A stretch of DNA of 64,000 nucleotides from Croceitalea dokdonensis DOKDO 023 (GTDB lineage: Bacteria > Bacteroidota > Bacteroidia > Flavobacteriales > Flavobacteriaceae): positions 372,001 through 436,000 of the forward strand of contig NZ_LDJX01000002.1 in the NCBI RefSeq assembly GCF_001306415.1, written 5' to 3'. Under the pieces are notes generated by a model that saw only the letters and a list, made by a program, of their open reading frames with translations, was not told the origin of the DNA and did not search any database. Shown one piece after another: positions 1 through 64,000 of this stretch (within the stretch, counting starts at the first letter, position 1; every line of letters begins with the position of its first letter). The position numbers were made by a program, and so were the translations under genes.

Positions 1-1
1 G

Positions 2-1552
2 AGTAGAAATCAAAAACTGGCCACGCTTTTGGGTTTTTTTGGTTTGGCCGTTATTCTTCTGGCAGCGTTCAATGTCAACTTTCCCAACAAAGGCCTTTGG
101 CTTAGTATTTCTTTGGGCGCAATTACCATGGGAATCTTGTGGTTTGCTTGGGATATGTATTCCAAAAAAGAGCCGGGAATTAAAAATGACGGGGTATGGT
201 TCAAATCCATTTCTAGCCAAGGTTTCTGGGGCTGGATGGCCGGCATAGCACTCACCGGTTTTTATATTGTACTTTACTTTTATCCGGAATATCTAGGCTT
301 GGCAGCCAAAGGCGACAACACAGGCATCATTCGTCTTTTTGATCCTTTAAGCCGATTACTGAGCGGCAACCCTGCAAGCCAATGGTTTGTCTATGGCACC
401 CTTTATACCGTGGCCATTTTAGCCTTTGGCATCAAGTTTATTTGGAAATACCGCCATAACCGCTATGAAAAAATAAGAACCTTTAGCGTCATGTTCTTTC
501 AACTGGGCTTCGCTTTTATCATTCCTGAACTCATGGCCCGTTTAAATGGCAGTTCCGTACTCAATGGAGGTAGTCTTCCCTATTACGACCTTAAAAATAT
601 GTGGCCTTTGAATTACTACAATTTTGAAGGATACCGGGTTAAAGCGTTTTTAAGTTCCGGGGACATTGGTTTTGCCCTTTTGATTTTTGGTGTGGCATCC
701 GTTTTCATTATTAGTCCAATTCTCACCTACAAATATGGAAAACGTTGGTACTGCTCTTGGGTTTGCGGTTGTGGTGGCCTAGCGGAAACCGCTGGTGATT
801 CTTTTAGACAGCTAAGCGATAAAAGCGTAAAAGCGTGGAATATTGAACGCTGGGTGGTACACAGTGTGGTGGTCTTTGTTACCTTGATGACCACAGCGGT
901 CATCTATTCTTACCTGGGTACCGACACAAGCAAGTACTGGTTAACAAAAAACACATTTTTGATTGGGGTGGCCGTGTTATTGACCACGGTATTTGCCTTG
1001 GTGATGATTTTTAAAAGGGAACAGCTACAAAAAGATGCCAAATATGGGGCAATTGGCTATCTGGTCATTATTTTGGCGCTGATTGCAATGCACTTTTTTA
1101 GTGGTGAAGGCAATGTGTTCCTGTTCAAATCCGGAACATTGCGCAAGTCCTACTCTTTTTTGATAGGCAGTATTTTCTCCGGGGTCATTGGCACCGGCTT
1201 TTATCCTATTCTAGGCAACCGGGTATGGTGCAGGTTTGGATGCCCAATGGCGGCTATTTTAGGTTTTCAACAGCGGTTGTTCTCAAAATTTAGAATCACC
1301 ACCAATGGTGGTCAGTGCATTTCCTGCGGCAATTGTTCTACCTATTGTGAAATGGGTATAGACGTGCGCGCCTACGCCCAAAAAGGTGAGAATATCGTTC
1401 GTTCCAGTTGTGTTGGTTGCGGTATTTGTTCCGCAGTTTGCCCAAGAGGCGTTTTAAAATTGGAAAATGGCCCGCTTAAAGGACGTATTGATGGGAATCA
1501 GGTATTGTTGGGCAATGACGTGGATCTAATGACCTTAGTGAACAAGAACTAG
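2..1552 (+). CDS. 4Fe-4S membrane polyferredoxin (NosR/NapH/CcoG-like), 5' end outside window
   Basis: The reading frame is open to the left edge, so the true start lies outside the window; a TTG at 29 is not a convincing start. The product is an integral membrane iron-sulfur protein with several hydrophobic segments over the first ~380 codons. It has two cysteine clusters at membrane boundaries (YCSWVCGCGG around nt 751-780 and WCRFGCPMAA around nt 1226-1256) and two C-terminal ferredoxin motifs, CxxCxxCxxxC (nt ~1318-1350) and CxxCxxCxxxCP (nt ~1409-1443). This architecture is that of polyferredoxins passing electrons across or along the membrane. The electron donor and acceptor cannot be read from the sequence. 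It is followed by a 67-bp gap before the next co-directional gene. Confidence 0.85.
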   Translation, partial: SRNQKLATLLGFFGLAVILLAAFNVNFPNKGLWLSISLGAITMGILWFAWDMYSKKEPGIKNDGVWFKSISSQGFWGWMAGIALTGFYIVLYFYPEYLGLAAKGDNTGIIRLFDPLSRLLSGNPASQWFVYGTLYTVAILAFGIKFIWKYRHNRYEKIRTFSVMFFQLGFAFIIPELMARLNGSSVLNGGSLPYYDLKNMWPLNYYNFEGYRVKAFLSSGDIGFALLIFGVASVFIISPILTYKYGKRWYCSWVCGCGGLAETAGDSFRQLSDKSVKAWNIERWVVHSVVVFVTLMTTAVIYSYLGTDTSKYWLTKNTFLIGVAVLLTTVFALVMIFKREQLQKDAKYGAIGYLVIILALIAMHFFSGEGNVFLFKSGTLRKSYSFLIGSIFSGVIGTGFYPILGNRVWCRFGCPMAAILGFQQRLFSKFRITTNGGQCISCGNCSTYCEMGIDVRAYAQKGENIVRSSCVGCGICSAVCPRGVLKLENGPLKGRIDGNQVLLGNDVDLMTLVNKN

Positions 1553-1619
1553 GCGAACGAACTTGCTAATTTATAACGGGGGCCGATAGTATGGTCATTA
1601 GTTCTCGACTAAAGCCGAA

Positions 1620-2117
1620 ATGCACATTAAAATGATCCTGAAAATATCTTATTTTAAGTTATTTGTCATCCTCGTTTTTAGCACGTTACCCTTTACCAAA
1701 AAATACGCGAAAACCTTCCATGAAAATGGAAACCTTGCATCACAGGGCTGGAAAGTGGATGAATCCAAAGAAGGTTTTTGGAAATTCTATTACCAAAATG
1801 GGAAATTATCAGAACAGGGGCATTACAAAAACAATCGAAAAACCGGGTATTGGTATATCTATAACGCACAGGGGAAATTGCAAAGTGAAGGTCATTTTAA
1901 AAACGGAAAAAAAGCAAAATGGTGGTTGTTTTATGACCAAGAGGAGAAAATAAACCACAAATGCCAACTACAGGATAATGTAAAAAACGGCTATTGCCTT
2001 AAGTATAAAAATGAAAAATTAACCTCTGCCGAAAAATATAAAAATGGAAAAAAAGTAAAAGAATGGTTTAGTTTTGGCAGCTTTAAAAAAGAAAACAACC
2101 TCTCTGACCTCAAGTAA
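1620..2117 (+). CDS. MORN-variant (YwqK-like) repeat protein
   Basis: A 165-residue protein with a hydrophobic N-terminus (residues ~8-24) that looks like a signal peptide or membrane anchor. It is followed by at least three ~23-residue repeats of the type G-x-W-x-x-Y-x-x-x-G-K-L-x-x-x-G-x-Y/F-K-N-G. These are the MORN-variant repeats found in proteins labelled YwqK-family antitoxins, a name that says little about function in Bacteroidota. Its stop codon overlaps the start of the next gene (TAATG), so it is probably translated in concert with the glycosyltransferases downstream. ATG at 1632 is an alternative start. The role is unknown; the repeats suggest a surface or periplasmic binding scaffold. 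Confidence 0.7.
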   Translation: MHIKMILKISYFKLFVILVFSTLPFTKKYAKTFHENGNLASQGWKVDESKEGFWKFYYQNGKLSEQGHYKNNRKTGYWYIYNAQGKLQSEGHFKNGKKAKWWLFYDQEEKINHKCQLQDNVKNGYCLKYKNEKLTSAEKYKNGKKVKEWFSFGSFKKENNLSDLK

Positions 2118-2806
2118 TGACTGATATTAAAGTTATTATTCCTGCTTTTAACGAAGCTAATTCCATTGGCCACGTCATAAGGGACATCCCAAAAAGTGTG
2201 TCCGAAATTATTGTGGTCAACAATAATTCTTCCGATGATACGGTAAAAAATGCCACAGAGGCCGGGGCCACCGTTTTAACTGAACATCAAAAGGGTTATG
2301 GCCACGCCTGCCTTAAGGGTCTAGCTTATATTGAAGCACAATCCAAAAAGCCGGATATTATCGTATTTATTGATGGCGACTATTCTGATTATCCGGAAGA
2401 ATTGGACAAGGTAGTAGCCCCCATTTTAGAGGAGAATATGGATTTGGTCATAGGAGCGAGAACAAAGGAACTTAGGGAATCTGGATCCATGACCGCTCCA
2501 CAAATTTTTGGCAACTTGCTGGCTACCACGCTCATGAAATGGTTTTTTGGGGCAAAATTTACGGATTTAGGACCTTTTAGGGCAATGAAGTACGAAAAAC
2601 TCAAAGAATTAAGAATGCAGGACAAAACTTATGGGTGGACGGTAGAGATGCAGCTCAAAGTATTAAGGAAAAAAATGGCATATACCGAAGTACCAGTACG
2701 TTACAAAAAAAGAATTGGCGTTTCTAAGGTATCCGGTACTGTAAAAGGTGCTATATTTGCGGGCATCAAAATCCTTGGATGGATATTTAAATACAGCATT
2801 AAATAA
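2117..2806 (+). CDS. Glycosyltransferase family 2, dolichol-phosphate-mannose-synthase-like
   Basis: A 229-residue GT-A fold glycosyltransferase. The N-terminal nucleotide-sugar segment (PAFNEANSIG, residues 9-18) and the DxD-type metal motif DGD at residues 86-88 are visible, and the length suits soluble polyprenyl-phosphate glycosyl synthases. Such enzymes transfer a sugar from a nucleotide donor to a lipid phosphate at the cytoplasmic membrane. The start overlaps the previous stop by one base and the next gene begins 2 bases after its stop, so this is an operon with the two following glycosyltransferases. The GT-C enzyme two genes on would be a natural user of a polyprenyl-phosphate sugar (inference). 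Donor and acceptor are unknown. Confidence 0.85.
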   Translation: MTDIKVIIPAFNEANSIGHVIRDIPKSVSEIIVVNNNSSDDTVKNATEAGATVLTEHQKGYGHACLKGLAYIEAQSKKPDIIVFIDGDYSDYPEELDKVVAPILEENMDLVIGARTKELRESGSMTAPQIFGNLLATTLMKWFFGAKFTDLGPFRAMKYEKLKELRMQDKTYGWTVEMQLKVLRKKMAYTEVPVRYKKRIGVSKVSGTVKGAIFAGIKILGWIFKYSIK

Positions 2807-2808
2807 TT

Positions 2809-4293
2809 ATGGCTCTTACTATCGCTTACATTATCATCGCTATTTACAGCCTGGCGCTTATTTTAATATTCTTCTATAGTTTGGCCCAACTTAACTTACT
2901 GGTCAACTACCTTACCAACAAAAAGCAAAATGAAGAGGCACCAAAATTCAACTTATTGGACCCCAAGGAGATTCCACATGTTACCATACAGCTTCCTATT
3001 TACAATGAAAAATATGTAATGGAGCGCCTGCTGGAAAACATCGCTAAGATAGAGTATCCCAAAAGCAAATTGGAGATTCAGGTCTTGGATGATTCTACGG
3101 ATGATACGGTGATAGAAACCAAACAACGTATTGAGGAATTACAGAAAACGGGATTGGACATTCATCATATCACCAGGACCAATAGGCAAGGTTTTAAAGC
3201 TGGAGCCTTAAAAGAAGGCCTTGAGATTGCCAAAGGCGAATTTGTGGCCATTTTTGATGCCGACTTTTTACCGGAAAGCGATTGGCTTAAAAAAACAGTG
3301 CCCTATTTCAAGGATGATGAAATTGGCGTGGTACAGACCAGATGGGGACATATCAATAGGGATTTTAATTCGTTGACACGCATACAAGCCTTTGCCCTTG
3401 ATGCACACTTTACCCTAGAGCAGGTTGGCCGAAACTCAAAAGGACATTTCATCAACTTTAACGGTACCGCCGGTATTTGGAGAAAGGCATGTATCCTAGA
3501 TGCCGGTAACTGGGAGGGCGACACCCTCACGGAAGATTTAGATCTAAGTTACCGTGCACAGTTAAAAAACTGGAAATTTAAGTATCTGGAAGATGTGGAA
3601 ACTCCTGCGGAATTGCCCGTAGTCATGAGTGCCGCCCGTTCCCAACAATTCCGTTGGAACAAAGGGGGTGCAGAAAACTTTAGAAAATCCGTGGCCAGCG
3701 TAATTAACGCCAAGAACATAGATTTTAAGACCAAATTCCACGGGGTCATGCACTTATTGAACAGTTCCATGTTCTTATGTGTCTTTATCGTGGCCTTGTT
3801 GAGCATCCCCATGTTGTACATTAAGAACACCTATGGCCATTTAGGCTGGGTCTTTGAGATCACGAGTTTCTTTATCGTAAGCACCATAATTTTATTTTTC
3901 TGCTATTGGTACACCTACAAGAGCATTCAGGGAAGTGGGTTTGAAAAATTTATTGATTACATCAAGCTGTTTTTTACCTTTTTCTCCGTGGCATTAGGAC
4001 TTTCTTTGCACAACTCCATAGCCGTGATGGAAGGGCATTTGGGCAAACGCAGCGAGTTTGTGCGTACCCCAAAGTTTAACATCAACAACATTACGGATAG
4101 TTGGAAAGGCAATAAATACCTGGCCACCAAACTCTCGCCCAACATGGTAATAGAGTTTGCATTGATGCTGTATTTTCTTTTTGGCATGTACAGCGCCATT
4201 CCACTTAACGACTACGGGTTGTTTCCCTTTCACCTCATGTTGTTCCTAGGTTTCGGTTTCGTGTTCTTTAAATCATTGACCGCAAAAGCCTAA
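2809..4293 (+). CDS. Membrane GT2 glycosyltransferase, cellulose/glucomannan-synthase-like
   Basis: A 494-residue processive-type GT2 enzyme. One N-terminal membrane segment (residues ~5-30) is followed by a cytoplasmic catalytic domain holding the four hallmarks of the family: DDSTDD near residue 94, DAD at 150-152, TED near 241-243 and QQFRW at 279-283. Several C-terminal membrane helices follow from about residue 320. The Q-x-x-R-W motif is typical of inverting polymerising synthases such as cellulose, hyaluronan or glucomannan synthases. It lies in a tight operon, 2 bases after the previous gene and 1 base before the next. No PilZ domain is seen, so c-di-GMP control through this protein is not suggested. 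The polymer made is unknown. Confidence 0.88.
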   Translation: MALTIAYIIIAIYSLALILIFFYSLAQLNLLVNYLTNKKQNEEAPKFNLLDPKEIPHVTIQLPIYNEKYVMERLLENIAKIEYPKSKLEIQVLDDSTDDTVIETKQRIEELQKTGLDIHHITRTNRQGFKAGALKEGLEIAKGEFVAIFDADFLPESDWLKKTVPYFKDDEIGVVQTRWGHINRDFNSLTRIQAFALDAHFTLEQVGRNSKGHFINFNGTAGIWRKACILDAGNWEGDTLTEDLDLSYRAQLKNWKFKYLEDVETPAELPVVMSAARSQQFRWNKGGAENFRKSVASVINAKNIDFKTKFHGVMHLLNSSMFLCVFIVALLSIPMLYIKNTYGHLGWVFEITSFFIVSTIILFFCYWYTYKSIQGSGFEKFIDYIKLFFTFFSVALGLSLHNSIAVMEGHLGKRSEFVRTPKFNINNITDSWKGNKYLATKLSPNMVIEFALMLYFLFGMYSAIPLNDYGLFPFHLMLFLGFGFVFFKSLTAKA

Positions 4294-4294
4294 T

Positions 4295-5659
4295 ATGCTT
4301 TCTTATTGGAAATTGCATAAACTTCCTATACTTCTAGTATTGGGAAACATACTGCTTTATGCGGTTTTTAGCTTTGGTCTGCAACGTGAGGATTTTCTAA
4401 ATCTACTTTTACTCTTCTCCCTGCTTTTCCTAAGCTATGCCAAAACCATGGCTTTGGGACAACAGAATTTCAATTTTTTACTTGGGGCAGGAATTTTGTG
4501 CAGATTGGTTTTCCTATGTGCCACACCCAACCTCTCCCAAGATTTTTACCGGTTTATTTGGGATGGCCAACTCATTAACCAAGGCATTAATCCGTATCTA
4601 TACACCCCAAATGAAATTATGGGCAATGCCTTATTTCATAGTTCCAACTCGGCAGTTTTACATGAGGGCATGGGTAGTTTAAGTGCCAAACACTACAGTA
4701 ATTACCCGCCTTTGAACCAAATTATCTTTGCCATCTCCACTTTTCTAGGGGGCGGCAGTGTTTTTGGTTCTATCGTTGTTATGCGCTTGTTTATTCTGGG
4801 TGCAGATATTGGCACCCTTTATTTTGGGGGAAAACTCTTGGGACACCTAGGCCGTTCACCAAAAGAAATATTTTGGTATTTTTTAAATCCGCTTGTGATC
4901 ATTGAACTCACGGGCAACCTTCATTTTGAGGGGGTGATGTTGTTTTTCTTTGTGTGGGCCATGTATCTGGTATCACTTGGGAAATGGAAATGGGCAGCGC
5001 CGGTGTATGCACTGTCCATACTTCTAAAATTGGTGCCTATATTGTTTCTTCCATTATTTCTAAGGCATTTTGGTATAAAACGGAGTGTCTTTTTCTATTT
5101 GGGCATTGGCCTAACAGCTTTGGTTTTTTTACTTCCCTTCTACTCTGCCGAATTTTTTGACAACTATGGAAAATCCATCGGGCTTTGGTTTTCCAATTTT
5201 GAGTTCAATGCATCTCTGTACAATCTGATAAAAATCATTGGTATAGACTTTTTTGATGCCAAACCTTGGTTATTGGTTAAATCCTATGGTAAGATTGTGC
5301 CTATGGCCACGATTGCGATAGCACTTGGATTGACCTTTTTTAGAAAAAACCAAAACCTTCCCATTTTGCTTGGCTCCATGCTCGCCCTCCTAAGCAGTTA
5401 CTATATCTTTTCCAGCACGGTACACCCTTGGTATATTATCTTCCTTATCGTTTTGGGTGTTTTTACAACATATAGGTTTGCGATGGTGTGGTCTGCCATG
5501 GCCGTCTTAAGCTACTTTGCCTATTCCCATCCAGATTTTCGGGAAAACCTATGGTTACTTGCTTTAGAATATTTGGTTGTTTTTGGGTATTTGCTTTACG
5601 AACTATTAAAAAATCATAACACATTACAGCACTTTCGTAAAAAATTTAACTTAGACTAG
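4295..5659 (+). CDS. GT-C integral membrane glycosyltransferase (mannosyltransferase-like)
   Basis: A 454-residue, very hydrophobic protein with about ten or more predicted membrane segments. The first large loop carries the acidic motif QDFYRFIWDG followed by NPY, as in GT-C glycosyltransferases that use polyprenyl-phosphate-linked sugars (GT39/GT87/MptB-like). The fit with the upstream polyprenyl-phosphate sugar synthase suggests that one gene makes the lipid-linked donor and this one consumes it on the outer face of the membrane (inference). It starts 1 base after the preceding stop and is the last gene of the glycan operon. Donor, acceptor and linkage cannot be read. Confidence 0.8.
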   Translation: MLSYWKLHKLPILLVLGNILLYAVFSFGLQREDFLNLLLLFSLLFLSYAKTMALGQQNFNFLLGAGILCRLVFLCATPNLSQDFYRFIWDGQLINQGINPYLYTPNEIMGNALFHSSNSAVLHEGMGSLSAKHYSNYPPLNQIIFAISTFLGGGSVFGSIVVMRLFILGADIGTLYFGGKLLGHLGRSPKEIFWYFLNPLVIIELTGNLHFEGVMLFFFVWAMYLVSLGKWKWAAPVYALSILLKLVPILFLPLFLRHFGIKRSVFFYLGIGLTALVFLLPFYSAEFFDNYGKSIGLWFSNFEFNASLYNLIKIIGIDFFDAKPWLLVKSYGKIVPMATIAIALGLTFFRKNQNLPILLGSMLALLSSYYIFSSTVHPWYIIFLIVLGVFTTYRFAMVWSAMAVLSYFAYSHPDFRENLWLLALEYLVVFGYLLYELLKNHNTLQHFRKKFNLD

Positions 5660-5727
5660 GCGAAAACAATATAAAGTGTACATTTACTGCGTAATGAAGG
5701 AACAACCATTCCATACTAGTATGTTGG

Positions 5728-5783
5728 GCACCCTAGCTCCCTCGCTTCCGTTGGCGCCCCGTCGCCGTCGCCCGTAAGGGTGC
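5728..5783. repeat. GC-rich inverted repeat in an AT-rich spacer
   Basis: In the 208-bp gap after the glycan operon there is a short block far richer in G and C than its surroundings. It is bounded by GCACCCT (5728-5734) and its exact reverse complement AGGGTGC (5777-5783). The 42-base loop contains a second small stem (GGCG/CGCC near 5753-5766) and a CGTCGCCGTCGCC triplet-like run. No T tract follows, so it is not a canonical terminator. It may be a dispersed intergenic repeat or a structured RNA element at the operon end. Confidence 0.4.
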
Positions 5784-5867
5784 ACTTCCATTTTGGGATT
5801 AGGTGAGTCCAGTCCCCCATCTACCATTGATCAACCTTTATTTTTTATCCAACAAACATAGTTTGCA

Positions 5868-6494
5868 ATGCAGTTACTTGTTGCCAACGAGTCACATTTT
5901 AAATACGCACAGATCATTAGCGATACCATCACCGAGTCCGCCAAGGTGCGAGGTACCGGTATTGCTAGGAGGACTCCGGAGTACATCATAAAACGTTTAG
6001 CCAACGGCAATGCGGTCATTGCCCTGGATGGCGATAAATTTGCCGGCTTTTGCTATATAGAGGTCTGGGGCAACAAAGGCTTTGTGGCCAATTCTGGTCT
6101 TATTGTACATCCAGATTATAGAGGACAAGGTCTGGCGAAAAAAATTAAAAAACGGATTTTTGAACTTTCCCAGCAAAAATTTCCCGATGCCAAAATCTTT
6201 GGCATCACCACCGGACTGCCCGTCATGAAAATGAACTATGAGCTTGGCTACAAACCGGTGACCTTTTCTGAGCTCACGGACGACCCTGATTTTTGGAAAG
6301 GTTGCCAAACCTGTAAAAATTTTGATATCCTAACACGTACCGAAAGAAAGATGTGCCTGTGTACTGGAATGTTATATGACCCAAAAGAGAAAAACAAACA
6401 CCCTGATGCAGGCAAAATAAGCAAGAAAACTTTTCAAAGGTTGACCAATATCAAACAAAGTCTATTTTATAAAAAAAGGAAGAAAACAGAGTAA
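5868..6494 (+). CDS. GNAT acyltransferase, probable N-acylglutamate synthase of the arginine cluster
   Basis: A 208-residue GNAT-fold acyltransferase at the head of a complete arginine cluster that otherwise lacks argA or argJ. The acyl-CoA pyrophosphate loop RGQGLA is at residues 85-90. In Bacteroidota arginine clusters a GNAT protein at this place is the natural candidate for the first step, acylation of glutamate by acetyl-CoA or succinyl-CoA; that assignment rests on context. Odd feature: a C-terminal cysteine set C146-x2-C149 and C163-x-C165 that could bind a metal, followed by a Lys-rich tail. argG begins 78 bp downstream. The start ATG at 5868 precedes the N-acetyltransferase core directly. 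Protein acetylation or another amine acceptor cannot be excluded. Confidence 0.75.
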   Translation: MQLLVANESHFKYAQIISDTITESAKVRGTGIARRTPEYIIKRLANGNAVIALDGDKFAGFCYIEVWGNKGFVANSGLIVHPDYRGQGLAKKIKKRIFELSQQKFPDAKIFGITTGLPVMKMNYELGYKPVTFSELTDDPDFWKGCQTCKNFDILTRTERKMCLCTGMLYDPKEKNKHPDAGKISKKTFQRLTNIKQSLFYKKRKKTE

Positions 6495-6536
6495 TAATTT
6501 TACTAGTTATCCATCAACTGGCAATAAAATAAATAC

Positions 6537-6558
6537 GGTTTGCACCCCTGCGCAAACC
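6537..6558 (+). promoter_or_regulatory. Hairpin just upstream of argG
   Basis: GGTTTGC (6537-6543) and GCAAACC (6552-6558) form a perfect 7-bp stem with an 8-base loop, ending 14 bases before the argG start codon. No T tract follows. It may be a processing or translation-control hairpin, or an operator for a dimeric regulator. No arginine-repressor consensus could be assigned. Confidence 0.35.
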
Positions 6559-6572
6559 ACAAACAATAACAT

Positions 6573-7772
6573 ATGAAAAAATTAGTATTGGCCTATAGCG
6601 GCGGATTGGACACCAGTTACTGTGCCAAGTACCTCTCTAAAGAACAAGGCTTTGAGGTACATGCGGTAAGCGTGAATACGGGTGGGTTTTCATCTAAAGA
6701 AATAGAGGAGATAAAGGAAAAGGCGTTGGCCTTGGGCGCCACGAGCTACACTAGCGTGGATGCTATTCAGACCTTTTACGATACCGTGGTAAAATACCTC
6801 ATTTTTGGCAACGTACTCAGGAACAATACCTATCCGCTTTCGGTTAGTGCAGAACGCATCGTCCAGGCCGTTGAAATTGCGAAGCATGCCAAAAAGCTTG
6901 ATGCCGATTATATTGCCCATGGCAGTACTGGTGCTGGCAATGACCAAGTGAGATTTGACATGGTTTTTCAGACCTTGGCACCAAATATTAAAATTATCAC
7001 CCCAATCCGGGACAACACCCTTTCTAGGGAAGCTGAGATTGCTTATCTAAAGGAAAACGGGGTGGATTATTCTTGGGAAAAGGCAAAATATTCCATCAAT
7101 AAAGGGCTGTGGGGCACTTCTGTGGGCGGTGCAGAAACCCTTACCTCCAACCTGCCCTTACCAGATACCGCCTACCCAAGCCAATTGCAGGAAAAAGAAC
7201 CGCAACAAATTACGTTGACCTTTGAAAAAGGGGAGTTTGTGGCCCTAAACGGAAAAAAAGATACGCCCGTGGCCAATATTGAAAAACTGGAGGCTATAGC
7301 CTCCAAATACGCTATTGGCCGTGACATTCACGTTGGGGATACCATTATTGGCATCAAAGGCCGTGTGGGTTTTGAGGCGGCATCCGCTTTGATCACCATA
7401 AAGGCGCATCACTTATTGGAGAAGCATACGCTGAGCAAGTGGCAACAGTACCAAAAAGAACAGTTGGGAAATTTTTATGGGATGCTCTTGCACGAGGGCA
7501 ATTATTTAGACGAGGTGATGCGAAATATTGAAGCCTTTTTGTCGGATACCCAAAAACATGTAAGCGGCGACGTACATGTTAGCCTTTACCCATTTCAGTT
7601 CCGGTTGGATGGGATAGACTCACCCCATGATTTGATGAACGCCTCTTTTGGAAGCTACGGCGAAATCAATAAAGGGTGGACCGCAGATGATGCCAAAGGA
7701 TTCATCAAAATAGTATCAAACCCTGGGAAGATTGCCAATTTTGTGAACGATGCCAATGCACCAACCCATTAA
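6573..7772 (+). CDS. argG: Argininosuccinate synthase
   Basis: A 399-residue argininosuccinate synthase, close to the usual family length. It condenses citrulline and aspartate with ATP to argininosuccinate, the penultimate step of arginine synthesis in the cytoplasm. The N-type ATP-pyrophosphatase P-loop AYSGGLDTS is at residues 7-15. The segment AHGSTGAGNDQVRFD, conserved in ArgG, follows around residues 114-128. It is second in the arginine cluster. Having argG at the front and argH at the end is an order I recall from flavobacterial genomes. Confidence 0.97.
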   Translation: MKKLVLAYSGGLDTSYCAKYLSKEQGFEVHAVSVNTGGFSSKEIEEIKEKALALGATSYTSVDAIQTFYDTVVKYLIFGNVLRNNTYPLSVSAERIVQAVEIAKHAKKLDADYIAHGSTGAGNDQVRFDMVFQTLAPNIKIITPIRDNTLSREAEIAYLKENGVDYSWEKAKYSINKGLWGTSVGGAETLTSNLPLPDTAYPSQLQEKEPQQITLTFEKGEFVALNGKKDTPVANIEKLEAIASKYAIGRDIHVGDTIIGIKGRVGFEAASALITIKAHHLLEKHTLSKWQQYQKEQLGNFYGMLLHEGNYLDEVMRNIEAFLSDTQKHVSGDVHVSLYPFQFRLDGIDSPHDLMNASFGSYGEINKGWTADDAKGFIKIVSNPGKIANFVNDANAPTH

Positions 7773-7830
7773 AAACCCAATAACCAAAAGCGCTAAACTG
7801 TTTGTTGAACGTGAAACTTGAACTTTAAAG

Positions 7831-8805
7831 ATGATAAAAGCAGGAATTATAGGAAGCTCAGGCTATACAGGTGGTGAATTAATCCGCTTGTTATTAAACC
7901 ATGCCCACGTAGACATTGATTTTGTGTATAGTACCACAAGGGGCGGACAAAAACTGACCAAAGTACATCAAGACCTTTTGGGACAGACCCAAATGGAATT
8001 TTCAAATACGGTCCATCAACAAATCGATATTGTTTTTCTATGTCTTGGCCATGGGAATTCCACCCAATTTTTAAAGGACCATCCGTTTTCCGAGAACACC
8101 CTTATCATTGATTTGAGCAACGATTTTAGGTTGCAAAGCGACGCCAAGTTCCACAACGAACAATTTGTGTACGGCCTGCCAGAGCTAAACAGAAAAAAAA
8201 TACAAAGTTCCCGTTTGGTAGCAAATCCTGGGTGTTTTGCAACGGCGATACAATTGGCGTTATTGCCCTTAGCGGCCTCAGGGCTATTGCAGGATCAGGT
8301 GCACATCAATGCGGTGACAGGCAGCACGGGGGCAGGCATAAAACCGTCTGCCACCACCCATTTTAGCTGGCGAAACAACAATGCCAGTTGGTACAAACCC
8401 TTTACCCACCAACATCTTGGGGAGATTGGTGAAAGTTTGGACTCTTTTGGCCATGACACCGGTAAATTATACTTTTTGCCCAACCGGGGAAACTTTGCCC
8501 GTGGCATATTGGCAACGGCCTACACCCGCTACCAAGGCAGTTTGGAAGACGCCAGCAAACTGTATACGGATTTTTTTGGCAATGCCCTCTTCACCCATGT
8601 AACGGAAGAACCTATCCACTTAAAACAAGTGGTGAACACGAACAACTGCCATATCCATTTACACCAATATGATGATGTGTTATTGGTAACATCGGCCATA
8701 GATAATTTATTAAAAGGTGCCTCAGGGCAAGCCGTCCAAAACATGAACCTGATGTTTGGTTTTGACGAGGACGAGGGGTTGAGGCTTAAGGCAACAGCAT
8801 TTTAA
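7831..8805 (+). CDS. argC: N-acyl-gamma-glutamyl-phosphate reductase
   Basis: A 324-residue NADPH-dependent reductase that converts N-acyl-glutamyl-phosphate to the semialdehyde, the third step towards ornithine. The Rossmann motif GSSGYTGGE is at residues 8-16 and the catalytic cysteine C135 is in NPGCFAT. The length fits the short type 1/2 ArgC proteins. The start codon is set by the Rossmann strand beginning directly at Met1. It lies 58 bp after argG and 189 bp before proC; I see no gene in that spacer. Confidence 0.95.
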   Translation: MIKAGIIGSSGYTGGELIRLLLNHAHVDIDFVYSTTRGGQKLTKVHQDLLGQTQMEFSNTVHQQIDIVFLCLGHGNSTQFLKDHPFSENTLIIDLSNDFRLQSDAKFHNEQFVYGLPELNRKKIQSSRLVANPGCFATAIQLALLPLAASGLLQDQVHINAVTGSTGAGIKPSATTHFSWRNNNASWYKPFTHQHLGEIGESLDSFGHDTGKLYFLPNRGNFARGILATAYTRYQGSLEDASKLYTDFFGNALFTHVTEEPIHLKQVVNTNNCHIHLHQYDDVLLVTSAIDNLLKGASGQAVQNMNLMFGFDEDEGLRLKATAF

Positions 8806-8994
8806 TAGGTAAAAAACAACTGGGAAATAGGAAATTCCTTCTGGAATAGCCAAAGAGGCACAATAAAAAATATACTCTTGATTCCAACCCAAGGGTAGGA
8901 ACAATTCGGCCAAAGGGAGCCGGGTGCAAATCTTAAATATTGAGTAAAAAAGGGAATGGCCATTAGCGCACTACCTAAAGCAAAAATCGGAATT

Positions 8995-9789
8995 ATGAAA
9001 ATAGCAATCATCGGAGCAGGGAATTTGGGACTATCCATCGCCAAGGGAATTCTGCACAGTAATGGGGCAACCACCATGTACCTCACCAAAAGAAACACGG
9101 CCGACATCAAGGATTTTGAAAAATATGGAATTGTAACGGTTACCTCGGACAATGCCGAAGCCGTTAAACAATCGGATGTTCTCATTTTTGCCGTGCAGCC
9201 AGGACACTTTGATGGGATTTTACATGACATTAAGGAGTTATTGACAGAAAAGCACGTCATTATCAGCACCATTACAGGTTTTAGTATTGCGCGTATGGAA
9301 AGTATAGTGGGGAATGACAAATTCATTATCCGTAGCATGCCAAATACGGCAATTTCAGTGGGTAAGAGCATGACCTGTTTGTGTTCCAACGAACTTGGTA
9401 AAAAACGCATCGACCTGGCCAAAGCTATTTTCAACAGAATGGGACATTCCTTGGAAATCCCGGAAAACCAAATGCAAGCGGCCACGGTCATTTGCGCTAG
9501 TGGAATCGCTTTTTGGATGCGCCTTATCAGGGCAACTACCCAAGGCGCCATTCAATTGGGCTTTGATGCCAAAGAGGCCCAAGAACTGGCGATGCACACC
9601 TGTAATGGCGCCGCTGGTTTATTGATTGAATCTGGCAGCCATCCCGAGGCGGAAATAGATAGGGTTACCACCCCAAAAGGGTGCACTATTTCCGGTCTAA
9701 ACGAGATGGAGCACCAAGGGCTAAGCTCCTCATTAATCAGGGGAATTGTCACGTCATTCGATAAAATAAATGAGATAAAACAATCGTAG
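8995..9789 (+). CDS. proC: Pyrroline-5-carboxylate reductase
   Basis: A 264-residue P5C reductase, which makes proline from pyrroline-5-carboxylate with NAD(P)H. The longer frame starts at 8956, but the ATG at 8995 is preferred because the nucleotide-binding strand and G-x-G-x-x-G motif (residues 7-12) then begin at Met1, as in the family. The conserved C-terminal helical region with TTPKGCTISGL corresponds to the usual T-x-P-G-G-T-x-x-x-G-L signature. Its place between argC and argD links proline to the ornithine/glutamate-semialdehyde branch: either ornithine or glutamate could feed P5C (inference). Confidence 0.93.
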   Translation: MKIAIIGAGNLGLSIAKGILHSNGATTMYLTKRNTADIKDFEKYGIVTVTSDNAEAVKQSDVLIFAVQPGHFDGILHDIKELLTEKHVIISTITGFSIARMESIVGNDKFIIRSMPNTAISVGKSMTCLCSNELGKKRIDLAKAIFNRMGHSLEIPENQMQAATVICASGIAFWMRLIRATTQGAIQLGFDAKEAQELAMHTCNGAAGLLIESGSHPEAEIDRVTTPKGCTISGLNEMEHQGLSSSLIRGIVTSFDKINEIKQS

Positions 9790-9859
9790 CCATGGCACAA
9801 CACCATTCGCTAAAAGCTTGGCATAGGGCCAACAGCGATAAGCTTAAAGTCATAGAATT

Positions 9860-11002
9860 ATGAAACTATTTGATGTATATCCACTTTACAAAGTGACCCC
9901 CGTTGCTGCCAAAGGCATTGAGGTCACGGACGAGCAAGGTGAAACCTATCTGGACTTTTACGGTGGCCACGCCGTAATTTCCATTGGGCACTCCCATCCA
10001 CATTATGTGAACCGTATGACAGAACAATTACAGAAAATGGCATTCTACAGCAACTCCATACAGAACCCGCTACAGGTGGAACTGGGCCACAGATTGGGTA
10101 CTGCCGCTACCTGTGAGGACTACCAATTGTTTATGTGCAGTTCTGGAGCAGAGGCCAATGAAAATGCCCTAAAAATGGCCTCTTTCCATACGGGAAACAC
10201 TAAGGTGATTGCTTTTAACAACAGTTTTCATGGTAGGACTTCGGCCGCAGTGGCCACTACAGACAACCCTAAAATTGTGGCTCCCTTAAACGCCCAGCAA
10301 GCCGTGGATTTTGTGCCACTCAATGATTTTGGGGCTTTTGAAAGCACCATCTCCCAAGGCGGGCATTGCGCCGTTATTTTAGAAGCCATTCAAGGGGTTG
10401 GCGGCTTGGACCAACCCACAACGGAGTTTTATCAATTTGTGGCGCAAAAGTGCCAGGAATACAAGGTGGTTTTAATTGCGGACGAAGTGCAATCCGGTTT
10501 TGGCAGAAGTGGGAAATTCTTTGCGTACCAACATCACGGGATTGAACCGGACATTATTTCCATTGCCAAAGGGATGGGGAACGGTTTTCCCGTGGGGGGC
10601 GTACTGATCCACAACAAATTTGAACCCTGGTACGGACAATTGGGCACCACCTTTGGGGGCAATCATTTGGCGTGTGTCGCTACCTTGGCTGTACTGGAAG
10701 TCATAGAGAAGGAAAACCTTATTGATAATGCCAACGAGCTGGGCTGCTATTTTTACGGGAGGGCCAATGAAATTAAAGCCATCAAAAAAGTTAAAGGAAA
10801 AGGTCTTATGTTAGGCCTGGAATTTGACTTTCCGGTGGCCGAGCTTCGCCAACGATTAATTTATAACCAACGAATCTTCACCGGAGGTTCGGCCAACAAA
10901 AACCTGCTTCGTTTTTTGCCAGCTTTGAACATCACCACAACACATATTGATGTGTTTTTTGAACGGTTACAACTAGAATTAGAAACCAACACCAAAGAGT
11001 AA
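9860..11002 (+). CDS. argD: Acylornithine aminotransferase
   Basis: A 380-residue class III PLP aminotransferase that moves the amino group from glutamate to N-acyl-glutamate semialdehyde, giving N-acylornithine. The PLP lysine is K237 in SIAKGMG. The cofactor aspartate lies in the IADEVQSGFGR segment and the FHGRT motif is present. The length is slightly short for the family but no domain is missing. It sits between proC and argF'. Whether the acyl group is acetyl or succinyl cannot be decided from this protein. Confidence 0.94.
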   Translation: MKLFDVYPLYKVTPVAAKGIEVTDEQGETYLDFYGGHAVISIGHSHPHYVNRMTEQLQKMAFYSNSIQNPLQVELGHRLGTAATCEDYQLFMCSSGAEANENALKMASFHTGNTKVIAFNNSFHGRTSAAVATTDNPKIVAPLNAQQAVDFVPLNDFGAFESTISQGGHCAVILEAIQGVGGLDQPTTEFYQFVAQKCQEYKVVLIADEVQSGFGRSGKFFAYQHHGIEPDIISIAKGMGNGFPVGGVLIHNKFEPWYGQLGTTFGGNHLACVATLAVLEVIEKENLIDNANELGCYFYGRANEIKAIKKVKGKGLMLGLEFDFPVAELRQRLIYNQRIFTGGSANKNLLRFLPALNITTTHIDVFFERLQLELETNTKE

Positions 11003-11113
11003 TAGGGATAAGGAACGGAGTAAGACCACATAACCCATGTATCACAAAAAATTAGCATCGCTTCCCTCTTGTTCCTTAGTTACCGTCTTTAATCCCCGGT
11101 CTAAAAAAATCCA

Positions 11114-12049
11114 ATGAAACACTTTTTGAGCATCACCGATATTCCCGACCTCCACCAAACGGTGCAGGAAGCCATCGCCCTAAAAAATAATCCTTATGCT
11201 TTTGAACATTTAGGGAACCAAAAAACCATTTGCCTTCTTTTTTTTAATAATAGTCTTAGAACACGTTTGAGCACAAAAAAAGCGGCCATCCATTTAGGAC
11301 TGCATGTTATGGTGATGAACTTTGGAAGTGAAGGTTGGCAGTTAGAATTTGCGGATGGCACTACTATGAACCACGGTTGCTCAGAACACATCAAAGAAGC
11401 GGCCCGGGTGGTCTCACAATTTGCGGACATAGTTGCCATACGGGCTTTTGCAGGTCTGGTTGACAAAAAAACGGATGAGGCCGAAATGGTACTCAGCGGG
11501 TTCCTAAAATATGCCTCTATTCCCGTTGTTAATATGGAAAGCTCCGTTGGCCATCCCTTACAAGCTTTGGCAGATGCCATCACCTTAGCGGAGCATAGTA
11601 CCGGTACCCAGCCCAAAGTAGTCCTGTCCTGGGCGCCACATCCTAAAGCGTTGCCCCATGCGGTCGCAAATTCCTTTATCCAAATGATGCAGCGCCAAGA
11701 TGCGGAATTTGTGATCACCCATCCAAAAGGGTACGAGCTGGATCCAAAAATCACAAAAGACATCACCATTGTGCATGAACAAGAAACAGCCTTGGAAAAC
11801 GCGAACTTTGTGTATGTAAAAAACTGGAGCTCATACCAAAGGTATGGCAAGGTACTCACCCAAGACCCCGAATGGATGATGACCAAACAAAAACTGGGCA
11901 AGGCCAAGTTTATGCATTGTTTGCCAGTACGCAGAAATGTTGTGGTTGAGGATGCGGTGTTGGATAGCGAGCAAAGCCTATGTATAGACCAGGCCAATAA
12001 CCGAACCTATGCGGCACAGATTATCCTAAAAAAAATATTGGTCCCCTAG
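11114..12049 (+). CDS. argF': N-acylornithine carbamoyltransferase (acetyl- or succinyl-ornithine type)
   Basis: A 311-residue transcarbamylase of the AOTCase/SOTCase branch rather than classical ornithine carbamoyltransferase. It carbamoylates N-acylornithine to N-acylcitrulline, so the deacylase ArgE acts afterwards on acylcitrulline. The carbamoyl-phosphate motif is SLRTR (residues 47-51) instead of S-T-R-T-R. The HCLPVRRN motif is at 268-275. The residue that from memory sets acyl specificity (Pro90 in Bacteroides SOTCase, Glu92 in Xanthomonas AOTCase) is Ser90 here, in GCSEH. The acyl group is therefore left open. Neighbouring argE and argB fit this linear route. Confidence 0.9.
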   Translation: MKHFLSITDIPDLHQTVQEAIALKNNPYAFEHLGNQKTICLLFFNNSLRTRLSTKKAAIHLGLHVMVMNFGSEGWQLEFADGTTMNHGCSEHIKEAARVVSQFADIVAIRAFAGLVDKKTDEAEMVLSGFLKYASIPVVNMESSVGHPLQALADAITLAEHSTGTQPKVVLSWAPHPKALPHAVANSFIQMMQRQDAEFVITHPKGYELDPKITKDITIVHEQETALENANFVYVKNWSSYQRYGKVLTQDPEWMMTKQKLGKAKFMHCLPVRRNVVVEDAVLDSEQSLCIDQANNRTYAAQIILKKILVP

Positions 12050-12129
12050 CCCCCCAAAGGTGGAATACTAACTATACGAGTTGAATCAATTTAAAAACAC
12101 ATAACAATACCGCAGAAGTATTTAGAAGT

Positions 12130-12960
12130 ATGAGCTTAAAAGAACAAGATAAAAACAGTAAGCATCTGTCCTTACAAGAGGACGAGAGGTGCTTATCTAT
12201 AGTAAAAATAGGCGGACACATCATAGAAGATGAACATCAACTCGCCCAATTCTTAAAAGCTTTTTCGGGTATTGAAGGTCCTAAAATTTTGGTGCACGGT
12301 GGTGGTAAAAAAGCCAATCAGGTTTTGGAACAATTAGGAATATCGCCCAAAATGGTCAGCGGCCGTCGCATTACTGATGCCGATACCCTGGATGTTGCCA
12401 TTATGGTCTACGGTGGGCTCACCAATAAAAAAATAGTAGCCCAGCTACAAACCATGGGCTGTAATGCACTTGGTATGAGCGGGGCCGATGCCAACACCAT
12501 TCAAGCCGTAAAACGCCCAGTTGAGGATATTGACTTTGGTTTCGTCGGAGATGTCTCCGGAGTTTCTAGCAGCAGCATCACCCACCTTTTAAACATTGGC
12601 TTAACACCTGTTTTTTGTGCCTTGACCCACGATGAGCACGGACAATTGTTAAACACCAATGCAGACACCATTGCAGCAGAATTGGCGATAGGTATGAGTA
12701 AACATTTTGACACAACACTCTATTATTGTTTTGAACTAAATGGCGTGCTGCGTGACGTAACGGATACAAATTCGGTCATTAAAAAAATCAACGCCCAATC
12801 GTACAAGACGCTTGTGCACCAAGGAATCATCGTAGCGGGGATGCTCCCCAAAATACATAACTGTTTTCATGCCCTAAAAAATGGGGTTAAAGAAGTTAGA
12901 ATCGGTAATTTAGCCCTGTTCGATGATGCAAACACAAATTATACAACATTGATTTTATGA
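12130..12960 (+). CDS. argB: N-acylglutamate kinase
   Basis: A 276-residue amino-acid kinase that phosphorylates N-acylglutamate, the second pathway step and the usual site of arginine feedback in linear pathways. Seen are the KIGG motif near residues 27-30, the VHGGGKKANQ substrate/ATP loop near 57-66 and the LNTNADTIAAELA segment typical of ArgB near 177-189. The first ~20 residues are a hydrophilic extension, but there is no later Met before the kinase core, so the ATG at 12130 is kept. The last bases overlap argE by 4 nt (ATGA), indicating translational coupling. Confidence 0.95.
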   Translation: MSLKEQDKNSKHLSLQEDERCLSIVKIGGHIIEDEHQLAQFLKAFSGIEGPKILVHGGGKKANQVLEQLGISPKMVSGRRITDADTLDVAIMVYGGLTNKKIVAQLQTMGCNALGMSGADANTIQAVKRPVEDIDFGFVGDVSGVSSSSITHLLNIGLTPVFCALTHDEHGQLLNTNADTIAAELAIGMSKHFDTTLYYCFELNGVLRDVTDTNSVIKKINAQSYKTLVHQGIIVAGMLPKIHNCFHALKNGVKEVRIGNLALFDDANTNYTTLIL

Positions 12961-14033
12961 CGCTGGATAAAGACCTATTGGCAAAAGAGGCCATTGCCCT
13001 TTTAAAACAACTCATAGCTATCCCCTCACTCTCAGAGGAGGAAGACAAAACCGGCGATGCCATTGCCGCTTTTTTGACCAAATTTGGAGTGGCCACCAAG
13101 CGCCAACACAACAATATTTACGCCTTTAACAAGTATTATGATGAGCGTAAGCCCAACCTACTGTTAAACTCGCACCACGATACGGTAAAACCAAATTCTG
13201 CCTACACCAAAGACCCGTTCCACCCACATATTGAAGATGGAAAATTGTACGGGCTGGGCAGCAACGATGCTGGCGGGGCACTTTGTTCCCTATTGGCCAC
13301 TTTTGTTTATTTCTATGAGCAAACTGACCTAAACCACAATATTATCATGGCGGCAACGGCAGAAGAGGAAGACGCAGGAGCAAAGAGCCTATCCGCACTA
13401 TTGCCCATACTTCCAGAAATAGATGTGGCCATTGTTGGCGAACCCACCCAAATGCAGTTGGCCATTGCGGAAAAGGGACTCATTGTTTATGATGGTAAAA
13501 TCTTGGGGACCCCTTCCCATGCCGCACATCCTAACGATGACAGCGCCATTTACAAAACGGCAGATGTACTAAAATGGTTCCAAGAGTATACCTTTGATAA
13601 GGTATCCGAAGTTCTAGGACCCGTAAAGATTACCGTAACACAGATAAGCGCAGGCAGCCAACACAATGTGGTACCTGCCCATGTAGACTTGGTCATTGAT
13701 ACCAGGGTCAACGATCGGTATACCAACCGGGAAATCAATGATATCCTTCAAAAAGAAGCTCCTTGCCAACTTACCCCAAGGTCGTTGGACAAAGACAGTT
13801 CCTCCATTGCAATAGATCATCCTTTGGTGCAATCTGGCATAGCCCTAGGTCGGGAAACCTATGGATCCCCTACTTTGTCCGACCAGGCAAAGTTGAGTTG
13901 CCAATCTTTAAAACTGGGGCCCGGCTATAGTCCGCGTTCGCACTCTGCCAATGAATTTATCTACGTAAATGAGGTGGAAGAAGGAGTGGGATTGTATATT
14001 GATATTATAGAAGGATTTATAAAAAAGCAATAA
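12957..14033 (+). CDS. argE: M20 family N-acylornithine/acylcitrulline deacetylase
   Basis: A 358-residue M20 zinc metallopeptidase-fold deacylase. Metal and catalytic residues are visible: HHD at residues 73-75, D104 in GSNDAGG, the catalytic Glu/metal Glu pair E136/E137 in AEEEDAG, and a C-terminal histidine region near SPRSHSANEF. With argF' upstream, the substrate is probably N-acylcitrulline, releasing citrulline for ArgG (inference from pathway logic). It is coupled to argB by a 4-base overlap. Annotation as a generic M20 peptidase would miss this role. Confidence 0.93.
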   Translation: MTLDKDLLAKEAIALLKQLIAIPSLSEEEDKTGDAIAAFLTKFGVATKRQHNNIYAFNKYYDERKPNLLLNSHHDTVKPNSAYTKDPFHPHIEDGKLYGLGSNDAGGALCSLLATFVYFYEQTDLNHNIIMAATAEEEDAGAKSLSALLPILPEIDVAIVGEPTQMQLAIAEKGLIVYDGKILGTPSHAAHPNDDSAIYKTADVLKWFQEYTFDKVSEVLGPVKITVTQISAGSQHNVVPAHVDLVIDTRVNDRYTNREINDILQKEAPCQLTPRSLDKDSSSIAIDHPLVQSGIALGRETYGSPTLSDQAKLSCQSLKLGPGYSPRSHSANEFIYVNEVEEGVGLYIDIIEGFIKKQ

Positions 14034-14104
14034 GATGTAAGATAGGAGGCTACAACAAACAAAACCTTACTTATCCTACTTCTAAAATCTAATATCCAAT
14101 AAAA

Positions 14105-15406
14105 ATGAAACTCTGGGACAAAGGCTTTAGTACCGATAAAAAAATAGACCACTTTACCGTAGGAAACGACCGTGAACTGGACCTTTTACTGGCTAAGTAT
14201 GATGTAATGGCATCCATTGCCCATGCAAAGATGCTGGGCAAGGTGGGCTTGGTGGAAAAGAAGGAGGCCAAGGCATTGACCACCGCACTGAAAACCATTG
14301 CCAAGAGCATTGAAAAAGGGGAATTTACCATTGAGGATGATTTTGAAGACATGCATTCCAAAATTGAATTCCTCCTTATTGAGCAACTAGGGGATACTGG
14401 TAAAAAAATACATTCGGCTCGATCACGAAACGATCAGGTTTTGGTGGCCATGCATCTTTATCTCAAAACAGAACTGGCAGAGATGACCGCCATGGTAACA
14501 ACCCTGTTTGATGTGCTGATACAGCTTGCGGAAAAGCACAAGGGTGTTTTGCTCCCAGGGTACACCCACCTCCAAATTGCGATGCCTTCCTCTTTTGGGC
14601 TCTGGTTTTCTGCCTACGCGGAAAGTTTGATTGACGACCTGTATTTTGTAAAGGCGGCCCAAAAGGTAGTGGATCAAAATCCATTGGGCAGTGCTGCAGG
14701 TTATGGGAGTTCTTTCCCTATTGATAGAACATTTACCACTAAAGAATTAGGTTTTGAGACCATGAAATTCAATGTAGTTGCAGCGCAAATGAGCCGTGGC
14801 AAAGCGGAAAAAGCAACAGCATTTGGAATGGCAACCATTGCAGCGACCTTATCTAAATTGGCGATGGATATCTGTCTATACATGAGTCAGAATTTTAACT
14901 TTATTTCCTTCCCTAATGAACTTACCACAGGTAGCAGTATTATGCCGCATAAAAAGAACCCTGATGTGTTTGAACTGGTACGTGGCAAATGCAATAAAAT
15001 TCAGGCCATACCCAACCAGCTCTCCCTGCTCATCAATAATTTGCCCAGCGGATATCATCGGGATTTTCAATTGGCCAAAGAAACCATTGTACCAGCCATA
15101 CAAGATATGAAGGCCTGTTTAGAAATTCTGACCTTTAGCCTAAAGGAAATAAAAGTAAACGACCATATTTTAGAAGACCCCAAATACGACTATCTTTTTA
15201 GCGTGGACACCTTAAACGAAATGGTGAAAAATGGGATGCCTTTTAGGGATGCCTATAAAAAAATGGGGATGGCCATTGAGTCCGGAGATTTTAAACCCAA
15301 AAGGGATATTCACCATACGCATGAAGGTAGTTTGGGGAATTTGTGTTTGCAGGAAATTCAGAAAAAGATGGAACGAGTTGTATCCACCACTAAATTGACC
15401 AAATGA
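14105..15406 (+). CDS. argH: Argininosuccinate lyase
   Basis: A 433-residue lyase of the fumarase/aspartase superfamily that splits argininosuccinate into arginine and fumarate, the last step of the pathway. The superfamily signature GSSIMPHKKNPD is at residues 276-287 and the SARSRNDQV segment near 105-113 is characteristic of ArgH. The length is slightly below the ~460 common in proteobacteria. It overlaps the next gene by 4 bases (ATGA). Confidence 0.96.
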   Translation: MKLWDKGFSTDKKIDHFTVGNDRELDLLLAKYDVMASIAHAKMLGKVGLVEKKEAKALTTALKTIAKSIEKGEFTIEDDFEDMHSKIEFLLIEQLGDTGKKIHSARSRNDQVLVAMHLYLKTELAEMTAMVTTLFDVLIQLAEKHKGVLLPGYTHLQIAMPSSFGLWFSAYAESLIDDLYFVKAAQKVVDQNPLGSAAGYGSSFPIDRTFTTKELGFETMKFNVVAAQMSRGKAEKATAFGMATIAATLSKLAMDICLYMSQNFNFISFPNELTTGSSIMPHKKNPDVFELVRGKCNKIQAIPNQLSLLINNLPSGYHRDFQLAKETIVPAIQDMKACLEILTFSLKEIKVNDHILEDPKYDYLFSVDTLNEMVKNGMPFRDAYKKMGMAIESGDFKPKRDIHHTHEGSLGNLCLQEIQKKMERVVSTTKLTK

Positions 15407-16098
15407 AAGTAATAAAAAACCAGCTGCCAAAATTATCTGAAATCATAAGCACAATGGGAAATATGATTAAGGCGGACCTTCCCCAATCCTTGACCCCAGA
15501 ATCGGTTTTTGAATTTGCCTCAGAAGCCTGGAACATGGCCAACTTCCCGACAGAGTCACTCACCGGCCTCCATAAACACCCTTTTAAAGAACAGCTACTG
15601 TCCCTTATCGAATATAAAAAGAAGTGGTATCAAAACGATACCCGAATGATAGTGGAGGTTTACCTAAGCAAGGAGGATGGACTTATAGTGGAAAACATGG
15701 ACTACAACGACTATATTTCCACTACTTATGCCCAAATAACGGAATCATTTCCTGATTATACACAGCCTTACCAATTGGTCAATAGAAACGCTGTATTGGT
15801 AATTCCCAAAAAACCATTTTACCATTGGCTTAATGCTCTCTATCCTGATGACCCGATAAAAGAACACCATATCCGAGAACATAACATTTATTTGATTCAT
15901 GAAGTTGGTGATGAAAGCGAATTTGAATCTTGGTTGGAAGAGAACTATGTGGAGATTTTTGAACATGAGCTTTTTATGTGGCATACAGACAGCGAAGATT
16001 GGCCAGACTGTACCTTGCCGCTATTCAAAAAATGGTTTAGGGTACAAATGCATAGTATGGTTATTGACTTTGAGAACGACCATCTGACCAAGGATTAG
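15403..16098 (+). CDS. Conserved protein of unknown function, coupled to argH
   Basis: A 231-residue soluble protein with no signal peptide, starting inside the argH stop (ATGA overlap). The second half (residues ~140-225) has a pattern I recall from a widespread uncharacterised bacterial family: an IPKKPFYHWLN-like stretch, an acidic middle, then YVEIFEHELFMWHTD, a WPDCTLPLFKKWF stretch and a final HSMVIDFEND. Several invariant Trp and acidic residues are suggestive of a binding pocket. I do not know a function. Co-translation with argH could reflect regulation of arginine synthesis or simply operon hitch-hiking. Confidence 0.7.
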   Translation: MKVIKNQLPKLSEIISTMGNMIKADLPQSLTPESVFEFASEAWNMANFPTESLTGLHKHPFKEQLLSLIEYKKKWYQNDTRMIVEVYLSKEDGLIVENMDYNDYISTTYAQITESFPDYTQPYQLVNRNAVLVIPKKPFYHWLNALYPDDPIKEHHIREHNIYLIHEVGDESEFESWLEENYVEIFEHELFMWHTDSEDWPDCTLPLFKKWFRVQMHSMVIDFENDHLTKD

Positions 16099-16272
16099 GC
16101 AACCCCTGACTCAGGACAACTTGCCCAAGGTATACCAAACCAAGTCTTCACGGTTTACAGGGATGCATTCACCACAACATTCCCCTAGTTTTACAACATT
16201 TATTTGAACTACTGCTGGCATTGGAAATAACTTCCGTGCCAAAACGTTCGTACTATATCCAATCAACATATC

Positions 16273-19200
16273 ATGGCCAAGCAACTCCTTATTTTTTGTG
16301 CCGTTTTTTGCTATTTCACCAGTAATGCACAAGATTTTGTGTCCAGATGGAACACGGGCAATACCAGCGGCTCATCCTCTGGGCCCAACCAAATAACCAT
16401 TCCTACCAATCCTGCGTTTACAACGTACAACTATACCGTAGATTGGGGAGATGGATTCCAAGACACAGGGGTAACCGGCGATATTACCCATACCTACGCC
16501 GTACCCGGGATATACACCATAGCCATTAGGGGAGATTTTCCCGCCATATTCTTTAACGACTCTGGTGACAACCTAAAGATTTTGGAAATTGTGGATTGGG
16601 GCTCCTTACAGTGGCAAAGCATGGAAAATGCATTTTTTGGTTGCCTGAACCTAAATTTTGATGCCATTGCACCTCCTGATCTAACCCAGGTGACCAGCCT
16701 CAAAAACATGTTCAGGGGTTGCCAAATTTTTACAGGTATTGTAAACAATTGGGATGTAAGCACCATAACGGACATGTCCGGCACCTTTATGGACTGCGAA
16801 AACTTTAACCGCCCCCTAGATAATTGGAACACCGCAAATGTGACCGATATGTCCGAAACTTTTAGTGGATGCGTCAACTTTAACGAACCATTGGACAATT
16901 GGAACACGGCCTCGGTAACCACCATGCAAGACATGTTTTACGTCTGTGTCAATTTCAACCAAAATATCAACAATTGGGATGTAAGCCAAGTAACCGATAT
17001 GTCTGGCATGTTCACGGCCTGTAGAAACTTTAATCAACCTTTGAATCTTTGGAACGTTTCCAATGTGGTGGACATGAACCTCATGTTTTTTAGGACCAAC
17101 GATTTTGAACAGGACCTAAGTACCTGGCAAGTGGGCAATGTCACGAATATGAACAGAATGTTCGATGAATGTGCCTTCAATTCACCAATTGGCAATTGGG
17201 ACGTTTCCAGTGTTACGGATATGGGAGGAATGTTTAGTGACACCCCAAACTTTAACCAACCACTGAATAACTGGGATGTTTCCAATGTGTTGAGCATGAG
17301 GGAAATGTTTGAGGGTGCCCAAGCTTTTGACCAACCACTGAACAATTGGGACGTGGCTAACGTTACCACTATGGCCGGCATGTTTTCCGGTGGGTTTTCC
17401 ACCAATTCGGTATTTAACCAAGCCTTGAACGTTTGGGACGTTGGTTCCGTGACCGACATGGAAGGTATGTTTGAGAACAACCTTGTTTTTAACCAGCCCC
17501 TAGATGGTTGGAACACGGCAAATGTCACCAATATGAGCGCTATGTTCTTCAATGCCGATGCGTTTAACCAACCACTGGAAACTTGGAACGTGGAAAACGT
17601 TAGGGAGTTCAATCAAATGTTTCAAAACAATGATGCGTTTAACCAGCCTTTAAACACCTGGAACACGGGCAGTGCAACAACTTTGTCCGCCATGTTTGCC
17701 GGCGCGACCACCTTTAACCAGCCGTTGGATAGTTGGAACACCACTTTGGTGACCAATATGTCATCTGTCTTTTTAAACGCCACTGCTTTTGACCAGGATA
17801 TTTCCTCTTGGAACATGGAGAATGTCTCCATATTGACCAATATGCTCTCCAACTCCGGGTTATCGCAGACCAATTACGATACACTTTTGGTGGCATGGGC
17901 CGGACAAGACGTGCGAGATAATTTGAGCCTAGGCGCCGCAAACCTGACCTACTGCGATGGTTTATCTGCAAGACAAAGTTTAATGGAGGACCATAACTGG
18001 AATTTTATAGGTGATAGCGTGAACTGCAGTTTTGTGCTTTGCACTGAAATTACCATGCCCGCCGCAGGGGACACACAAGTACCCGCCAACAGTGATATTA
18101 GATGGGCACCTACCCCAAATGCCACTGGATACCGCGTAACCATCACTAGGGACGACGGTTCCGGACCCGTGGTTGCCTACGATCAAACGCTTCCCGCGAC
18201 ATCGGTTGGGGTAGACTTTACCAATGAATTTAATGCTGGTGATGAGGTATCGGTTCTGGTCATTCCTTTTAATGATGAAGGAGATGCCGTGGGCTGTACC
18301 CCTATTACGTTCACCGTGGTCGACAGTTGGGCCAACAGTCCAGATGCCTTTAAAATCACCATAGACACCAGAAACCTAGATAATAATTCAACCAATGCCA
18401 ACCAATATCGAATCGATGTAAACGATGGCTTCCCAGATTACCTCACCTATGACTTTTCCATAGACTGGGGTGATGGCCAATACAATAATAATGTTACCAA
18501 CGGTATTACCCACACCTATCTTAACCCTGGAATATACACCATAGCCATTATCGGTGATTTTCCTTCCTTTTATCATACCTCTTCCAACCGGGATAATTTA
18601 AAGCTTATCTCTATGGACCAATGGGGCACTCAGGTTTGGCAGAGCATGAAAAACACGTTTTACTTCTGTGAAAACATGGTGTATAATGCCAGTGATGTGC
18701 CTAACTTATCCCAAGTTACGAGCATGCAAAGCATGTTTAGAAGAACGTATCTCTTTAACGCCAACATCAATAACTGGGATGTGGGCAATGTTACGGATTT
18801 GGGAAATATCTTCTACCAGGCATCCATATTCAACAGCCCTTTAGATAATTGGGACGTTGGCAATGTGACCAATATGAGAAGAGTATTTAGTTCTGCCCCT
18901 GCGTTTGACCAAGACCTGAGCAGTTGGAACGTGGGGAGCGTAGTGAATATGGATTATATGTTTGAAGGGGCAAGCAGTTTTAACCAACCTTTAAACTCTT
19001 GGAACGTGGCTAACGTAACCTCTATGATAGCCATGTTCCAAAGGGCAGTAGTTTTTGACCAACCTTTAAATAATTGGAACGTAAGCAATGTGACCACCAT
19101 GGAGTCCATGTTTGCCTCTACCGATGCCTTTAACCAAAATATTGACAACTGGACGGTTTCCAATGTCATGGACATGAGTGACATGTTTAATTCTGCAAAT

Positions 19201-22200
19201 GCTTTTGATCAGCCCTTAAACAGTTGGGATGTTTCCTCAGTAACGACAATGAGTAGCATGTTTTCCAATACCAACAACTTTAACCAACCTCTAAATAACT
19301 GGGACGTTGGTAATGTGACCACGATGAGCTATATGTTCAGTGGCGCGGGCAGCTTTAATCAAAATATCAATAGTTGGAACGTTACCAACGTTACGGACAT
19401 GACCTATATGTTCAGCTATGCCACCAGCTTTAACCAGCCTTTAAATTCATGGGATGTCAACTCTGTAGTTTCCATGCGCGGAACATTCCGGGGAGCGCGG
19501 GCCTTTAACCAACCTTTAAATAGTTGGGACGTAAGTGCAGTGGCCAATATGTCTGATATGTTTGAGGATGCCGTGGTTTTTAACCAACCTTTGGACAACT
19601 GGGACGTTAGTTCAGTGACCCTTATGGAGTCCATGTTTGAGGACGCCGAAACCTTTGATCAAAATATAAACGATTGGAATGTTTCCGTGGTGACCAATTT
19701 TCAAGGAATGTTCAAAAACGCCATTGCCTTTAACAGTCCCCTCAACAATTGGAACACCGGTGAAGCCCTTAACACGGCAGAGATGTTCAGAGGTGCCAGT
19801 AGGTTCAATCAGAACATTGATGCCTGGAACGTGTCTTTTGTGACCAATATGCAAGAAATGTTCAAGGAAGCTTCCAATTTTAACCAATCCTTAAACCCAT
19901 GGAATGTGGCCTCGGTCACCAATATGATGGGCATGTTTGAAAGTGCTGCAGCCTTCAACGGTAACATCAACGATTGGAATGTTAGACGGGTCACCAATAT
20001 GCAGAACATGTTTTACCGGGCCACAAGCTTCAATCAAAGCATCAACGACTGGAGAACCTCCATGGTACAGAACATGGCCAATATGTTCTGGGAGGCATCG
20101 GCTTACGACCAACCTATGGACAGGTGGCTCCTGGGTAATGTGAACATGAATTCCATGTTTAGAAATGCCACTGCCTTTAACCAAGCCTTGGGCCACTGGG
20201 ATATCAGTGGGGTTACCGATATGACCGATATGCTAGACAATACGGCCTTGAGCAGAGACCATTATGACAGTACCTTGATGGCATGGTCAGAACTAACACC
20301 AAATTTGGGAATAGACCTTGGTGCAGAAGGTTTGCCCTATTGCGACGCCCTTGAGGAAAGACAATCCATGATAGCCAATTTTGGCTGGACCTTTAGCCAA
20401 GACGTTTTAGATTGCCCAATACCGGAATGTACAGCATTGACTTCGCCTTTAGATGATGCAACGGACGTCCCTGTTAATACCAATATTAACTGGCAGCCCA
20501 CCCAGTTTGCTAGGGAGTACCAACTAACCATTACCATACAACCAGGCAATACGGTCATCAACGAAACAGTAACGGGTACGTCTTATGAATTTATGGACGG
20601 GACGCTTTCACTTGGCGACACCGTAGAGGTCTTGATCGTTCCTGTCAACGATGAGGGTAGTGCAAGTGGCTGTAGCGCGGAAACATTTACCATTTCTTCC
20701 GATCCGCCAACGGTCCCGGAATGTACCCAGTTAACCATACCCCTTGCCAATGCCACCGATGTTAGCATTGGTACAAACCTTACTTGGGACCCCATTGCCA
20801 ATGCGGATGGCTATATGGTCAGGGTAGGAACCAGCACTGGCGCCACGGACATTGTGAATGATGAAAACGTGGGCAATCTCACCAATTATGCCTTTGCCAA
20901 CGATTTACCAGAGAACACAGTGGTTTTTGTCACCATCACACCTTATAATGAGGAGGGTAATGCCACTGGATGCAATGAAGAACAATTTACGACGGAGTTA
21001 ATTCCTGTGCCCCCGGCATGTACTACATTGAACAACCCCTTATCCGGTGCTACAAACGTACCCATAGATACGGAAATCAGCTGGGATGCAGTGGACGGGG
21101 CAACCGGTTATTTGGTGGTGGTTGGCGATACCCAAGGCGGTATTGAGATTGCCAATAATGTGGATGTTGGGAACTTGACCTCCTACACATTTAACGAAAA
21201 TCTAAGGGAAGATAGAACACATTACGTGACCATCATACCCTATAACGATGTTGGCGATGCCCTAGGTTGTGCTGAACAAAGCTTTAGGACCGGAACCACA
21301 ACGCTAAGCGACCCACCTGAATGTTCCACATTGAGCGGTCCCCAACCGATGGATACCGATGTAGCTGTAGATCTAGCCCAAATAACTTGGAACAGTGTGG
21401 CAAACGCGGACGGTTACCGCATTACCATCAATGGCAGTACCAGTGATGTCAACGATGTTACCGATTTGTTGGTCAATGGCACCTCACATCCCTTTACCAA
21501 TAATTTTGACAATGGGGAGACCGTAACCGTCAACGTTGTACCGTTTAACACTAATGGGGACGCTATTGGCTGTAGCGCCCAATCCTTTAGCATTGTTGCA
21601 GTAACACAAAATCCGCCGGATTGTACCAGTCTCTCCCAGCCAGCGAACGGAGCAACAAACATAGCTGTTAGTACTGATCTTAGCTGGGGAACCATAACGG
21701 ATAGTGACGGATACTTTATAACGGTAGGGACAACAACAGGCGGAAACGACATCCTGGACAATCTTGATGTGGGCAACAACACCGTTTATGATTTACCTGC
21801 GGACCTGCCAGAAAATACCGAAATCTTCGTGACCATTGTGCCCTACAACGGTGCCGGAAACGCAGCGGGTTGTACAGAGCAATCGTTTACCACAGAGTCC
21901 GTGGCAACCCTGCCAATATGTACCAATCTGATTGCACCACTGGACGGGACCACCGATGTTTCCGTCTTCACCGATCTCTCATGGAACGCAGTCGCCAATG
22001 CCGATGGGTACAGGTTAACGGTGGGAACAACAACCGGCGGAAACGACATCCTGGATAATTTTGATGCGGGCAACAGCACAGTTTATAATTTGCCTACAGA
22101 CTTACCGGGGAATACTGAGATATTCGTCACCGTGGCGCCCTACAATAACGTTGGGAACGCGACCAGTTGTGCTGAAGAATCGTTTACCACGGCAGTAGGC

Positions 22201-23403
22201 ACTGCCTTACCCAGCTGCACAAGCTTAAACGCCCCGATGAATGCAGCGGTGGATGTCTCGGCTGATGTGGCCGAAATTTCTTGGAATCCCTCCCCCAACG
22301 CAGATGGTTACCGTATCAGCGTGAACGGCAACACAAGCGATGCCAATGATGTGACAAATATGGTGGTCACCGGAACTTCGCATCCCTTTACCAACAGCTT
22401 TGATAACGGCGAAACGGTAACAATTACAATTATTCCCTTTAATGCCGATGGGGATGCGGTTGGATGTACCTCGGAATCATTCACCATTGAATCCGAAGCT
22501 ATTGAACTTCCAGACTGTACAAACCTTATCACACCCCTGAACCTTGACATTGATGTTACAGTAGATGTGACTTTGGCTTGGAACGCCGCAGATGGTGCGG
22601 AAGGGTATCGTTTGACCGTTGGGACTGCAACTGGGCTTGGAAATATTTTGGACAATGAGGATGTTGGGAATAGCACATCATATAATTTACCGGATGATTT
22701 GCCTGAGAATACCGAAATATTCGTATCGGTTACACCCTACAACCAAGCTGGGGATGCAGAATTTTGTGAGGAGGAAAGTTTTATCACCGTCCCGGCAACT
22801 GCCAATGTGCCCTCCTGTACCGAAATCACCAGCCCCGCAAACGACAGTTCCAATGTCTCCATCAACAGCACCATCTCTTGGAACGCCATTGGCGATATCG
22901 ATGGGTATTTTATCAGCATCGGAACCACGGCCGGTGCAACGGATATCGTGGACAATGTAGACGTAGGGCTTAGCACCTCTTTTGAACCTGTGGATAACCT
23001 TCCCTATGGCCAAGAAATCTTTGTAAACCTGATTCCTTATAACGAAGAGGGTATGGCCACGGGCTGCGAGGTACACTCATTCCTGACCGAGGAAGAAACC
23101 CAGCAGGAAGTGGAATCCCTGTATGGCCTCTCTCCCGATGGTGATGGTATCAACGAGTTCTGGGTCATTGAGGGCATTGAAAACTATCCTGCCAACACCG
23201 TTACCATTTTTAACCGATGGGGCGATATGGTCTTCAAAATCGATGGATATGACAACAATGGCAATGTCTTCCGCGGCGAGGCCAACCAAATGACGGGCTT
23301 TGGGGCCAGCCAGCTGCCAGAGGGAACCTACTTCTTCCAATTACAGCTCCCGGAAGGGCACAACCTGCAACGAACCAAAGGATACCTTGTTTTAAAAAGA
23401 TAA
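16273..23403 (+). CDS. Giant secreted BspA/PKD/Fn3 repeat protein with type B T9SS C-terminal domain
   Basis: A 2376-residue secreted protein. Order of parts: signal peptide (residues 1-20, ending SNAQ); PKD-like strand pair with DWGDG (~55-90); first BspA/DUF285 block of about 15 repeats (~140-535); an Fn3-like module (~590-686); a second PKD-like piece (~710-766); a second BspA block of about 20 repeats (~815-1330); nine further Fn3-like modules of ~95 residues, each with two cysteines (~1385-2275); and a C-terminal CHU_C-like domain starting LSPDGDGINEFW. That last domain is the gliding-motility-type (type B) sorting signal for type IX secretion. The protein is probably exported to the cell surface or medium through the T9SS, helped by the adjacent PorP/SprF protein. 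Adhesion is the likely role (inference). Confidence 0.9.
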   Translation: MAKQLLIFCAVFCYFTSNAQDFVSRWNTGNTSGSSSGPNQITIPTNPAFTTYNYTVDWGDGFQDTGVTGDITHTYAVPGIYTIAIRGDFPAIFFNDSGDNLKILEIVDWGSLQWQSMENAFFGCLNLNFDAIAPPDLTQVTSLKNMFRGCQIFTGIVNNWDVSTITDMSGTFMDCENFNRPLDNWNTANVTDMSETFSGCVNFNEPLDNWNTASVTTMQDMFYVCVNFNQNINNWDVSQVTDMSGMFTACRNFNQPLNLWNVSNVVDMNLMFFRTNDFEQDLSTWQVGNVTNMNRMFDECAFNSPIGNWDVSSVTDMGGMFSDTPNFNQPLNNWDVSNVLSMREMFEGAQAFDQPLNNWDVANVTTMAGMFSGGFSTNSVFNQALNVWDVGSVTDMEGMFENNLVFNQPLDGWNTANVTNMSAMFFNADAFNQPLETWNVENVREFNQMFQNNDAFNQPLNTWNTGSATTLSAMFAGATTFNQPLDSWNTTLVTNMSSVFLNATAFDQDISSWNMENVSILTNMLSNSGLSQTNYDTLLVAWAGQDVRDNLSLGAANLTYCDGLSARQSLMEDHNWNFIGDSVNCSFVLCTEITMPAAGDTQVPANSDIRWAPTPNATGYRVTITRDDGSGPVVAYDQTLPATSVGVDFTNEFNAGDEVSVLVIPFNDEGDAVGCTPITFTVVDSWANSPDAFKITIDTRNLDNNSTNANQYRIDVNDGFPDYLTYDFSIDWGDGQYNNNVTNGITHTYLNPGIYTIAIIGDFPSFYHTSSNRDNLKLISMDQWGTQVWQSMKNTFYFCENMVYNASDVPNLSQVTSMQSMFRRTYLFNANINNWDVGNVTDLGNIFYQASIFNSPLDNWDVGNVTNMRRVFSSAPAFDQDLSSWNVGSVVNMDYMFEGASSFNQPLNSWNVANVTSMIAMFQRAVVFDQPLNNWNVSNVTTMESMFASTDAFNQNIDNWTVSNVMDMSDMFNSANAFDQPLNSWDVSSVTTMSSMFSNTNNFNQPLNNWDVGNVTTMSYMFSGAGSFNQNINSWNVTNVTDMTYMFSYATSFNQPLNSWDVNSVVSMRGTFRGARAFNQPLNSWDVSAVANMSDMFEDAVVFNQPLDNWDVSSVTLMESMFEDAETFDQNINDWNVSVVTNFQGMFKNAIAFNSPLNNWNTGEALNTAEMFRGASRFNQNIDAWNVSFVTNMQEMFKEASNFNQSLNPWNVASVTNMMGMFESAAAFNGNINDWNVRRVTNMQNMFYRATSFNQSINDWRTSMVQNMANMFWEASAYDQPMDRWLLGNVNMNSMFRNATAFNQALGHWDISGVTDMTDMLDNTALSRDHYDSTLMAWSELTPNLGIDLGAEGLPYCDALEERQSMIANFGWTFSQDVLDCPIPECTALTSPLDDATDVPVNTNINWQPTQFAREYQLTITIQPGNTVINETVTGTSYEFMDGTLSLGDTVEVLIVPVNDEGSASGCSAETFTISSDPPTVPECTQLTIPLANATDVSIGTNLTWDPIANADGYMVRVGTSTGATDIVNDENVGNLTNYAFANDLPENTVVFVTITPYNEEGNATGCNEEQFTTELIPVPPACTTLNNPLSGATNVPIDTEISWDAVDGATGYLVVVGDTQGGIEIANNVDVGNLTSYTFNENLREDRTHYVTIIPYNDVGDALGCAEQSFRTGTTTLSDPPECSTLSGPQPMDTDVAVDLAQITWNSVANADGYRITINGSTSDVNDVTDLLVNGTSHPFTNNFDNGETVTVNVVPFNTNGDAIGCSAQSFSIVAVTQNPPDCTSLSQPANGATNIAVSTDLSWGTITDSDGYFITVGTTTGGNDILDNLDVGNNTVYDLPADLPENTEIFVTIVPYNGAGNAAGCTEQSFTTESVATLPICTNLIAPLDGTTDVSVFTDLSWNAVANADGYRLTVGTTTGGNDILDNFDAGNSTVYNLPTDLPGNTEIFVTVAPYNNVGNATSCAEESFTTAVGTALPSCTSLNAPMNAAVDVSADVAEISWNPSPNADGYRISVNGNTSDANDVTNMVVTGTSHPFTNSFDNGETVTITIIPFNADGDAVGCTSESFTIESEAIELPDCTNLITPLNLDIDVTVDVTLAWNAADGAEGYRLTVGTATGLGNILDNEDVGNSTSYNLPDDLPENTEIFVSVTPYNQAGDAEFCEEESFITVPATANVPSCTEITSPANDSSNVSINSTISWNAIGDIDGYFISIGTTAGATDIVDNVDVGLSTSFEPVDNLPYGQEIFVNLIPYNEEGMATGCEVHSFLTEEETQQEVESLYGLSPDGDGINEFWVIEGIENYPANTVTIFNRWGDMVFKIDGYDNNGNVFRGEANQMTGFGASQLPEGTYFFQLQLPEGHNLQRTKGYLVLKR
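16690..17860 (+). repeat. BspA/DUF285 repeat block 1 (about 15 units)
   Basis: About fifteen ~25-residue units of the form V-T-x-M-x-x-M-F-x-x-x-x-x-F-N-Q-P-L-x-x-W-(D/N)-V/T-x-N. This is the DUF285/BspA leucine-rich-like solenoid repeat of surface proteins. The block ends in a cap ending NYDTLLVAWAG. One unit (near nt 17385-17440) is longer by about four residues. Confidence 0.85.
18715..20255 (+). repeat. BspA/DUF285 repeat block 2 (about 20 units)
   Basis: About twenty further units of the same ~25-residue pattern, ending in a near-copy of the block 1 cap (HYDSTLMAWSE). Both blocks are preceded by the same PKD-like DWGDG piece and followed by an Fn3-like module, so the PKD-BspA-Fn3 set has been duplicated as a whole within the gene. 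Confidence 0.85.
20424..23095 (+). repeat. Nine tandem Fn3-like modules in two subtypes
   Basis: Nine ~290-bp modules, each beginning with Cys-T-x-L-x-x-P and ending P-(Y/F)-N-x-x-G-(D/N)-A-x-x-C. Modules 4 and 7 are one subtype (with GTSHPFTN and FDNGETVT) and modules 2, 3, 5, 6, 8 and 9 are another (TGxxDI-LDN-DVGN type). Modules 5 and 6 share long near-identical DNA stretches, indicating recent duplication. The two cysteines per module could form an intramodule disulfide in the oxidising cell exterior. Confidence 0.75.
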
Positions 23404-23405
23404 GC

Positions 23406-24335
23406 ATGACCAAAGTTAACACCTACATACTGGCCTTGGCCACACTCACCCTTGCCATTCCTTTTATGGGCAGGGCACAACAAACGCCCGTATTCTCCGA
23501 ATACAACTACAACCCTTTCCTTATCAACGCGGCCTACGCCGGCGTGGAGAACGGGGCAGAGGCCACTTTGAGCAACTCGGGCTTCAACAGCCAATTCGAT
23601 GGCACGCCCCAAAACCTCTCCTTCACCTTCAACACCCGTTTGAACGAAGGAAAAATGGGCCTTGGCGCAGGTATCATCAATGACCAAATAGGGGTCACCA
23701 ATGCCACCCAAATCTTTGCCGCCTATGCCTACAAAATATACCTGAACGACAATATGCACCCCTATTGGAAGGTCTATGACCGTTCCTTTATTTCTTTTGG
23801 GCTAAGTGCCGGGGCACTGCTGTACAATGAGGACCTCTTGCAACTGGGATTGCAGGGAGACCCCAACTTTGCCGAGAACATCAATGCCACCCTGCCCGCA
23901 GCAGGTATGGGCATCCTCTTTGGACATGCCAATTTCTTTGCGGGGGTGTCCATCCCAAACGTGCTGGGCGATACCTTTGCCAACCAGGACAATATTGAAC
24001 TCTCAAGGCCCATGTACGCATACACGGGCTACCATTTTGCCACCAATAGATATGACCCACAACTTATCCTAAAACCAAGCCTGCTCTTTAAATATGAGAA
24101 CGGGGCTCCCTTTCAGGTGGATGTCAACCTTTCCGCCAACTTTAAGAACGCCTTTGAGCTGGGCGCAGGGTTCAGGACCGGTAACACCTTTAACTTTGTG
24201 GCAGGCTTCTACCTGTTCAAAAACTTTAGGGCGCTCTACAACTATTCACAGATCGCACTGGGAAATGCACCCATTGCTAACACACATGGCATCCTACTCT
24301 CCTATCGCGCCGGGGATGGGTTTGGACGTAGGTGA
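23406..24335 (+). CDS. PorP/SprF family type IX secretion outer-membrane protein
   Basis: A 309-residue outer-membrane protein with a signal peptide (residues 1-24, ending GRAQ) and the family opening FSEYNYNPFLINAAYAG. A series of amphipathic beta strands follows. PorP/SprF proteins are T9SS-associated and are commonly encoded directly after type B substrates, which they help export or anchor. Here it starts 2 bases after the giant repeat protein, so the two are co-transcribed and probably functionally paired. The C-terminus ends in a strand-like segment (LLSYRAGDGFGRR). The gene is a dedicated partner rather than the core sprF of gliding, to judge from context. Confidence 0.92.
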   Translation: MTKVNTYILALATLTLAIPFMGRAQQTPVFSEYNYNPFLINAAYAGVENGAEATLSNSGFNSQFDGTPQNLSFTFNTRLNEGKMGLGAGIINDQIGVTNATQIFAAYAYKIYLNDNMHPYWKVYDRSFISFGLSAGALLYNEDLLQLGLQGDPNFAENINATLPAAGMGILFGHANFFAGVSIPNVLGDTFANQDNIELSRPMYAYTGYHFATNRYDPQLILKPSLLFKYENGAPFQVDVNLSANFKNAFELGAGFRTGNTFNFVAGFYLFKNFRALYNYSQIALGNAPIANTHGILLSYRAGDGFGRR

Positions 24336-24385
24336 TATCTTTAGGTTTTGGAATTGTAAATAATTTACTTTTCTGACAATTGCTA

Positions 24386-24404
24386 AAATGTCATTTTGAC
24401 ATTT
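24386..24404. terminator. Perfect hairpin 50 bp after the PorP/SprF gene
   Basis: AAATGTCA (24386-24393), loop TTT, TGACATTT (24397-24404) form an 8-bp perfect stem. No long T tract follows, so it is a possible 3'-end stabilising hairpin or weak terminator for the two-gene secretion operon. Confidence 0.4.
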
Positions 24405-24485
24405 ATCCCTTGTAGCCGTACCCAGTTTCATTGCGTATTGTTTACCTATGGCATATGTTAATCGGCAATGATATAGTGCCACCAG

Positions 24486-24656
24486 TTGTGCATTTTGAAT
24501 ACTTTTTAGATTTAAAACCGTCAGTTCGAGTTTTTTCTAGAAGAAAAAGTATCGAGAACAAGGTTTCAATGCTAAAATTCTGATTCTCGATACTATTTTC
24601 CGATACCTCGTATCAAAAAATCACTCGAATGGACGAATTTTCATCAAAATGCACAA
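24486..24656 (+). mobile_element. MITE-like element, copy A
   Basis: A 171-bp non-coding element bounded by perfect 13-bp terminal inverted repeats, TTGTGCATTTTGA at the left and its reverse complement at the right. Inside are an 11-bp stem AGTATCGAGAA/TTCTCGATACT, a GATAC-CTC-GTATC stem and an outer TTCGAG/CTCGAA pair, so the whole unit can fold into a multi-arm structure. It matches copy B (30613-30783) in inverted orientation with about 16 mismatches and no gaps in my hand alignment. The flanks TAGTGCC and TAATGCC are a possible degraded target duplication if the ends extend 5 bp outward. It carries no ORF. The source transposase is not in the window. Confidence 0.75.
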
Positions 24657-24950
24657 TAAGTTAATGCCCATTTGAACTATCAATTTTGCCATCATAGGAA
24701 TAAACACGAGTTTTTTAAACAAAAGAATCGGTTGGTTTACTCCAACAGATGTTGCTTTAGGACAAACTGAAAGCACTAGTTGGTTACAATCAAAACTGAC
24801 ATTTTTACAGGGCCTCCACCAAATCCATTGCTGGTAATTATTAATTTTTTTTAAAACATATACGCTAAGGTTAAAATAACCATTTATGGCATTTTTTTTG
24901 TCCGTTTGTGATTGAATATAAAATTATTGTCTAACTAAAATTTTTTACTA
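24657..24950. other. AT-rich leader region before the hsp20 gene
   Basis: No gene was recognised between the MITE-like element and hsp20. The last ~110 bases are strongly AT-rich with T and A runs, as expected for a promoter and leader, but I could not place a convincing TAnnTTTG box. Confidence 0.4.
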
Positions 24951-25427
24951 ATGAGCAATCTAGAAGTAACTAAAAATGGAAGTGTGGCAAGAAATAACCC
25001 CAATGCCATTACCTTCCCAACTTGGTCTAATTGGATTGATGAATTTTTTAACAAAGACCTTTCATCAGTATTCACTTCAAATTTTAATACAGGCATGACG
25101 TTGCCTAAGGTAAATATTAGGGAAACCAAAGACTCCTATTTTGTGGATATGGCCGTTCCGGGGATGAGGAAAGAAGATTTTCATATTGACCTGGACAACC
25201 AAATGTTGTCCATTTCAACAGAAACTAATGAAGAAAACCAAGGCAATGAGGAAAACCATATCCGCCGAGAGTTTGGATACGCCTCGTTTAAGCGGAGCTT
25301 TTCTTTGCCGGAAACCATTGAGGAAGATAAGATCAAAGCTCAATATTCGGAGGGGATTCTTAGTATACACCTTCCCAAAAAAGAGGAAGCCAAACAAAAA
25401 CCGGCACGCACCATTAAGATTTCATAA
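24951..25427 (+). CDS. Hsp20/alpha-crystallin family small heat-shock protein
   Basis: A 158-residue small heat-shock protein, an ATP-independent holdase that keeps unfolded proteins soluble in the cytoplasm. The alpha-crystallin domain spans about residues 46-150, with the conserved VDMAVPGMRKEDFHIDL strand region near 63-79. The final strand ends SEGILSIHLPKKEE, close to the family A-x-x-x-G-x-L motif. The N-terminal arm (about 45 residues) is of normal length. It is followed by a good Rho-independent terminator, so it is a single-gene unit. Confidence 0.93.
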   Translation: MSNLEVTKNGSVARNNPNAITFPTWSNWIDEFFNKDLSSVFTSNFNTGMTLPKVNIRETKDSYFVDMAVPGMRKEDFHIDLDNQMLSISTETNEENQGNEENHIRREFGYASFKRSFSLPETIEEDKIKAQYSEGILSIHLPKKEEAKQKPARTIKIS

Positions 25428-25434
25428 GTTAATT

Positions 25435-25458
25435 GGGGCCGTAAAGGCCCCTTTTATT
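25435..25458 (+). terminator. Rho-independent terminator after hsp20
   Basis: GGGGCC (25435-25440), loop GTAAA, GGCCCC (25446-25451) and then TTTTATTGTTT. A GC stem with a T-rich tail lies 7 bases after the hsp20 stop. Confidence 0.75.
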
Positions 25459-25484
25459 GTTTCATTTTTAAAAATATTCTAGCC

Positions 25485-25973
25485 ATGAAAGATTTTTTAA
25501 CCGTGTTTTTGGCCAGCTTTTTCCTAATTAGTTGCCAAGGGCAGGAAGACGACAAAAAAAACAAGGAACTTGACCACACACTTACAGAAGAACCAAAGGG
25601 AAATTGGAGGGTGCTGCGTGAGTTTGACGATGCTGGAAATTTAATTCGATATGATTCCACTTACTCTTGGTCCTACTCTGAGGGTCCAGCTAATTTTAAG
25701 CTCAGGGACGGGGACAGCATCTTTAAATCATTCCGTTCCCAAATCTCCAAGGGGTTTACTGGTATGGCGGACGTCTTTGGCGACGGCTTGTCCGAACAAG
25801 ATTCCCTATTTATGAAACCGTTCTTTTCCGATGACTTTTTTGAAAACCAATTTGGAAAAGACTTCATGGACTTGGATAACATTAGACAACGTATGGAAGC
25901 CATACAGCGACGCTTATTGGAACGCCATCATCTTAAATTGCAGAAAAACGAAGCACCAATGGATAAAATTTGA
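25485..25973 (+). CDS. Small lipoprotein of unknown function
   Basis: A 162-residue predicted lipoprotein with a short signal peptide and lipobox FLISC (Cys17), followed by a charged linker. The rest is hydrophilic, rich in Asp, Phe and Ser, with a likely helical, Arg-rich C-terminus (about residues 125-155). I do not recognise a domain. It lies after the hsp20 terminator and converges on the pseudouridine synthase gene. Confidence 0.6.
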   Translation: MKDFLTVFLASFFLISCQGQEDDKKNKELDHTLTEEPKGNWRVLREFDDAGNLIRYDSTYSWSYSEGPANFKLRDGDSIFKSFRSQISKGFTGMADVFGDGLSEQDSLFMKPFFSDDFFENQFGKDFMDLDNIRQRMEAIQRRLLERHHLKLQKNEAPMDKI

Positions 25974-26051
25974 ACAACAGCGATATTTTATAAGCTCCGT
26001 CTAGATAGTCCATTCAAATCCCATTTTATGCGCTGAGTGCAACTATGTTAT

Positions 26052-26075
26052 GGTAGGGTTATATGTATCCCTACC
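26052..26075. terminator. Hairpin between convergent genes
   Basis: GGTAGGG (26052-26058) and CCCTACC (26069-26075) form a 7-bp perfect stem with a 10-base loop. It lies in the gap between a plus-strand lipoprotein gene and the minus-strand rluB-like gene. It would be a shared terminator-type structure, although neither side has a clear T tract. Confidence 0.4.
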
Positions 26076-26116
26076 TAAGTAGTTGGGGTCACCAAAAGAA
26101 TTGAGGTCCTAGACAA

Positions 26117-26989
26117 TCACTCCTCTCCTATTTTAACATTCCCCAAATTAATTACTTCCTGTGGCGTAAGATTGCGCCAATGGCCGCGTGGCAGGTCTTT
26201 TTTGGTCAGGCCGGCAAAAACAACACGGTCCAGTTTGGTTACGGTATAGCCAAGGTGTTCAAAAATCCGCCGCACAATTCGGTTTCTCCCGGAATGGATT
26301 TCAATTCCTACTTCTCGCTTGGGTGCTCCCTGAATATAGGCAACTTCATCAACATTCACCGCCCCATCTTCCAGTTCCAGTCCGCCTTGAATCTGTTTTA
26401 AATCTGCCGCAGTCAAATTTTTATCGAGCACTACATGGTAGATTTTTCGAACCCCAAATTTTGGATGCGTCAATTTTTTAGCCATATCCCCATCATTGGT
26501 AAATAGCAATAGTCCTGTTGTTGCCCGGTCCAATCTTCCTACGGGATAAAGGCGGTTATTGGATGCGCTGGAAACCAGTTCCATAACCGTACGCCTCCCC
26601 TTTTCGTCATTGGTGGTGGTGATAAATCCTTTGGGTTTATTCAGTAGTACATATTCCTTTTTCTCCGGATTCAATCTTCTTCCATCATAACGCACATCAT
26701 CAGTTCGCTTAACTTTATAACCCATTTCTGAAACCACCTTACCATTTACGGTGACACTACCTGCCGCTATATAGACATCAGCCTCACGGCGGGAACAAAC
26801 CCCGGCATTGGCAATGTATTTATTTAACCGCACCTCATCTGGGTTGGTATTGGTTTTTGGGGGTGCACTTCGCTTTCGGTTGGGGTTGTGCTTTGGGAAT
26901 GGTTTCTTCTTAAAACCACCTTGGGTAGCGGCGCTTTTTTTAGGATTGGAATTGGGTTTGCGTTTGCCTTTATCGTCTGATTTCGCCAT
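26117..26989 (-). CDS. RsuA/RluB-family 23S rRNA pseudouridine synthase
   Basis: A 290-residue pseudouridine synthase. An N-terminal ~50-residue Lys/Pro/Asn-rich basic tail is followed by an S4 RNA-binding domain (RLNKYIANAGVCSRREAD, residues 54-71) and a catalytic domain with the family signature GRLDRATTGLL, in which D154 is the catalytic aspartate. It isomerises a uridine in rRNA, most likely the 23S position modified by RluB or RluE/F-type enzymes (the exact site is not readable). The basic tail is common in Bacteroidota homologues. It is divergent from the S9 peptidase gene. Confidence 0.92.
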   Translation of the reverse strand: MAKSDDKGKRKPNSNPKKSAATQGGFKKKPFPKHNPNRKRSAPPKTNTNPDEVRLNKYIANAGVCSRREADVYIAAGSVTVNGKVVSEMGYKVKRTDDVRYDGRRLNPEKKEYVLLNKPKGFITTTNDEKGRRTVMELVSSASNNRLYPVGRLDRATTGLLLFTNDGDMAKKLTHPKFGVRKIYHVVLDKNLTAADLKQIQGGLELEDGAVNVDEVAYIQGAPKREVGIEIHSGRNRIVRRIFEHLGYTVTKLDRVVFAGLTKKDLPRGHWRNLTPQEVINLGNVKIGEE

Positions 26990-27145
26990 CAGTCATTATT
27001 TTTTGGCGAAGGTAGTGATTGCCAATTACCATCGCACTACGCGATCACAAACTTTTCTGCCCGCGCCAGCACAACTTCCTTGGTTTCCTTCCCAATTTTA
27101 ATGCGTTTACCCCTATATTTAGGGAGAACTTAAGACCATAACCGT

Positions 27146-29938
27146 ATGAAAAGTTATTCCGTTATCTTCTGTCTCTTTTGCACCCTAGCGCTAGTTGCCC
27201 AAAAAAAGGTCTTGGACCACGAAGACTACGACCTCTGGAGCACCGTTGAAGGGGAAAAGCTATCGCCGAATGGGGATTTTGTGCTCTACAGTTTGGAACG
27301 GGGGGAAAGAGACCATTTCTTTACCATAAAGAACGCCAATGGTGACCTTATTTTGGAACATGACCGTGGGCAAGATGGGCATTTTACCTATGATTCGCGT
27401 TTTGTGCTCTTTACCATCAAGGCGTGGCAGGATTCTATAAAGGGCATGAAAAAGCGTAAGGTCAAAAAAAAGGATTTACCCAAGGACTCCCTAGGCATCA
27501 TTAACCTATCCAACAAAAAACTGACCAAAATACCCAACATCAAATCATTTAAAATTCCTGAGAAATGGGCCGGATATGTGGCATATCAAATAGAGAATAT
27601 TAAAAAGGAGGAAGGAAAAGACTCCATAGGCACCAAAGAAAAGAAAAAGAACAAGCCCAAAAAGATAGGTAAAGACAATGGCTACCCTTTGGTTTTAAGG
27701 GATTTATCAACTGGCAACCAAGACACCATCAAGTTTGTTACTGATTATATTTTTGCGAAAAAGGGCAAATGGTTGGCCTACACCTCTACGGGTGACAGCA
27801 CCAAGGCCAACCACGGTGTTTATGTCAAAAACCTAGAACGGGGAAACACCCTAAAAATACATGAAGCTCCAAAGGCAAAATACTTTAAACTTAACTTTAG
27901 CGAATCTGGAAGGAAACTCGGCTTTGTGGTGGATACGGATACCACAAAAGCACAACTGCGCCCCCATGAGCTTTATCTTTGGGAAGTTGGCGGGCAAACA
28001 GCTCAAAAGCTTGTGGATAACGCTTCCAGTCCCAAAGGGTATGTGGTATCAAAATACGGGGATGTCCATTTTTCCAAAGATGAATCAAAGTTATTTTTTG
28101 GTTTGGCCAAACCGCCCATTGAAAAAGACACCTCCCTACTGGATGAAGAAATTGTGAACGTAGAAGTGTGGACCTATGACGAACCCAAATTGTACACGGT
28201 TCAGGAACTTCAATTAAAAAATGACAGCATACGCTCCTTTACCACAGCAGTAAGGCTAAAAGACAAAAAACTGCTGCCTTTGGCCAATGCTACCTATATG
28301 AATACGGAATTGGGCGATGAGGGGAATGCCAAATGGGCCTTGACCTCCACTAGTTTGCCCTATGAGTTGGAAAGCCAGTGGACCGCCCGGCGTAACTATG
28401 ACTACAGGCTGGTGAGCACCCAGACCGGGGAATCGCTCTTACAGCTTACCAATGTGCCCAGAATGGGTCTAAGTCCTAAAGCAACATATGGTTACGGCTA
28501 TAGCCGGGTAGATAGCACTTGGTTTGCCTATGATTTGGACAAGGGGACCTACCGTGACCTTACTAAGGGAAAAACGTTTTTCAATGAGGAAAACGATTAC
28601 CCCAATTTTCCTTGGGCGTACGGTACGGCCGGATGGACCAAGGATGATCAAGCCATTATTCTGTATGATAGGTATGATTTGTTCAGCTGTAATCCAAAAA
28701 CGGGCGAGCATACCCGTTTGACCAATGGAAGGGCTACAAAAACAGTATACCGTTATCGTGAACTGGATGATAAGGCGCTTTTTATAGACCCCAATAAAAA
28801 ATGGCTGTTAACTACTTTTAATGAGACCACAAAGGATGCAGGCTTTGCGGAATTCAATCCTAAAAACAACAGCATTAAAAAGTTGGTAGAAGGACCATAC
28901 CGCTATGCAAATATTCAACAAGCAAAAAATGATGAGACCATTATCTATACACGAGAGTCATTTGAACAATTCCCAGATTTACGGTTAACCGATCGGAGCT
29001 TTAAGAAAGACATTAAGCTTAGTAATGCCAACCCACAACAAGCACAGTATAACTGGGGCACCATTGAATTGGTGGAATGGACCTCTTTGGACGGAAAAAC
29101 TTTACAGGGACAATTGGTAAAACCAGAAAATTTTGACCCCAATAAAAAGTACCCTTTACTGGTTAATTTCTATGAAAAAAGCTCAGATGGCATCCATAGG
29201 CACCGCTATCCAAAACCGGAGCGTTCCACTATCAATTACAGCTTTTTTGCCAGTCGTGGGTATGTGATTTTTAATCCTGATGTGGAGTACCGCGTTGGCT
29301 ATCCTGGCGAGAGTGCTTATAATTGTGTCATTCCCGGGGTAACCTCCTTGATTGAAAAAGGTTTTATTGACAAGGACAATATTGGGGTACAAGGCCATAG
29401 TTGGGGTGGGTACCAAATTGCTTATCTGGTAACCAAAACCGATATTTTTAAAGCTGCGGAATCTGGGGCACCGGTACCCAACATGATCAGTGCCTACGGC
29501 GGAATTAGATGGTGGACGGGTCTAAGCAGGCAATTTCAATATGAGCATACCCAAAGTAGAATTGGCGGCACGCCTTGGGAATATCCTGCGCGTTACATAG
29601 AAAACTCCCCTATTTTCAATATTGATAAAATCAACACGCCATTATTAATCATGCATAATGATGCTGATGGTCATGTACCATGGTACCAAGGAATCGAATT
29701 TTTTGTGAGTTTACGAAGATTGGGCAAACCCTCTTGGTTTTTGAACTATAACGGCGAACCGCATTGGCCCTTAAAATATCAGAACCGAACGGACTTTAGT
29801 ATTCGTATGGCCCAGTTTTTTGATCATTATTTAAAAGGAGAACCAAAGCCCATGTGGATGGAACGGGGCGTACCACCAATGGAAAAGGGGATACTACAGG
29901 GGTATGAATTGATGGGCGTTACTTCGGACAAAAAGTAA
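27146..29938 (+). CDS. S9 family prolyl-oligopeptidase-type serine peptidase, secreted
   Basis: A 930-residue exported peptidase: signal peptide (residues 1-18, LVAQ end), a long beta-propeller-like region (~30-640) and a C-terminal alpha/beta-hydrolase domain. The catalytic triad is readable: Ser752 in GHSWGGYQ, Asp841 in HNDADGHV and His873 in GEPHWPL. Such enzymes cleave oligopeptides, often after Pro or Ala, in the periplasm or at the surface of Bacteroidota. A Lys-rich insert near residues 155-180 in the propeller region is unusual in composition. Monocistronic by position; the specificity is unknown. Confidence 0.9.
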   Translation: MKSYSVIFCLFCTLALVAQKKVLDHEDYDLWSTVEGEKLSPNGDFVLYSLERGERDHFFTIKNANGDLILEHDRGQDGHFTYDSRFVLFTIKAWQDSIKGMKKRKVKKKDLPKDSLGIINLSNKKLTKIPNIKSFKIPEKWAGYVAYQIENIKKEEGKDSIGTKEKKKNKPKKIGKDNGYPLVLRDLSTGNQDTIKFVTDYIFAKKGKWLAYTSTGDSTKANHGVYVKNLERGNTLKIHEAPKAKYFKLNFSESGRKLGFVVDTDTTKAQLRPHELYLWEVGGQTAQKLVDNASSPKGYVVSKYGDVHFSKDESKLFFGLAKPPIEKDTSLLDEEIVNVEVWTYDEPKLYTVQELQLKNDSIRSFTTAVRLKDKKLLPLANATYMNTELGDEGNAKWALTSTSLPYELESQWTARRNYDYRLVSTQTGESLLQLTNVPRMGLSPKATYGYGYSRVDSTWFAYDLDKGTYRDLTKGKTFFNEENDYPNFPWAYGTAGWTKDDQAIILYDRYDLFSCNPKTGEHTRLTNGRATKTVYRYRELDDKALFIDPNKKWLLTTFNETTKDAGFAEFNPKNNSIKKLVEGPYRYANIQQAKNDETIIYTRESFEQFPDLRLTDRSFKKDIKLSNANPQQAQYNWGTIELVEWTSLDGKTLQGQLVKPENFDPNKKYPLLVNFYEKSSDGIHRHRYPKPERSTINYSFFASRGYVIFNPDVEYRVGYPGESAYNCVIPGVTSLIEKGFIDKDNIGVQGHSWGGYQIAYLVTKTDIFKAAESGAPVPNMISAYGGIRWWTGLSRQFQYEHTQSRIGGTPWEYPARYIENSPIFNIDKINTPLLIMHNDADGHVPWYQGIEFFVSLRRLGKPSWFLNYNGEPHWPLKYQNRTDFSIRMAQFFDHYLKGEPKPMWMERGVPPMEKGILQGYELMGVTSDKK

Positions 29939-29964
29939 TTCCAGTCACGTTTACAAGTATCTTC

Positions 29965-30576
29965 TCAATTCTTTTTAGAGAGGTCCAGCCAATCTGGAAC
30001 GGTTTTAAAGCTGTTGTTTTGGTATCTTTGGATAGTGTTTTTAAGGGTTACGGGGTCGTACTCCATCCAATCTATTTGTTCTTTAATCTTTAAATTGTCA
30101 TCAAATTGCAACCAAATGGTAAACTCCATTCCCCAATCGGTATCCACTAGAATACCATCATAATAATATGGACTTATGCGGCCTTTACAGGCAACTGTTT
30201 TTCCTTCCACCACCAATGAGGTCACATTTAAGTGTGGTTGCCCAGCATACAGTTTCTTAAATCTCTGTCCCTCCTCATCCCATTGGTAAAACCGTTTTAA
30301 CTGCCACAGACTATCGAGTTCCAATTGCAGCGTAATGTCTTTAAAGCGAACATCTTGCCTGTAAAAGGAACAGAACACATCCCAATTGGAGCGTTCTGCA
30401 AAGGTCTTAAAATAGGCCTTGGCCACTTGGCGTACTGCTTCCTCTTGTTTTTTTTCTTCCGGCTTTTGGATGTCTAGGCAACTATTTGCCGTTATAAAAA
30501 TCAGGAGTAAACATAGGCCTCTTAAAACTCCAATACTTTTATGAATTGTTACGTGATTTACCTCCCTGATAACCAT
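29965..30576 (-). CDS. SnoaL/NTF2-like lipoprotein
   Basis: A predicted lipoprotein of 203 residues with an NTF2/SnoaL-like cone fold (residues ~45-190). The helix AYFKTFAERSNWDVFCSFY and the strand pair ending GMEFTIWLQFDDNLKIKEQ fit a small ligand-binding or enzymatic cavity. The lipobox is TANSC (Cys33 from this start). The open frame runs on to 30639, but its first 21 codons enter the MITE-like element B, so the Met at 30576 is preferred. The ligand is unknown. Confidence 0.65.
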   Translation of the reverse strand: MVIREVNHVTIHKSIGVLRGLCLLLIFITANSCLDIQKPEEKKQEEAVRQVAKAYFKTFAERSNWDVFCSFYRQDVRFKDITLQLELDSLWQLKRFYQWDEEGQRFKKLYAGQPHLNVTSLVVEGKTVACKGRISPYYYDGILVDTDWGMEFTIWLQFDDNLKIKEQIDWMEYDPVTLKNTIQRYQNNSFKTVPDWLDLSKKN

Positions 30577-30612
30577 AGAAAAACTTGATATAAATATACT
30601 GAACCAAACCCA

Positions 30613-30783
30613 TTGTGCATTTTGATTAAAATTCGTCAATTCCAGTGATTTTAAGATACGAAGTATCGTAAAATGGTATCGAGAATCAGAATTTTAGCAA
30701 TGAAACCTAGTTCTCGATACTATTTCTTCCAGAAAAAGCTCGAACTCACGGTTTTAAATCTAAAAAGCATTCAAAATGAACAA
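30613..30783 (-). mobile_element. MITE-like element, copy B (inverted relative to copy A)
   Basis: The 171-bp partner of the element at 24486-24656, lying on the opposite strand. Terminal repeats are TTGTGCATTTTGA on the left and the same with one mismatch on the right. The inverted ends can be extended to about 18 bp (30608-30625 and 30771-30788), and directly outside that, TGAACCAA occurs on both sides (30600-30607 and 30789-30796). This is an 8-bp direct repeat as expected for a transposition target duplication. It supplies the sequence upstream of the NTF2-like lipoprotein gene, and so may carry its promoter. Confidence 0.78.
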
Positions 30784-30901
30784 CGGGTTGAACCAAATAA
30801 AACCTTTTCCAGTTGATGACTTTAGCGTAAGAAAACGCCAATAAAATCCAGTATGCTTCAATTTCATATGTTTAGGACAGCGGGAACCCATAAATATGGA
30901 A

Positions 30902-31303
30902 CTACTCAGCAAGCGTTTTTTGTTTGGGTTCTTTTTTGAAAGCATTGTTGAGCAGATAAAAAAAGACCATACCCGTAAAATAACACAATACGTCCAGCCA
31001 GTCTGAAGTATAACGCGGGTTCACGTCTGGCAGATACCACTCAAAATACACACAAAATAGAAGGGTGACCGTAATTTGAAGGGATAGCGGTATAGATAGG
31101 TAAGCATCAGACTTAATCACCCTAACCGCCCTTAGCGCTATATTCAAAACAATGGGCATACACAAAAGGTCGTTCAAGTGATTATGGACAAAATCAGGTA
31201 AAGAAAACTGCAATTGTTGACACACATGAACAGCCGTCGCAGTCATAAGAAAAAGCCAAAAATAGTTTTGTAGGGCCCAATTATAGATCTTCTCCCGTTT
31301 CAT
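30902..31303 (-). CDS. Small four-helix membrane protein, VanZ-like in appearance
   Basis: A 133-residue protein with four predicted membrane segments (about residues 12-30, 43-62, 70-92 and 102-122). It has a conserved-looking HLNDLLCMPIVL stretch and a TSDWLDVLCYFTG stretch. I recall similar Bacteroidota proteins carrying the doubtful label magnesium citrate secondary transporter; nothing here supports that activity. It may form an operon with the upstream zinc-ribbon protein (9-bp gap). Confidence 0.6.
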   Translation of the reverse strand: MKREKIYNWALQNYFWLFLMTATAVHVCQQLQFSLPDFVHNHLNDLLCMPIVLNIALRAVRVIKSDAYLSIPLSLQITVTLLFCVYFEWYLPDVNPRYTSDWLDVLCYFTGMVFFYLLNNAFKKEPKQKTLAE

Positions 31304-31312
31304 ACTTTAAAA

Positions 31313-31621
31313 TTATGCAGCAATGTAACCTACCAAAAAAGCCAGAAACGAACCTATGGCCAATACAATTACCCAAATGGAATAGAGAAATTGTACTGGA
31401 AAACGAATAAAGGGATTCCTATGTACCCTTGCTTTTTCAAAAAGGTCGGTAATACGGTTTCCCTTTGCCTTGGCCAATTTTTCCTCTATGACCTCACGTT
31501 CTTTCCGTTCCAGTTTTCTTTTAAGATAGGGGTTGATCACGGCGCCACAATAGGCACAATAATCACGATTGATATTGTCTTTTTTGCATTTTGGACATGT
31601 TCTATAGGGCGAGTTCGCCAT
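31313..31621 (-). CDS. Zinc-ribbon membrane protein of unknown function
   Basis: A 102-residue protein. An N-terminal zinc ribbon (CPKCKKDNINRDYCAYCG, four cysteines, residues 9-26) is followed by a charged helical linker with many Lys/Glu and a single C-terminal membrane segment (about residues 78-100). The topology suggests a cytoplasmic zinc finger tethered to the membrane. The function is unknown. Confidence 0.6.
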   Translation of the reverse strand: MANSPYRTCPKCKKDNINRDYCAYCGAVINPYLKRKLERKEREVIEEKLAKAKGNRITDLFEKARVHRNPFIRFPVQFLYSIWVIVLAIGSFLAFLVGYIAA

Positions 31622-31668
31622 AGCGCTATCTTGTTTTAACCGTTCACCAAAAATCTGAATGGATTATG

Positions 31669-32622
31669 CTAATCATCCTCAAAATCAACGGTAGACTGTC
31701 TTTCCCTGTTTACGATCAGCTTGGTCACATCTGGCCTTGAGTAGTGGCCCACGGGATCAAAATTTTGGCGTTCTTCATATACCCGGTTGACATCTAAAGT
31801 ATGGTAAAATAATCCTTCTTTACCTATAATTGGTTCCACCAGCCATTCCCCATCGGGTCCTGCAATACAAGACCCCCCGTTGGCCAAAACTTGTGGCGCT
31901 TTTTCCAAAATCCTTTCCACATGCGGGGTGTCCTTTGGAAAGTCATCTTTGGACATCATGGCAGAGACAGAAACCACATAGCTACGGGACTCCCGGGCTA
32001 TAAATCGGGTAATATCCTTGGTATTATGGTCGCTACCGGGCCATACTGCAATGTGTAGATTCTCACCTTGGCCGTAAAGCGCCGCTCTTGGCAAGGGCAT
32101 CCAATTCTCCCAACAATTTAGTCCGCCAACGGTAAATTGTTTTAAGGGGTGCACTTGTAGCCCGTTACCATCACCAGGCGCCCAGGTCAGCCGCTCATCG
32201 TAGGTTGGTTGTAATTTTCGATGTACGGATTTGATTTCGCCTTGTTGACTGATATAGACCAAAGAAGCGTAAATACTATGGCCACCTCGGTTTTGGGGCC
32301 GTTCCATGATACCCAAATAAACCGCGATGGAATTTTTCTTTGCCAATTGGCAAATACCGTCCAATTCTCCCCCCTCTATCTGAATGGCGTTACGAACATA
32401 ATGCGCATGCAGTTCTTTATTTACATTGGTGTTCCATTGCGCTCCTCCGGTCAATGCCAACCAAAATGGATATCCAGGCAATAATGCCTCGCCAAAAACA
32501 ATCAGCTCACTTCCATTTTTGGCCGCTTCAATTACCGTAGCTTCTATCTTTTTAATCGTTGCCGCTTTGTTTAACCACACCGGGGCAATTTGTGCCATGG
32601 CTACTTTCAATAGATTTTCCAT
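31669..32622 (-). CDS. Nitrilase-superfamily carbon-nitrogen hydrolase
   Basis: A 317-residue member of the nitrilase superfamily with the full Glu-Lys-Cys triad: E45 in FGEALLPGYP, K136 in HRKLQPT and C170 in GLNCWENWMP. The C-W-E-N context after the cysteine and the length are those of true nitrilase/cyanide-hydratase branch enzymes, which turn nitriles into acids (or amides) and ammonia, rather than omega-amidases or NAD synthetase amidase domains. Its substrate is not known. It lies 60 bp downstream of the UbiA gene on the same strand. Confidence 0.85.
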   Translation of the reverse strand: MENLLKVAMAQIAPVWLNKAATIKKIEATVIEAAKNGSELIVFGEALLPGYPFWLALTGGAQWNTNVNKELHAHYVRNAIQIEGGELDGICQLAKKNSIAVYLGIMERPQNRGGHSIYASLVYISQQGEIKSVHRKLQPTYDERLTWAPGDGNGLQVHPLKQFTVGGLNCWENWMPLPRAALYGQGENLHIAVWPGSDHNTKDITRFIARESRSYVVSVSAMMSKDDFPKDTPHVERILEKAPQVLANGGSCIAGPDGEWLVEPIIGKEGLFYHTLDVNRVYEERQNFDPVGHYSRPDVTKLIVNRERQSTVDFEDD

Positions 32623-32682
32623 ACATAATTTTTTTGACGATTCTTACCCCTTCCCTTAGCCTCTATTCTTTAGGCTTAAAAC

Positions 32683-33588
32683 CTACACTAGCCGGTTTAA
32701 CAACAAATCAAGATCAATTAGTAAAATACCAAATACCCCTGAGACAATAATAAATTTTATAATGTTATGAAGCCAGATGTACTGCGTCTTGTTTTTGGAT
32801 AGCCAAAGTAAGAGCAAAAACAAACATAAAAGCAGGAGTACCGCTAGAAAATACAGGTACATTAAACCGATATCGAATTTGGTAATCAACAGGTAACTGG
32901 GCAATGCCGTTAAAACTATCAATATGGTAATAAGCACTTTAGATGTTGTTGCGCCGTACAACACGGGTATGGTCCGGTAATTCTGGGCCATATCCCCTGC
33001 CAGATTCTCCAAATCCTTGACCATTTCCCGGGCCAGAATCAGTAGGAACAAAAAAAGCGCATGTACAAAAATGACGGTCTCAACATTTTTATAGTACACA
33101 AAAACCACAAAAAAAGGTGCAATGGCCAAGGTTGCAGAGACCATGTTGCCCAAAAAAGGGTAGCGTTTTAGCTTATGGGAATAGAGCCAAATGCCAAAAA
33201 TATAGGCGGCAAAGAACAGCACTGCCCTAAAAGAGATATAACTTGCAGCAAATACAGCAAGAAAATTCAATACAAAATAGGTGGTCAATTTAAACCGTTG
33301 GCTTACCAAACGATCTAACATGCTTTTTGTAGGCTTGTTGATCAGGTCCTTTTCTGCATCATAAAAATTATTGATAATGTACCCAGCGGCGATGACCAAG
33401 GCAGAGGAGGTAACAATTAAAAACAAATTGATATCCAACACCACAGCGGACAAAGGCAAATCTGGAGATAAGATGAAGATGGATGCCAGATATTGGGCAA
33501 GGGTAATCATGAGAATATTGTACCCACGTACCACAGAAAATAGACTCAACAGCTTATACAGCAAGAGTTTATTTTTTCTAGTAAGCAT
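32683..33588 (-). CDS. UbiA-family prenyltransferase (geranylgeranylglycerol-phosphate transferase-like)
   Basis: A 301-residue integral membrane prenyltransferase with about eight membrane segments and the two Asp-rich motifs that bind prenyl diphosphate through Mg: NNFYDAEKD (N73-D81) and DLENLAGD later. Bacteroidota proteins of this type are usually named after the archaeal ether-lipid enzyme geranylgeranylglycerol-phosphate geranylgeranyltransferase. The acceptor in flavobacteria is not established to my knowledge. It lies 9 bp after the mevalonate kinase gene, in an operon that supplies isoprenoid precursors, which supports a prenyl donor from that route. Confidence 0.82.
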   Translation of the reverse strand: MLTRKNKLLLYKLLSLFSVVRGYNILMITLAQYLASIFILSPDLPLSAVVLDINLFLIVTSSALVIAAGYIINNFYDAEKDLINKPTKSMLDRLVSQRFKLTTYFVLNFLAVFAASYISFRAVLFFAAYIFGIWLYSHKLKRYPFLGNMVSATLAIAPFFVVFVYYKNVETVIFVHALFLFLLILAREMVKDLENLAGDMAQNYRTIPVLYGATTSKVLITILIVLTALPSYLLITKFDIGLMYLYFLAVLLLLCLFLLLLWLSKNKTQYIWLHNIIKFIIVSGVFGILLIDLDLLLNRLV

Positions 33589-33597
33589 CTAGGAATT

Positions 33598-34530
33598 TTA
33601 GAAGTTGTACACCACTTCCAACTGATGGCCCTGTAGGGATTTTTTGGCTTTTTCAATGTCCTCGGTAAACCCAAGAATATATCCTCCACCACCGGAACCA
33701 CAAAGTTTAAGGTAATAATCGTTTGTTTCTATACCCTTTTGCCAAAGCTCATGAAATTGTTTGGGTATCATGGGCTTAAAATTATCCAATACCACATGGG
33801 AAAGCTGTTTTACATGCCCCAGAAGCCCTTTGATATCCCCATTTAAAAAATGGTCTACACAGGCATCGGTATGTTTAATGAATTTGTCTTTCAACATATT
33901 TCTAAAGCCTTCCTGTTTCATCTGTTCCATGAAAATCTGCACCATTGGCGCTGTTTCCCCTATCATTCCACTATCCAATAAAAATACGGCTCCCTTACCT
34001 TCCTGGTTCTGACTGGGCAAGCTAGTGGATTCAATATTATCTTTTGAGTTGATTAAGATAGGAAGGCTTAGGTAACTATTCAGTGGATCTAAACCGGAAG
34101 ATTTACCATGGAAGAAGGATTCCATCTGACCAAAAATGGTCTTTAACCTCAAAAGCTTTTCCCTTGTAAGGTTCTCTAATACCGTAATTTTATCTACGGC
34201 ATATTTGTCATATATGGCCGCCACTAGGGCGCCACTGCTCCCAACACCATACCCTTGTGGAATGGAACTGTCAAAATACATACCTCCGTCAACGTCCTTT
34301 TTTAAGCTTTCCAAATCAAACGCTACAACACCACTTTCCTGCAAGTTTTCCAAGTGCTCGGCAAAACGCGCTAAACTTTTATTGGACGCTATGGCTTCCG
34401 GGGAAGGATTATCTTCTGTTTTAAGTGCCCCTTTGAAAAAATTATAGGGAATGGATAGACCTTTGGAATCTTTAATGATTCCATATTCACCAAACAGGAG
34501 AATCTTTGAGTAAAACAAGGGTCCTTTCAT
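33598..34530 (-). CDS. Mevalonate kinase-type GHMP kinase
   Basis: A 310-residue GHMP kinase. The ATP-binding glycine/serine loop IPQGYGVGSSGAL and the C-terminal GHMP motif LCGSGGGGYILGF are present. With the adjacent diphosphomevalonate decarboxylase this is most likely mevalonate kinase, which makes phosphomevalonate for isopentenyl diphosphate synthesis in the cytoplasm. Sequence alone does not exclude phosphomevalonate kinase activity. A possible promoter lies about 45-75 bases upstream of the start (34576-34605). Confidence 0.85.
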   Translation of the reverse strand: MKGPLFYSKILLFGEYGIIKDSKGLSIPYNFFKGALKTEDNPSPEAIASNKSLARFAEHLENLQESGVVAFDLESLKKDVDGGMYFDSSIPQGYGVGSSGALVAAIYDKYAVDKITVLENLTREKLLRLKTIFGQMESFFHGKSSGLDPLNSYLSLPILINSKDNIESTSLPSQNQEGKGAVFLLDSGMIGETAPMVQIFMEQMKQEGFRNMLKDKFIKHTDACVDHFLNGDIKGLLGHVKQLSHVVLDNFKPMIPKQFHELWQKGIETNDYYLKLCGSGGGGYILGFTEDIEKAKKSLQGHQLEVVYNF

Positions 34531-34575
34531 AAGAAACTTTGGTATTAAACCTATTTTGTTTAACCATTACACATG

Positions 34576-34605
34576 TAAATATAAACAAAGTAGTTGTGTT
34601 ACCAA
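34576..34605 (-). promoter_or_regulatory. Candidate Bacteroidota-type promoter for the mevalonate kinase gene
   Basis: Read on the minus strand, TTG (34605-34603), a 19-base spacer and TATATTTA (34583-34576) resemble the Bacteroidota -33 TTG and -7 TAnnTTTG boxes; the last base differs. The start codon lies about 45 bases downstream. Confidence 0.35.
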
Positions 34606-34670
34606 TTCATTTTTAGATAATTGGCTTCTAGTTAACATAGAACGCCCAAAAGCACCTCCTAGTATGGCAC

Positions 34671-35759
34671 TTAAATTGTCAGTTCTTTAGCTCCTTTGCC
34701 TATTCGATCACAAATATACTGCCCTGCCTCACAGTGCACAACCAATTGATCTTTAATAAACTCCATTGCTTTTTCCTTTACCTTTTCCGGATAGAGCACA
34801 TGTACATTGGCACCGGCATCCAAAGTAAAACAGATGGGCATTTTGGTGGCTTCCCTAAAAGCCCAAATCTTATGGATAACCTCCAAGGTGTTGGGTTTCA
34901 TTAAAATAAAGTAGGGTTGGCCTGTCATCATCATGGCATGCAGGGTCAAGGCTTCACTCTCAACAAGTGCGATAAACCCTTCCAAATCCCCTGACTTAAA
35001 TATAGGTTGCAAGCTTGCCATGTTTTCGTGGGCTTGGGAAAAGCGTTGCGCGGCAAACGGATGGTTGTGCATTAGCCCATGGCCTATAGTGCTGCTAACC
35101 GTTTTTTGCCCTTTGTGCACCAATAAAATGGTATCATGGTAATTCTTAAAGTTTTCGTGCACCTCAAAAGGGTAATGGATACCGAACAAATCGCTACTGT
35201 TGGGGATACCGGACGTATGGCCCCATTGGATTAAATCACCCTCTATACTGCGGCAGGCACTCCCGGAGCCCAGGCGGGCCAAAAAAGAGGCCTTTTTATT
35301 AAAATAATCCGCTGTCATTTCTGGTCGCGCCATCCTTTCCACAGAAAGCAAACATAGTGCCAATGCCGCCATACCGCTGGCAGAGGAAGCAATACCGCTG
35401 CTATGTGGAAAAGAATTGGTTGTTTCTATGGTAAAATCATACCCCTTTAAAAAAGGAAGGTAGGGCTCCACACGGGTTAAGAAAGTAGCTATTTTTGGCT
35501 TGAAATCCTCTTTTTTCTGACCATCAAAATAGAGTTCAAATGAAAAGTCATGAGCCGGTGCCTTTCGTTTTTGAAACAACAGGGATGTGGTGGTTGCACA
35601 GGCATCCAAAGTAAAGCTCACCGATGGGTTTGCGGGAATCTGATTGGCTTTCTTGCCCCAATACTTTACGAGGGCTATGTTACTAGGAGCTTTCCATCCA
35701 ACCTTTGCTGTCGTGGGCATGGATTCTGATGGTTGGAACACAAAATCATTTTCGGTCAT
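34671..35759 (-). CDS. mvaD: Diphosphomevalonate decarboxylase
   Basis: A GHMP-family decarboxylase (362 residues from this start) that turns diphosphomevalonate into isopentenyl diphosphate. Family hallmarks are APSNIALVKYWGKK, the ATP loop PHSSGIASSASGMAAL, SGSACRS with the catalytic Arg, and TLDAGANVH with the catalytic Asp. The open frame begins at 35789, but a TATCTTTG box on the minus strand (35783-35776) would lie inside that extension. The Met at 35759 (MTENDF) fits both the family and this box; 35765 is possible. It is divergent from tspO. Confidence 0.93.
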   Translation of the reverse strand: MTENDFVFQPSESMPTTAKVGWKAPSNIALVKYWGKKANQIPANPSVSFTLDACATTTSLLFQKRKAPAHDFSFELYFDGQKKEDFKPKIATFLTRVEPYLPFLKGYDFTIETTNSFPHSSGIASSASGMAALALCLLSVERMARPEMTADYFNKKASFLARLGSGSACRSIEGDLIQWGHTSGIPNSSDLFGIHYPFEVHENFKNYHDTILLVHKGQKTVSSTIGHGLMHNHPFAAQRFSQAHENMASLQPIFKSGDLEGFIALVESEALTLHAMMMTGQPYFILMKPNTLEVIHKIWAFREATKMPICFTLDAGANVHVLYPEKVKEKAMEFIKDQLVVHCEAGQYICDRIGKGAKELTI

Positions 35760-35885
35760 TACCATTGCTTTGGGGCAAAGATAATTCAACCTTTAGTACC
35801 AAGGGCAAGGATTGCCCCTTTGCAGCTTTAAAAACCCAGGTACATGTAAAGATAAATTGCTATTTTAGTGATTAACCCACTTCCT

Positions 35886-36359
35886 ATGAAAAGAAAACTC
35901 CTAAAGATAGCTGTTGCCGTTGGGATTTGCGTTTTGATCGGTTTTCTTTCCAGTATCGCTACCCAAAGTTCAGTTAACGATTGGTATGTAACCCTTAACA
36001 AACCTAGTTTTAATCCCCCAAATTGGCTATTTGCACCTGTTTGGACCCTTTTATACGTAATGATGGGCGTGGCAGCAGGCCTAGTCTGGAGTAAAGGATT
36101 TCATCACGTATGGGTTAAAACGGCACTTTACCATTTTGGGTTTCAGTTGTTGTTGAACGCCATGTGGAGCATTGTTTTTTTTGGGTTAAAAAATCCCTTG
36201 ATGGCCTTATTTGTAATCTTGGTACTCTTGGTTATGATCGCTCTCACGATTAAATGGTTCAAGGTCGTGAGCAAAAAAGCAGCATGGCTAATGCTCCCCT
36301 ATCTTATCTGGGTAAGCTTTGCAACCGCACTCAATTTCAGCATTTGGTATTTAAACTAA
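35886..36359 (+). CDS. TspO/MBR family membrane protein
   Basis: A 157-residue five-helix membrane protein of the TspO/translocator family, which binds porphyrins and steroid-like ligands and is tied to stress and tetrapyrrole control. The family motif NKPSFNPPNWLFAPVWTLLY is near residues 40-59, and Trp-rich helices follow. The longer frame starts at 35868; the ATG at 35886 (MKRK before the first helix) is preferred. It stands alone, divergent from mvaD. Confidence 0.92.
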   Translation: MKRKLLKIAVAVGICVLIGFLSSIATQSSVNDWYVTLNKPSFNPPNWLFAPVWTLLYVMMGVAAGLVWSKGFHHVWVKTALYHFGFQLLLNAMWSIVFFGLKNPLMALFVILVLLVMIALTIKWFKVVSKKAAWLMLPYLIWVSFATALNFSIWYLN

Positions 36360-36668
36360 GTACGTTTGGCCGCCAATTGAAGCCTGGGTAAAAGGATATT
36401 CCACGTCCTCATAACTACCTGTGTCCAAATGCGTTCTTGCATCAAAATTAGGATTCCATCTTCTTGCATAGCACCCTTATCATCTTTTACTTTTAACTAG
36501 CACTTTTTCAATAGAACATCCGTAATCGCTTAAGCCAAATCCAAAAGTTGTCCGTTTGCTATTCAATTTAAAGTGCGTTGGTTTTATTCCGTGTTTCCAT
36601 CCTACCTGATTTACAGTATCCATATTACTGATTATCAACCCAAAACCATACTGTATCAAAACACCCTT
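36351..36668 (-). pseudogene. Possible decayed coding remnant between tspO and glpK
   Basis: The 457-bp gap between tspO and glpK holds no intact gene. On the minus strand one frame reads 62 codons without a stop from 36668, with a Met at 36623 and protein-like content such as WKHGIKPTHFKLNSKR and TTFGFGLSDYG. It then meets two adjacent stops (TGATAA) and continues in the same frame for 41 codons (CYARRWNPNFDARTHLD, SYEDVEYPFTQA) to a stop inside the last codons of tspO. The composition looks like a broken gene, but I recognise no family and chance cannot be ruled out. Confidence 0.3.
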
Positions 36669-36816
36669 TTAAGTCTTCTATCCTATTTTTTAGATGGCCT
36701 CCGGGATAGGTTCCAAAAAGAATAACAACAAAGTTGCACATAGCCTCCCTCTTGTTTTGTCCAAAGTTTCTAATCCTAGTTTATTTTAGTAATTTTCAAA
36801 ACCATAAAATGAATTC

Positions 36817-38310
36817 ATGAGCCAATATATCCTTGCCTTGGACCAAGGCACCACCAGCTGCAGAGCGGTTGTATTTGACCAAAAAGGAAGCATCGTTTCC
36901 ATGGCACAAAAGGAGTTTACCCAAATTTTTCCGCATCCTGGATGGGTGGAACATGACGCAACGGAAATCTGGTCCACACAGGCGGGAGTTGCCGCGGAGG
37001 CGGTTACAAAAAAAGGATTGGAAGGGGAGCAAATTGCCGCTATTGGCATTACCAACCAACGGGAAACTGCGGTGGTATGGGATCGCAAAACGGGGAAACC
37101 CATCTATAATGCCATTGTGTGGCAGGATAAACGCACCGCTACCTATTGTGAAGCCTTAAAAGCAGCTGGTAAGGCGGATATGATTCGTGAAAAAACGGGT
37201 CTTGTCATCGATTCTTATTTTTCGGCTACCAAGGTAAAGTGGATATTGGACCATGTAGAGGGCGCCCGGGCAAAAGCGGAGGCTGGCCAATTGGCCTGGG
37301 GTACTATAGATTCTTGGTTAATCTGGAAAATGACACAGGGACAGCTGCATATTACGGATGTCACCAATGCTTCGCGTTCCCTGGTGTTCAATATCAATTC
37401 CATGGCATGGGACAATGAACTTTTAGACCTGTTCGCCATCCCTAAAAGCATGTTACCAGAGGTGCGCCAATCCAGTGAAGTCTATGGCCATACCAGTCCC
37501 AATTTCTTTGCGGCCAAAATTCCCATTGCTGGAATTGCGGGCGACCAGCAAGCTGCTTTATTCGGACAAATGTGTACCTCAAAAGGCATGGTAAAAAACA
37601 CCTATGGAACAGGTTGCTTTATGCTGATGAATATTGGGGAAGAGCCCGTAAAATCCAAAAATAACCTATTGACCACAGTGGCATGGAAAATAAATGGCAA
37701 AACCACCTATGCCTTGGAAGGAAGCATTTTTATTGCCGGTGCGGTGGTACAATGGCTTAGGGATAGTCTAAAAATCATCAAAAATTCTTCTGATGTAGAA
37801 ACTTTGGCCGCTTCCGTAGAAAGTTCCGATGGGGTTTATTTTGTGCCAGCCTTTGCCGGCCTTGGCGCTCCCCACTGGAACCAAAAAGCACAGGGTACCC
37901 TTTTTGGATTGACCCGTGGCAGTACCGATGCCCATATGGCTAGGGCCGCATTGGAATCCATTGCCTACCAAACTATGGATATTTTAAAGGCAATGGAAGC
38001 GGATTCTGGGGTTGCGATAAAAGAACTTAGGGTAGATGGTGGTGCCACCGTAAACAACTTATTGATGCAATTCCAGGCTGATGTCCTAAACACCACGACG
38101 GTACGCCCAAAAATTGTGGAAACCACGGTCATGGGGGCGGCATACCTAGCGGGATTGGCGGTAGGCTACTGGAAAAGTGCAGAAGAAATTCAGAATATCT
38201 GGCAAACCGATGTCCACTTTAACCCCAGTACCAAGCGCGAACCTATTGAGCAAGGCATCTCTGGATGGTATAGGGCCATTAAAGCCTTGGAATATTGGTC
38301 ACAACACTAG
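36817..38310 (+). CDS. glpK: Glycerol kinase
   Basis: A 497-residue FGGY-family kinase that phosphorylates glycerol to sn-glycerol-3-phosphate in the cytoplasm. The N-terminal phosphate-1 motif [12 protein letters not shown] (residues 6-17), the [11 protein letters not shown] substrate segment and the [21 protein letters not shown] signature region are all present, and the length is standard. glpF follows 63 bp downstream, so uptake and trapping of glycerol are encoded together. No glycerol-3-phosphate dehydrogenase gene is present in the window. Confidence 0.97.
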
Positions 38311-38373
38311 GTAGTAGGGAACCAACGAATAAGTTTCACCCCTAAAAACACCATTAACCATTATCAAAACAAA

Positions 38374-39102
38374 ATGACTCCCTTTATCGCTGAAATTATC
38401 GGAACGTTTTTACTCATCTTGTTAGGTTGTGGGGTAAATGCCAACGTGGCATTGAGCAAGACCTATGGCAGTAATTCTGGCTGGATTGTCATAACCACAG
38501 GTTGGGCCCTAGCGGTGTATACGGGTGTGGTGGTTGCCGGACCGTACAGCGGGGCGCATTTAAATCCCGCAGTGACTATTGGACTTGCCTTCGCAGGGGA
38601 ATTTTCCATCTATGACATACCCCATTATATTGCCGCACAGTTTATAGGTGCCATGTTCGCCGCTTTCATGGTTTGGTTAATGCACAAAGATCATTTTGAT
38701 GCCACGGTGGACAAGGGGGCAAAACTGGCCGTTTTCTGCAATACCCCTGCCATCCCCAATGTGTTGACCAATGTATTGACCGAAATTTTGGGAACGTTTG
38801 TATTGGTCTTTGCTGTCTTATTCTTTACGGATGCCACCATGGCAAAGGACGGGACTATCATTGGTCTTGGTTCTTTAGGGGCATTGCCAGTAGCTTTGAT
38901 TGTTTGGGGCATTGGGCTTTCCCTAGGAGGGACCACCGGTTATGCCATTAATCCTGCCCGGGATTTAGGGCCTAGAATTATCCATGCCTTGGTTCCGATA
39001 AAAAACAAAGGGAGCAATGGTTGGGGATATGCTTGGATACCTGTTGTGGCTCCAGTTATAGGAGCTGTGCTAGCCGCAATACTATCCAATATCCTTCAAT
39101 GA
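38374..39102 (+). CDS. glpF: Glycerol uptake facilitator (aquaglyceroporin)
   Basis: A 242-residue MIP-family channel with six membrane segments and both half-helix motifs: NPA at 64-66 (AHLNPAVT) and NPA at 193-195 followed by RD (NPARDLGPR). The Asp after the second NPAR is the mark of glycerol-conducting GlpF rather than water-only channels. It is co-directional with glpK. Its last 21 bases overlap the end of the convergent flavoprotein gene. Confidence 0.95.
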   Translation: MTPFIAEIIGTFLLILLGCGVNANVALSKTYGSNSGWIVITTGWALAVYTGVVVAGPYSGAHLNPAVTIGLAFAGEFSIYDIPHYIAAQFIGAMFAAFMVWLMHKDHFDATVDKGAKLAVFCNTPAIPNVLTNVLTEILGTFVLVFAVLFFTDATMAKDGTIIGLGSLGALPVALIVWGIGLSLGGTTGYAINPARDLGPRIIHALVPIKNKGSNGWGYAWIPVVAPVIGAVLAAILSNILQ

Positions 39103-40383
39103 TTCCTCTTTTGCAACAATAGCTTTTGCAGCTAAAAATGCTCCCGTCCAAGCATTTTGAAAATTAAACCCACCTGTAATGGCGTCCACATTGATCACCT
39201 CCCCGGCAAAATAAAGATTAGCCAATACTTTACTTTCAAACGTTTTGAAATTAATTTCCTTTAGGTCTACACCACCGGCGGTAACAAATTCCTCTTTAAA
39301 AGTGCTTTTCCCCTCCACCCTAAAAACGCACTGGGTCAATTGTTCCACGAGTCCTTGGAGCACTTGGTTAGAGGCATCTGCCCACCTAAGGTCCGTAGAA
39401 ATTCCGGAGGCTTTTACCAAATTGGTCCACAACCGTCTTGGCAAATCCACAGGTTTGGTCTTTAAGATGGTTTTTTTTGCCTCCACGTCTTTTACGGTTA
39501 AAAACAAGCCAAATAAGGATGCTGATGTATATTCCGGCACCCAGTTTACCCGAATTTTAAAAGTATAGTTAAGGGCGTGCAAGGGGAGCGCTCCCCAGGC
39601 AGATAACTTAAGGATAGCTGGTCCACTTAATCCCCAATGGGTGACCAAAACTGGACCCTCCGCGGTAAGAATGGCCTCTTTTTTGACTGGTTTACTTTTT
39701 AAGGCAACGACAATATTGGAAGCTAGATGATTGTTGGGCAATACCTCAACATATGCCTGTGTACTGATGCCTGGGATACTTTTTATGCGATCGTCGGCAA
39801 TGTTAAAGGTAAACAAAGAGGGGACCGGCTTTACAATATGATGGCCCAAACCTCCCAATTGTTCCCAAATTTTAGGATTACTTCCCGTGGCCACAACCAA
39901 ATAACGACAATTATAATATTTGTTCTTGGTGGTTACCCGCCATCCTTCCTTGCCATTGCCTAAAGGATTTATGGCCTTTATCGCATAATTCTTCAAAATC
40001 CGGACGCCCAATCTTTCCGCCTCCTCAAGGAAACAATCTATTATGGATTGGCTATTGTCTGACACCGGAAAAATACGACCGTCTTCCTCAATTTTTAAAG
40101 GGACCCCCCGCGTTTCAAAAAACTCCATGACATCACCGGTAGCATGGGAATGAAAAGGGCCAAGTAGCTCCTTTTTACCCCTTGGATAATGGTTGACCAA
40201 ATCTGTTGGGTTGAATGCCGCATGTGTGACATTGCACCTACCTCCACCAGAAACTTTTACCTTGCCAAGTACGGTTTTTCCCCGTTCAAAAATGCCAATG
40301 GACAAACCGGGATGTTCTGTTGCCAACTGGATAGCGGCGTAGAAACCTGCCGCCCCACCTCCTGCAATGATTACATCATACAT
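39082..40383 (-). CDS. BaiN/HI0933-type NAD(P)/FAD-dependent oxidoreductase
   Basis: A 433-residue flavoprotein of the HI0933/BaiN family. The N-terminal dinucleotide motif VIIAGGGAAGFYAA (residues 4-17), a KVKVSGGGRCN segment (~40-52) and the C-terminal FAD-contacting GGFNFQNAWTGAFLAAK are diagnostic. Members are annotated as aminoacetone oxidase-like or flavoprotein reductases; the true substrate is mostly unknown. Its 3' end overlaps glpF tail to tail by 21 bp. Its start overlaps the stop of the phosphodiesterase gene by one base, so those two minus-strand genes are coupled. Confidence 0.88.
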   Translation of the reverse strand: MYDVIIAGGGAAGFYAAIQLATEHPGLSIGIFERGKTVLGKVKVSGGGRCNVTHAAFNPTDLVNHYPRGKKELLGPFHSHATGDVMEFFETRGVPLKIEEDGRIFPVSDNSQSIIDCFLEEAERLGVRILKNYAIKAINPLGNGKEGWRVTTKNKYYNCRYLVVATGSNPKIWEQLGGLGHHIVKPVPSLFTFNIADDRIKSIPGISTQAYVEVLPNNHLASNIVVALKSKPVKKEAILTAEGPVLVTHWGLSGPAILKLSAWGALPLHALNYTFKIRVNWVPEYTSASLFGLFLTVKDVEAKKTILKTKPVDLPRRLWTNLVKASGISTDLRWADASNQVLQGLVEQLTQCVFRVEGKSTFKEEFVTAGGVDLKEINFKTFESKVLANLYFAGEVINVDAITGGFNFQNAWTGAFLAAKAIVAKEESLKDIG

Positions 40384-41141
40384 TAGTGCATCCTATCTGG
40401 ATAGTTCGTAAAGATACCGTCTACCCCATAATCCGTGACCGTTTGGATGTCTTCCGGTTCGTTTACCGTATACGTGTATACCTTAAAACCTGCGTTTTGA
40501 ATCTGTTGGGTCTTTTCTGCATCTAGATGTTTGAACCATGGATTAACCGCTACGGCCTTCAACTCTTTGGCCACGGCTATGGCCCCATCCATCTCCTCAT
40601 CTTCTGTTAAAACGGCTATGGCAATATCAGGATTTAATTTCCTAAGGGTCCTGAGCTCATCCCAGTTAAAACTGGAAATCACAAACTTTTTAAAGTCCCA
40701 TCCCCGTTTTTCCGAATAGAACTTCACAATATGGTTCACACGGTCCGCCGTATTTTTTCCTTTAAGCTCAATATTCAGGGCCACCTGGTTATTAATGAGT
40801 TGTAACACTTGCTGTAACTGCGGTATCCTGTGATTTCCTTCCAGTATCACCTGGTTTAGTTCTCCAATGTAATATTCATCAATCCGGCCGGGTGCATTTG
40901 AGATTCGGTCTAAAGTATCATCATGGAAAACCGCAATTTCACCACTTCTAATCTTGTGAACATCAATTTCTATCATATCCACCCCCAAATCCAAAGCCTT
41001 TTGTACGGAGGCCAAGGTATTTTCCGTCTCATAGCCCATAGCGCCACGATGCCCTATAATTAATGGTTTTTTCTTTGCCATTTCACAAGAAATTAAGGTC
41101 ACTGCCAAAACAAAAATAAAAAGGGATGTTTTTTTCATCAT
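40383..41141 (-). CDS. Glycerophosphodiester phosphodiesterase, lipoprotein
   Basis: A 252-residue GDPD-family TIM-barrel enzyme that splits glycerophosphodiesters into an alcohol and glycerol-3-phosphate. The catalytic and metal residues are in place: H31-R32 (GHRG), E58 and D60 (EIDV) and H73 (HDDTLDR). The N-terminal signal with lipobox LISC (Cys19) places it in the periplasm or on an outer-membrane leaflet. Together with glpF and glpK nearby it fits scavenging of phospholipid head groups (inference). The start could be either of two adjacent Met codons. Confidence 0.93.
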   Translation of the reverse strand: MMKKTSLFIFVLAVTLISCEMAKKKPLIIGHRGAMGYETENTLASVQKALDLGVDMIEIDVHKIRSGEIAVFHDDTLDRISNAPGRIDEYYIGELNQVILEGNHRIPQLQQVLQLINNQVALNIELKGKNTADRVNHIVKFYSEKRGWDFKKFVISSFNWDELRTLRKLNPDIAIAVLTEDEEMDGAIAVAKELKAVAVNPWFKHLDAEKTQQIQNAGFKVYTYTVNEPEDIQTVTDYGVDGIFTNYPDRMH

Positions 41142-41268
41142 TAAATATGGTATGAATTCTTTATTTGACTACTGCATGAACCTGTTCCTCGCTGGCACGT
41201 TGCTCCACTACATGCGCCGGGACACTGCCATGTTTTTTTAATTATTTTGAGGTCTAAACAGACGGGCT

Positions 41269-43155
41269 TTACCGTCTTTCATTGGTTTCCAACTGTAAAA
41301 TTAAAGATTCCAACGGTCTTAACACAATGTAAATACTTCCCATTTCCCCATCTACCAGCAAGGAGCCTTTGAATTTTCCCCCAAGGACATCTATCGCTTG
41401 ATAGGTACCTTTTTTTAGATTCCATTTTTGGATTATTTCTAGAGGTACCTTTAGGTCAATAGCGTACTCCTTGTCCGTATCAAAATTGGCTACTATAATA
41501 AGTCTTTCGGTATCTGACCAGCGTACAAAGGAAAAGACACGGTGATCATACGTAGGCGTCTTCTCCTTGTTAAAATAATGTATTTCCCTATACTCGCCCA
41601 TTAAAGCGGAACTTCCAACGGTAAAATTTAGCAATCGCTGGTAAAAATCACGTAGGTTTTTTTCTTCTTGGGTCAACTGTCCGCCATCAAACGTTTTGTT
41701 GTTTACCCAACGTTGGTGCGCTGGCACCCCTATATAATCAAAAATAGAGGTCCTTGATGGACTACCATAGCCAGCGTTTTCTGACCCATCTTCCCCAACT
41801 TCCTGCCCAAAATAAAGCATGGTTGGTGAACTGCTAAGGGTAGCCGAAACCACCATGGCGGGTTTGGCAATTGCGGCATCACCTACAAATTCCGGACTAG
41901 AAATCCGCTGTTCATCATGGTTTTCCAAGAAATGTAACATGTGGTGCTCTATATCCTGCATACCACTTTGTACGGTATGGATATGGTCTGTCCACCCGTA
42001 CCCTTTCATGATATGTTTTAAACTATCGTACAATTCTACCTTGTCGTACAAATAGTCCATCTTTCCTTTAAAAATGTATTCCCTGTAGAGATTTGGGTTA
42101 TATACCTCTGCCAATAGAAAAGCGTCCGGGTTTTTCATTTTGATGGAAGAATTCATAAAACTCCAAAATTCAACTGGCACCATTTCGGCCATATCATATC
42201 TAAATCCATCCACCCCCATATCTAGCCAATACAAGGCAATATCCCTAAATTTTACCCAGGAATCGGGAACGCTCTTTTCTTTCCAGAATTGGTAATGGGC
42301 CTGGTAATCCTTTGTGGCATAGTCATCTGGAAGCGTATCAAAATCCTTGCTACCGTCCGGTTTCAGCCCATAATTTATCTTTACGGTCTCATACCAATCA
42401 TTGGCGTTTGGCTGGGGCAACCTAGATCCATTTCCCGTCCATTTTGCGGGAACCTCAGTAAACTTTCCATCGGCCAACGGATTCTCCCTTCCTCCCAAAG
42501 GCAGGTATCCCTTTGGCCATTCTGGCACCTTAAATTCGCTATTGGGAATGTAATAAAAGTTGTTGTCCCGGGCATACGCCACAGTGGTATCGTCTTCTGC
42601 CCCAAAATCCTTTACGCCCTTGGGATTGGTAAGACCTTTATAATTTCTGGCAACATGGTTGGGCACAATATCAATGATCACCTTCATGCCATGTTGGTGT
42701 GTTCTATGGACAAGTGCCTTAAACTCTTCTAGCCTATGTTCTGGTTGGACCGCTAAATCCGGATTTACATTATAGTAGTCTTTCACGGCATAGGGAGAAC
42801 CTGCTCGACCTTTCACCACATCCGGATCGTCATTTTTAATCCCTATTGCGGTATAATCATTGATGACGGCATGGTGGGGAATGCCGGTATACCAAAGGTG
42901 GGTTACGCCCAGCTTTTTAATTTCCGATAGGGCCTTGTCATCAAAATCTGCAAACTTGCCAACGCCATTTTCCCCAAGGGTGCCCCACGGGATGTTGGCG
43001 GTATTGGTATTTCCAAAAAGCCGCGTGAAAACCTGATAAACAACTGCTTTGTGTTTTTTGTCCTTCATGTTTTCCTTTGGTTTAACATCATCTGCACAAC
43101 TTACCATGCCCATGGTTAACAGCACCGTAAGGGATATACTGACGGATTTTTTCAT
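41269..43155 (-). CDS. GH13 alpha-amylase-family lipoprotein
   Basis: A 628-residue glycoside hydrolase family 13 enzyme with a lipoprotein signal (Cys20 in MVSC), so probably periplasmic or surface-anchored. All four GH13 regions are seen: region I DIVPNH, region II DGFRYDMAE with nucleophile D321, region III LLAEVYN with acid/base E350 and region IV ENHDEQR with D414. It hydrolyses alpha-1,4-glucans to maltose or maltodextrins. It overlaps the GH65 gene by 4 bases (ATGA), and the two reactions follow each other: the amylase makes maltose and the phosphorylase splits it. Confidence 0.92.
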   Translation of the reverse strand: MKKSVSISLTVLLTMGMVSCADDVKPKENMKDKKHKAVVYQVFTRLFGNTNTANIPWGTLGENGVGKFADFDDKALSEIKKLGVTHLWYTGIPHHAVINDYTAIGIKNDDPDVVKGRAGSPYAVKDYYNVNPDLAVQPEHRLEEFKALVHRTHQHGMKVIIDIVPNHVARNYKGLTNPKGVKDFGAEDDTTVAYARDNNFYYIPNSEFKVPEWPKGYLPLGGRENPLADGKFTEVPAKWTGNGSRLPQPNANDWYETVKINYGLKPDGSKDFDTLPDDYATKDYQAHYQFWKEKSVPDSWVKFRDIALYWLDMGVDGFRYDMAEMVPVEFWSFMNSSIKMKNPDAFLLAEVYNPNLYREYIFKGKMDYLYDKVELYDSLKHIMKGYGWTDHIHTVQSGMQDIEHHMLHFLENHDEQRISSPEFVGDAAIAKPAMVVSATLSSSPTMLYFGQEVGEDGSENAGYGSPSRTSIFDYIGVPAHQRWVNNKTFDGGQLTQEEKNLRDFYQRLLNFTVGSSALMGEYREIHYFNKEKTPTYDHRVFSFVRWSDTERLIIVANFDTDKEYAIDLKVPLEIIQKWNLKKGTYQAIDVLGGKFKGSLLVDGEMGSIYIVLRPLESLILQLETNERR

Positions 43156-45455
43156 ACGGTGACTTCCTTCTGCGGTACCAATACCACCCGTTCACCGTTG
43201 ACGCGGATGGACATTTCCTCAGTTCCTTCCAAGAAAAACTGGCTTGCTCCCTCCTTTACGGTGACCTTGATAATCCGGTTCCTAAAGTTCACCTTAAAAG
43301 AGTAGGATTTCCATTCTTTTGGTATTTGCGGGGTAAAGTGCAGTTTATCATCCAATACCCGCATCCCGCCAAAACCTTCCACGATACTCATCCAAGTACC
43401 TGCCATGGAGGTAATGTGCAGCCCTTCTTCCACCTCTTTGTTGTAATCGTCCAAATCTAAGCGTGATGTCCTCAGGTAAAAGGTATAGGCTTGGTCCATC
43501 CTGCCCAACTTTGCCGCCTGTATGCTATGGACGCAGGGCGAAAGTGAGGATTCATGAACGGTAAAGGGCTCGTAGAAATCAAAATGACGTTCCAGCTCTT
43601 CAATGGTAAAATGGTCCTCAAATAGATAAAAACCCTGCAAAACATCGGCTTGCTTAATGTAGGGCGAACGCAGGATACGGTCCCAGCTCCATTTCTGGTT
43701 TATAGGCCTTTGGGACCTATCCAAGTCTTTTACCTGTACCATCTCCTTATCCAAAAAACCATCTTGCTGCAGAAAAACCCCATGTTCCTTGGAACGTGGG
43801 AAATACATGTTTTTTGCCACTTTTAGCCAGCTATCCACTTCATTGTCCGTAAGCTTGGTATGCGCCATGACCCTATCATAATCCTCTGGATAGCCGTCCT
43901 TTACCTTTTGGATTTGCTCTGTTGTAAATTCTATGCACCATTTTGCCAAGTAATTGGTGTACCAGTTATTGTTGACATTGTTCTCATACTCATTGGGTCC
44001 GGTAACGCCCAAAATCACATATTTATTTTTGTTTTGTGAAAAGTTGGCTCTTTGGTGCCAAAATCTAGCGATACCTATGAGGACTTCCAATCCCATTTCT
44101 GGAATGTAGGTATAGTCCCCGGTAAATCTGTAATAGTTGTAGATGGCAAAAGCAATGGCCCCGTTTCTATGGATTTCCTCAAAGGTAATCTCCCATTCGT
44201 TATGGCACTCTTCGCCGTTCATAGTGACCATGGGATACAGGGCGGCCCCGTTTGAGAATCCTAATTTCTCCGCATTCTCAATGGCTTTTTCCAGATGGTT
44301 GTACCTGTATTCCAATAAACTCCAGGCTACCTTTTGGTTTTTTGTTGCCATGTAAAAGGGAAGGCAATAAGCTTCGGTGTCCCAATAGGTACTCCCGCCA
44401 TACTTTTCCCCAGTAAAGCCCTTAGGGCCAATATTTAACCTAGAATCCTTACCCAAATAGGTTTGGTTTAATTGAAAGATATTGAACCGAATGCCCTGTT
44501 GTGCTTTAACGTCACCGGCAATGGTTATGTCACTCATGGCCCAAATGTCTGCCCAAGCGTTTTTCTGGGTTTCCAGCAGCCCATCAAAACCAAGGATAGC
44601 GGCCTTGTCCAAAACAGAGTTGGCCGCCCCAACCAATTTCGTGGCATCGTGGTTGGTAGATACGGTGTAGCCACCATATTTAATCAAACTCACTGTTTCC
44701 CCTTCTTGTAAGCTCTCCTCAAATTCCAAGGTTACCTTCTTTTCAGTGGTTCCTACTTTTTTGGGCACTACATTCTTACCCGCAAAATTGGCCTCTGCAT
44801 GCATAAAAGTACAGGTTCCAAAATGGGTCTTCATGGTATGCGCCTCAATAAATGCCCTATTGTCTTTGTGGGAGACGTTGGTGATGTTCCAAAAGGCATC
44901 ATCCCAGTTGCTGTCCTCATTGGTGATGCCAGCATCTACGTAGGGACTCACCTTCACCCTTGCAGGCTTGTTCTTTAAGGTAAGTTGGTACTTTATGGCC
45001 CCAACTTCATCAATCTCTAAGCTCAAAAACCTCAAAATGTTGACCTCTACTTCAATATCATTGGCTGTGATGGCCTTGAAGGTCCTCCGGTACCAGCCTT
45101 CCTTCATGTGCAACTCCCGCCTAAACCCAGTGATTTTTTTACAGGTATTTAAATCTAGGGGGACATCATCCAAAAAAATATGAATACCGATCCAATTGGG
45201 GGCGTTGAGCACTTTCGCAAAATACTCTGGATATCCATTCTTCCACCAACCTACCCTAGTTTTATCTGGATAATATACCCCGGCAATGTAACTACCTTGA
45301 AAGGTTTCACCTGAATAAGTTTCTTCAAAATTGGCACGCTGACCCATGGCGCCGTTACCCAAACTAAAAAGACTTTCAGATGATTTTATGCGTTCTACAT
45401 CAAACCCTTCCTCTATCAAGGACCAAGGGTCTGGTTGAATATAATCTTGATTCAT
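43152..45455 (-). CDS. GH65 glycoside phosphorylase, probably maltose phosphorylase
   Basis: A 767-residue GH65 enzyme of normal length and no signal peptide, hence cytoplasmic. It phosphorolyses an alpha-glucosyl disaccharide to beta-glucose-1-phosphate and a free sugar. Seen are YWDTEAYCLPFY near residues 360-371, the catalytic acid E489 in GPNEYENN, and the phosphate-site segment HESSLSP. Context with GH13, LacI and SusCD favours maltose over trehalose or kojibiose, but specificity is inferred. A beta-phosphoglucomutase, which would be needed to use the product, is not in the window. Confidence 0.9.
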   Translation of the reverse strand: MNQDYIQPDPWSLIEEGFDVERIKSSESLFSLGNGAMGQRANFEETYSGETFQGSYIAGVYYPDKTRVGWWKNGYPEYFAKVLNAPNWIGIHIFLDDVPLDLNTCKKITGFRRELHMKEGWYRRTFKAITANDIEVEVNILRFLSLEIDEVGAIKYQLTLKNKPARVKVSPYVDAGITNEDSNWDDAFWNITNVSHKDNRAFIEAHTMKTHFGTCTFMHAEANFAGKNVVPKKVGTTEKKVTLEFEESLQEGETVSLIKYGGYTVSTNHDATKLVGAANSVLDKAAILGFDGLLETQKNAWADIWAMSDITIAGDVKAQQGIRFNIFQLNQTYLGKDSRLNIGPKGFTGEKYGGSTYWDTEAYCLPFYMATKNQKVAWSLLEYRYNHLEKAIENAEKLGFSNGAALYPMVTMNGEECHNEWEITFEEIHRNGAIAFAIYNYYRFTGDYTYIPEMGLEVLIGIARFWHQRANFSQNKNKYVILGVTGPNEYENNVNNNWYTNYLAKWCIEFTTEQIQKVKDGYPEDYDRVMAHTKLTDNEVDSWLKVAKNMYFPRSKEHGVFLQQDGFLDKEMVQVKDLDRSQRPINQKWSWDRILRSPYIKQADVLQGFYLFEDHFTIEELERHFDFYEPFTVHESSLSPCVHSIQAAKLGRMDQAYTFYLRTSRLDLDDYNKEVEEGLHITSMAGTWMSIVEGFGGMRVLDDKLHFTPQIPKEWKSYSFKVNFRNRIIKVTVKEGASQFFLEGTEEMSIRVNGERVVLVPQKEVTV

Positions 45456-45485
45456 TGCCTTGCCGTAAAATGATTTTGAGCAAAC

Positions 45486-46505
45486 TTAATTAATTGTAGA
45501 ATCCCGTTCAATTAAAGTTGGTGATAAAATTTTGGTTTTAAAAGATGGTTCTTCCAGCTCGCTTTCTATTTTTTCGATCAGTATTTCAGCGGCTGCCTCG
45601 CCCATTTTTTCTCCATGTTGATCTATGGCAGTTAAACTTGGGTTGGCATATTTGGACAAGAGGCCATCTGTAAAACCGATAAAGGAAACATCTTCCGGTA
45701 TCCGCTTCCCTTTGGACTTGAGATACCGCATACCGGAAATGGCAAAAATTTCATTGACGCACAACACGGCATCCACTTCAACGGAATCAAAGAAATTTTT
45801 AAATGGCTTCTCTTCCATGCCCATGGTAGGCATTTGTAGAATATACTGCTCTTGCACCTCCATATGGTTGTCCTTTAAAGCGCGGACAAACCCAGTTTTT
45901 CGTTCCCTGCTCACACTAAGATAGTCCTCTGTGGTCACGAGGGCAATTTTTTTACGCCCCTCATCTATCAATTTTTGGGTAGCCAAATAGGCGCCCATCT
46001 GATCGTCTATGATGACCTTATCGCAGTCCACCTCATTGGTGATCCTATCAAAAAGAAGCATGGGGATGCCCTGTTCTATCACCTCTTTTAAATGGTTATA
46101 ATCGCCTTTTAACTGGGTGTCCGAGGATAGGGACATGATAAACCCGTCTATACTTCCATTGGCCAGCATTTCCATATTGATTACCTCCTTATCAAAAGAC
46201 TCGTCAGATAGGCAAACAATGACATTGTACCCTTTAGTATTGGCATATTTTTCCACTCCGCGGACCACCGTGGTAAAAAAATGATGCACAATATCCGGGA
46301 TAATTACCCCAATGTTTTTTGTCCTTTTGTTCTTAAGGCTGATGGCAATATTATTGGGTTTGTAATTATACAATTTGGCAAAGGCCTGTATTTTTTCCTT
46401 GGTGTCCCTACTAATTTCCTCACTGTTCTTTAGTGCCTTGGAGACCGTGGAGATAGAAACCTGTAATTCTTTGGCAATGTGTTTTAAGGTGATTTTTTGT
46501 TTCAA
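45486..46505 (-). CDS. LacI-family transcriptional regulator of the glucan locus
   Basis: A 339-residue LacI-type regulator. The N-terminal helix-turn-helix (TLKHIAKELQVSISTVSKAL, residues 5-24) with hinge helix is followed by a periplasmic-binding-protein-like sugar-sensor domain (~60-335). It lies 30 bp upstream of the GH65 gene in the same operon and is divergent from susC. A LacI-type palindrome (46744-46759) in the divergent region is its likely site. The inducer would be maltose or a maltodextrin by context. Confidence 0.93.
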   Translation of the reverse strand: MKQKITLKHIAKELQVSISTVSKALKNSEEISRDTKEKIQAFAKLYNYKPNNIAISLKNKRTKNIGVIIPDIVHHFFTTVVRGVEKYANTKGYNVIVCLSDESFDKEVINMEMLANGSIDGFIMSLSSDTQLKGDYNHLKEVIEQGIPMLLFDRITNEVDCDKVIIDDQMGAYLATQKLIDEGRKKIALVTTEDYLSVSRERKTGFVRALKDNHMEVQEQYILQMPTMGMEEKPFKNFFDSVEVDAVLCVNEIFAISGMRYLKSKGKRIPEDVSFIGFTDGLLSKYANPSLTAIDQHGEKMGEAAAEILIEKIESELEEPSFKTKILSPTLIERDSTIN

Positions 46506-46607
46506 AATTGCAAAATGATTAAGAATGAGTTAAAGTAACCATAATTATTCACTGGGAAAATTAACTTAATTCTTTTAACAAAAGTGGGGTGTGGTGCCAT
46601 CGTATCC

Positions 46608-46639
46608 ATTGTTATGGGATAAAAAAAAGCTTATATTTG
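46608..46639 (+). promoter_or_regulatory. Bacteroidota-type promoter of susC
   Basis: ATTG (46608-46611), a 20-base spacer and a perfect -7 box TATATTTG (46632-46639) match the Bacteroidota promoter consensus TTG/TAnnTTTG. This predicts a transcript starting near 46646 with a leader of about 200 bases before the susC start codon. Confidence 0.6.
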
Positions 46640-46656
46640 CCTCGGTTGAATGTATT

Positions 46657-46695
46657 AAACCCACAAATTGCGGCTACTTTTTGCGAATGTGGTTT
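46657..46695 (+). promoter_or_regulatory. Imperfect hairpin in the susC leader
   Basis: AAACC-C-ACA on the left pairs with TGT-GGTTT on the right, and an inner TTGC/GCGAA section can also pair with bulges; the loop is T-rich. It lies about 10 bases after the predicted transcript start. It could be an mRNA structure or a second protein-binding site. Confidence 0.35.
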
Positions 46696-46743
46696 TATTT
46701 AAGATTAATTTTATTGTATTGATAACGGGGAAAAGTTATGAAC

Positions 46744-46759
46744 ACGAAACCGATTTCGT
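46744..46759. promoter_or_regulatory. LacI-type operator palindrome
   Basis: ACGAAACCGATTTCGT is a dyad with perfect 6-bp arms (ACGAAA/TTTCGT) around CCGA, the size and CG-centred form typical of LacI-family operators. It lies between the predicted susC promoter and the start codon, so a bound repressor would block elongation or the leader. Confidence 0.55.
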
Positions 46760-46853
46760 AATACTTGAGATTTTTCAAAGCTTGCATTTTAACTTAGAAT
46801 TTACATATGTTTAACGCTTGAATTTAAATTAACTAAACTTAAATTAATTATCT

Positions 46854-49800
46854 ATGAAGATTAGGCTGCTTAAGGGCTTATTGTTGTTGGGAGCATTTAT
46901 TTGCTTCGGTGCGGCACATGCCCAAACGGTATCAGGTACTGTTTCTGATGCTAACGGACCCTTGCCGGGAGCAAGTGTTTTAGTGAAGGGTACCACAAAT
47001 GGTACACAAACCGATTTTGACGGTAACTACACCCTAAACGGGGTGGATGGTGACGCTACCATTGTCTTTAGTTACATAGGATTTAAAACCATGGAGGTTG
47101 GTGTAAATGGCCGTAGTACGATTAATGTAACCTTGGAAGAAGATGCCCAGGCATTGGATGAGGTGGTCATCATTGGATACGGTACCACCACGGTAAAGGA
47201 TGCTACGGGTTCCGTGACTTCCGTAACCGCCGAGGATTTTAACACTGGTGTCATTTCATCCCCAGAACAATTAATACAAGGTAAAACTGCTGGTGTCAAT
47301 ATCCAACAGACCAGTGGTGAGCCAGGAGCAGGAATCCAAGTAAACATTAGGGGTTCACGTTCTGTACGTGGTGACAACAATCCGCTGTTTGTTATAGATG
47401 GTATTCCTATCGCCGGAGGCAATACGGATGCAGATGGTACTGCAGGTGAGGGAGCGGGATCTGGTTCCCAATCTAACCCATTGGCCTTCCTTAACCCTAG
47501 TGATATTGAAAGTATGACTGTCCTAAAAGATGCCTCTGCCACCGCTATCTACGGTGCAAGGGGTGCCAACGGGGTTATCATTATTAACACTAAAAGCGGC
47601 AAAGCGGGTTCTGGAGGCGTTTTTGAATTCTCTTCCAACCTAAGTATTGCCTCGCCCGTACGTAAGTTCGATCTTTTAAATAGGGACGAGTACCTTCAGG
47701 CTGTTACGGATTTTGGCGGAAATGCTGCGGCCAATGATTTTGGGGGTAATACGGATTGGCAAGAATTCATTCTTCGTTCTACTGCATCTACCAACAATAA
47801 CATTGCATATTCCCAAAATTATGGTTCAGGGAACATACGAGCCACCTTTGGATATCAAAAACAATTTGGTGTGGTGGAAACTTCGGAATTCGAAAGAATT
47901 ACGGGCCGTATCAATTGGAACCAACGTTTGTTGGACGACAAACTTATCTTGGGCGTCCAAGCCACCATTGCTAGGGTGAACCAAGAAAGGCCACCAACAG
48001 ATGCTTCGGCTGGATTTAGGGGGGATATTCTTGGTGCCGCTTACTCTGCCAACCCAACGTGGCCCGCCAACCCAGGATTTGATGATGGTGGTGGATTAAT
48101 TTTACCTGCCAACTATCTGGCCAATACCCAAAACGTGACCAATACCAACCGCTTTCTTATCAACGGAACTGCTGAATATAAGTTTACGTCTGAGTTTTCT
48201 GGTAAAGTGGCCGTTGGTTTGGACCAATCCGATAGTGATAACGTATCTGTTCTTTCTCCAAACCTTTTTAATTTTAATGGGATAGAAGGTCTAGGGTTTG
48301 GTACTTACCGTAACCTTCAACGACAAAACGAAACCCTTACCGCTACATTAAACTACAAGAAGGAATTTGCCAACTCTAATTTAGATGTACTGGTAGGGTA
48401 TGAATACCAAAGCTTTAGAACCTTTGGCTTTAATTCAGAAGGTAGGGGCTTTGGAACCACTGAACTCAACAATATGTCGCAAGACCTAGTGAACGTTGTA
48501 GATGGCGCAAGTGCCACCATTGATGGTGATTTCCAAGGGTTTGGCTATGGTACCAATAACAGTGGATTAATCGTAACCAGATTATTCCCAGAGCAATTGG
48601 TAGAGACCATTCCCTTTGGTTTTGGAAGGGAAGTAAGCTCCATTGGGTACGATAGCTTTGACAATACGGATGAAATCCAATCTGTATTTACAAGAATCAA
48701 TTATACCTTGGCCAACAAATATTTGTTTACCGCCACGATAAGACGCGATGGTTCTACCCAATTTGGACCAAATAACAAATATGGTAACTTCCCATCTGGT
48801 GCATTTGCTTGGAAGATTAATGAAGAAGACTTTGTTGGTGACAATGTTTCTACGCTAAAATTGCGCTTAAGTGCCGGTGCTACGGGTAGCCAAGGTATTG
48901 GATACGGTAACTTTGCCAACAGAATCCGTAACAGCGGAATTGGAACCAACGAAACGTTGCAGGTTTTCCCAGAAAATATCGGTAACCAACAGGTTGCTTT
49001 TGACAATAGGGACTTAAAATGGCAAACAGACATCAATTACAACGCAGGTCTTGATTTTGGTCTTAATAACGACCGTTTCCGTGGTTCTATTGATGTTTAC
49101 CGCAGTATAACGGATGACCTACTGCTGCAGTTACCTCCGGCGTTCCCTTCTACCAGTGAATTCCAGTTTGGTAACTTTGAAGGAAACATCCTAAACCAAG
49201 GGGTTGAATTTGCCATCGGGTATGACTTTGCCCAGACCGAGGACTTTAACTTTGGTGCAGACTTTAACATTGCCTACAACTTTAATGAGGTGCAAAATTT
49301 TGCCGGTGCCATTAATACCGGTGAAATTAATGGACCTGGTCTATCTGGTGCCTTTGCACAACGTTTGGAAGAGGGCCAATCACTTTTCTCTTATTATATG
49401 GCAATTTTTGAAGGCTTTGATGCCAACGGAAACCCAGTATACCAAGACGTGGACGGCAACGGTGTTGGCGATCCAGATGCTGACAAAACCTTTGTTGGTG
49501 AAGACGGTTTACCAGATATTACCGCAGGTCTTAATTTAACGGCTTCCTACAAAAATTGGGATGTTTCCGCTTTCTTTACGGGACAATTTGGGTTCTCTGT
49601 GTATAACAACACGGCCAATGCCTTATTTAATGCTGGCCAAATAGGTACCGCCCGTAACATTACAAGAAACGTATTGACCGAGGGTGAAAATCCTGGTGCA
49701 TCCACTGCGGTATCCACAAGATTTTTGGAAAGTGGTGATTTTGTTCGTTTCCAAAACGCAACCATTGGGTACAATGTGCCTCTTAAAGATGGGTCGGCGT

Positions 49801-49985
49801 TTAAATCTTTACGTTTATCAGTTAATGGACAAAACTTGTTCTTGGTAACTGATTATACTGGGGTTGATCCAGAGGTAACCGTACCAACAGCTTCTTTGGG
49901 CTCTGGTATCCCAACAAGAGGTGTGGACTGGTCTGCCTTTCCAAACCCTAGAATTATTACTTTAGGAGTAAACGCTACATTTTAA
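46854..49985 (+). CDS. SusC/RagA-family TonB-dependent outer-membrane transporter
   Basis: A 1043-residue outer-membrane importer: signal peptide (residues 1-24, ending AHAQ), a CarboxypepD_reg-like beta-sandwich (TVSGTVSDANGPLPGASV, ~25-105), a TonB-box-like segment (LDEVVIIGYG), a plug domain (~120-230) and a long beta-barrel ending in the aromatic-rich LGVNATF. SusC proteins take up oligosaccharides through the outer membrane in complex with SusD. The divergent LacI, GH65 and GH13 genes point to maltodextrins or starch as substrate. susD follows 21 bp downstream. Confidence 0.95.
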   Translation: MKIRLLKGLLLLGAFICFGAAHAQTVSGTVSDANGPLPGASVLVKGTTNGTQTDFDGNYTLNGVDGDATIVFSYIGFKTMEVGVNGRSTINVTLEEDAQALDEVVIIGYGTTTVKDATGSVTSVTAEDFNTGVISSPEQLIQGKTAGVNIQQTSGEPGAGIQVNIRGSRSVRGDNNPLFVIDGIPIAGGNTDADGTAGEGAGSGSQSNPLAFLNPSDIESMTVLKDASATAIYGARGANGVIIINTKSGKAGSGGVFEFSSNLSIASPVRKFDLLNRDEYLQAVTDFGGNAAANDFGGNTDWQEFILRSTASTNNNIAYSQNYGSGNIRATFGYQKQFGVVETSEFERITGRINWNQRLLDDKLILGVQATIARVNQERPPTDASAGFRGDILGAAYSANPTWPANPGFDDGGGLILPANYLANTQNVTNTNRFLINGTAEYKFTSEFSGKVAVGLDQSDSDNVSVLSPNLFNFNGIEGLGFGTYRNLQRQNETLTATLNYKKEFANSNLDVLVGYEYQSFRTFGFNSEGRGFGTTELNNMSQDLVNVVDGASATIDGDFQGFGYGTNNSGLIVTRLFPEQLVETIPFGFGREVSSIGYDSFDNTDEIQSVFTRINYTLANKYLFTATIRRDGSTQFGPNNKYGNFPSGAFAWKINEEDFVGDNVSTLKLRLSAGATGSQGIGYGNFANRIRNSGIGTNETLQVFPENIGNQQVAFDNRDLKWQTDINYNAGLDFGLNNDRFRGSIDVYRSITDDLLLQLPPAFPSTSEFQFGNFEGNILNQGVEFAIGYDFAQTEDFNFGADFNIAYNFNEVQNFAGAINTGEINGPGLSGAFAQRLEEGQSLFSYYMAIFEGFDANGNPVYQDVDGNGVGDPDADKTFVGEDGLPDITAGLNLTASYKNWDVSAFFTGQFGFSVYNNTANALFNAGQIGTARNITRNVLTEGENPGASTAVSTRFLESGDFVRFQNATIGYNVPLKDGSAFKSLRLSVNGQNLFLVTDYTGVDPEVTVPTASLGSGIPTRGVDWSAFPNPRIITLGVNATF

Positions 49986-50006
49986 TTAAAAAAATTGTAA
50001 ACAATC

Positions 50007-51635
50007 ATGAAAAGAAATCAATTAAAAATTTACGCAACGGCAGCGCTTTTTGCTATAGGCCTGTCTTCGTGTACGGATTTAGAGATCGAGGAGACCGATT
50101 CCTTGATAACCGATGGATTCCAAGGGTTAGACCCGGAATCTGGTGTCAATAGTGTTTACGGTGAGGTAACCAATACCTTAACCGATCAAGCTGCTACGTA
50201 TGCTCTTAATGAAGTAACCACGGATGCACTTTTGGTCCCCACCCGTGGCGCGGATTGGGGTGATAACGGTCGTTGGAGAAAATTGCACCAACATGAGTGG
50301 GGATTTGAGGAGATTGACATCATCAACCCATTTGCACAATGGACCAGAATACAACTACGTGCTTCACAAGTATTGGATGATAGAAGTGCACCTTCTCCAC
50401 AAGATATAGGTGATGCTAGCTTTTTAAGAGCCTACGCCATGTGGATGACCTTGGATTTATTTGGTCAAGTTCCTTTTAGGGATACCCAGGCACCTTCCAG
50501 CGAGCTACCGACAGTACTTTCTGGAGCTGAAGCCGTAGATTTTATTTTAACTGACTTGGACGCTGCCATAGCCAACCTACCAACGGTTGCGGCTGGAGCG
50601 GGCGAACCACTCAGAAGAGCATCAAAAGCAGCGGCACGTTTCCTAAGGGCCAAAGTACTTTTGAACCGTCACATTTATGAAAACCAACTCACAGGTGGTG
50701 GTGGTTCACCAGCATCCGCAGATATGGCAGAGGTGATTGCTTTGGTGGACGCCATCGAAGCAGACGGTTTTGGGTTAGATGATTCCAAAGGGTATTTTGA
50801 ACTTTTTGAGGCATCGGAGGATACCGAGACCATTTGGTGGACAGAATCTTCTACCGGAAACCGCATCTTTAACGGACTACACTATAATTCCACTGGCCTA
50901 GGAGGCGGTGGCTGGAATGGATTTAGCACCTTGGCAGAATATTATGACCTATTTGAAGGTGATGCCAATAGCAACAGGTTTGATGTGAATCGAAACCCGT
51001 TAGATGGGCAAGAAGAACGCCGCGGAGGCGTTCCTCCACAAGGAATCACTTTTACAAGTGTCGATGGAACTTCTGACAATGGAGGTTTTGAAGACGGCTC
51101 TAACGTAGGGCTAGGTTTCTTGATAGGACAACAATACGCTCTTGACGGCACTCCTTTAACGGATAGACAAGGTAATCCATTACAATTCTCAAGGGAATTT
51201 GTAGATGGCGACGGTAACCCTAATTTGATCAATAACAGTGAAAGAACTGGAATCAGGGTGCAAAAGTACCAAGCTAGATTTAACGGAGGCTTTACCAACC
51301 ACTCTATACAGTTTAGATGGGCAGATGCTTTATTAATGAAAGCAGAAGCTATGCTGCGCAGCGGTACAGACCCAACGGCAATGGTAAATGAGCTACGAAC
51401 CCTAAGAGGTGCCACTCCATTAGGTTCCGTAACAGAACAAGACCTTTTGGACGAAAGGGGTAGAGAACTGTTTGCAGAAGGTTGGAGAAGAAATGATATG
51501 ATTCGTTTTGGACAGTACCTTAGAGCATGGGAATTCAAAGGAGCGGAGGCTAACAACGCTGCCCGTAACCTGTTCCCAATTCCGCTACCACAATTGTTGG
51601 CTAACCCTAACCTACAACAGAATCCTGGATATTAA
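50007..51635 (+). CDS. SusD/RagB-family nutrient-binding lipoprotein
   Basis: A 542-residue surface lipoprotein (lipobox SSC, Cys22) that forms the lid over the SusC transporter and binds the incoming glycan. The tetratricopeptide-like helical region, ending in ELRTLRGATPL and DERGRELFAEGWRR near the C-terminus, is the standard SusD signature. The operon is closed by a strong terminator, so no SusE/SusF-type binding proteins follow, unlike in the Bacteroides starch system. Confidence 0.95.
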   Translation: MKRNQLKIYATAALFAIGLSSCTDLEIEETDSLITDGFQGLDPESGVNSVYGEVTNTLTDQAATYALNEVTTDALLVPTRGADWGDNGRWRKLHQHEWGFEEIDIINPFAQWTRIQLRASQVLDDRSAPSPQDIGDASFLRAYAMWMTLDLFGQVPFRDTQAPSSELPTVLSGAEAVDFILTDLDAAIANLPTVAAGAGEPLRRASKAAARFLRAKVLLNRHIYENQLTGGGGSPASADMAEVIALVDAIEADGFGLDDSKGYFELFEASEDTETIWWTESSTGNRIFNGLHYNSTGLGGGGWNGFSTLAEYYDLFEGDANSNRFDVNRNPLDGQEERRGGVPPQGITFTSVDGTSDNGGFEDGSNVGLGFLIGQQYALDGTPLTDRQGNPLQFSREFVDGDGNPNLINNSERTGIRVQKYQARFNGGFTNHSIQFRWADALLMKAEAMLRSGTDPTAMVNELRTLRGATPLGSVTEQDLLDERGRELFAEGWRRNDMIRFGQYLRAWEFKGAEANNAARNLFPIPLPQLLANPNLQQNPGY

Positions 51636-51661
51636 TTCTAAAAGGGTATTATAAGTTAAAG

Positions 51662-51687
51662 GAGCTGCCTTAGGCAGCTCTTTTTTC
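51662..51687 (+). terminator. Rho-independent terminator after susD
   Basis: GAGCTGCC (51662-51669), loop TTA, GGCAGCTC (51673-51680) and then TTTTTT. It is a textbook intrinsic terminator separating the SusCD operon from the downstream lipoprotein operon. Confidence 0.9.
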
Positions 51688-51950
51688 TTTATCCCCATCC
51701 ATAATCTGGCAGCACTACCTAATATTTAGCATCGCTTTTAAACGGTTTTTGTCTAAACTGCACAATTATAGCCAGTGTCCTATATACTAATCCGCTACTC
51801 CCTTTTATTCGATTTTCCCTACACTGTAATTTTTCAAAACATCAATACAAAACCAATAAACTTGCCCAAGGTCTCCTAATGGCAATCAAAATTAAATAGG
51901 TAATTTTATCCTCCTTAAATTGGCATCAACCCAAAATGCATTTACAATTT
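51688..51950. other. Non-coding spacer before the FG-GAP lipoprotein operon
   Basis: No gene or strong structure was seen. It must carry the promoter of the following operon, because a terminator lies just upstream, but I could not place a clear TAnnTTTG box. Confidence 0.4.
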
Positions 51951-54900
51951 ATGAAAAGCAACACCATCTATCTTTCCATTTGCCTCACATTATTCTTGGG
52001 GTGTACGGAACAGGTAGAGAAACGCTTTGTGGAACGCGATCCTACCTTTACGGGCATCACTTTTAAGAACATCTTAAAAAACACACCTCAACTTAATATA
52101 CTCAACTATCTCTATTACTATAACGGCGCCGGCGTTGTGGCAGCGGACTTCAATAATGATGGGCTTACGGACCTGTACTTTACCGGCAACGAAACGCCCT
52201 CACATCTATATCTCAATCTGGGCAACCTAAAATTTGAAGATATTACCGCGGCATCAGGTATTGGTCCCGTGAGTGGATGGAGCACCGGTGCCACGCATGT
52301 GGACATTAACAATGACGGGCTACAGGATATCTATGTTTGCCAGGCCTCCCAATATCGTTCCCTAGAGGGAGTCAACCAACTTTTTATCAATCAAGGGGTC
52401 AACAAAAACGGAATCCCCACCTTTGTAGAGGCGGCCAAAACGTATGGTTTGGACTTTAAAGGACTATCCACCCAAGCCGCTTTCTTTGATCAAGACTTGG
52501 ACGGCGATCTGGATTTGTTTTTACTGAACCATTCCGTACACCCCAACAATAGCTATGGTTTGGGAAAACAACGTGAAGCTTTTGACGCCCTATCCGGCGA
52601 TCGTTACTATGAGAACACAGGTGGAACCTATGCAGATCAAAGTGCTAAAGCAGGAATCTATCAAGGGAAATCTGGATACGGACTTGGACTATCCATCTCA
52701 GACATTAATGCCGATGGATATCCAGATGTCTATGTGGGCAATGACTTTTATGAAAATGACTACCTCTATATCAATCAACAAAATGGTAGTTTTAGGGAAA
52801 TCATTTCAGGGAATGATCACCAATTAGGGCACACCACGCATTTTTCCATGGGCAATGCCATAGCAGACATCAATAATGACGGCCTCCCAGATATTTTATC
52901 ATTGGACATGTTACCAGAAGAACTCACAACTTACAAAACCTCTGGACTGGAATACCCCTACCCTATTTACCGCCAATATTTAAACAAAGGATTTGCACCA
53001 CAGTATATGCAAAACACACTTCACCTTAATTTGGGAGATGCCACTTTCGCTGAGATTGGTAATCTTGCCGGAATTTCAGCGACGGAGTGGTCTTGGGGTG
53101 CCCTTATGGCGGACTGGGACAATGATGGTCTTAATGATATTTTTATTTCCAACGGAATAAAGGGAGCGACCAATGATATGGACTATATGAACTTCATTGC
53201 CAATGAGGACATCCAAAGGCGTATTGAAGCGGGCATGTCCAAAAACGATATGCCCTTAATCAACGAACTTCCAGAAAAAAAGGTGACCAATTATTTTTTT
53301 AAGAACAAAGGAGACATGACCTTTTCCAATGTCAGCCCGCTTTGGTCAGATAGTGGTCCTTCCTTTAGCAATGGATGTACGTATGCAGACCTAGATAATG
53401 ACGGAGACCTGGATATTGTGGTGAACAACATTAATGACCACGCGTATATTCTAGAAAACACCACCAATACCGCCAACTATCTAAGAATACAATTAAAGGG
53501 TAGCGGTAACAACCGCAATGGCATTGGGTCAAAAATCACGCTTTATCAAAATGGCAGCATGCAGGCCCGTGAACATTTTGTTACCCAAGGTTACCTATCC
53601 TCTAAGGACCACAACATCCATTTTGGTGTTGGGCAAGAGCCCATTGACAGCGTTAGCATAATTTGGCCAGACGGCAGGACACAAACGCTTAGGAATGTTT
53701 CCAAAAACCAGGTGATGCAGTTGTCGTATGAAAATGCCCTGGAGCGCAAAACAAAAGATAGCACGCTCCCAGAAAGCATACAGTTGTATTCCATTGACTC
53801 CTTAGTCCCTTTTCGCCACAAAGAGCAAGTTTCCTTGGATTTTGACAGAGAACCTTTGATTCCCTTTGCCAATTCCAATCAAGGCCCCAGTATTTCGGTG
53901 GCTGATGTCAATGGTGACAGCCTCCTTGACTTTTTTATCAGCGGTGCCAAAAGACAGGCCTCAATCTTGTATGTGCAAAATCCTCAAGGCAATTTTAAGG
54001 TGTCCCAAGAAAAAACCTTTGGGATGGATTCCCTTTCCGAAGATATCACCAGTTTGTTTGTCGACATTGATAACGATACTGACCCAGATTTGATCGTTGC
54101 CAGCGGAGGCAATGAATATCTTACCGGAGAGACCCTAAGGCCAAGACTGTACAGGAACCAAAATGGTATTTTTAAGAAGGACACCAGCGCCTTTAAAGAT
54201 ATAGCCCTAAATGCTTCAAGCATTAGCACTATTGATATGGACCTTGACGGCCACCAAGACATCATTCTTACGGCAAACGGGGTACCCCATGAATTTGGAA
54301 AAACCCCAAAACAATATATTTTCCAGAATAACGGCAACGGTCATTTTACTGACGTAACCAAAAAAGTAGCTTCGGGTTTTGAGTATGTGGGCAATGTAAC
54401 GGATATCAAGGTCGTAGATATCAATCAAGATGGGCTTGAGGATTTTATTGCAGTGGGGCATTGGATGCCCATCACCATCTTCATAAATTCAGAACAAGGG
54501 TTTAGCCAACTAAAACCCACTGGGCTATCCAATACCTCCGGTTGGTGGAACAGTGTAGACGTAGCGGATTTTGATAAGGATGGCGACTTGGACGTGGTGT
54601 GCGGGAATTGGGGGCTCAACACAAAATTCAAGGCATCCAAAACCCATCCCATTACGCTGTATCGGCAAGATTTTGATGCTAACGGCACCGTAGATCCCAT
54701 CATTACCTATTTTCACAAAGACGTGGAAACCCCTTTTGCATCCAAAGATGAATTGGTGAAACAATTGCCTTTTTTGAACAAGGCCTTTTTATCCTATAAA
54801 AGTTTTGCGGAGGCATCTTTAGAAGAACTTTTGGGCAAGACCCAACTTAAAACGGCAGAAAAAAAATATCTGTATACCCTGGAGACCACCTATTTTGAAA

Positions 54901-55244
54901 ACACTGGCAAACTTAACTTTAAACCACAACCACTACCCATAATCACCCAGGCTTCCGCTGTAAAGGATATTATGCTAGAGGACTTTAACAGTGATGGTTA
55001 TAAGGATGTGTTAATTGTAGGCAATGACTATGAAATAAGCACCCAGTTGGGTAGATTGGACGCTTTTCATGGTTTATTTTTGCAAAATGATACAAAGGGA
55101 GGCTTTTATTGGAACAATGATGTGCTGCCAAAGCTATCTGGTGCCTCAAGGAGCATTAAAAAGATAACGGTTAAGGACCAAGTTGGATATATCATTGGCC
55201 GAAATAATTACACTCCCTTATGGATCGTGAAAAAGAAAAAATAA
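51951..55244 (+). CDS. FG-GAP/VCBS repeat lipoprotein with ASPIC/UnbV domain (paralogue 1)
   Basis: A predicted ~1097-residue lipoprotein (start at 51951 gives lipobox LFLGC, Cys18; the frame opens at 51936). It contains many calcium-binding FG-GAP/VCBS loops of the D-x-N-x-D-G-x-x-D type, forming integrin-like beta-propellers in an N-terminal (~50-480) and a C-terminal (~620-1080) half. Between them is an ASPIC/UnbV domain (about residues 500-590) with the I-W-P-D-G-R signature. Such proteins are surface or periplasmic binding platforms. It heads a five-gene run with almost no spacing. Ligand and role are unknown. Confidence 0.85.
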   Translation: MKSNTIYLSICLTLFLGCTEQVEKRFVERDPTFTGITFKNILKNTPQLNILNYLYYYNGAGVVAADFNNDGLTDLYFTGNETPSHLYLNLGNLKFEDITAASGIGPVSGWSTGATHVDINNDGLQDIYVCQASQYRSLEGVNQLFINQGVNKNGIPTFVEAAKTYGLDFKGLSTQAAFFDQDLDGDLDLFLLNHSVHPNNSYGLGKQREAFDALSGDRYYENTGGTYADQSAKAGIYQGKSGYGLGLSISDINADGYPDVYVGNDFYENDYLYINQQNGSFREIISGNDHQLGHTTHFSMGNAIADINNDGLPDILSLDMLPEELTTYKTSGLEYPYPIYRQYLNKGFAPQYMQNTLHLNLGDATFAEIGNLAGISATEWSWGALMADWDNDGLNDIFISNGIKGATNDMDYMNFIANEDIQRRIEAGMSKNDMPLINELPEKKVTNYFFKNKGDMTFSNVSPLWSDSGPSFSNGCTYADLDNDGDLDIVVNNINDHAYILENTTNTANYLRIQLKGSGNNRNGIGSKITLYQNGSMQAREHFVTQGYLSSKDHNIHFGVGQEPIDSVSIIWPDGRTQTLRNVSKNQVMQLSYENALERKTKDSTLPESIQLYSIDSLVPFRHKEQVSLDFDREPLIPFANSNQGPSISVADVNGDSLLDFFISGAKRQASILYVQNPQGNFKVSQEKTFGMDSLSEDITSLFVDIDNDTDPDLIVASGGNEYLTGETLRPRLYRNQNGIFKKDTSAFKDIALNASSISTIDMDLDGHQDIILTANGVPHEFGKTPKQYIFQNNGNGHFTDVTKKVASGFEYVGNVTDIKVVDINQDGLEDFIAVGHWMPITIFINSEQGFSQLKPTGLSNTSGWWNSVDVADFDKDGDLDVVCGNWGLNTKFKASKTHPITLYRQDFDANGTVDPIITYFHKDVETPFASKDELVKQLPFLNKAFLSYKSFAEASLEELLGKTQLKTAEKKYLYTLETTYFENTGKLNFKPQPLPIITQASAVKDIMLEDFNSDGYKDVLIVGNDYEISTQLGRLDAFHGLFLQNDTKGGFYWNNDVLPKLSGASRSIKKITVKDQVGYIIGRNNYTPLWIVKKKK

Positions 55245-55245
55245 A

Positions 55246-58200
55246 ATGCGTTTAAAATATTTATGTTTACCCCTCATAGTATGTGCGCTGTTGTCCTGTA
55301 ATACCAAAAAAACAGAAAAAACCGCAGCCAAAACACCTACCCTTTTCACCCTATTGAGCAGTGAAGAAAGTGGGATTGATTTTGTGAATAAAGTAGAAAA
55401 CCAAAAGAACTTCAATATTTTTAAATATCGAAACTTTTATAATGGCGGCGGTGTTGCCATTGGCGATATCAATAATGATGGCCTCCCAGATATTTATCTT
55501 ACGGGTAATATGGAGCCCAATAAACTCTACCTGAACAAGGGCAATTTAACTTTTGAGGATATTTCTGAAAAAGCAGGGATAGCTGGCAATAAACCTTGGT
55601 CCACTGGGGTGGTCATGGTAGATATCAATGCAGACGGCTTATTGGACATTTACGTTAGCAATGCCGGGAATCTGGAAGGCAACAACCATGATAATGACCT
55701 GTATATCAATAACGGGGATTTAACCTTCACGGAAAAGGCCAAAGACTATAATTTGGCAAAAACAGGATTCTCTACCCATGCCTCATTTTTTGACTATGAC
55801 AAAGACGGTGACCTGGATGCCTATATTTTAAATAACAGTAATATCCCGGTAAGCAGTCTGGGCTATGCGGAACAACGCGAAGTACGTGCCCAGGATTGGG
55901 AAGGGGTTCCACACATTTTTAGGGGTGTGGGTGATATGCTTTTGCGAAATGATAATGGCAAGTTTGTGGATGTTAGTGAAGACGCTGGTATTTACGGCAG
56001 CCTTATAGGTTTCGGCCTTGGGGTATTGGTCACGGACATCAACAACGATTTATATCCAGACATTTATGTGTCCAATGATTTTTATGAGCGTGATTATCTC
56101 TACATCAACCAAAAAGATGGGACCTTTAAAGAGGAGATAAAAAAATACACTTCGCATTTAAGCCTTTCTGCCATGGGCATTGATATTGCAGACATTAATA
56201 ATGATGGGCACAATGACATTTTTATTACCGATATGCTTCCAGAGGCAGAACAACGGGTGAAGTCTGTGATGGAATTTGAAGGCTACAATGTATTTGATTT
56301 AAAGCGTGAAAAAGATTTCTATCAACAGTACATTCAAAATACCCTACAGCTCAATAATGGGAACGGTACATTTTCTGAGATTGCTTATTACAGTGGTGTA
56401 GATGCCACGGATTGGAGTTGGGCAGGGCTCATGTTTGATATGGATAATGACGGACTAAAAGATTTGTTCGTCACCAATGGCATCAACCATGATTTAACAG
56501 ATTTGGACTTTGTGGATTTCTTTGCCAATGAGATTATCCAAAAAATGGCGTTGACCGGAAGAAAGGAATCCATAGATTCCATCATCAATAAAATGCCTAT
56601 TAAACCACAGCCCAATTATGCCTACCGCAACAATGGCGATATCACCTTTAGTAATGCCAATAAGGACTGGGGGTTTGATCTGCCAACCCGTTCCAATGGA
56701 GCCGCGTATGGAGATTTGGATAATGATGGAGACCTGGATTTAGTGATCAGCAATGTAAACACAAGGACTTTTGTCTACAGAAATAACACCAATGAGCTTA
56801 AAGAGAACAACTATTTAAAAATTAAGTTCAAGGGCAAGGGCGACAACCCATTTGGTATTGGTGCCTTGGCAAAATTTTATTTTAAGGACAATATTATCAA
56901 TCAGGAACTGATTCCGTCTCGCGGGTTCCAATCCTCCATGGATTATACCATGACCATTGGCTTGGGCAAAACCCAGGCCTTGGATTCTGTCCGTATTGTA
57001 TGGCCAGATGATTCCACGGAAAAATTCCAAGAAGTCAAAGCAAATCAGACCCTGGAAGTTGCTTGGGACAACGCAAGCGGTAAGTTTATCCCACAATCCA
57101 ACCTACCCGACGAAACCTTGATAAAAGAATTGCCAAACAGTGCTCTTTTGGCCCACAAGGAGGACAACCATAACGACTTTGATTATGAAGGTCTTATTTA
57201 CAAAAAGTTATCGCAGGAAGGGCCCTCGTTGGCCGTGGCAGATGTAAACAATGATGGGCATGAAGATGTTTTTGTTGGTGGGGCACACAAACAAGCGGCC
57301 ACGCTTTACATTCACAGTGGTAATGGTAAGATACTGTCTAAAACCATAGCCGCTTTTGAAACGGATAGGAACTTTGAGGATGTAGCAGCAGCCTTTTTTG
57401 ATGCAGACCAAGATGGCGATCAAGATCTAATGGTGGCTAGTGGCGGAAACAACATTAACCTACAACGGACCTACAGTCCAAGACTTTATTTAAACGATGG
57501 TAAGGGAAACTTTACAAAAGCTACCGCAGAACTGCCCTCTACCTTTAAAAACATGTCTACCATAGCGCCACATGATTTTGATGGGGATGGGGATATAGAC
57601 GTCTTTATTGGATCAAGGAGCGTGGTAGGGGTCTATGGTGTTTCCCCGGAGCATCTGTTATTGGAAAATCAGGGAGACGGCAGCTTTACCAATGCCACAG
57701 AACGTTTGGGCTATGAGCTAAAGGATGCAGGGATGGTCACTAAGGCCATTTGGGCAGATATGGACGGGGACGGTAAAAAAGACCTTGTCCTTAGTGCGGA
57801 TTGGGATACCCCAAAAATTTATAAGAACACCGGGCGTAGGTTGGCAAAAATGGAGAGTAGCTTAGATACCCTAAATGGCTGGTGGAATACCGTAGAGGCC
57901 GTTGATTTGGATGGAGACGGAGACCAAGACCTAATTTTGGGCAATATGGGCCTTAACCTACATTACAAACCAGAAACCGATCGTCCCATGAAAATGTTCA
58001 TCAATGATTTTGATGGCAATGGGACCCTAGAACAAATTGTTACCGTCAGTGAAAACAGTGGTGATTATCCCATCCACCAGAAAAAGGAAGTTACGGAACA
58101 GCTGGTTTCGCTTAAAAAGGAAAACCTAAAAGCTTCTGTATACGCTCAAAGAACCATACAAGAATTGTTTTCTAAAGAAGTGATTGACAACGCCATAGTG

Positions 58201-58587
58201 AAGCACGTAAGCAACTCGGCATCGGTAATCGCCATCAATGAGGGCGGTGGGAAATTCACCACCCAAGTATTACCCCCAAGGGTACAACTTTCTTGCGTTT
58301 GTGATATATCCTGTACCGACGTTAATGGTGACGGCGTATTGGACCTTATCATGGCAGGAAACAACTTTGAATTTAAGCCCCAATTCTCGCGTTTGGACGC
58401 CAGTTATGGGAACGTACTTTTGGGCAAGGGCAGCCATCAATTTGAATGGGTGGATTACACCAAAAGTGGATTTAGCATCAAAAACGAAGTAAAACATTTA
58501 GAAAAGTTTACCGATAAAACGGGAAAAACCTATCTATTTGCAGCCATCAATGATGAAAAACCTAAGATTTTCTTCCTCAATGACTAA
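55246..58587 (+). CDS. FG-GAP/VCBS repeat lipoprotein with ASPIC/UnbV domain (paralogue 2)
   Basis: A 1113-residue paralogue of the preceding gene with the same order: lipobox ALLSC (Cys18), N-terminal propeller with D-x-N-x-D-G loops, ASPIC/UnbV domain near residues 520-610 (IVWPDDST), then a second propeller. It begins 1 base after the previous stop. The cysteine-containing segment LSCVCDISC near the C-terminus (about residue 1018) is not seen in the other two copies and might form a disulfide or bind a metal. The function is unknown. Confidence 0.85.
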   Translation: MRLKYLCLPLIVCALLSCNTKKTEKTAAKTPTLFTLLSSEESGIDFVNKVENQKNFNIFKYRNFYNGGGVAIGDINNDGLPDIYLTGNMEPNKLYLNKGNLTFEDISEKAGIAGNKPWSTGVVMVDINADGLLDIYVSNAGNLEGNNHDNDLYINNGDLTFTEKAKDYNLAKTGFSTHASFFDYDKDGDLDAYILNNSNIPVSSLGYAEQREVRAQDWEGVPHIFRGVGDMLLRNDNGKFVDVSEDAGIYGSLIGFGLGVLVTDINNDLYPDIYVSNDFYERDYLYINQKDGTFKEEIKKYTSHLSLSAMGIDIADINNDGHNDIFITDMLPEAEQRVKSVMEFEGYNVFDLKREKDFYQQYIQNTLQLNNGNGTFSEIAYYSGVDATDWSWAGLMFDMDNDGLKDLFVTNGINHDLTDLDFVDFFANEIIQKMALTGRKESIDSIINKMPIKPQPNYAYRNNGDITFSNANKDWGFDLPTRSNGAAYGDLDNDGDLDLVISNVNTRTFVYRNNTNELKENNYLKIKFKGKGDNPFGIGALAKFYFKDNIINQELIPSRGFQSSMDYTMTIGLGKTQALDSVRIVWPDDSTEKFQEVKANQTLEVAWDNASGKFIPQSNLPDETLIKELPNSALLAHKEDNHNDFDYEGLIYKKLSQEGPSLAVADVNNDGHEDVFVGGAHKQAATLYIHSGNGKILSKTIAAFETDRNFEDVAAAFFDADQDGDQDLMVASGGNNINLQRTYSPRLYLNDGKGNFTKATAELPSTFKNMSTIAPHDFDGDGDIDVFIGSRSVVGVYGVSPEHLLLENQGDGSFTNATERLGYELKDAGMVTKAIWADMDGDGKKDLVLSADWDTPKIYKNTGRRLAKMESSLDTLNGWWNTVEAVDLDGDGDQDLILGNMGLNLHYKPETDRPMKMFINDFDGNGTLEQIVTVSENSGDYPIHQKKEVTEQLVSLKKENLKASVYAQRTIQELFSKEVIDNAIVKHVSNSASVIAINEGGGKFTTQVLPPRVQLSCVCDISCTDVNGDGVLDLIMAGNNFEFKPQFSRLDASYGNVLLGKGSHQFEWVDYTKSGFSIKNEVKHLEKFTDKTGKTYLFAAINDEKPKIFFLND

Positions 58588-61500
58588 GACAATAGTTGGT
58601 TTGCTTTTGATGTTGGCCCTAGGGTTGGTTGGCTGCACGGACTCAATGCTCTTTGAGGCCAAGGATGCCAAAAGCACCGGCATTGACTTTACAAATACCC
58701 TCAGGGAAACGGAAGAATTAAATATCCTGGACTATCTGTACTTCTACAACGGTGGTGGCGTGGCCATTGGGGACATTAACAATGATTCCCTGCCAGATAT
58801 TTTCTTTACGGGCAATCAAGTCAAAAACAAATTGTATCTCAACAAAGGCAACCTAACCTTCCAGGATATCAGTGAAATGGCCGGTGTGGAAGGCAAAAGC
58901 AGTTGGAATACGGGAACTGTCATGGCAGATGTCAATGGCGACGGCTTTTTGGACATTTATGTGTGTGCCGTAGTGGGTATCAACGGTTTTAATGGCTTTA
59001 ATGAACTGTATATCAATAATGGGGACAATACGTTTACAGAACGCGCGGCGGAATACGGTGTGGATTTTGACTCCTATAGCTCCAATGCCACCTTTTTTGA
59101 CTATGACCTAGATGGGGATTTGGACATGTACTTGCTCAACCATGCCGTGCATACCCAAAATTCTTACGGTGACGTTTCCTTACGAAACAAGAGAACTTAT
59201 GAAACCGGGGATAAGTTGCTGCGCAATGACAACGGTAAATTTATAGACGTTAGTGAACAAGCTGGAATTTATGGGGGATTAAACGCCTACGGATTGGGTG
59301 TTGCCGTATCAGATTTTAATTTGGACGGGTATCCAGACCTTTATGTGGGGAACGACTTTCATGAAGATGACTACTACTACCTCAACAACGGAGATGGGAC
59401 CTTTACAGAAAGTTTAAAACACTTTTTTGGACATAGCAGCAGATTCTCCATGGGCAGCGATGTGGCAGACATCAACAATGATGGCCGTCCGGATCTCATT
59501 TCCTTGGACATGCTACCTGAGAAGGAAACTGTCCTTAAAGCTTCGGAGGGCGATGATAACGTGCAGATCCAAAAAATTCGAATTAAAGAATTTGGATACC
59601 ATTACCAGTTTACACGAAACATGCTCTACATTAACCAGCCAGATGGTCATTTCATGGAAACTGCCTTATTGAGCGGTGTTGCCGCTACGGACTGGAGCTG
59701 GAGCGCCCTCTTTGGCGATTATGACCAAGATGGCCATCAAGACCTGTTTGTCGCCAACGGAATCAAAAAACGCCCCAACGATTTGGATTTTGTAAAATTT
59801 GTATCCAACGATCAAATCCAAAAAAAGATTGACAACACCAAACTGGTGGACAACAAGGCACTGGATTTAATGCCCAATGGCGCCGAACACAATTATATCT
59901 TTAAGGGAGGAACGGATATCACATTTAAAGACAAAAGCGGTGAATGGATGTCCAAGGACACCATCATCTCCGGGGCCAGTGCCTATGGGGACCTAGATGG
60001 AGACGGAGATTTAGACCTAGTGACCAACAACCTCAATAAAAAGGCCTCCATACTCATCAATACAACAGATAGGAAAACCAACTATTTAAAACTAAAGTTT
60101 AAGCACAAGGCGCCCAACACCTTTGGTATAGGCACCAAGGTCTATTCTTATCATCAAGGTGTGGTACAATTTAAGGAACTCTTTCCCAGTAAGGGATTTC
60201 AGGCTTCCTCAGAACCTATCATTCATTTTGGATATGGCGATACAAACGTTGTGGATAGCCTAAAAATTATTTGGCCCAACAAAACAGCGCAAACCTTGAC
60301 CAAAATCAAGACCAATCAAACCCTGCTGGTACAACCAGAGCACACCAGTCCTTACGCCTATCCTAAAAAAAGTAAAATGCACAATCTCCTCTTTACCAAG
60401 GTGGAAGATAATCTAGGGATGGATTTTATGCATGTTGAAGACAATTATACGGATTTTATCCGTGAGAAGTTGATGCCCTACAAAGCCTCTGACCGAGGCC
60501 CTGCAATGGCCATTGGCGATTTGAACAACGACGGTAAAGACGATATTTTCTTTGGTGGCTCCAAACGGATTCCTTCAAAAATTTACGTGCAACAAGATAG
60601 CTCGTTTGTTTCTGTAGTGCTCCCAACCATAGCCAACGACTCCATAAAAGAGGCTGTTGCCGCAGGCATCGCGGATTTCAATGCCGATGGTTTAAAAGAC
60701 CTTTTTGTGGCTTCTGGTGGCGCAGATTATTTTGGTAAGGCAGCACCGCTTTTAGATGACCTCTATCTACAAAACGGCACTACCTTTGACCAAATGCCCG
60801 TGCCTCCTTCTTTCGAAAACGGCAGTGTGGTACGTCCTTTTGATTATGATAGTGACGGTGATATGGATGTGTTTGTTGGCAACCATACAGTAACTGGGCA
60901 ATTTGGCCAAGCTTCCAACTCTTACCTGCTGCAAAACCATCAAGGATCTTTTTCGATTGACGATACTTTTAAGGGCAACGAACTTGGCATGGTGACCGAT
61001 GCCATTTGGGATGATTTTGATAAAGATGGACTAATCGATCTAATTGTTGTTGGCGAATGGATGTCCCCTAAACTCTTTAAGAACACACCCAGCGGATTTC
61101 AAGAAAGGCAGCCATTAAACTTAAACGGCCTTTGGCAAACCCTTCTTCCTTTTGATGTAGACCAGGATGGCGATACCGATTATATTTTGGGTAACTGGGG
61201 CACAAACTCCAAATTCACCGCTTCCGTTGATCAGCCTTTAAAAATGCTTTATGGTGATTTTGACAGCAACGGCCAGACAGAAACCATTACCCTTATTGAA
61301 AAGAATGGGGCCTATTATCCTTTGGAAGGATTGGATGAACTTAGTTCGCAGCTGGTATTCTTGCGTAAAAAATTCAAAAGTTATCAATCTTTTGCAGGGC
61401 AATCCATTGACAATATCTTGGATGAGGCCCGTCTTAATAAAGGAAAAACACTTAGCGTAACAGAATTGCGCTCCGGTTTTTTACGAAACAACGGTGGGAG

Positions 61501-61825
61501 TTTTACCTTTGTCCCTTTTAATAACAACCTACAAGTGGCACCCATTATGGCTGCTGTCTGTTATGATTTTGATCACGATGGAACGGAGGAAGTCTTGATC
61601 GGAGGGAACTATTTTGGTGTAAAGCCCTATCAAGGAAGATTTGATTCCTTTCCAGGTGCTTTGCTTAAAAGCGAAAAAAACGTAATTTTAGGCAATATGC
61701 TAGGCTTGGATTTTACGCAAAAATCCATTAGGCATTTGGCCACGATCACCCTAAACCACCAACCTTACCTTATAGCGGTTTTTAATAACGATAAAACCCA
61801 AGTTTACAAGATTAATACCAAGTAG
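58580..61825 (+). CDS. FG-GAP/VCBS repeat lipoprotein with ASPIC/UnbV domain (paralogue 3)
   Basis: A third paralogue of about 1081 residues. The open frame starts at 58538 inside the previous gene, but the Met at 58580 gives a clean lipoprotein signal (LVGC, Cys19) and leaves an 8-base overlap, so it is preferred. Propeller, ASPIC/UnbV domain (FGIGTKVYSY to IIWPNKTAQ, about residues 505-590) and second propeller follow as in its neighbours. All three copies are full length and intact, suggesting that they are kept as distinct subunits or ligand-specific variants. Confidence 0.85.
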   Translation: MTKTIVGLLLMLALGLVGCTDSMLFEAKDAKSTGIDFTNTLRETEELNILDYLYFYNGGGVAIGDINNDSLPDIFFTGNQVKNKLYLNKGNLTFQDISEMAGVEGKSSWNTGTVMADVNGDGFLDIYVCAVVGINGFNGFNELYINNGDNTFTERAAEYGVDFDSYSSNATFFDYDLDGDLDMYLLNHAVHTQNSYGDVSLRNKRTYETGDKLLRNDNGKFIDVSEQAGIYGGLNAYGLGVAVSDFNLDGYPDLYVGNDFHEDDYYYLNNGDGTFTESLKHFFGHSSRFSMGSDVADINNDGRPDLISLDMLPEKETVLKASEGDDNVQIQKIRIKEFGYHYQFTRNMLYINQPDGHFMETALLSGVAATDWSWSALFGDYDQDGHQDLFVANGIKKRPNDLDFVKFVSNDQIQKKIDNTKLVDNKALDLMPNGAEHNYIFKGGTDITFKDKSGEWMSKDTIISGASAYGDLDGDGDLDLVTNNLNKKASILINTTDRKTNYLKLKFKHKAPNTFGIGTKVYSYHQGVVQFKELFPSKGFQASSEPIIHFGYGDTNVVDSLKIIWPNKTAQTLTKIKTNQTLLVQPEHTSPYAYPKKSKMHNLLFTKVEDNLGMDFMHVEDNYTDFIREKLMPYKASDRGPAMAIGDLNNDGKDDIFFGGSKRIPSKIYVQQDSSFVSVVLPTIANDSIKEAVAAGIADFNADGLKDLFVASGGADYFGKAAPLLDDLYLQNGTTFDQMPVPPSFENGSVVRPFDYDSDGDMDVFVGNHTVTGQFGQASNSYLLQNHQGSFSIDDTFKGNELGMVTDAIWDDFDKDGLIDLIVVGEWMSPKLFKNTPSGFQERQPLNLNGLWQTLLPFDVDQDGDTDYILGNWGTNSKFTASVDQPLKMLYGDFDSNGQTETITLIEKNGAYYPLEGLDELSSQLVFLRKKFKSYQSFAGQSIDNILDEARLNKGKTLSVTELRSGFLRNNGGSFTFVPFNNNLQVAPIMAAVCYDFDHDGTEEVLIGGNYFGVKPYQGRFDSFPGALLKSEKNVILGNMLGLDFTQKSIRHLATITLNHQPYLIAVFNNDKTQVYKINTK

Positions 61826-61827
61826 CA

Positions 61828-63186
61828 ATGAAATTAACATCACGGTTTTTAGTGCTGTTTACAGCCACGGCATGCTTTATTAGTTGTTCCAAACAAACAA
61901 CCCCCATAGTCATACATCCTGATGATTTTCACCGTTCTGTTGATAGGGTGACCGAAATCATGATCCATGATATTTTTTCTCCTCCGGTGGCCAGTCGCAT
62001 TTACGCGTATCCTAATATTGCAGCCTACGAAATTTTGGCGCAAAATTCAGTGGAGTACCAATCTATTTCTAATAGTCTTACAGGTTTGTCACCAATCCCA
62101 AGGATTCCAGAAAACGAACCGGTGAATTATGAATTGGCCGCGCTGATCGCCCACATGGATTTAAGCAAACAGCTGATATTTTCGGAAGACCGCATAGAAG
62201 CTTACCGGGACAGTCTGTACACCATTTGGAAAAAGCAAAACCAAAAAGAGTTTGATGCCTCCAAGACCTATGGCCTTTCTGTTGCCCAACATATTTCTTC
62301 CTGGATGAACAAGGACAATTACAAACAGACCAGGACCATGCCCAAGTTTTCCATAGATTCCGATGATCCTTCTCGCTGGCAACCCACCCCGCCGGCGTAC
62401 ATGAGCGGTATTGAGCCCCACTGGAGCAAGATCAGACCCTTTGTGATAGATTCTTCCAATCAATTTAAACCAACTCCACCCCCAGAATTTTCCATGGAGC
62501 CAGAATCGGAGTTTTATAAAGAATTGAAAGAGGTCTATGATATCAGTAACGAAATCACGGCCAAAGGAGACGATTCGGAAGAGGTGGCCATCGCCAAGTT
62601 TTGGGACTGTAATCCTTATGTATCCGTAACCCGCGGCCATTTGATGTTCGCCACAAAAAAAATCACTCCCGGTGCCCATTGGATAGGCATCACAAAGATT
62701 GCCGCACAAAAAACCAATGCCAACGTTATGGAAACGGTACACGCCTATACCAAAACCTCCATTGCCATAGCAGATGCATTTATTAGTTGTTGGGACGAAA
62801 AATATCGTAGCAACCTCATTAGGCCAGAGACCCTCATCAACCAACATATAGATGATAGCTGGCAACCGGTTCTACAAACACCTCCTTTTCCAGAATATAC
62901 CAGCGGGCATAGTGTTGTATCCGGCGCTGCGGCAACGGCGCTTACCAGTATTTTTGGTGATAATTTTGCCTTTGACGACGATACCGAGGTACCTTACGGC
63001 CTTCCTGTTCGGTCTTTTGAATCCTTTAACAAGGCAGCGGACGAGGCAGCAATCAGCAGAATGTATGGAGGTATCCATTACAGGGCCGCCGTAGAGGTGG
63101 GCGTAAAGCAAGGGCGAGACCTTGGTGCCTTTGTGGTGGCCAACCTAAAAACCAAAGCAAACAAGGATCTTGTAAAAAACGACTAG
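61828..63186 (+). CDS. Vanadium-dependent haloperoxidase-like PAP2-superfamily lipoprotein
   Basis: A 452-residue lipoprotein (lipobox FISC, Cys20) of the vanadium haloperoxidase/PAP2 superfamily. The vanadate/phosphate pocket is complete: K325 and R332-P333 (KYRSNLIRP, the 7-residue spacing of chloroperoxidase), S359-G360-H361 (TSGHS), and R411 with H417 (SRMYGGIH). It could oxidise halides with hydrogen peroxide, or act as an acid phosphatase on a phospho-substrate; the sequence cannot decide. It starts 2 bases after the third FG-GAP gene, and its lipid anchor places it in the same compartment as those proteins. Confidence 0.88.
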   Translation: MKLTSRFLVLFTATACFISCSKQTTPIVIHPDDFHRSVDRVTEIMIHDIFSPPVASRIYAYPNIAAYEILAQNSVEYQSISNSLTGLSPIPRIPENEPVNYELAALIAHMDLSKQLIFSEDRIEAYRDSLYTIWKKQNQKEFDASKTYGLSVAQHISSWMNKDNYKQTRTMPKFSIDSDDPSRWQPTPPAYMSGIEPHWSKIRPFVIDSSNQFKPTPPPEFSMEPESEFYKELKEVYDISNEITAKGDDSEEVAIAKFWDCNPYVSVTRGHLMFATKKITPGAHWIGITKIAAQKTNANVMETVHAYTKTSIAIADAFISCWDEKYRSNLIRPETLINQHIDDSWQPVLQTPPFPEYTSGHSVVSGAAATALTSIFGDNFAFDDDTEVPYGLPVRSFESFNKAADEAAISRMYGGIHYRAAVEVGVKQGRDLGAFVVANLKTKANKDLVKND

Positions 63187-63189
63187 CCG

Positions 63190-64000
63190 ATGTTAAAAAA
63201 AATTGGGAGTGGATTCATAGGACTTCTTGCCATAGGCTTGATATGGTACTTTTTCATTAAATCATATGACTACACCATTAGATTTGAGGCCAACACCTTT
63301 CCCGGCACCATCAATCAAAGTTTAAAGCTTTGGGACCAAACCTTGGACACCGTACACAGCATAAGACAAAACGGTTCATTGTACAGGCTATCCCAGCAAG
63401 TTACGTTTGGAGATTCCGTACACGGGTATCAATGGAAGATAAAGCCGTTAACCGATTCTACCTCTAGGGTAGTTGTTAATATAAAGGATGTTGACCACAG
63501 CTTTATGAACAAACTTACAGTACCATTTTCGGATACTGATTTTGAGAAACGTTCCAGAAGAACCGTGCTTGACTTTATGGAAAACCTCAAGGAGCATATT
63601 GATAAGTTTAAGGTAACCATCGTAGGGGAAGAAAACATTCCCACAAAATATGTGGCCTATATTCCCATAAAGGCCACCCAATTTCAAAAAGCGGGCGGTA
63701 TGATGAAAAATTCCTCCTACATTAGCCAGACCCTGTTGCAAAACCAAGCCGATTTTGATGGCCCACCAATGATTGAGGTCACACAATGGAACCAAGAAAA
63801 GGATAGCCTGGAGTACAACTTCTGCTACCCCATTATCCGCTCTGATCGCTTACCCATGAACACGGATATTCAATACAAGCGCATCTTTGGCAAAAAGGCC
63901 TTAAAAGCCATATACAACGGCAATTACATTACCTCTGACAGGGCTTGGTACGCGCTTATGGACTATGCCAAACGCCAAGGAATAGCAGTTGAACCCAAAC
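63190..64000 (+). CDS. Membrane-anchored SRPBCC/GyrI-like protein, 3' end outside window
   Basis: An open frame of 270 codons runs from the ATG at 63190, 3 bases after the haloperoxidase-like gene, to the right edge without a stop. It has an N-terminal membrane anchor (residues ~5-24), then a region resembling the SRPBCC/polyketide-cyclase helix-grip fold (~30-140) with the FMENLKEHIDKF helix. From ~150 on there is a GyrI/AraC-effector-like domain (KYVAYIPIKATQF and Y-N-G-N-Y motif). In flavobacteria such proteins are small-ligand binders of unknown role. It belongs to the same operon. Confidence 0.7.
   Translation, partial: MLKKIGSGFIGLLAIGLIWYFFIKSYDYTIRFEANTFPGTINQSLKLWDQTLDTVHSIRQNGSLYRLSQQVTFGDSVHGYQWKIKPLTDSTSRVVVNIKDVDHSFMNKLTVPFSDTDFEKRSRRTVLDFMENLKEHIDKFKVTIVGEENIPTKYVAYIPIKATQFQKAGGMMKNSSYISQTLLQNQADFDGPPMIEVTQWNQEKDSLEYNFCYPIIRSDRLPMNTDIQYKRIFGKKALKAIYNGNYITSDRAWYALMDYAKRQGIAVEPK

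Follow-up and report, generated by a model that had tools for sequence, protein, structure and literature searches.

A pair of inverted repeats in the genome of Croceitalea dokdonensis belongs to a 181-bp element that has fixed ends, 21 near-full copies and short target duplications, ends like those of IS982 loci, and an interior of covarying local hairpins that it shares with elements of other genera. We regard it as highly probable that this element is a MITE moved by an IS982-family transposase and that it carries a conserved hairpin-pair cargo, which most likely serves the element itself. Throughout, the window is the whole 64,000-nucleotide stretch of DNA that was analysed (contig NZ_LDJX01000002.1, positions 372,001 to 436,000).

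Copies in the window and in the genome

The initial annotation had aligned one repeat with the reverse complement of the other over 171 bases without gaps and had counted about 16 differences by hand; both stretches are exactly 171 bases long, and they differ at exactly 16 positions. The inverted ends that it described are genuine, copy 1 running from TTGTGCATTTTGA to TCAAAATGCACAA and copy 2 reading TTGTTCATTTTGA at one end, but its 171-bp limits are too narrow: aligning all copies with their flanks places the true ends 5 bp further out on each side. The full element measures 181 bp, with ends ACCCRTTGTGCATTTTGA and TCAAAATGCACAAYGGGT, the second being the inverse of the first, and over this length the two copies differ at 19 positions. 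Matching internal stems had also been seen; what had been missed is that they represent a single covarying hairpin unit, present twice in inverted orientation, along with the target duplications and the link to IS982. Folded as single-stranded DNA, both copies beat all 200 shuffles (z = -7.3 and -3.6). No known Rfam family accounts for the element: the window gave no match at the gathering threshold. The neighbours of copy 1 are a PorP/SprF-type secretion gene (23406-24335) and an Hsp20-type gene (24951-25427), and copy 2 is flanked by two reading frames, neither of which matches any NCBIfam model.

Table 1. Positions in the window of the two copies and their parts
Feature	Position	Strand	Basis
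MITE copy 1 (L001), 181 bp	24481..24661	+	genome search, flank alignment
Copy 1 left terminal inverted repeat (ACCAGTTGTGCATTTTGA)	24481..24498	+	
Copy 1 right terminal inverted repeat	24644..24661	-	
Copy 1 left hairpin unit (GTTCGAG...TATCGAGAAC)	24524..24559	+	unit defined by covariation
Copy 1 right hairpin unit, inverted (ATTCGAG...TATCGAGAAT)	24583..24630	-	unit defined by covariation
Copy 1 degraded target duplication, TAGTGCC (partner TAATGCC, 24662-24668)	24474..24480	.	
MITE copy 2 (L020), 181 bp	30608..30788	-	genome search, flank alignment
Copy 2 left hairpin unit	30710..30745	-	unit defined by covariation
Copy 2 right hairpin unit, inverted	30639..30686	+	unit defined by covariation
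Copy 2 terminal inverted repeat (ACCCGTTGTTCATTTTGA)	30771..30788	-	
Copy 2 other terminal inverted repeat (ACCCATTGTGCATTTTGA)	30608..30625	+	
Copy 2 target duplication TGAACCAA, low-coordinate side, perfect 8 bp	30600..30607	.	
Copy 2 target duplication TGAACCAA, high-coordinate side, perfect 8 bp	30789..30796	.	

The genome as a whole (3.88 Mb in 16 contigs) contains 21 near-full copies with 91-100% identity, so the likeness of the two copies in the window is not due to chance. Both ends are present in all 21, with at most 3 mismatches in 17 bases per end in 20 of them, while one end of the remaining copy, L018, has 5. At 181 bp the element is too short to encode a transposase and, as expected of a MITE, it exists in several copies with fixed ends. 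Target duplications of 7-8 bp, scored when at least 6/7 or at least 7/8 bases matched, flank 13 of the 21 copies and the other 8 show no clear duplication; randomly re-paired flanks gave a mean of 0.76 duplications and a maximum of 5 in 5000 trials. When only the end was searched for (17 bases, at most 3 mismatches), further relatives that are older and decayed came to light in the same genome, including decayed end pairs 201-202 bp apart at C14:142138 and C9:691131. Diverged copies are held by 3 of the 7 other genomes of the genus, making 4 of 8 positive when the own genome is counted. Both halves of the initial proposal, a non-autonomous transposable element or structured dispersed repeat, are thus supported; the opposing outcome that it had named, with only two copies and none in relatives, or with no fixed ends, is contradicted by 21 copies, fixed ends and positive relatives. 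No copies were found in the phage and plasmid collections searched. A search for an empty site by way of a neighbouring gene gave one diverged relative, 39% identical, which was left unused.

Resemblance of the ends to IS982

The AC...GT ends, together with duplications of about 8 bp, pointed to the IS982 family, a likeness that was then tested. IS982 elements duplicate 7-9 bp of their target, and the length of the duplications at 13 of the 21 own copies fits this, as does the 8 bp at the IS982 locus L099. The IS982 domain occurs in 16 of 149 genomes of the family, and 30 IS982 loci (L079-L108) were fetched from this search. Three of these, L092, L094 and L099, have inverted ends close to those of the element, spaced 966-979 bp apart: ACCCGTTGTGCATTTAGG and AACCGTTGTGCATTTAGA at L092, ACCCGTAGTGCATTTATA and ACCCGTAGTGCATTTAGA at L094, and ACCCGTTGTACATTATGG and ACCCGTTGTGCATTTTAA at L099. 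The consensus end of the element equals the left end of L092 over its first 15 bases, and a fourth locus, L100, shows one element-like end. The proteins of L100 and L092 score 218 and 189 bits in the NCBIfam IS982 model, which has a cut-off of 130. Among the three loci with both ends, L099 alone has a clear target duplication (TAATAGTA, 8 bp); L092 and L094, like the further IS982 locus L089 described below, are themselves without one.

Because its ends are almost those of IS982 loci found in other genera, the element is a MITE of the IS982 type. The full transposon with the same ends that the initial annotation had suggested looking for was found in other genera (L092, L094 and L099, with one end at L100) but not in the own genome or genus. 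A search of the own genome for the IS982 transposase domain (PF13612) gave no match, and an IS982 gene was found in none of the eight genomes of the genus, two of which are 54% and 88% complete; for this reason the copies look orphaned. We infer that the genus has lost its IS982 gene and that an IS982 transposase may have acted on the element in trans. Among the genomes of the family, presence of the gene does not track presence of the element, which occurs in 8/16 genomes with the gene and 57/133 without it (p = 0.60). The hairpin unit described below is in none of the 30 IS982 loci, so the interior is not a piece of IS982; an interior left over from deletion within a parent IS, which is not universal among MITEs, is not what we see here.

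Covariation and distribution of the hairpin pair

The interior is a tail-to-tail pair of inverted units, each reading x-TTCGAG, a variable stem-loop, then TATCGAGAA-x'. The boxes are conserved, and the spacers between ends and boxes have diverged; a T-rich spacer adjoins the hairpin units. The stem-loop inserts differ almost copy by copy, with 79 distinct among loci of the genus and 77 among the named elements, and the genus set shares no insert with the 8-kb named loci. Their mean best stem is nevertheless 5.8 bp (genus) and 6.1 bp (named) against 2.1 in shuffles, and a stem of at least 5 pairs is kept by 65/79 and 64/77 inserts. The bases just outside the boxes pair in 73/86 and 77/90 instances, compared with 32.6 and 34.8 after shuffling, and no pairing signal was seen beyond this first base. 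When the unit was sought with exact boxes (TTCGAGT, 10-40 bases, GTATCGAGAA), it was found in six of the eight genus genomes; G006 has 37 instances and the own genome 33, of which 11 lie beyond the 21 copies. The same pattern read backwards gave 1 match in total across the genus genomes.

Folds were compared on an alignment of 37 elements (A6), made up of 34 of the 38 non-redundant named elements (L169, L177, L201 and L245 were dropped) together with L003, L017 and L050. With local hairpins, 93.1% of cells are paired, versus 34-58% when the fold is slid by 1-3 columns; 84 cells carry double changes, against 28.7 in shuffles, and covariation is 0.315 against 0.117, a value reached by 0 of 500 shuffles. 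Our initial reading, a cloverleaf with long-range stems, pairs 95% of cells, but its covariation of 0.055 is close to the shuffled 0.052 (reached by 77/500), and it was dropped because its long-range pairs covary as shuffles do while the local hairpins exceed theirs. RNAalifold returned no structure on a further alignment (A3), perhaps owing to gappy rows. From the sequence of the unit, the facing CGAG/CGAG could form two adjacent G.A mismatches between C-G pairs, beside an unpaired TAT.

Such an interior, an inverted pair of palindromic units, resembles a BIME, and solitary hairpin units and arrays of them occur without IS ends, which raises an alternative: a repeat of the REP/BIME type, dispersed by a REP-associated tyrosine transposase (HUH, Y1), whose IS982-like ends would be incidental. 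According to one account, Bacteroidetes genes of TnpA-REP subclass 2.6 have atypical hairpins on their flanks, and further copies of these hairpins lie at other places in the genome (PMC6006769). No Y1_Tnp was found in the own genome, though, and its presence in 58 of 149 family genomes is not associated with the element (24/65 element-positive genomes versus 34/84 others, p = 0.74). The box unit, allowing at most 1 substitution, occurs within about 1.5 kb of Y1 matches in 0 of 40 stretches, which were hand-chosen among the matches listed and of which 24 lie in element-positive genomes; as a positive control, the same pattern is found in all 21 own copies. The hairpin base lacks the GT[AG]G foot, the consensus before the box being GTCA, although passages of the same account suggest that atypical Bacteroidetes REPs may lack it too (PMC6006769). 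A REP origin would also leave the target duplications and the IS982 ends unexplained. With no Y1 gene in the genome, no association and no unit near the 40 Y1 matches, we disfavour a RAYT/HUH origin and consider it very improbable.

A scan blind to the interior, which required two 10-base ends at the right distance in a genome-contig collection of 84,980 species, gave at least 112 matches on at least 111 stretches. The hairpin pair (a unit in each orientation, with no more than 3 substitutions per unit) is present in 77 of the 112 matches listed; among these 77, ACCC/GGGT-like ends are found in 76 and a duplication in 60, versus 8 and 5, respectively, of the 35 listed matches without the pair. 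By title, the pair-less matches listed include unrelated bacteria: Helicobacter (L154), Paenibacillus (L164) and Clostridia (L186). The paired element occurs in at least 15 named genera (names from L144-L223), which among the matches listed are Aquimarina, Polaribacter, Chryseobacterium, Kordia, Zobellia, Tenacibaculum, Wenyingzhuangia, Seonamhaeicola, Aestuariivivens, Lutibacter, Maribacter, Snuella, Urechidicola, Flavivirga and Ulvibacterium. Chryseobacterium and Polaribacter belong to two families of the class Flavobacteriia, according to a look-up, and we take the other 13 to fall in the same class. A covariance model, R1, searched on genomes within the class, matches 65 of 149 family genomes (one per genus, own included) at E <= 1e-4 and 15 of 198 class genomes at E <= 1e-6. 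Of these 15, the own family accounts for 5, counting the own genome, the rest of the order for 1 and other orders for 9. Up to 17 (family) and 13 (class) candidates were scored per genome, so copy numbers from these scans are lower bounds.

End types and the role of the cargo

The hairpin pair is not tied to one kind of end, so the cargo may outlive its vehicle. Around R1 matches from the best rows of the family and class scans, 87 stretches were fetched, of which 81 contain the core by strict rules and 6 do not. Among the 81, T1 ends (ACCCGTTGTGCATTT) occur at 10 loci in 8 genomes, T2 ends (ACCCGTTGGGTGTAATTA) at 7 loci in G054 and G134, and T3 ends (ACGTGAGTTCGA/ACCTCAGTTCGA) at 9 loci, all in G145, a genome that holds both T1 and T3 elements with the same hairpin cargo; shuffled flanks gave 0/1620 typed. 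T2 elements have exact 8-bp duplications at 4/9 paired loci and 9-bp duplications at 2/9 (cross-pairs 0/72 each), and T3 elements have 5-bp duplications at 4/9 (cross-pairs 1/72).

Each type has counterparts among IS982 loci. The T2 MITE ends of G054 differ by 1-2 of 18 bases per end from those of L089, an IS982 in the same genome with an unbroken 294-residue gene, and T3-like ends are carried by the IS982 loci L081-L083, L085 and L097, all in genomes other than G145; none was found in G145 itself. The IS982 model, with its cut-off of 130 bits, scores the proteins of L089 (T2) and of L081 and L083 (T3) at 249-267 bits. An autonomous relative in the same genome was not found in the own genome and is present in G054 (T2, L089) and G145 (T1, L092); we do not hold this feature to be defining, because parents can be lost. 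The L092 gene in G145 is possibly truncated. In G064 there is an IS982 with T1 ends, yet no match to the covariance model. T1 and T2 transposases are 60-65% identical, whereas either is only about 25-33% identical to those of T3 over 121-193 residues. Either the cargo is as old as this split between transposases or, more simply, ends have been exchanged around it.

T1 ends can also travel without this cargo. Eight T1-ended matches listed lack a scored pair: L165 and L246 look like degraded pairs, and the other six (L182, L200, L207, L209, L228 and L240) have another interior, so movement of T1 ends does not strictly require the hairpin pair. That T1 ends can carry other interiors would suit a neutral passenger that looks alike across genera because a few master MITEs have recently spread horizontally, as would the close identity of copies within the genome (91-96% to copy 1) and the patchy occurrence in 65/149 genera and 4/8 genus genomes. 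However, boxes that are conserved while the spacers to the ends are not, 79 and 77 distinct inserts with none in common that still keep a stem of at least 5 pairs in 65/79 and 64/77 cases, and one cargo joined to three end types, with T3 transposases only about 25-33% identical to those of T1 and T2, speak against neutrality, and we rate this explanation as quite unlikely.

None of the three end types was recognised at 55 of the 81 loci with the core, so the hairpin pair may also occur by itself; this set was selected for an intact core, and end loss within it is no fair comparison. We entertain as a tentative possibility that the pair is a selfish module of its own that has repeatedly acquired new IS982 ends. 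In that case its folded single strand, with the facing CGAG boxes, their possible tandem G.A mismatches and the TAT bulge, would be recognised by some factor other than IS982 or a Y1/HUH transposase. On the same view, the pair may descend from an older IS982 MITE nested in younger ones, as its outer box GTCAGTTCGAG resembles the T3 end ACSTSAGTTCGA.

The pair might instead be a device useful to the host, such as a bidirectional terminator, an mRNA stabiliser or a protein-binding site, merely dispersed by the MITE. Strong structural covariation of the hairpins, the T-rich spacer beside the units and the core kept without any of the three end types at 55/81 fetched model matches would fit such a device, and REP units elsewhere take part in protein binding, mRNA stabilisation and transcription termination, as outlined in part of PMC6006769. 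Those 55 loci come from matches chosen for an intact core, however, which deprives the apparent loss of ends of a fair comparison. A simple terminator scan of copy 1 found none, leaving a terminator role unsupported, and the 21 own insertions lie between 14 tandem, 3 convergent and 3 divergent gene pairs (1 unclear), with no excess between convergent genes, so that a preference for these is rejected. Among old own copies that had been located through a single end, ten were compared, and their boxes and other end scored 0.68 and 0.70, or 0.67 and 0.64 after removal of two copies whose other end was also a search match (shuffled, 0.55 and 0.49), in a small, roughly aligned sample chosen by eye that omitted 7 (L040-L046) of the 16 extra-end loci L031-L046, which had no likeness inside, an omission that favours the boxes. 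The boxes have therefore decayed about as far as the free end, an argument against the host maintaining them site by site, and we think a host device unlikely.

In the explanation that we favour, an IS982-family transposase would recognise the 18-bp ends of the element and move it by a DDE route into AT-rich sites, leaving target duplications of 7-8 bp. The 21 copies in the own genome would represent a recent burst above older, decayed ones, and would be orphans for now. The cargo is two inverted hairpin units in which the boxes TTCGAG and TATCGAGAA frame a stem-loop that changes in sequence and keeps its pairing. It may work in folded, single-stranded form while the element is replicated or transposed, or it may lessen the impact of insertions. 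Because the cargo is kept while the spacers diverge, and two other IS982 end types also enclose it, its benefit most likely goes to the element, not the host; with moderate confidence, we favour an advantage at the level of the element.

IS982-derived MITEs are already a known kind, given MITECca01/02 of Cardinium, which are about 240 bp long (PMC9769881). As described in portions of that source, these too are short, gene-less, many-copied Bacteroidota elements with the ends of an IS982-family IS, but they are placed in one Cardinium lineage only, keep parental sequence next to the end and have an intact parent in the same genome (PMC9769881). The flavobacterial element, by contrast, shares the end alone, has a hairpin-pair interior, spans many genera and has no parent found in its own genus. 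It differs from IS982 insertion sequences, whose ends are similar, in having no transposase and in having the hairpin unit, which none of the 30 fetched IS982 loci contains. REP, BIME and REPIN sequences with their RAYT likewise form inverted pairs of short palindromic units, and also arrays, as treated in parts of PMC6006769 and PMC3733652. The present element departs from these in that almost every copy of the unit has its own stem sequence, enclosed by boxes, in its IS982 ends and target duplications, and in that no Y1 gene lies near the unit in the 40 stretches examined. Structured MITEs such as bcr1, RUP, NEMIS and ERIC, from other phyla and with other transposases, are about 100-200 bp, with inverted ends, secondary structure and no gene; we know of none with an interior common to several kinds of end. 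All four are named in PMC3733652, and a portion of a 2025 survey of REP sequences tabulates two Flavobacterium genomes (PMC12306157). In the open-licence PMC literature, we found no MITE with a covarying hairpin pair common to three end types in Flavobacteriia, and a search of open-licence papers for the box strings gave, among the matches listed, no title on flavobacterial repeats.

MITEs are usually defined by their ends, with interiors that are free to drift. A conserved interior that crosses genera and is joined to three kinds of IS982 end, one of them from a distant transposase group, departs from this usual picture and makes a general question testable: whether the cargo of a non-autonomous element can help it to spread. 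The covariance model R1 and the box patterns also provide a handle for annotating this repeat, for which 65 of the 149 genera of the family gave a match.

Older and possible variant forms of the MITE

Two loci in the genome of this strain, L031 and L032, hold older relatives of the 181-bp MITE, 201-202 bp long, in which the ends are good and the boxes, the conserved motifs framing each stem-loop, have decayed; perhaps they represent a second subfamily. The lone hairpin unit at L124 is flanked by degraded ends and is possibly a one-hairpin version of the element.

Hairpin-related features located within fetched loci
Locus	Source	Position in locus	Feature
L025	G000:C9:17824-20868	~1260-2010	array of hairpin unit and inverted partner
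L031	DOKDO 023	639-840	older MITE relative
L032	DOKDO 023	632-832	older MITE relative
L124	G005	~240-400	lone hairpin unit

Arrays, half units and the stem-loop

The array at L025 has a period of ~68 bp in part, and inspection by eye revealed no IS982 ends there. A related half unit, ACGAAATCACTCGAAGTCCC, is directly repeated at L136 and L138 (genomes G003 and G004). Elsewhere, the stem-loop houses other small repeats, CCTGCCGGCAGG-like and CACTTCGAC..CTCAG-like (L066, L109, L114 and L143), as if the loop were a target for insertions.

IS982 ends and the hairpin unit

At IS982 loci L081-L083, L085 and L097, the T3 end type, ACSTSAGTTCGA, resembles the unit's outer box, GTCAGTTCGAG, a likeness that may indicate where the unit originated. 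Six loci (L182, L200, L207, L209, L228 and L240) carry T1 ends, yet their interior differs from the hairpin pair. By eye, L182 and L228 are alike, and T1 ends may therefore carry a further MITE family.
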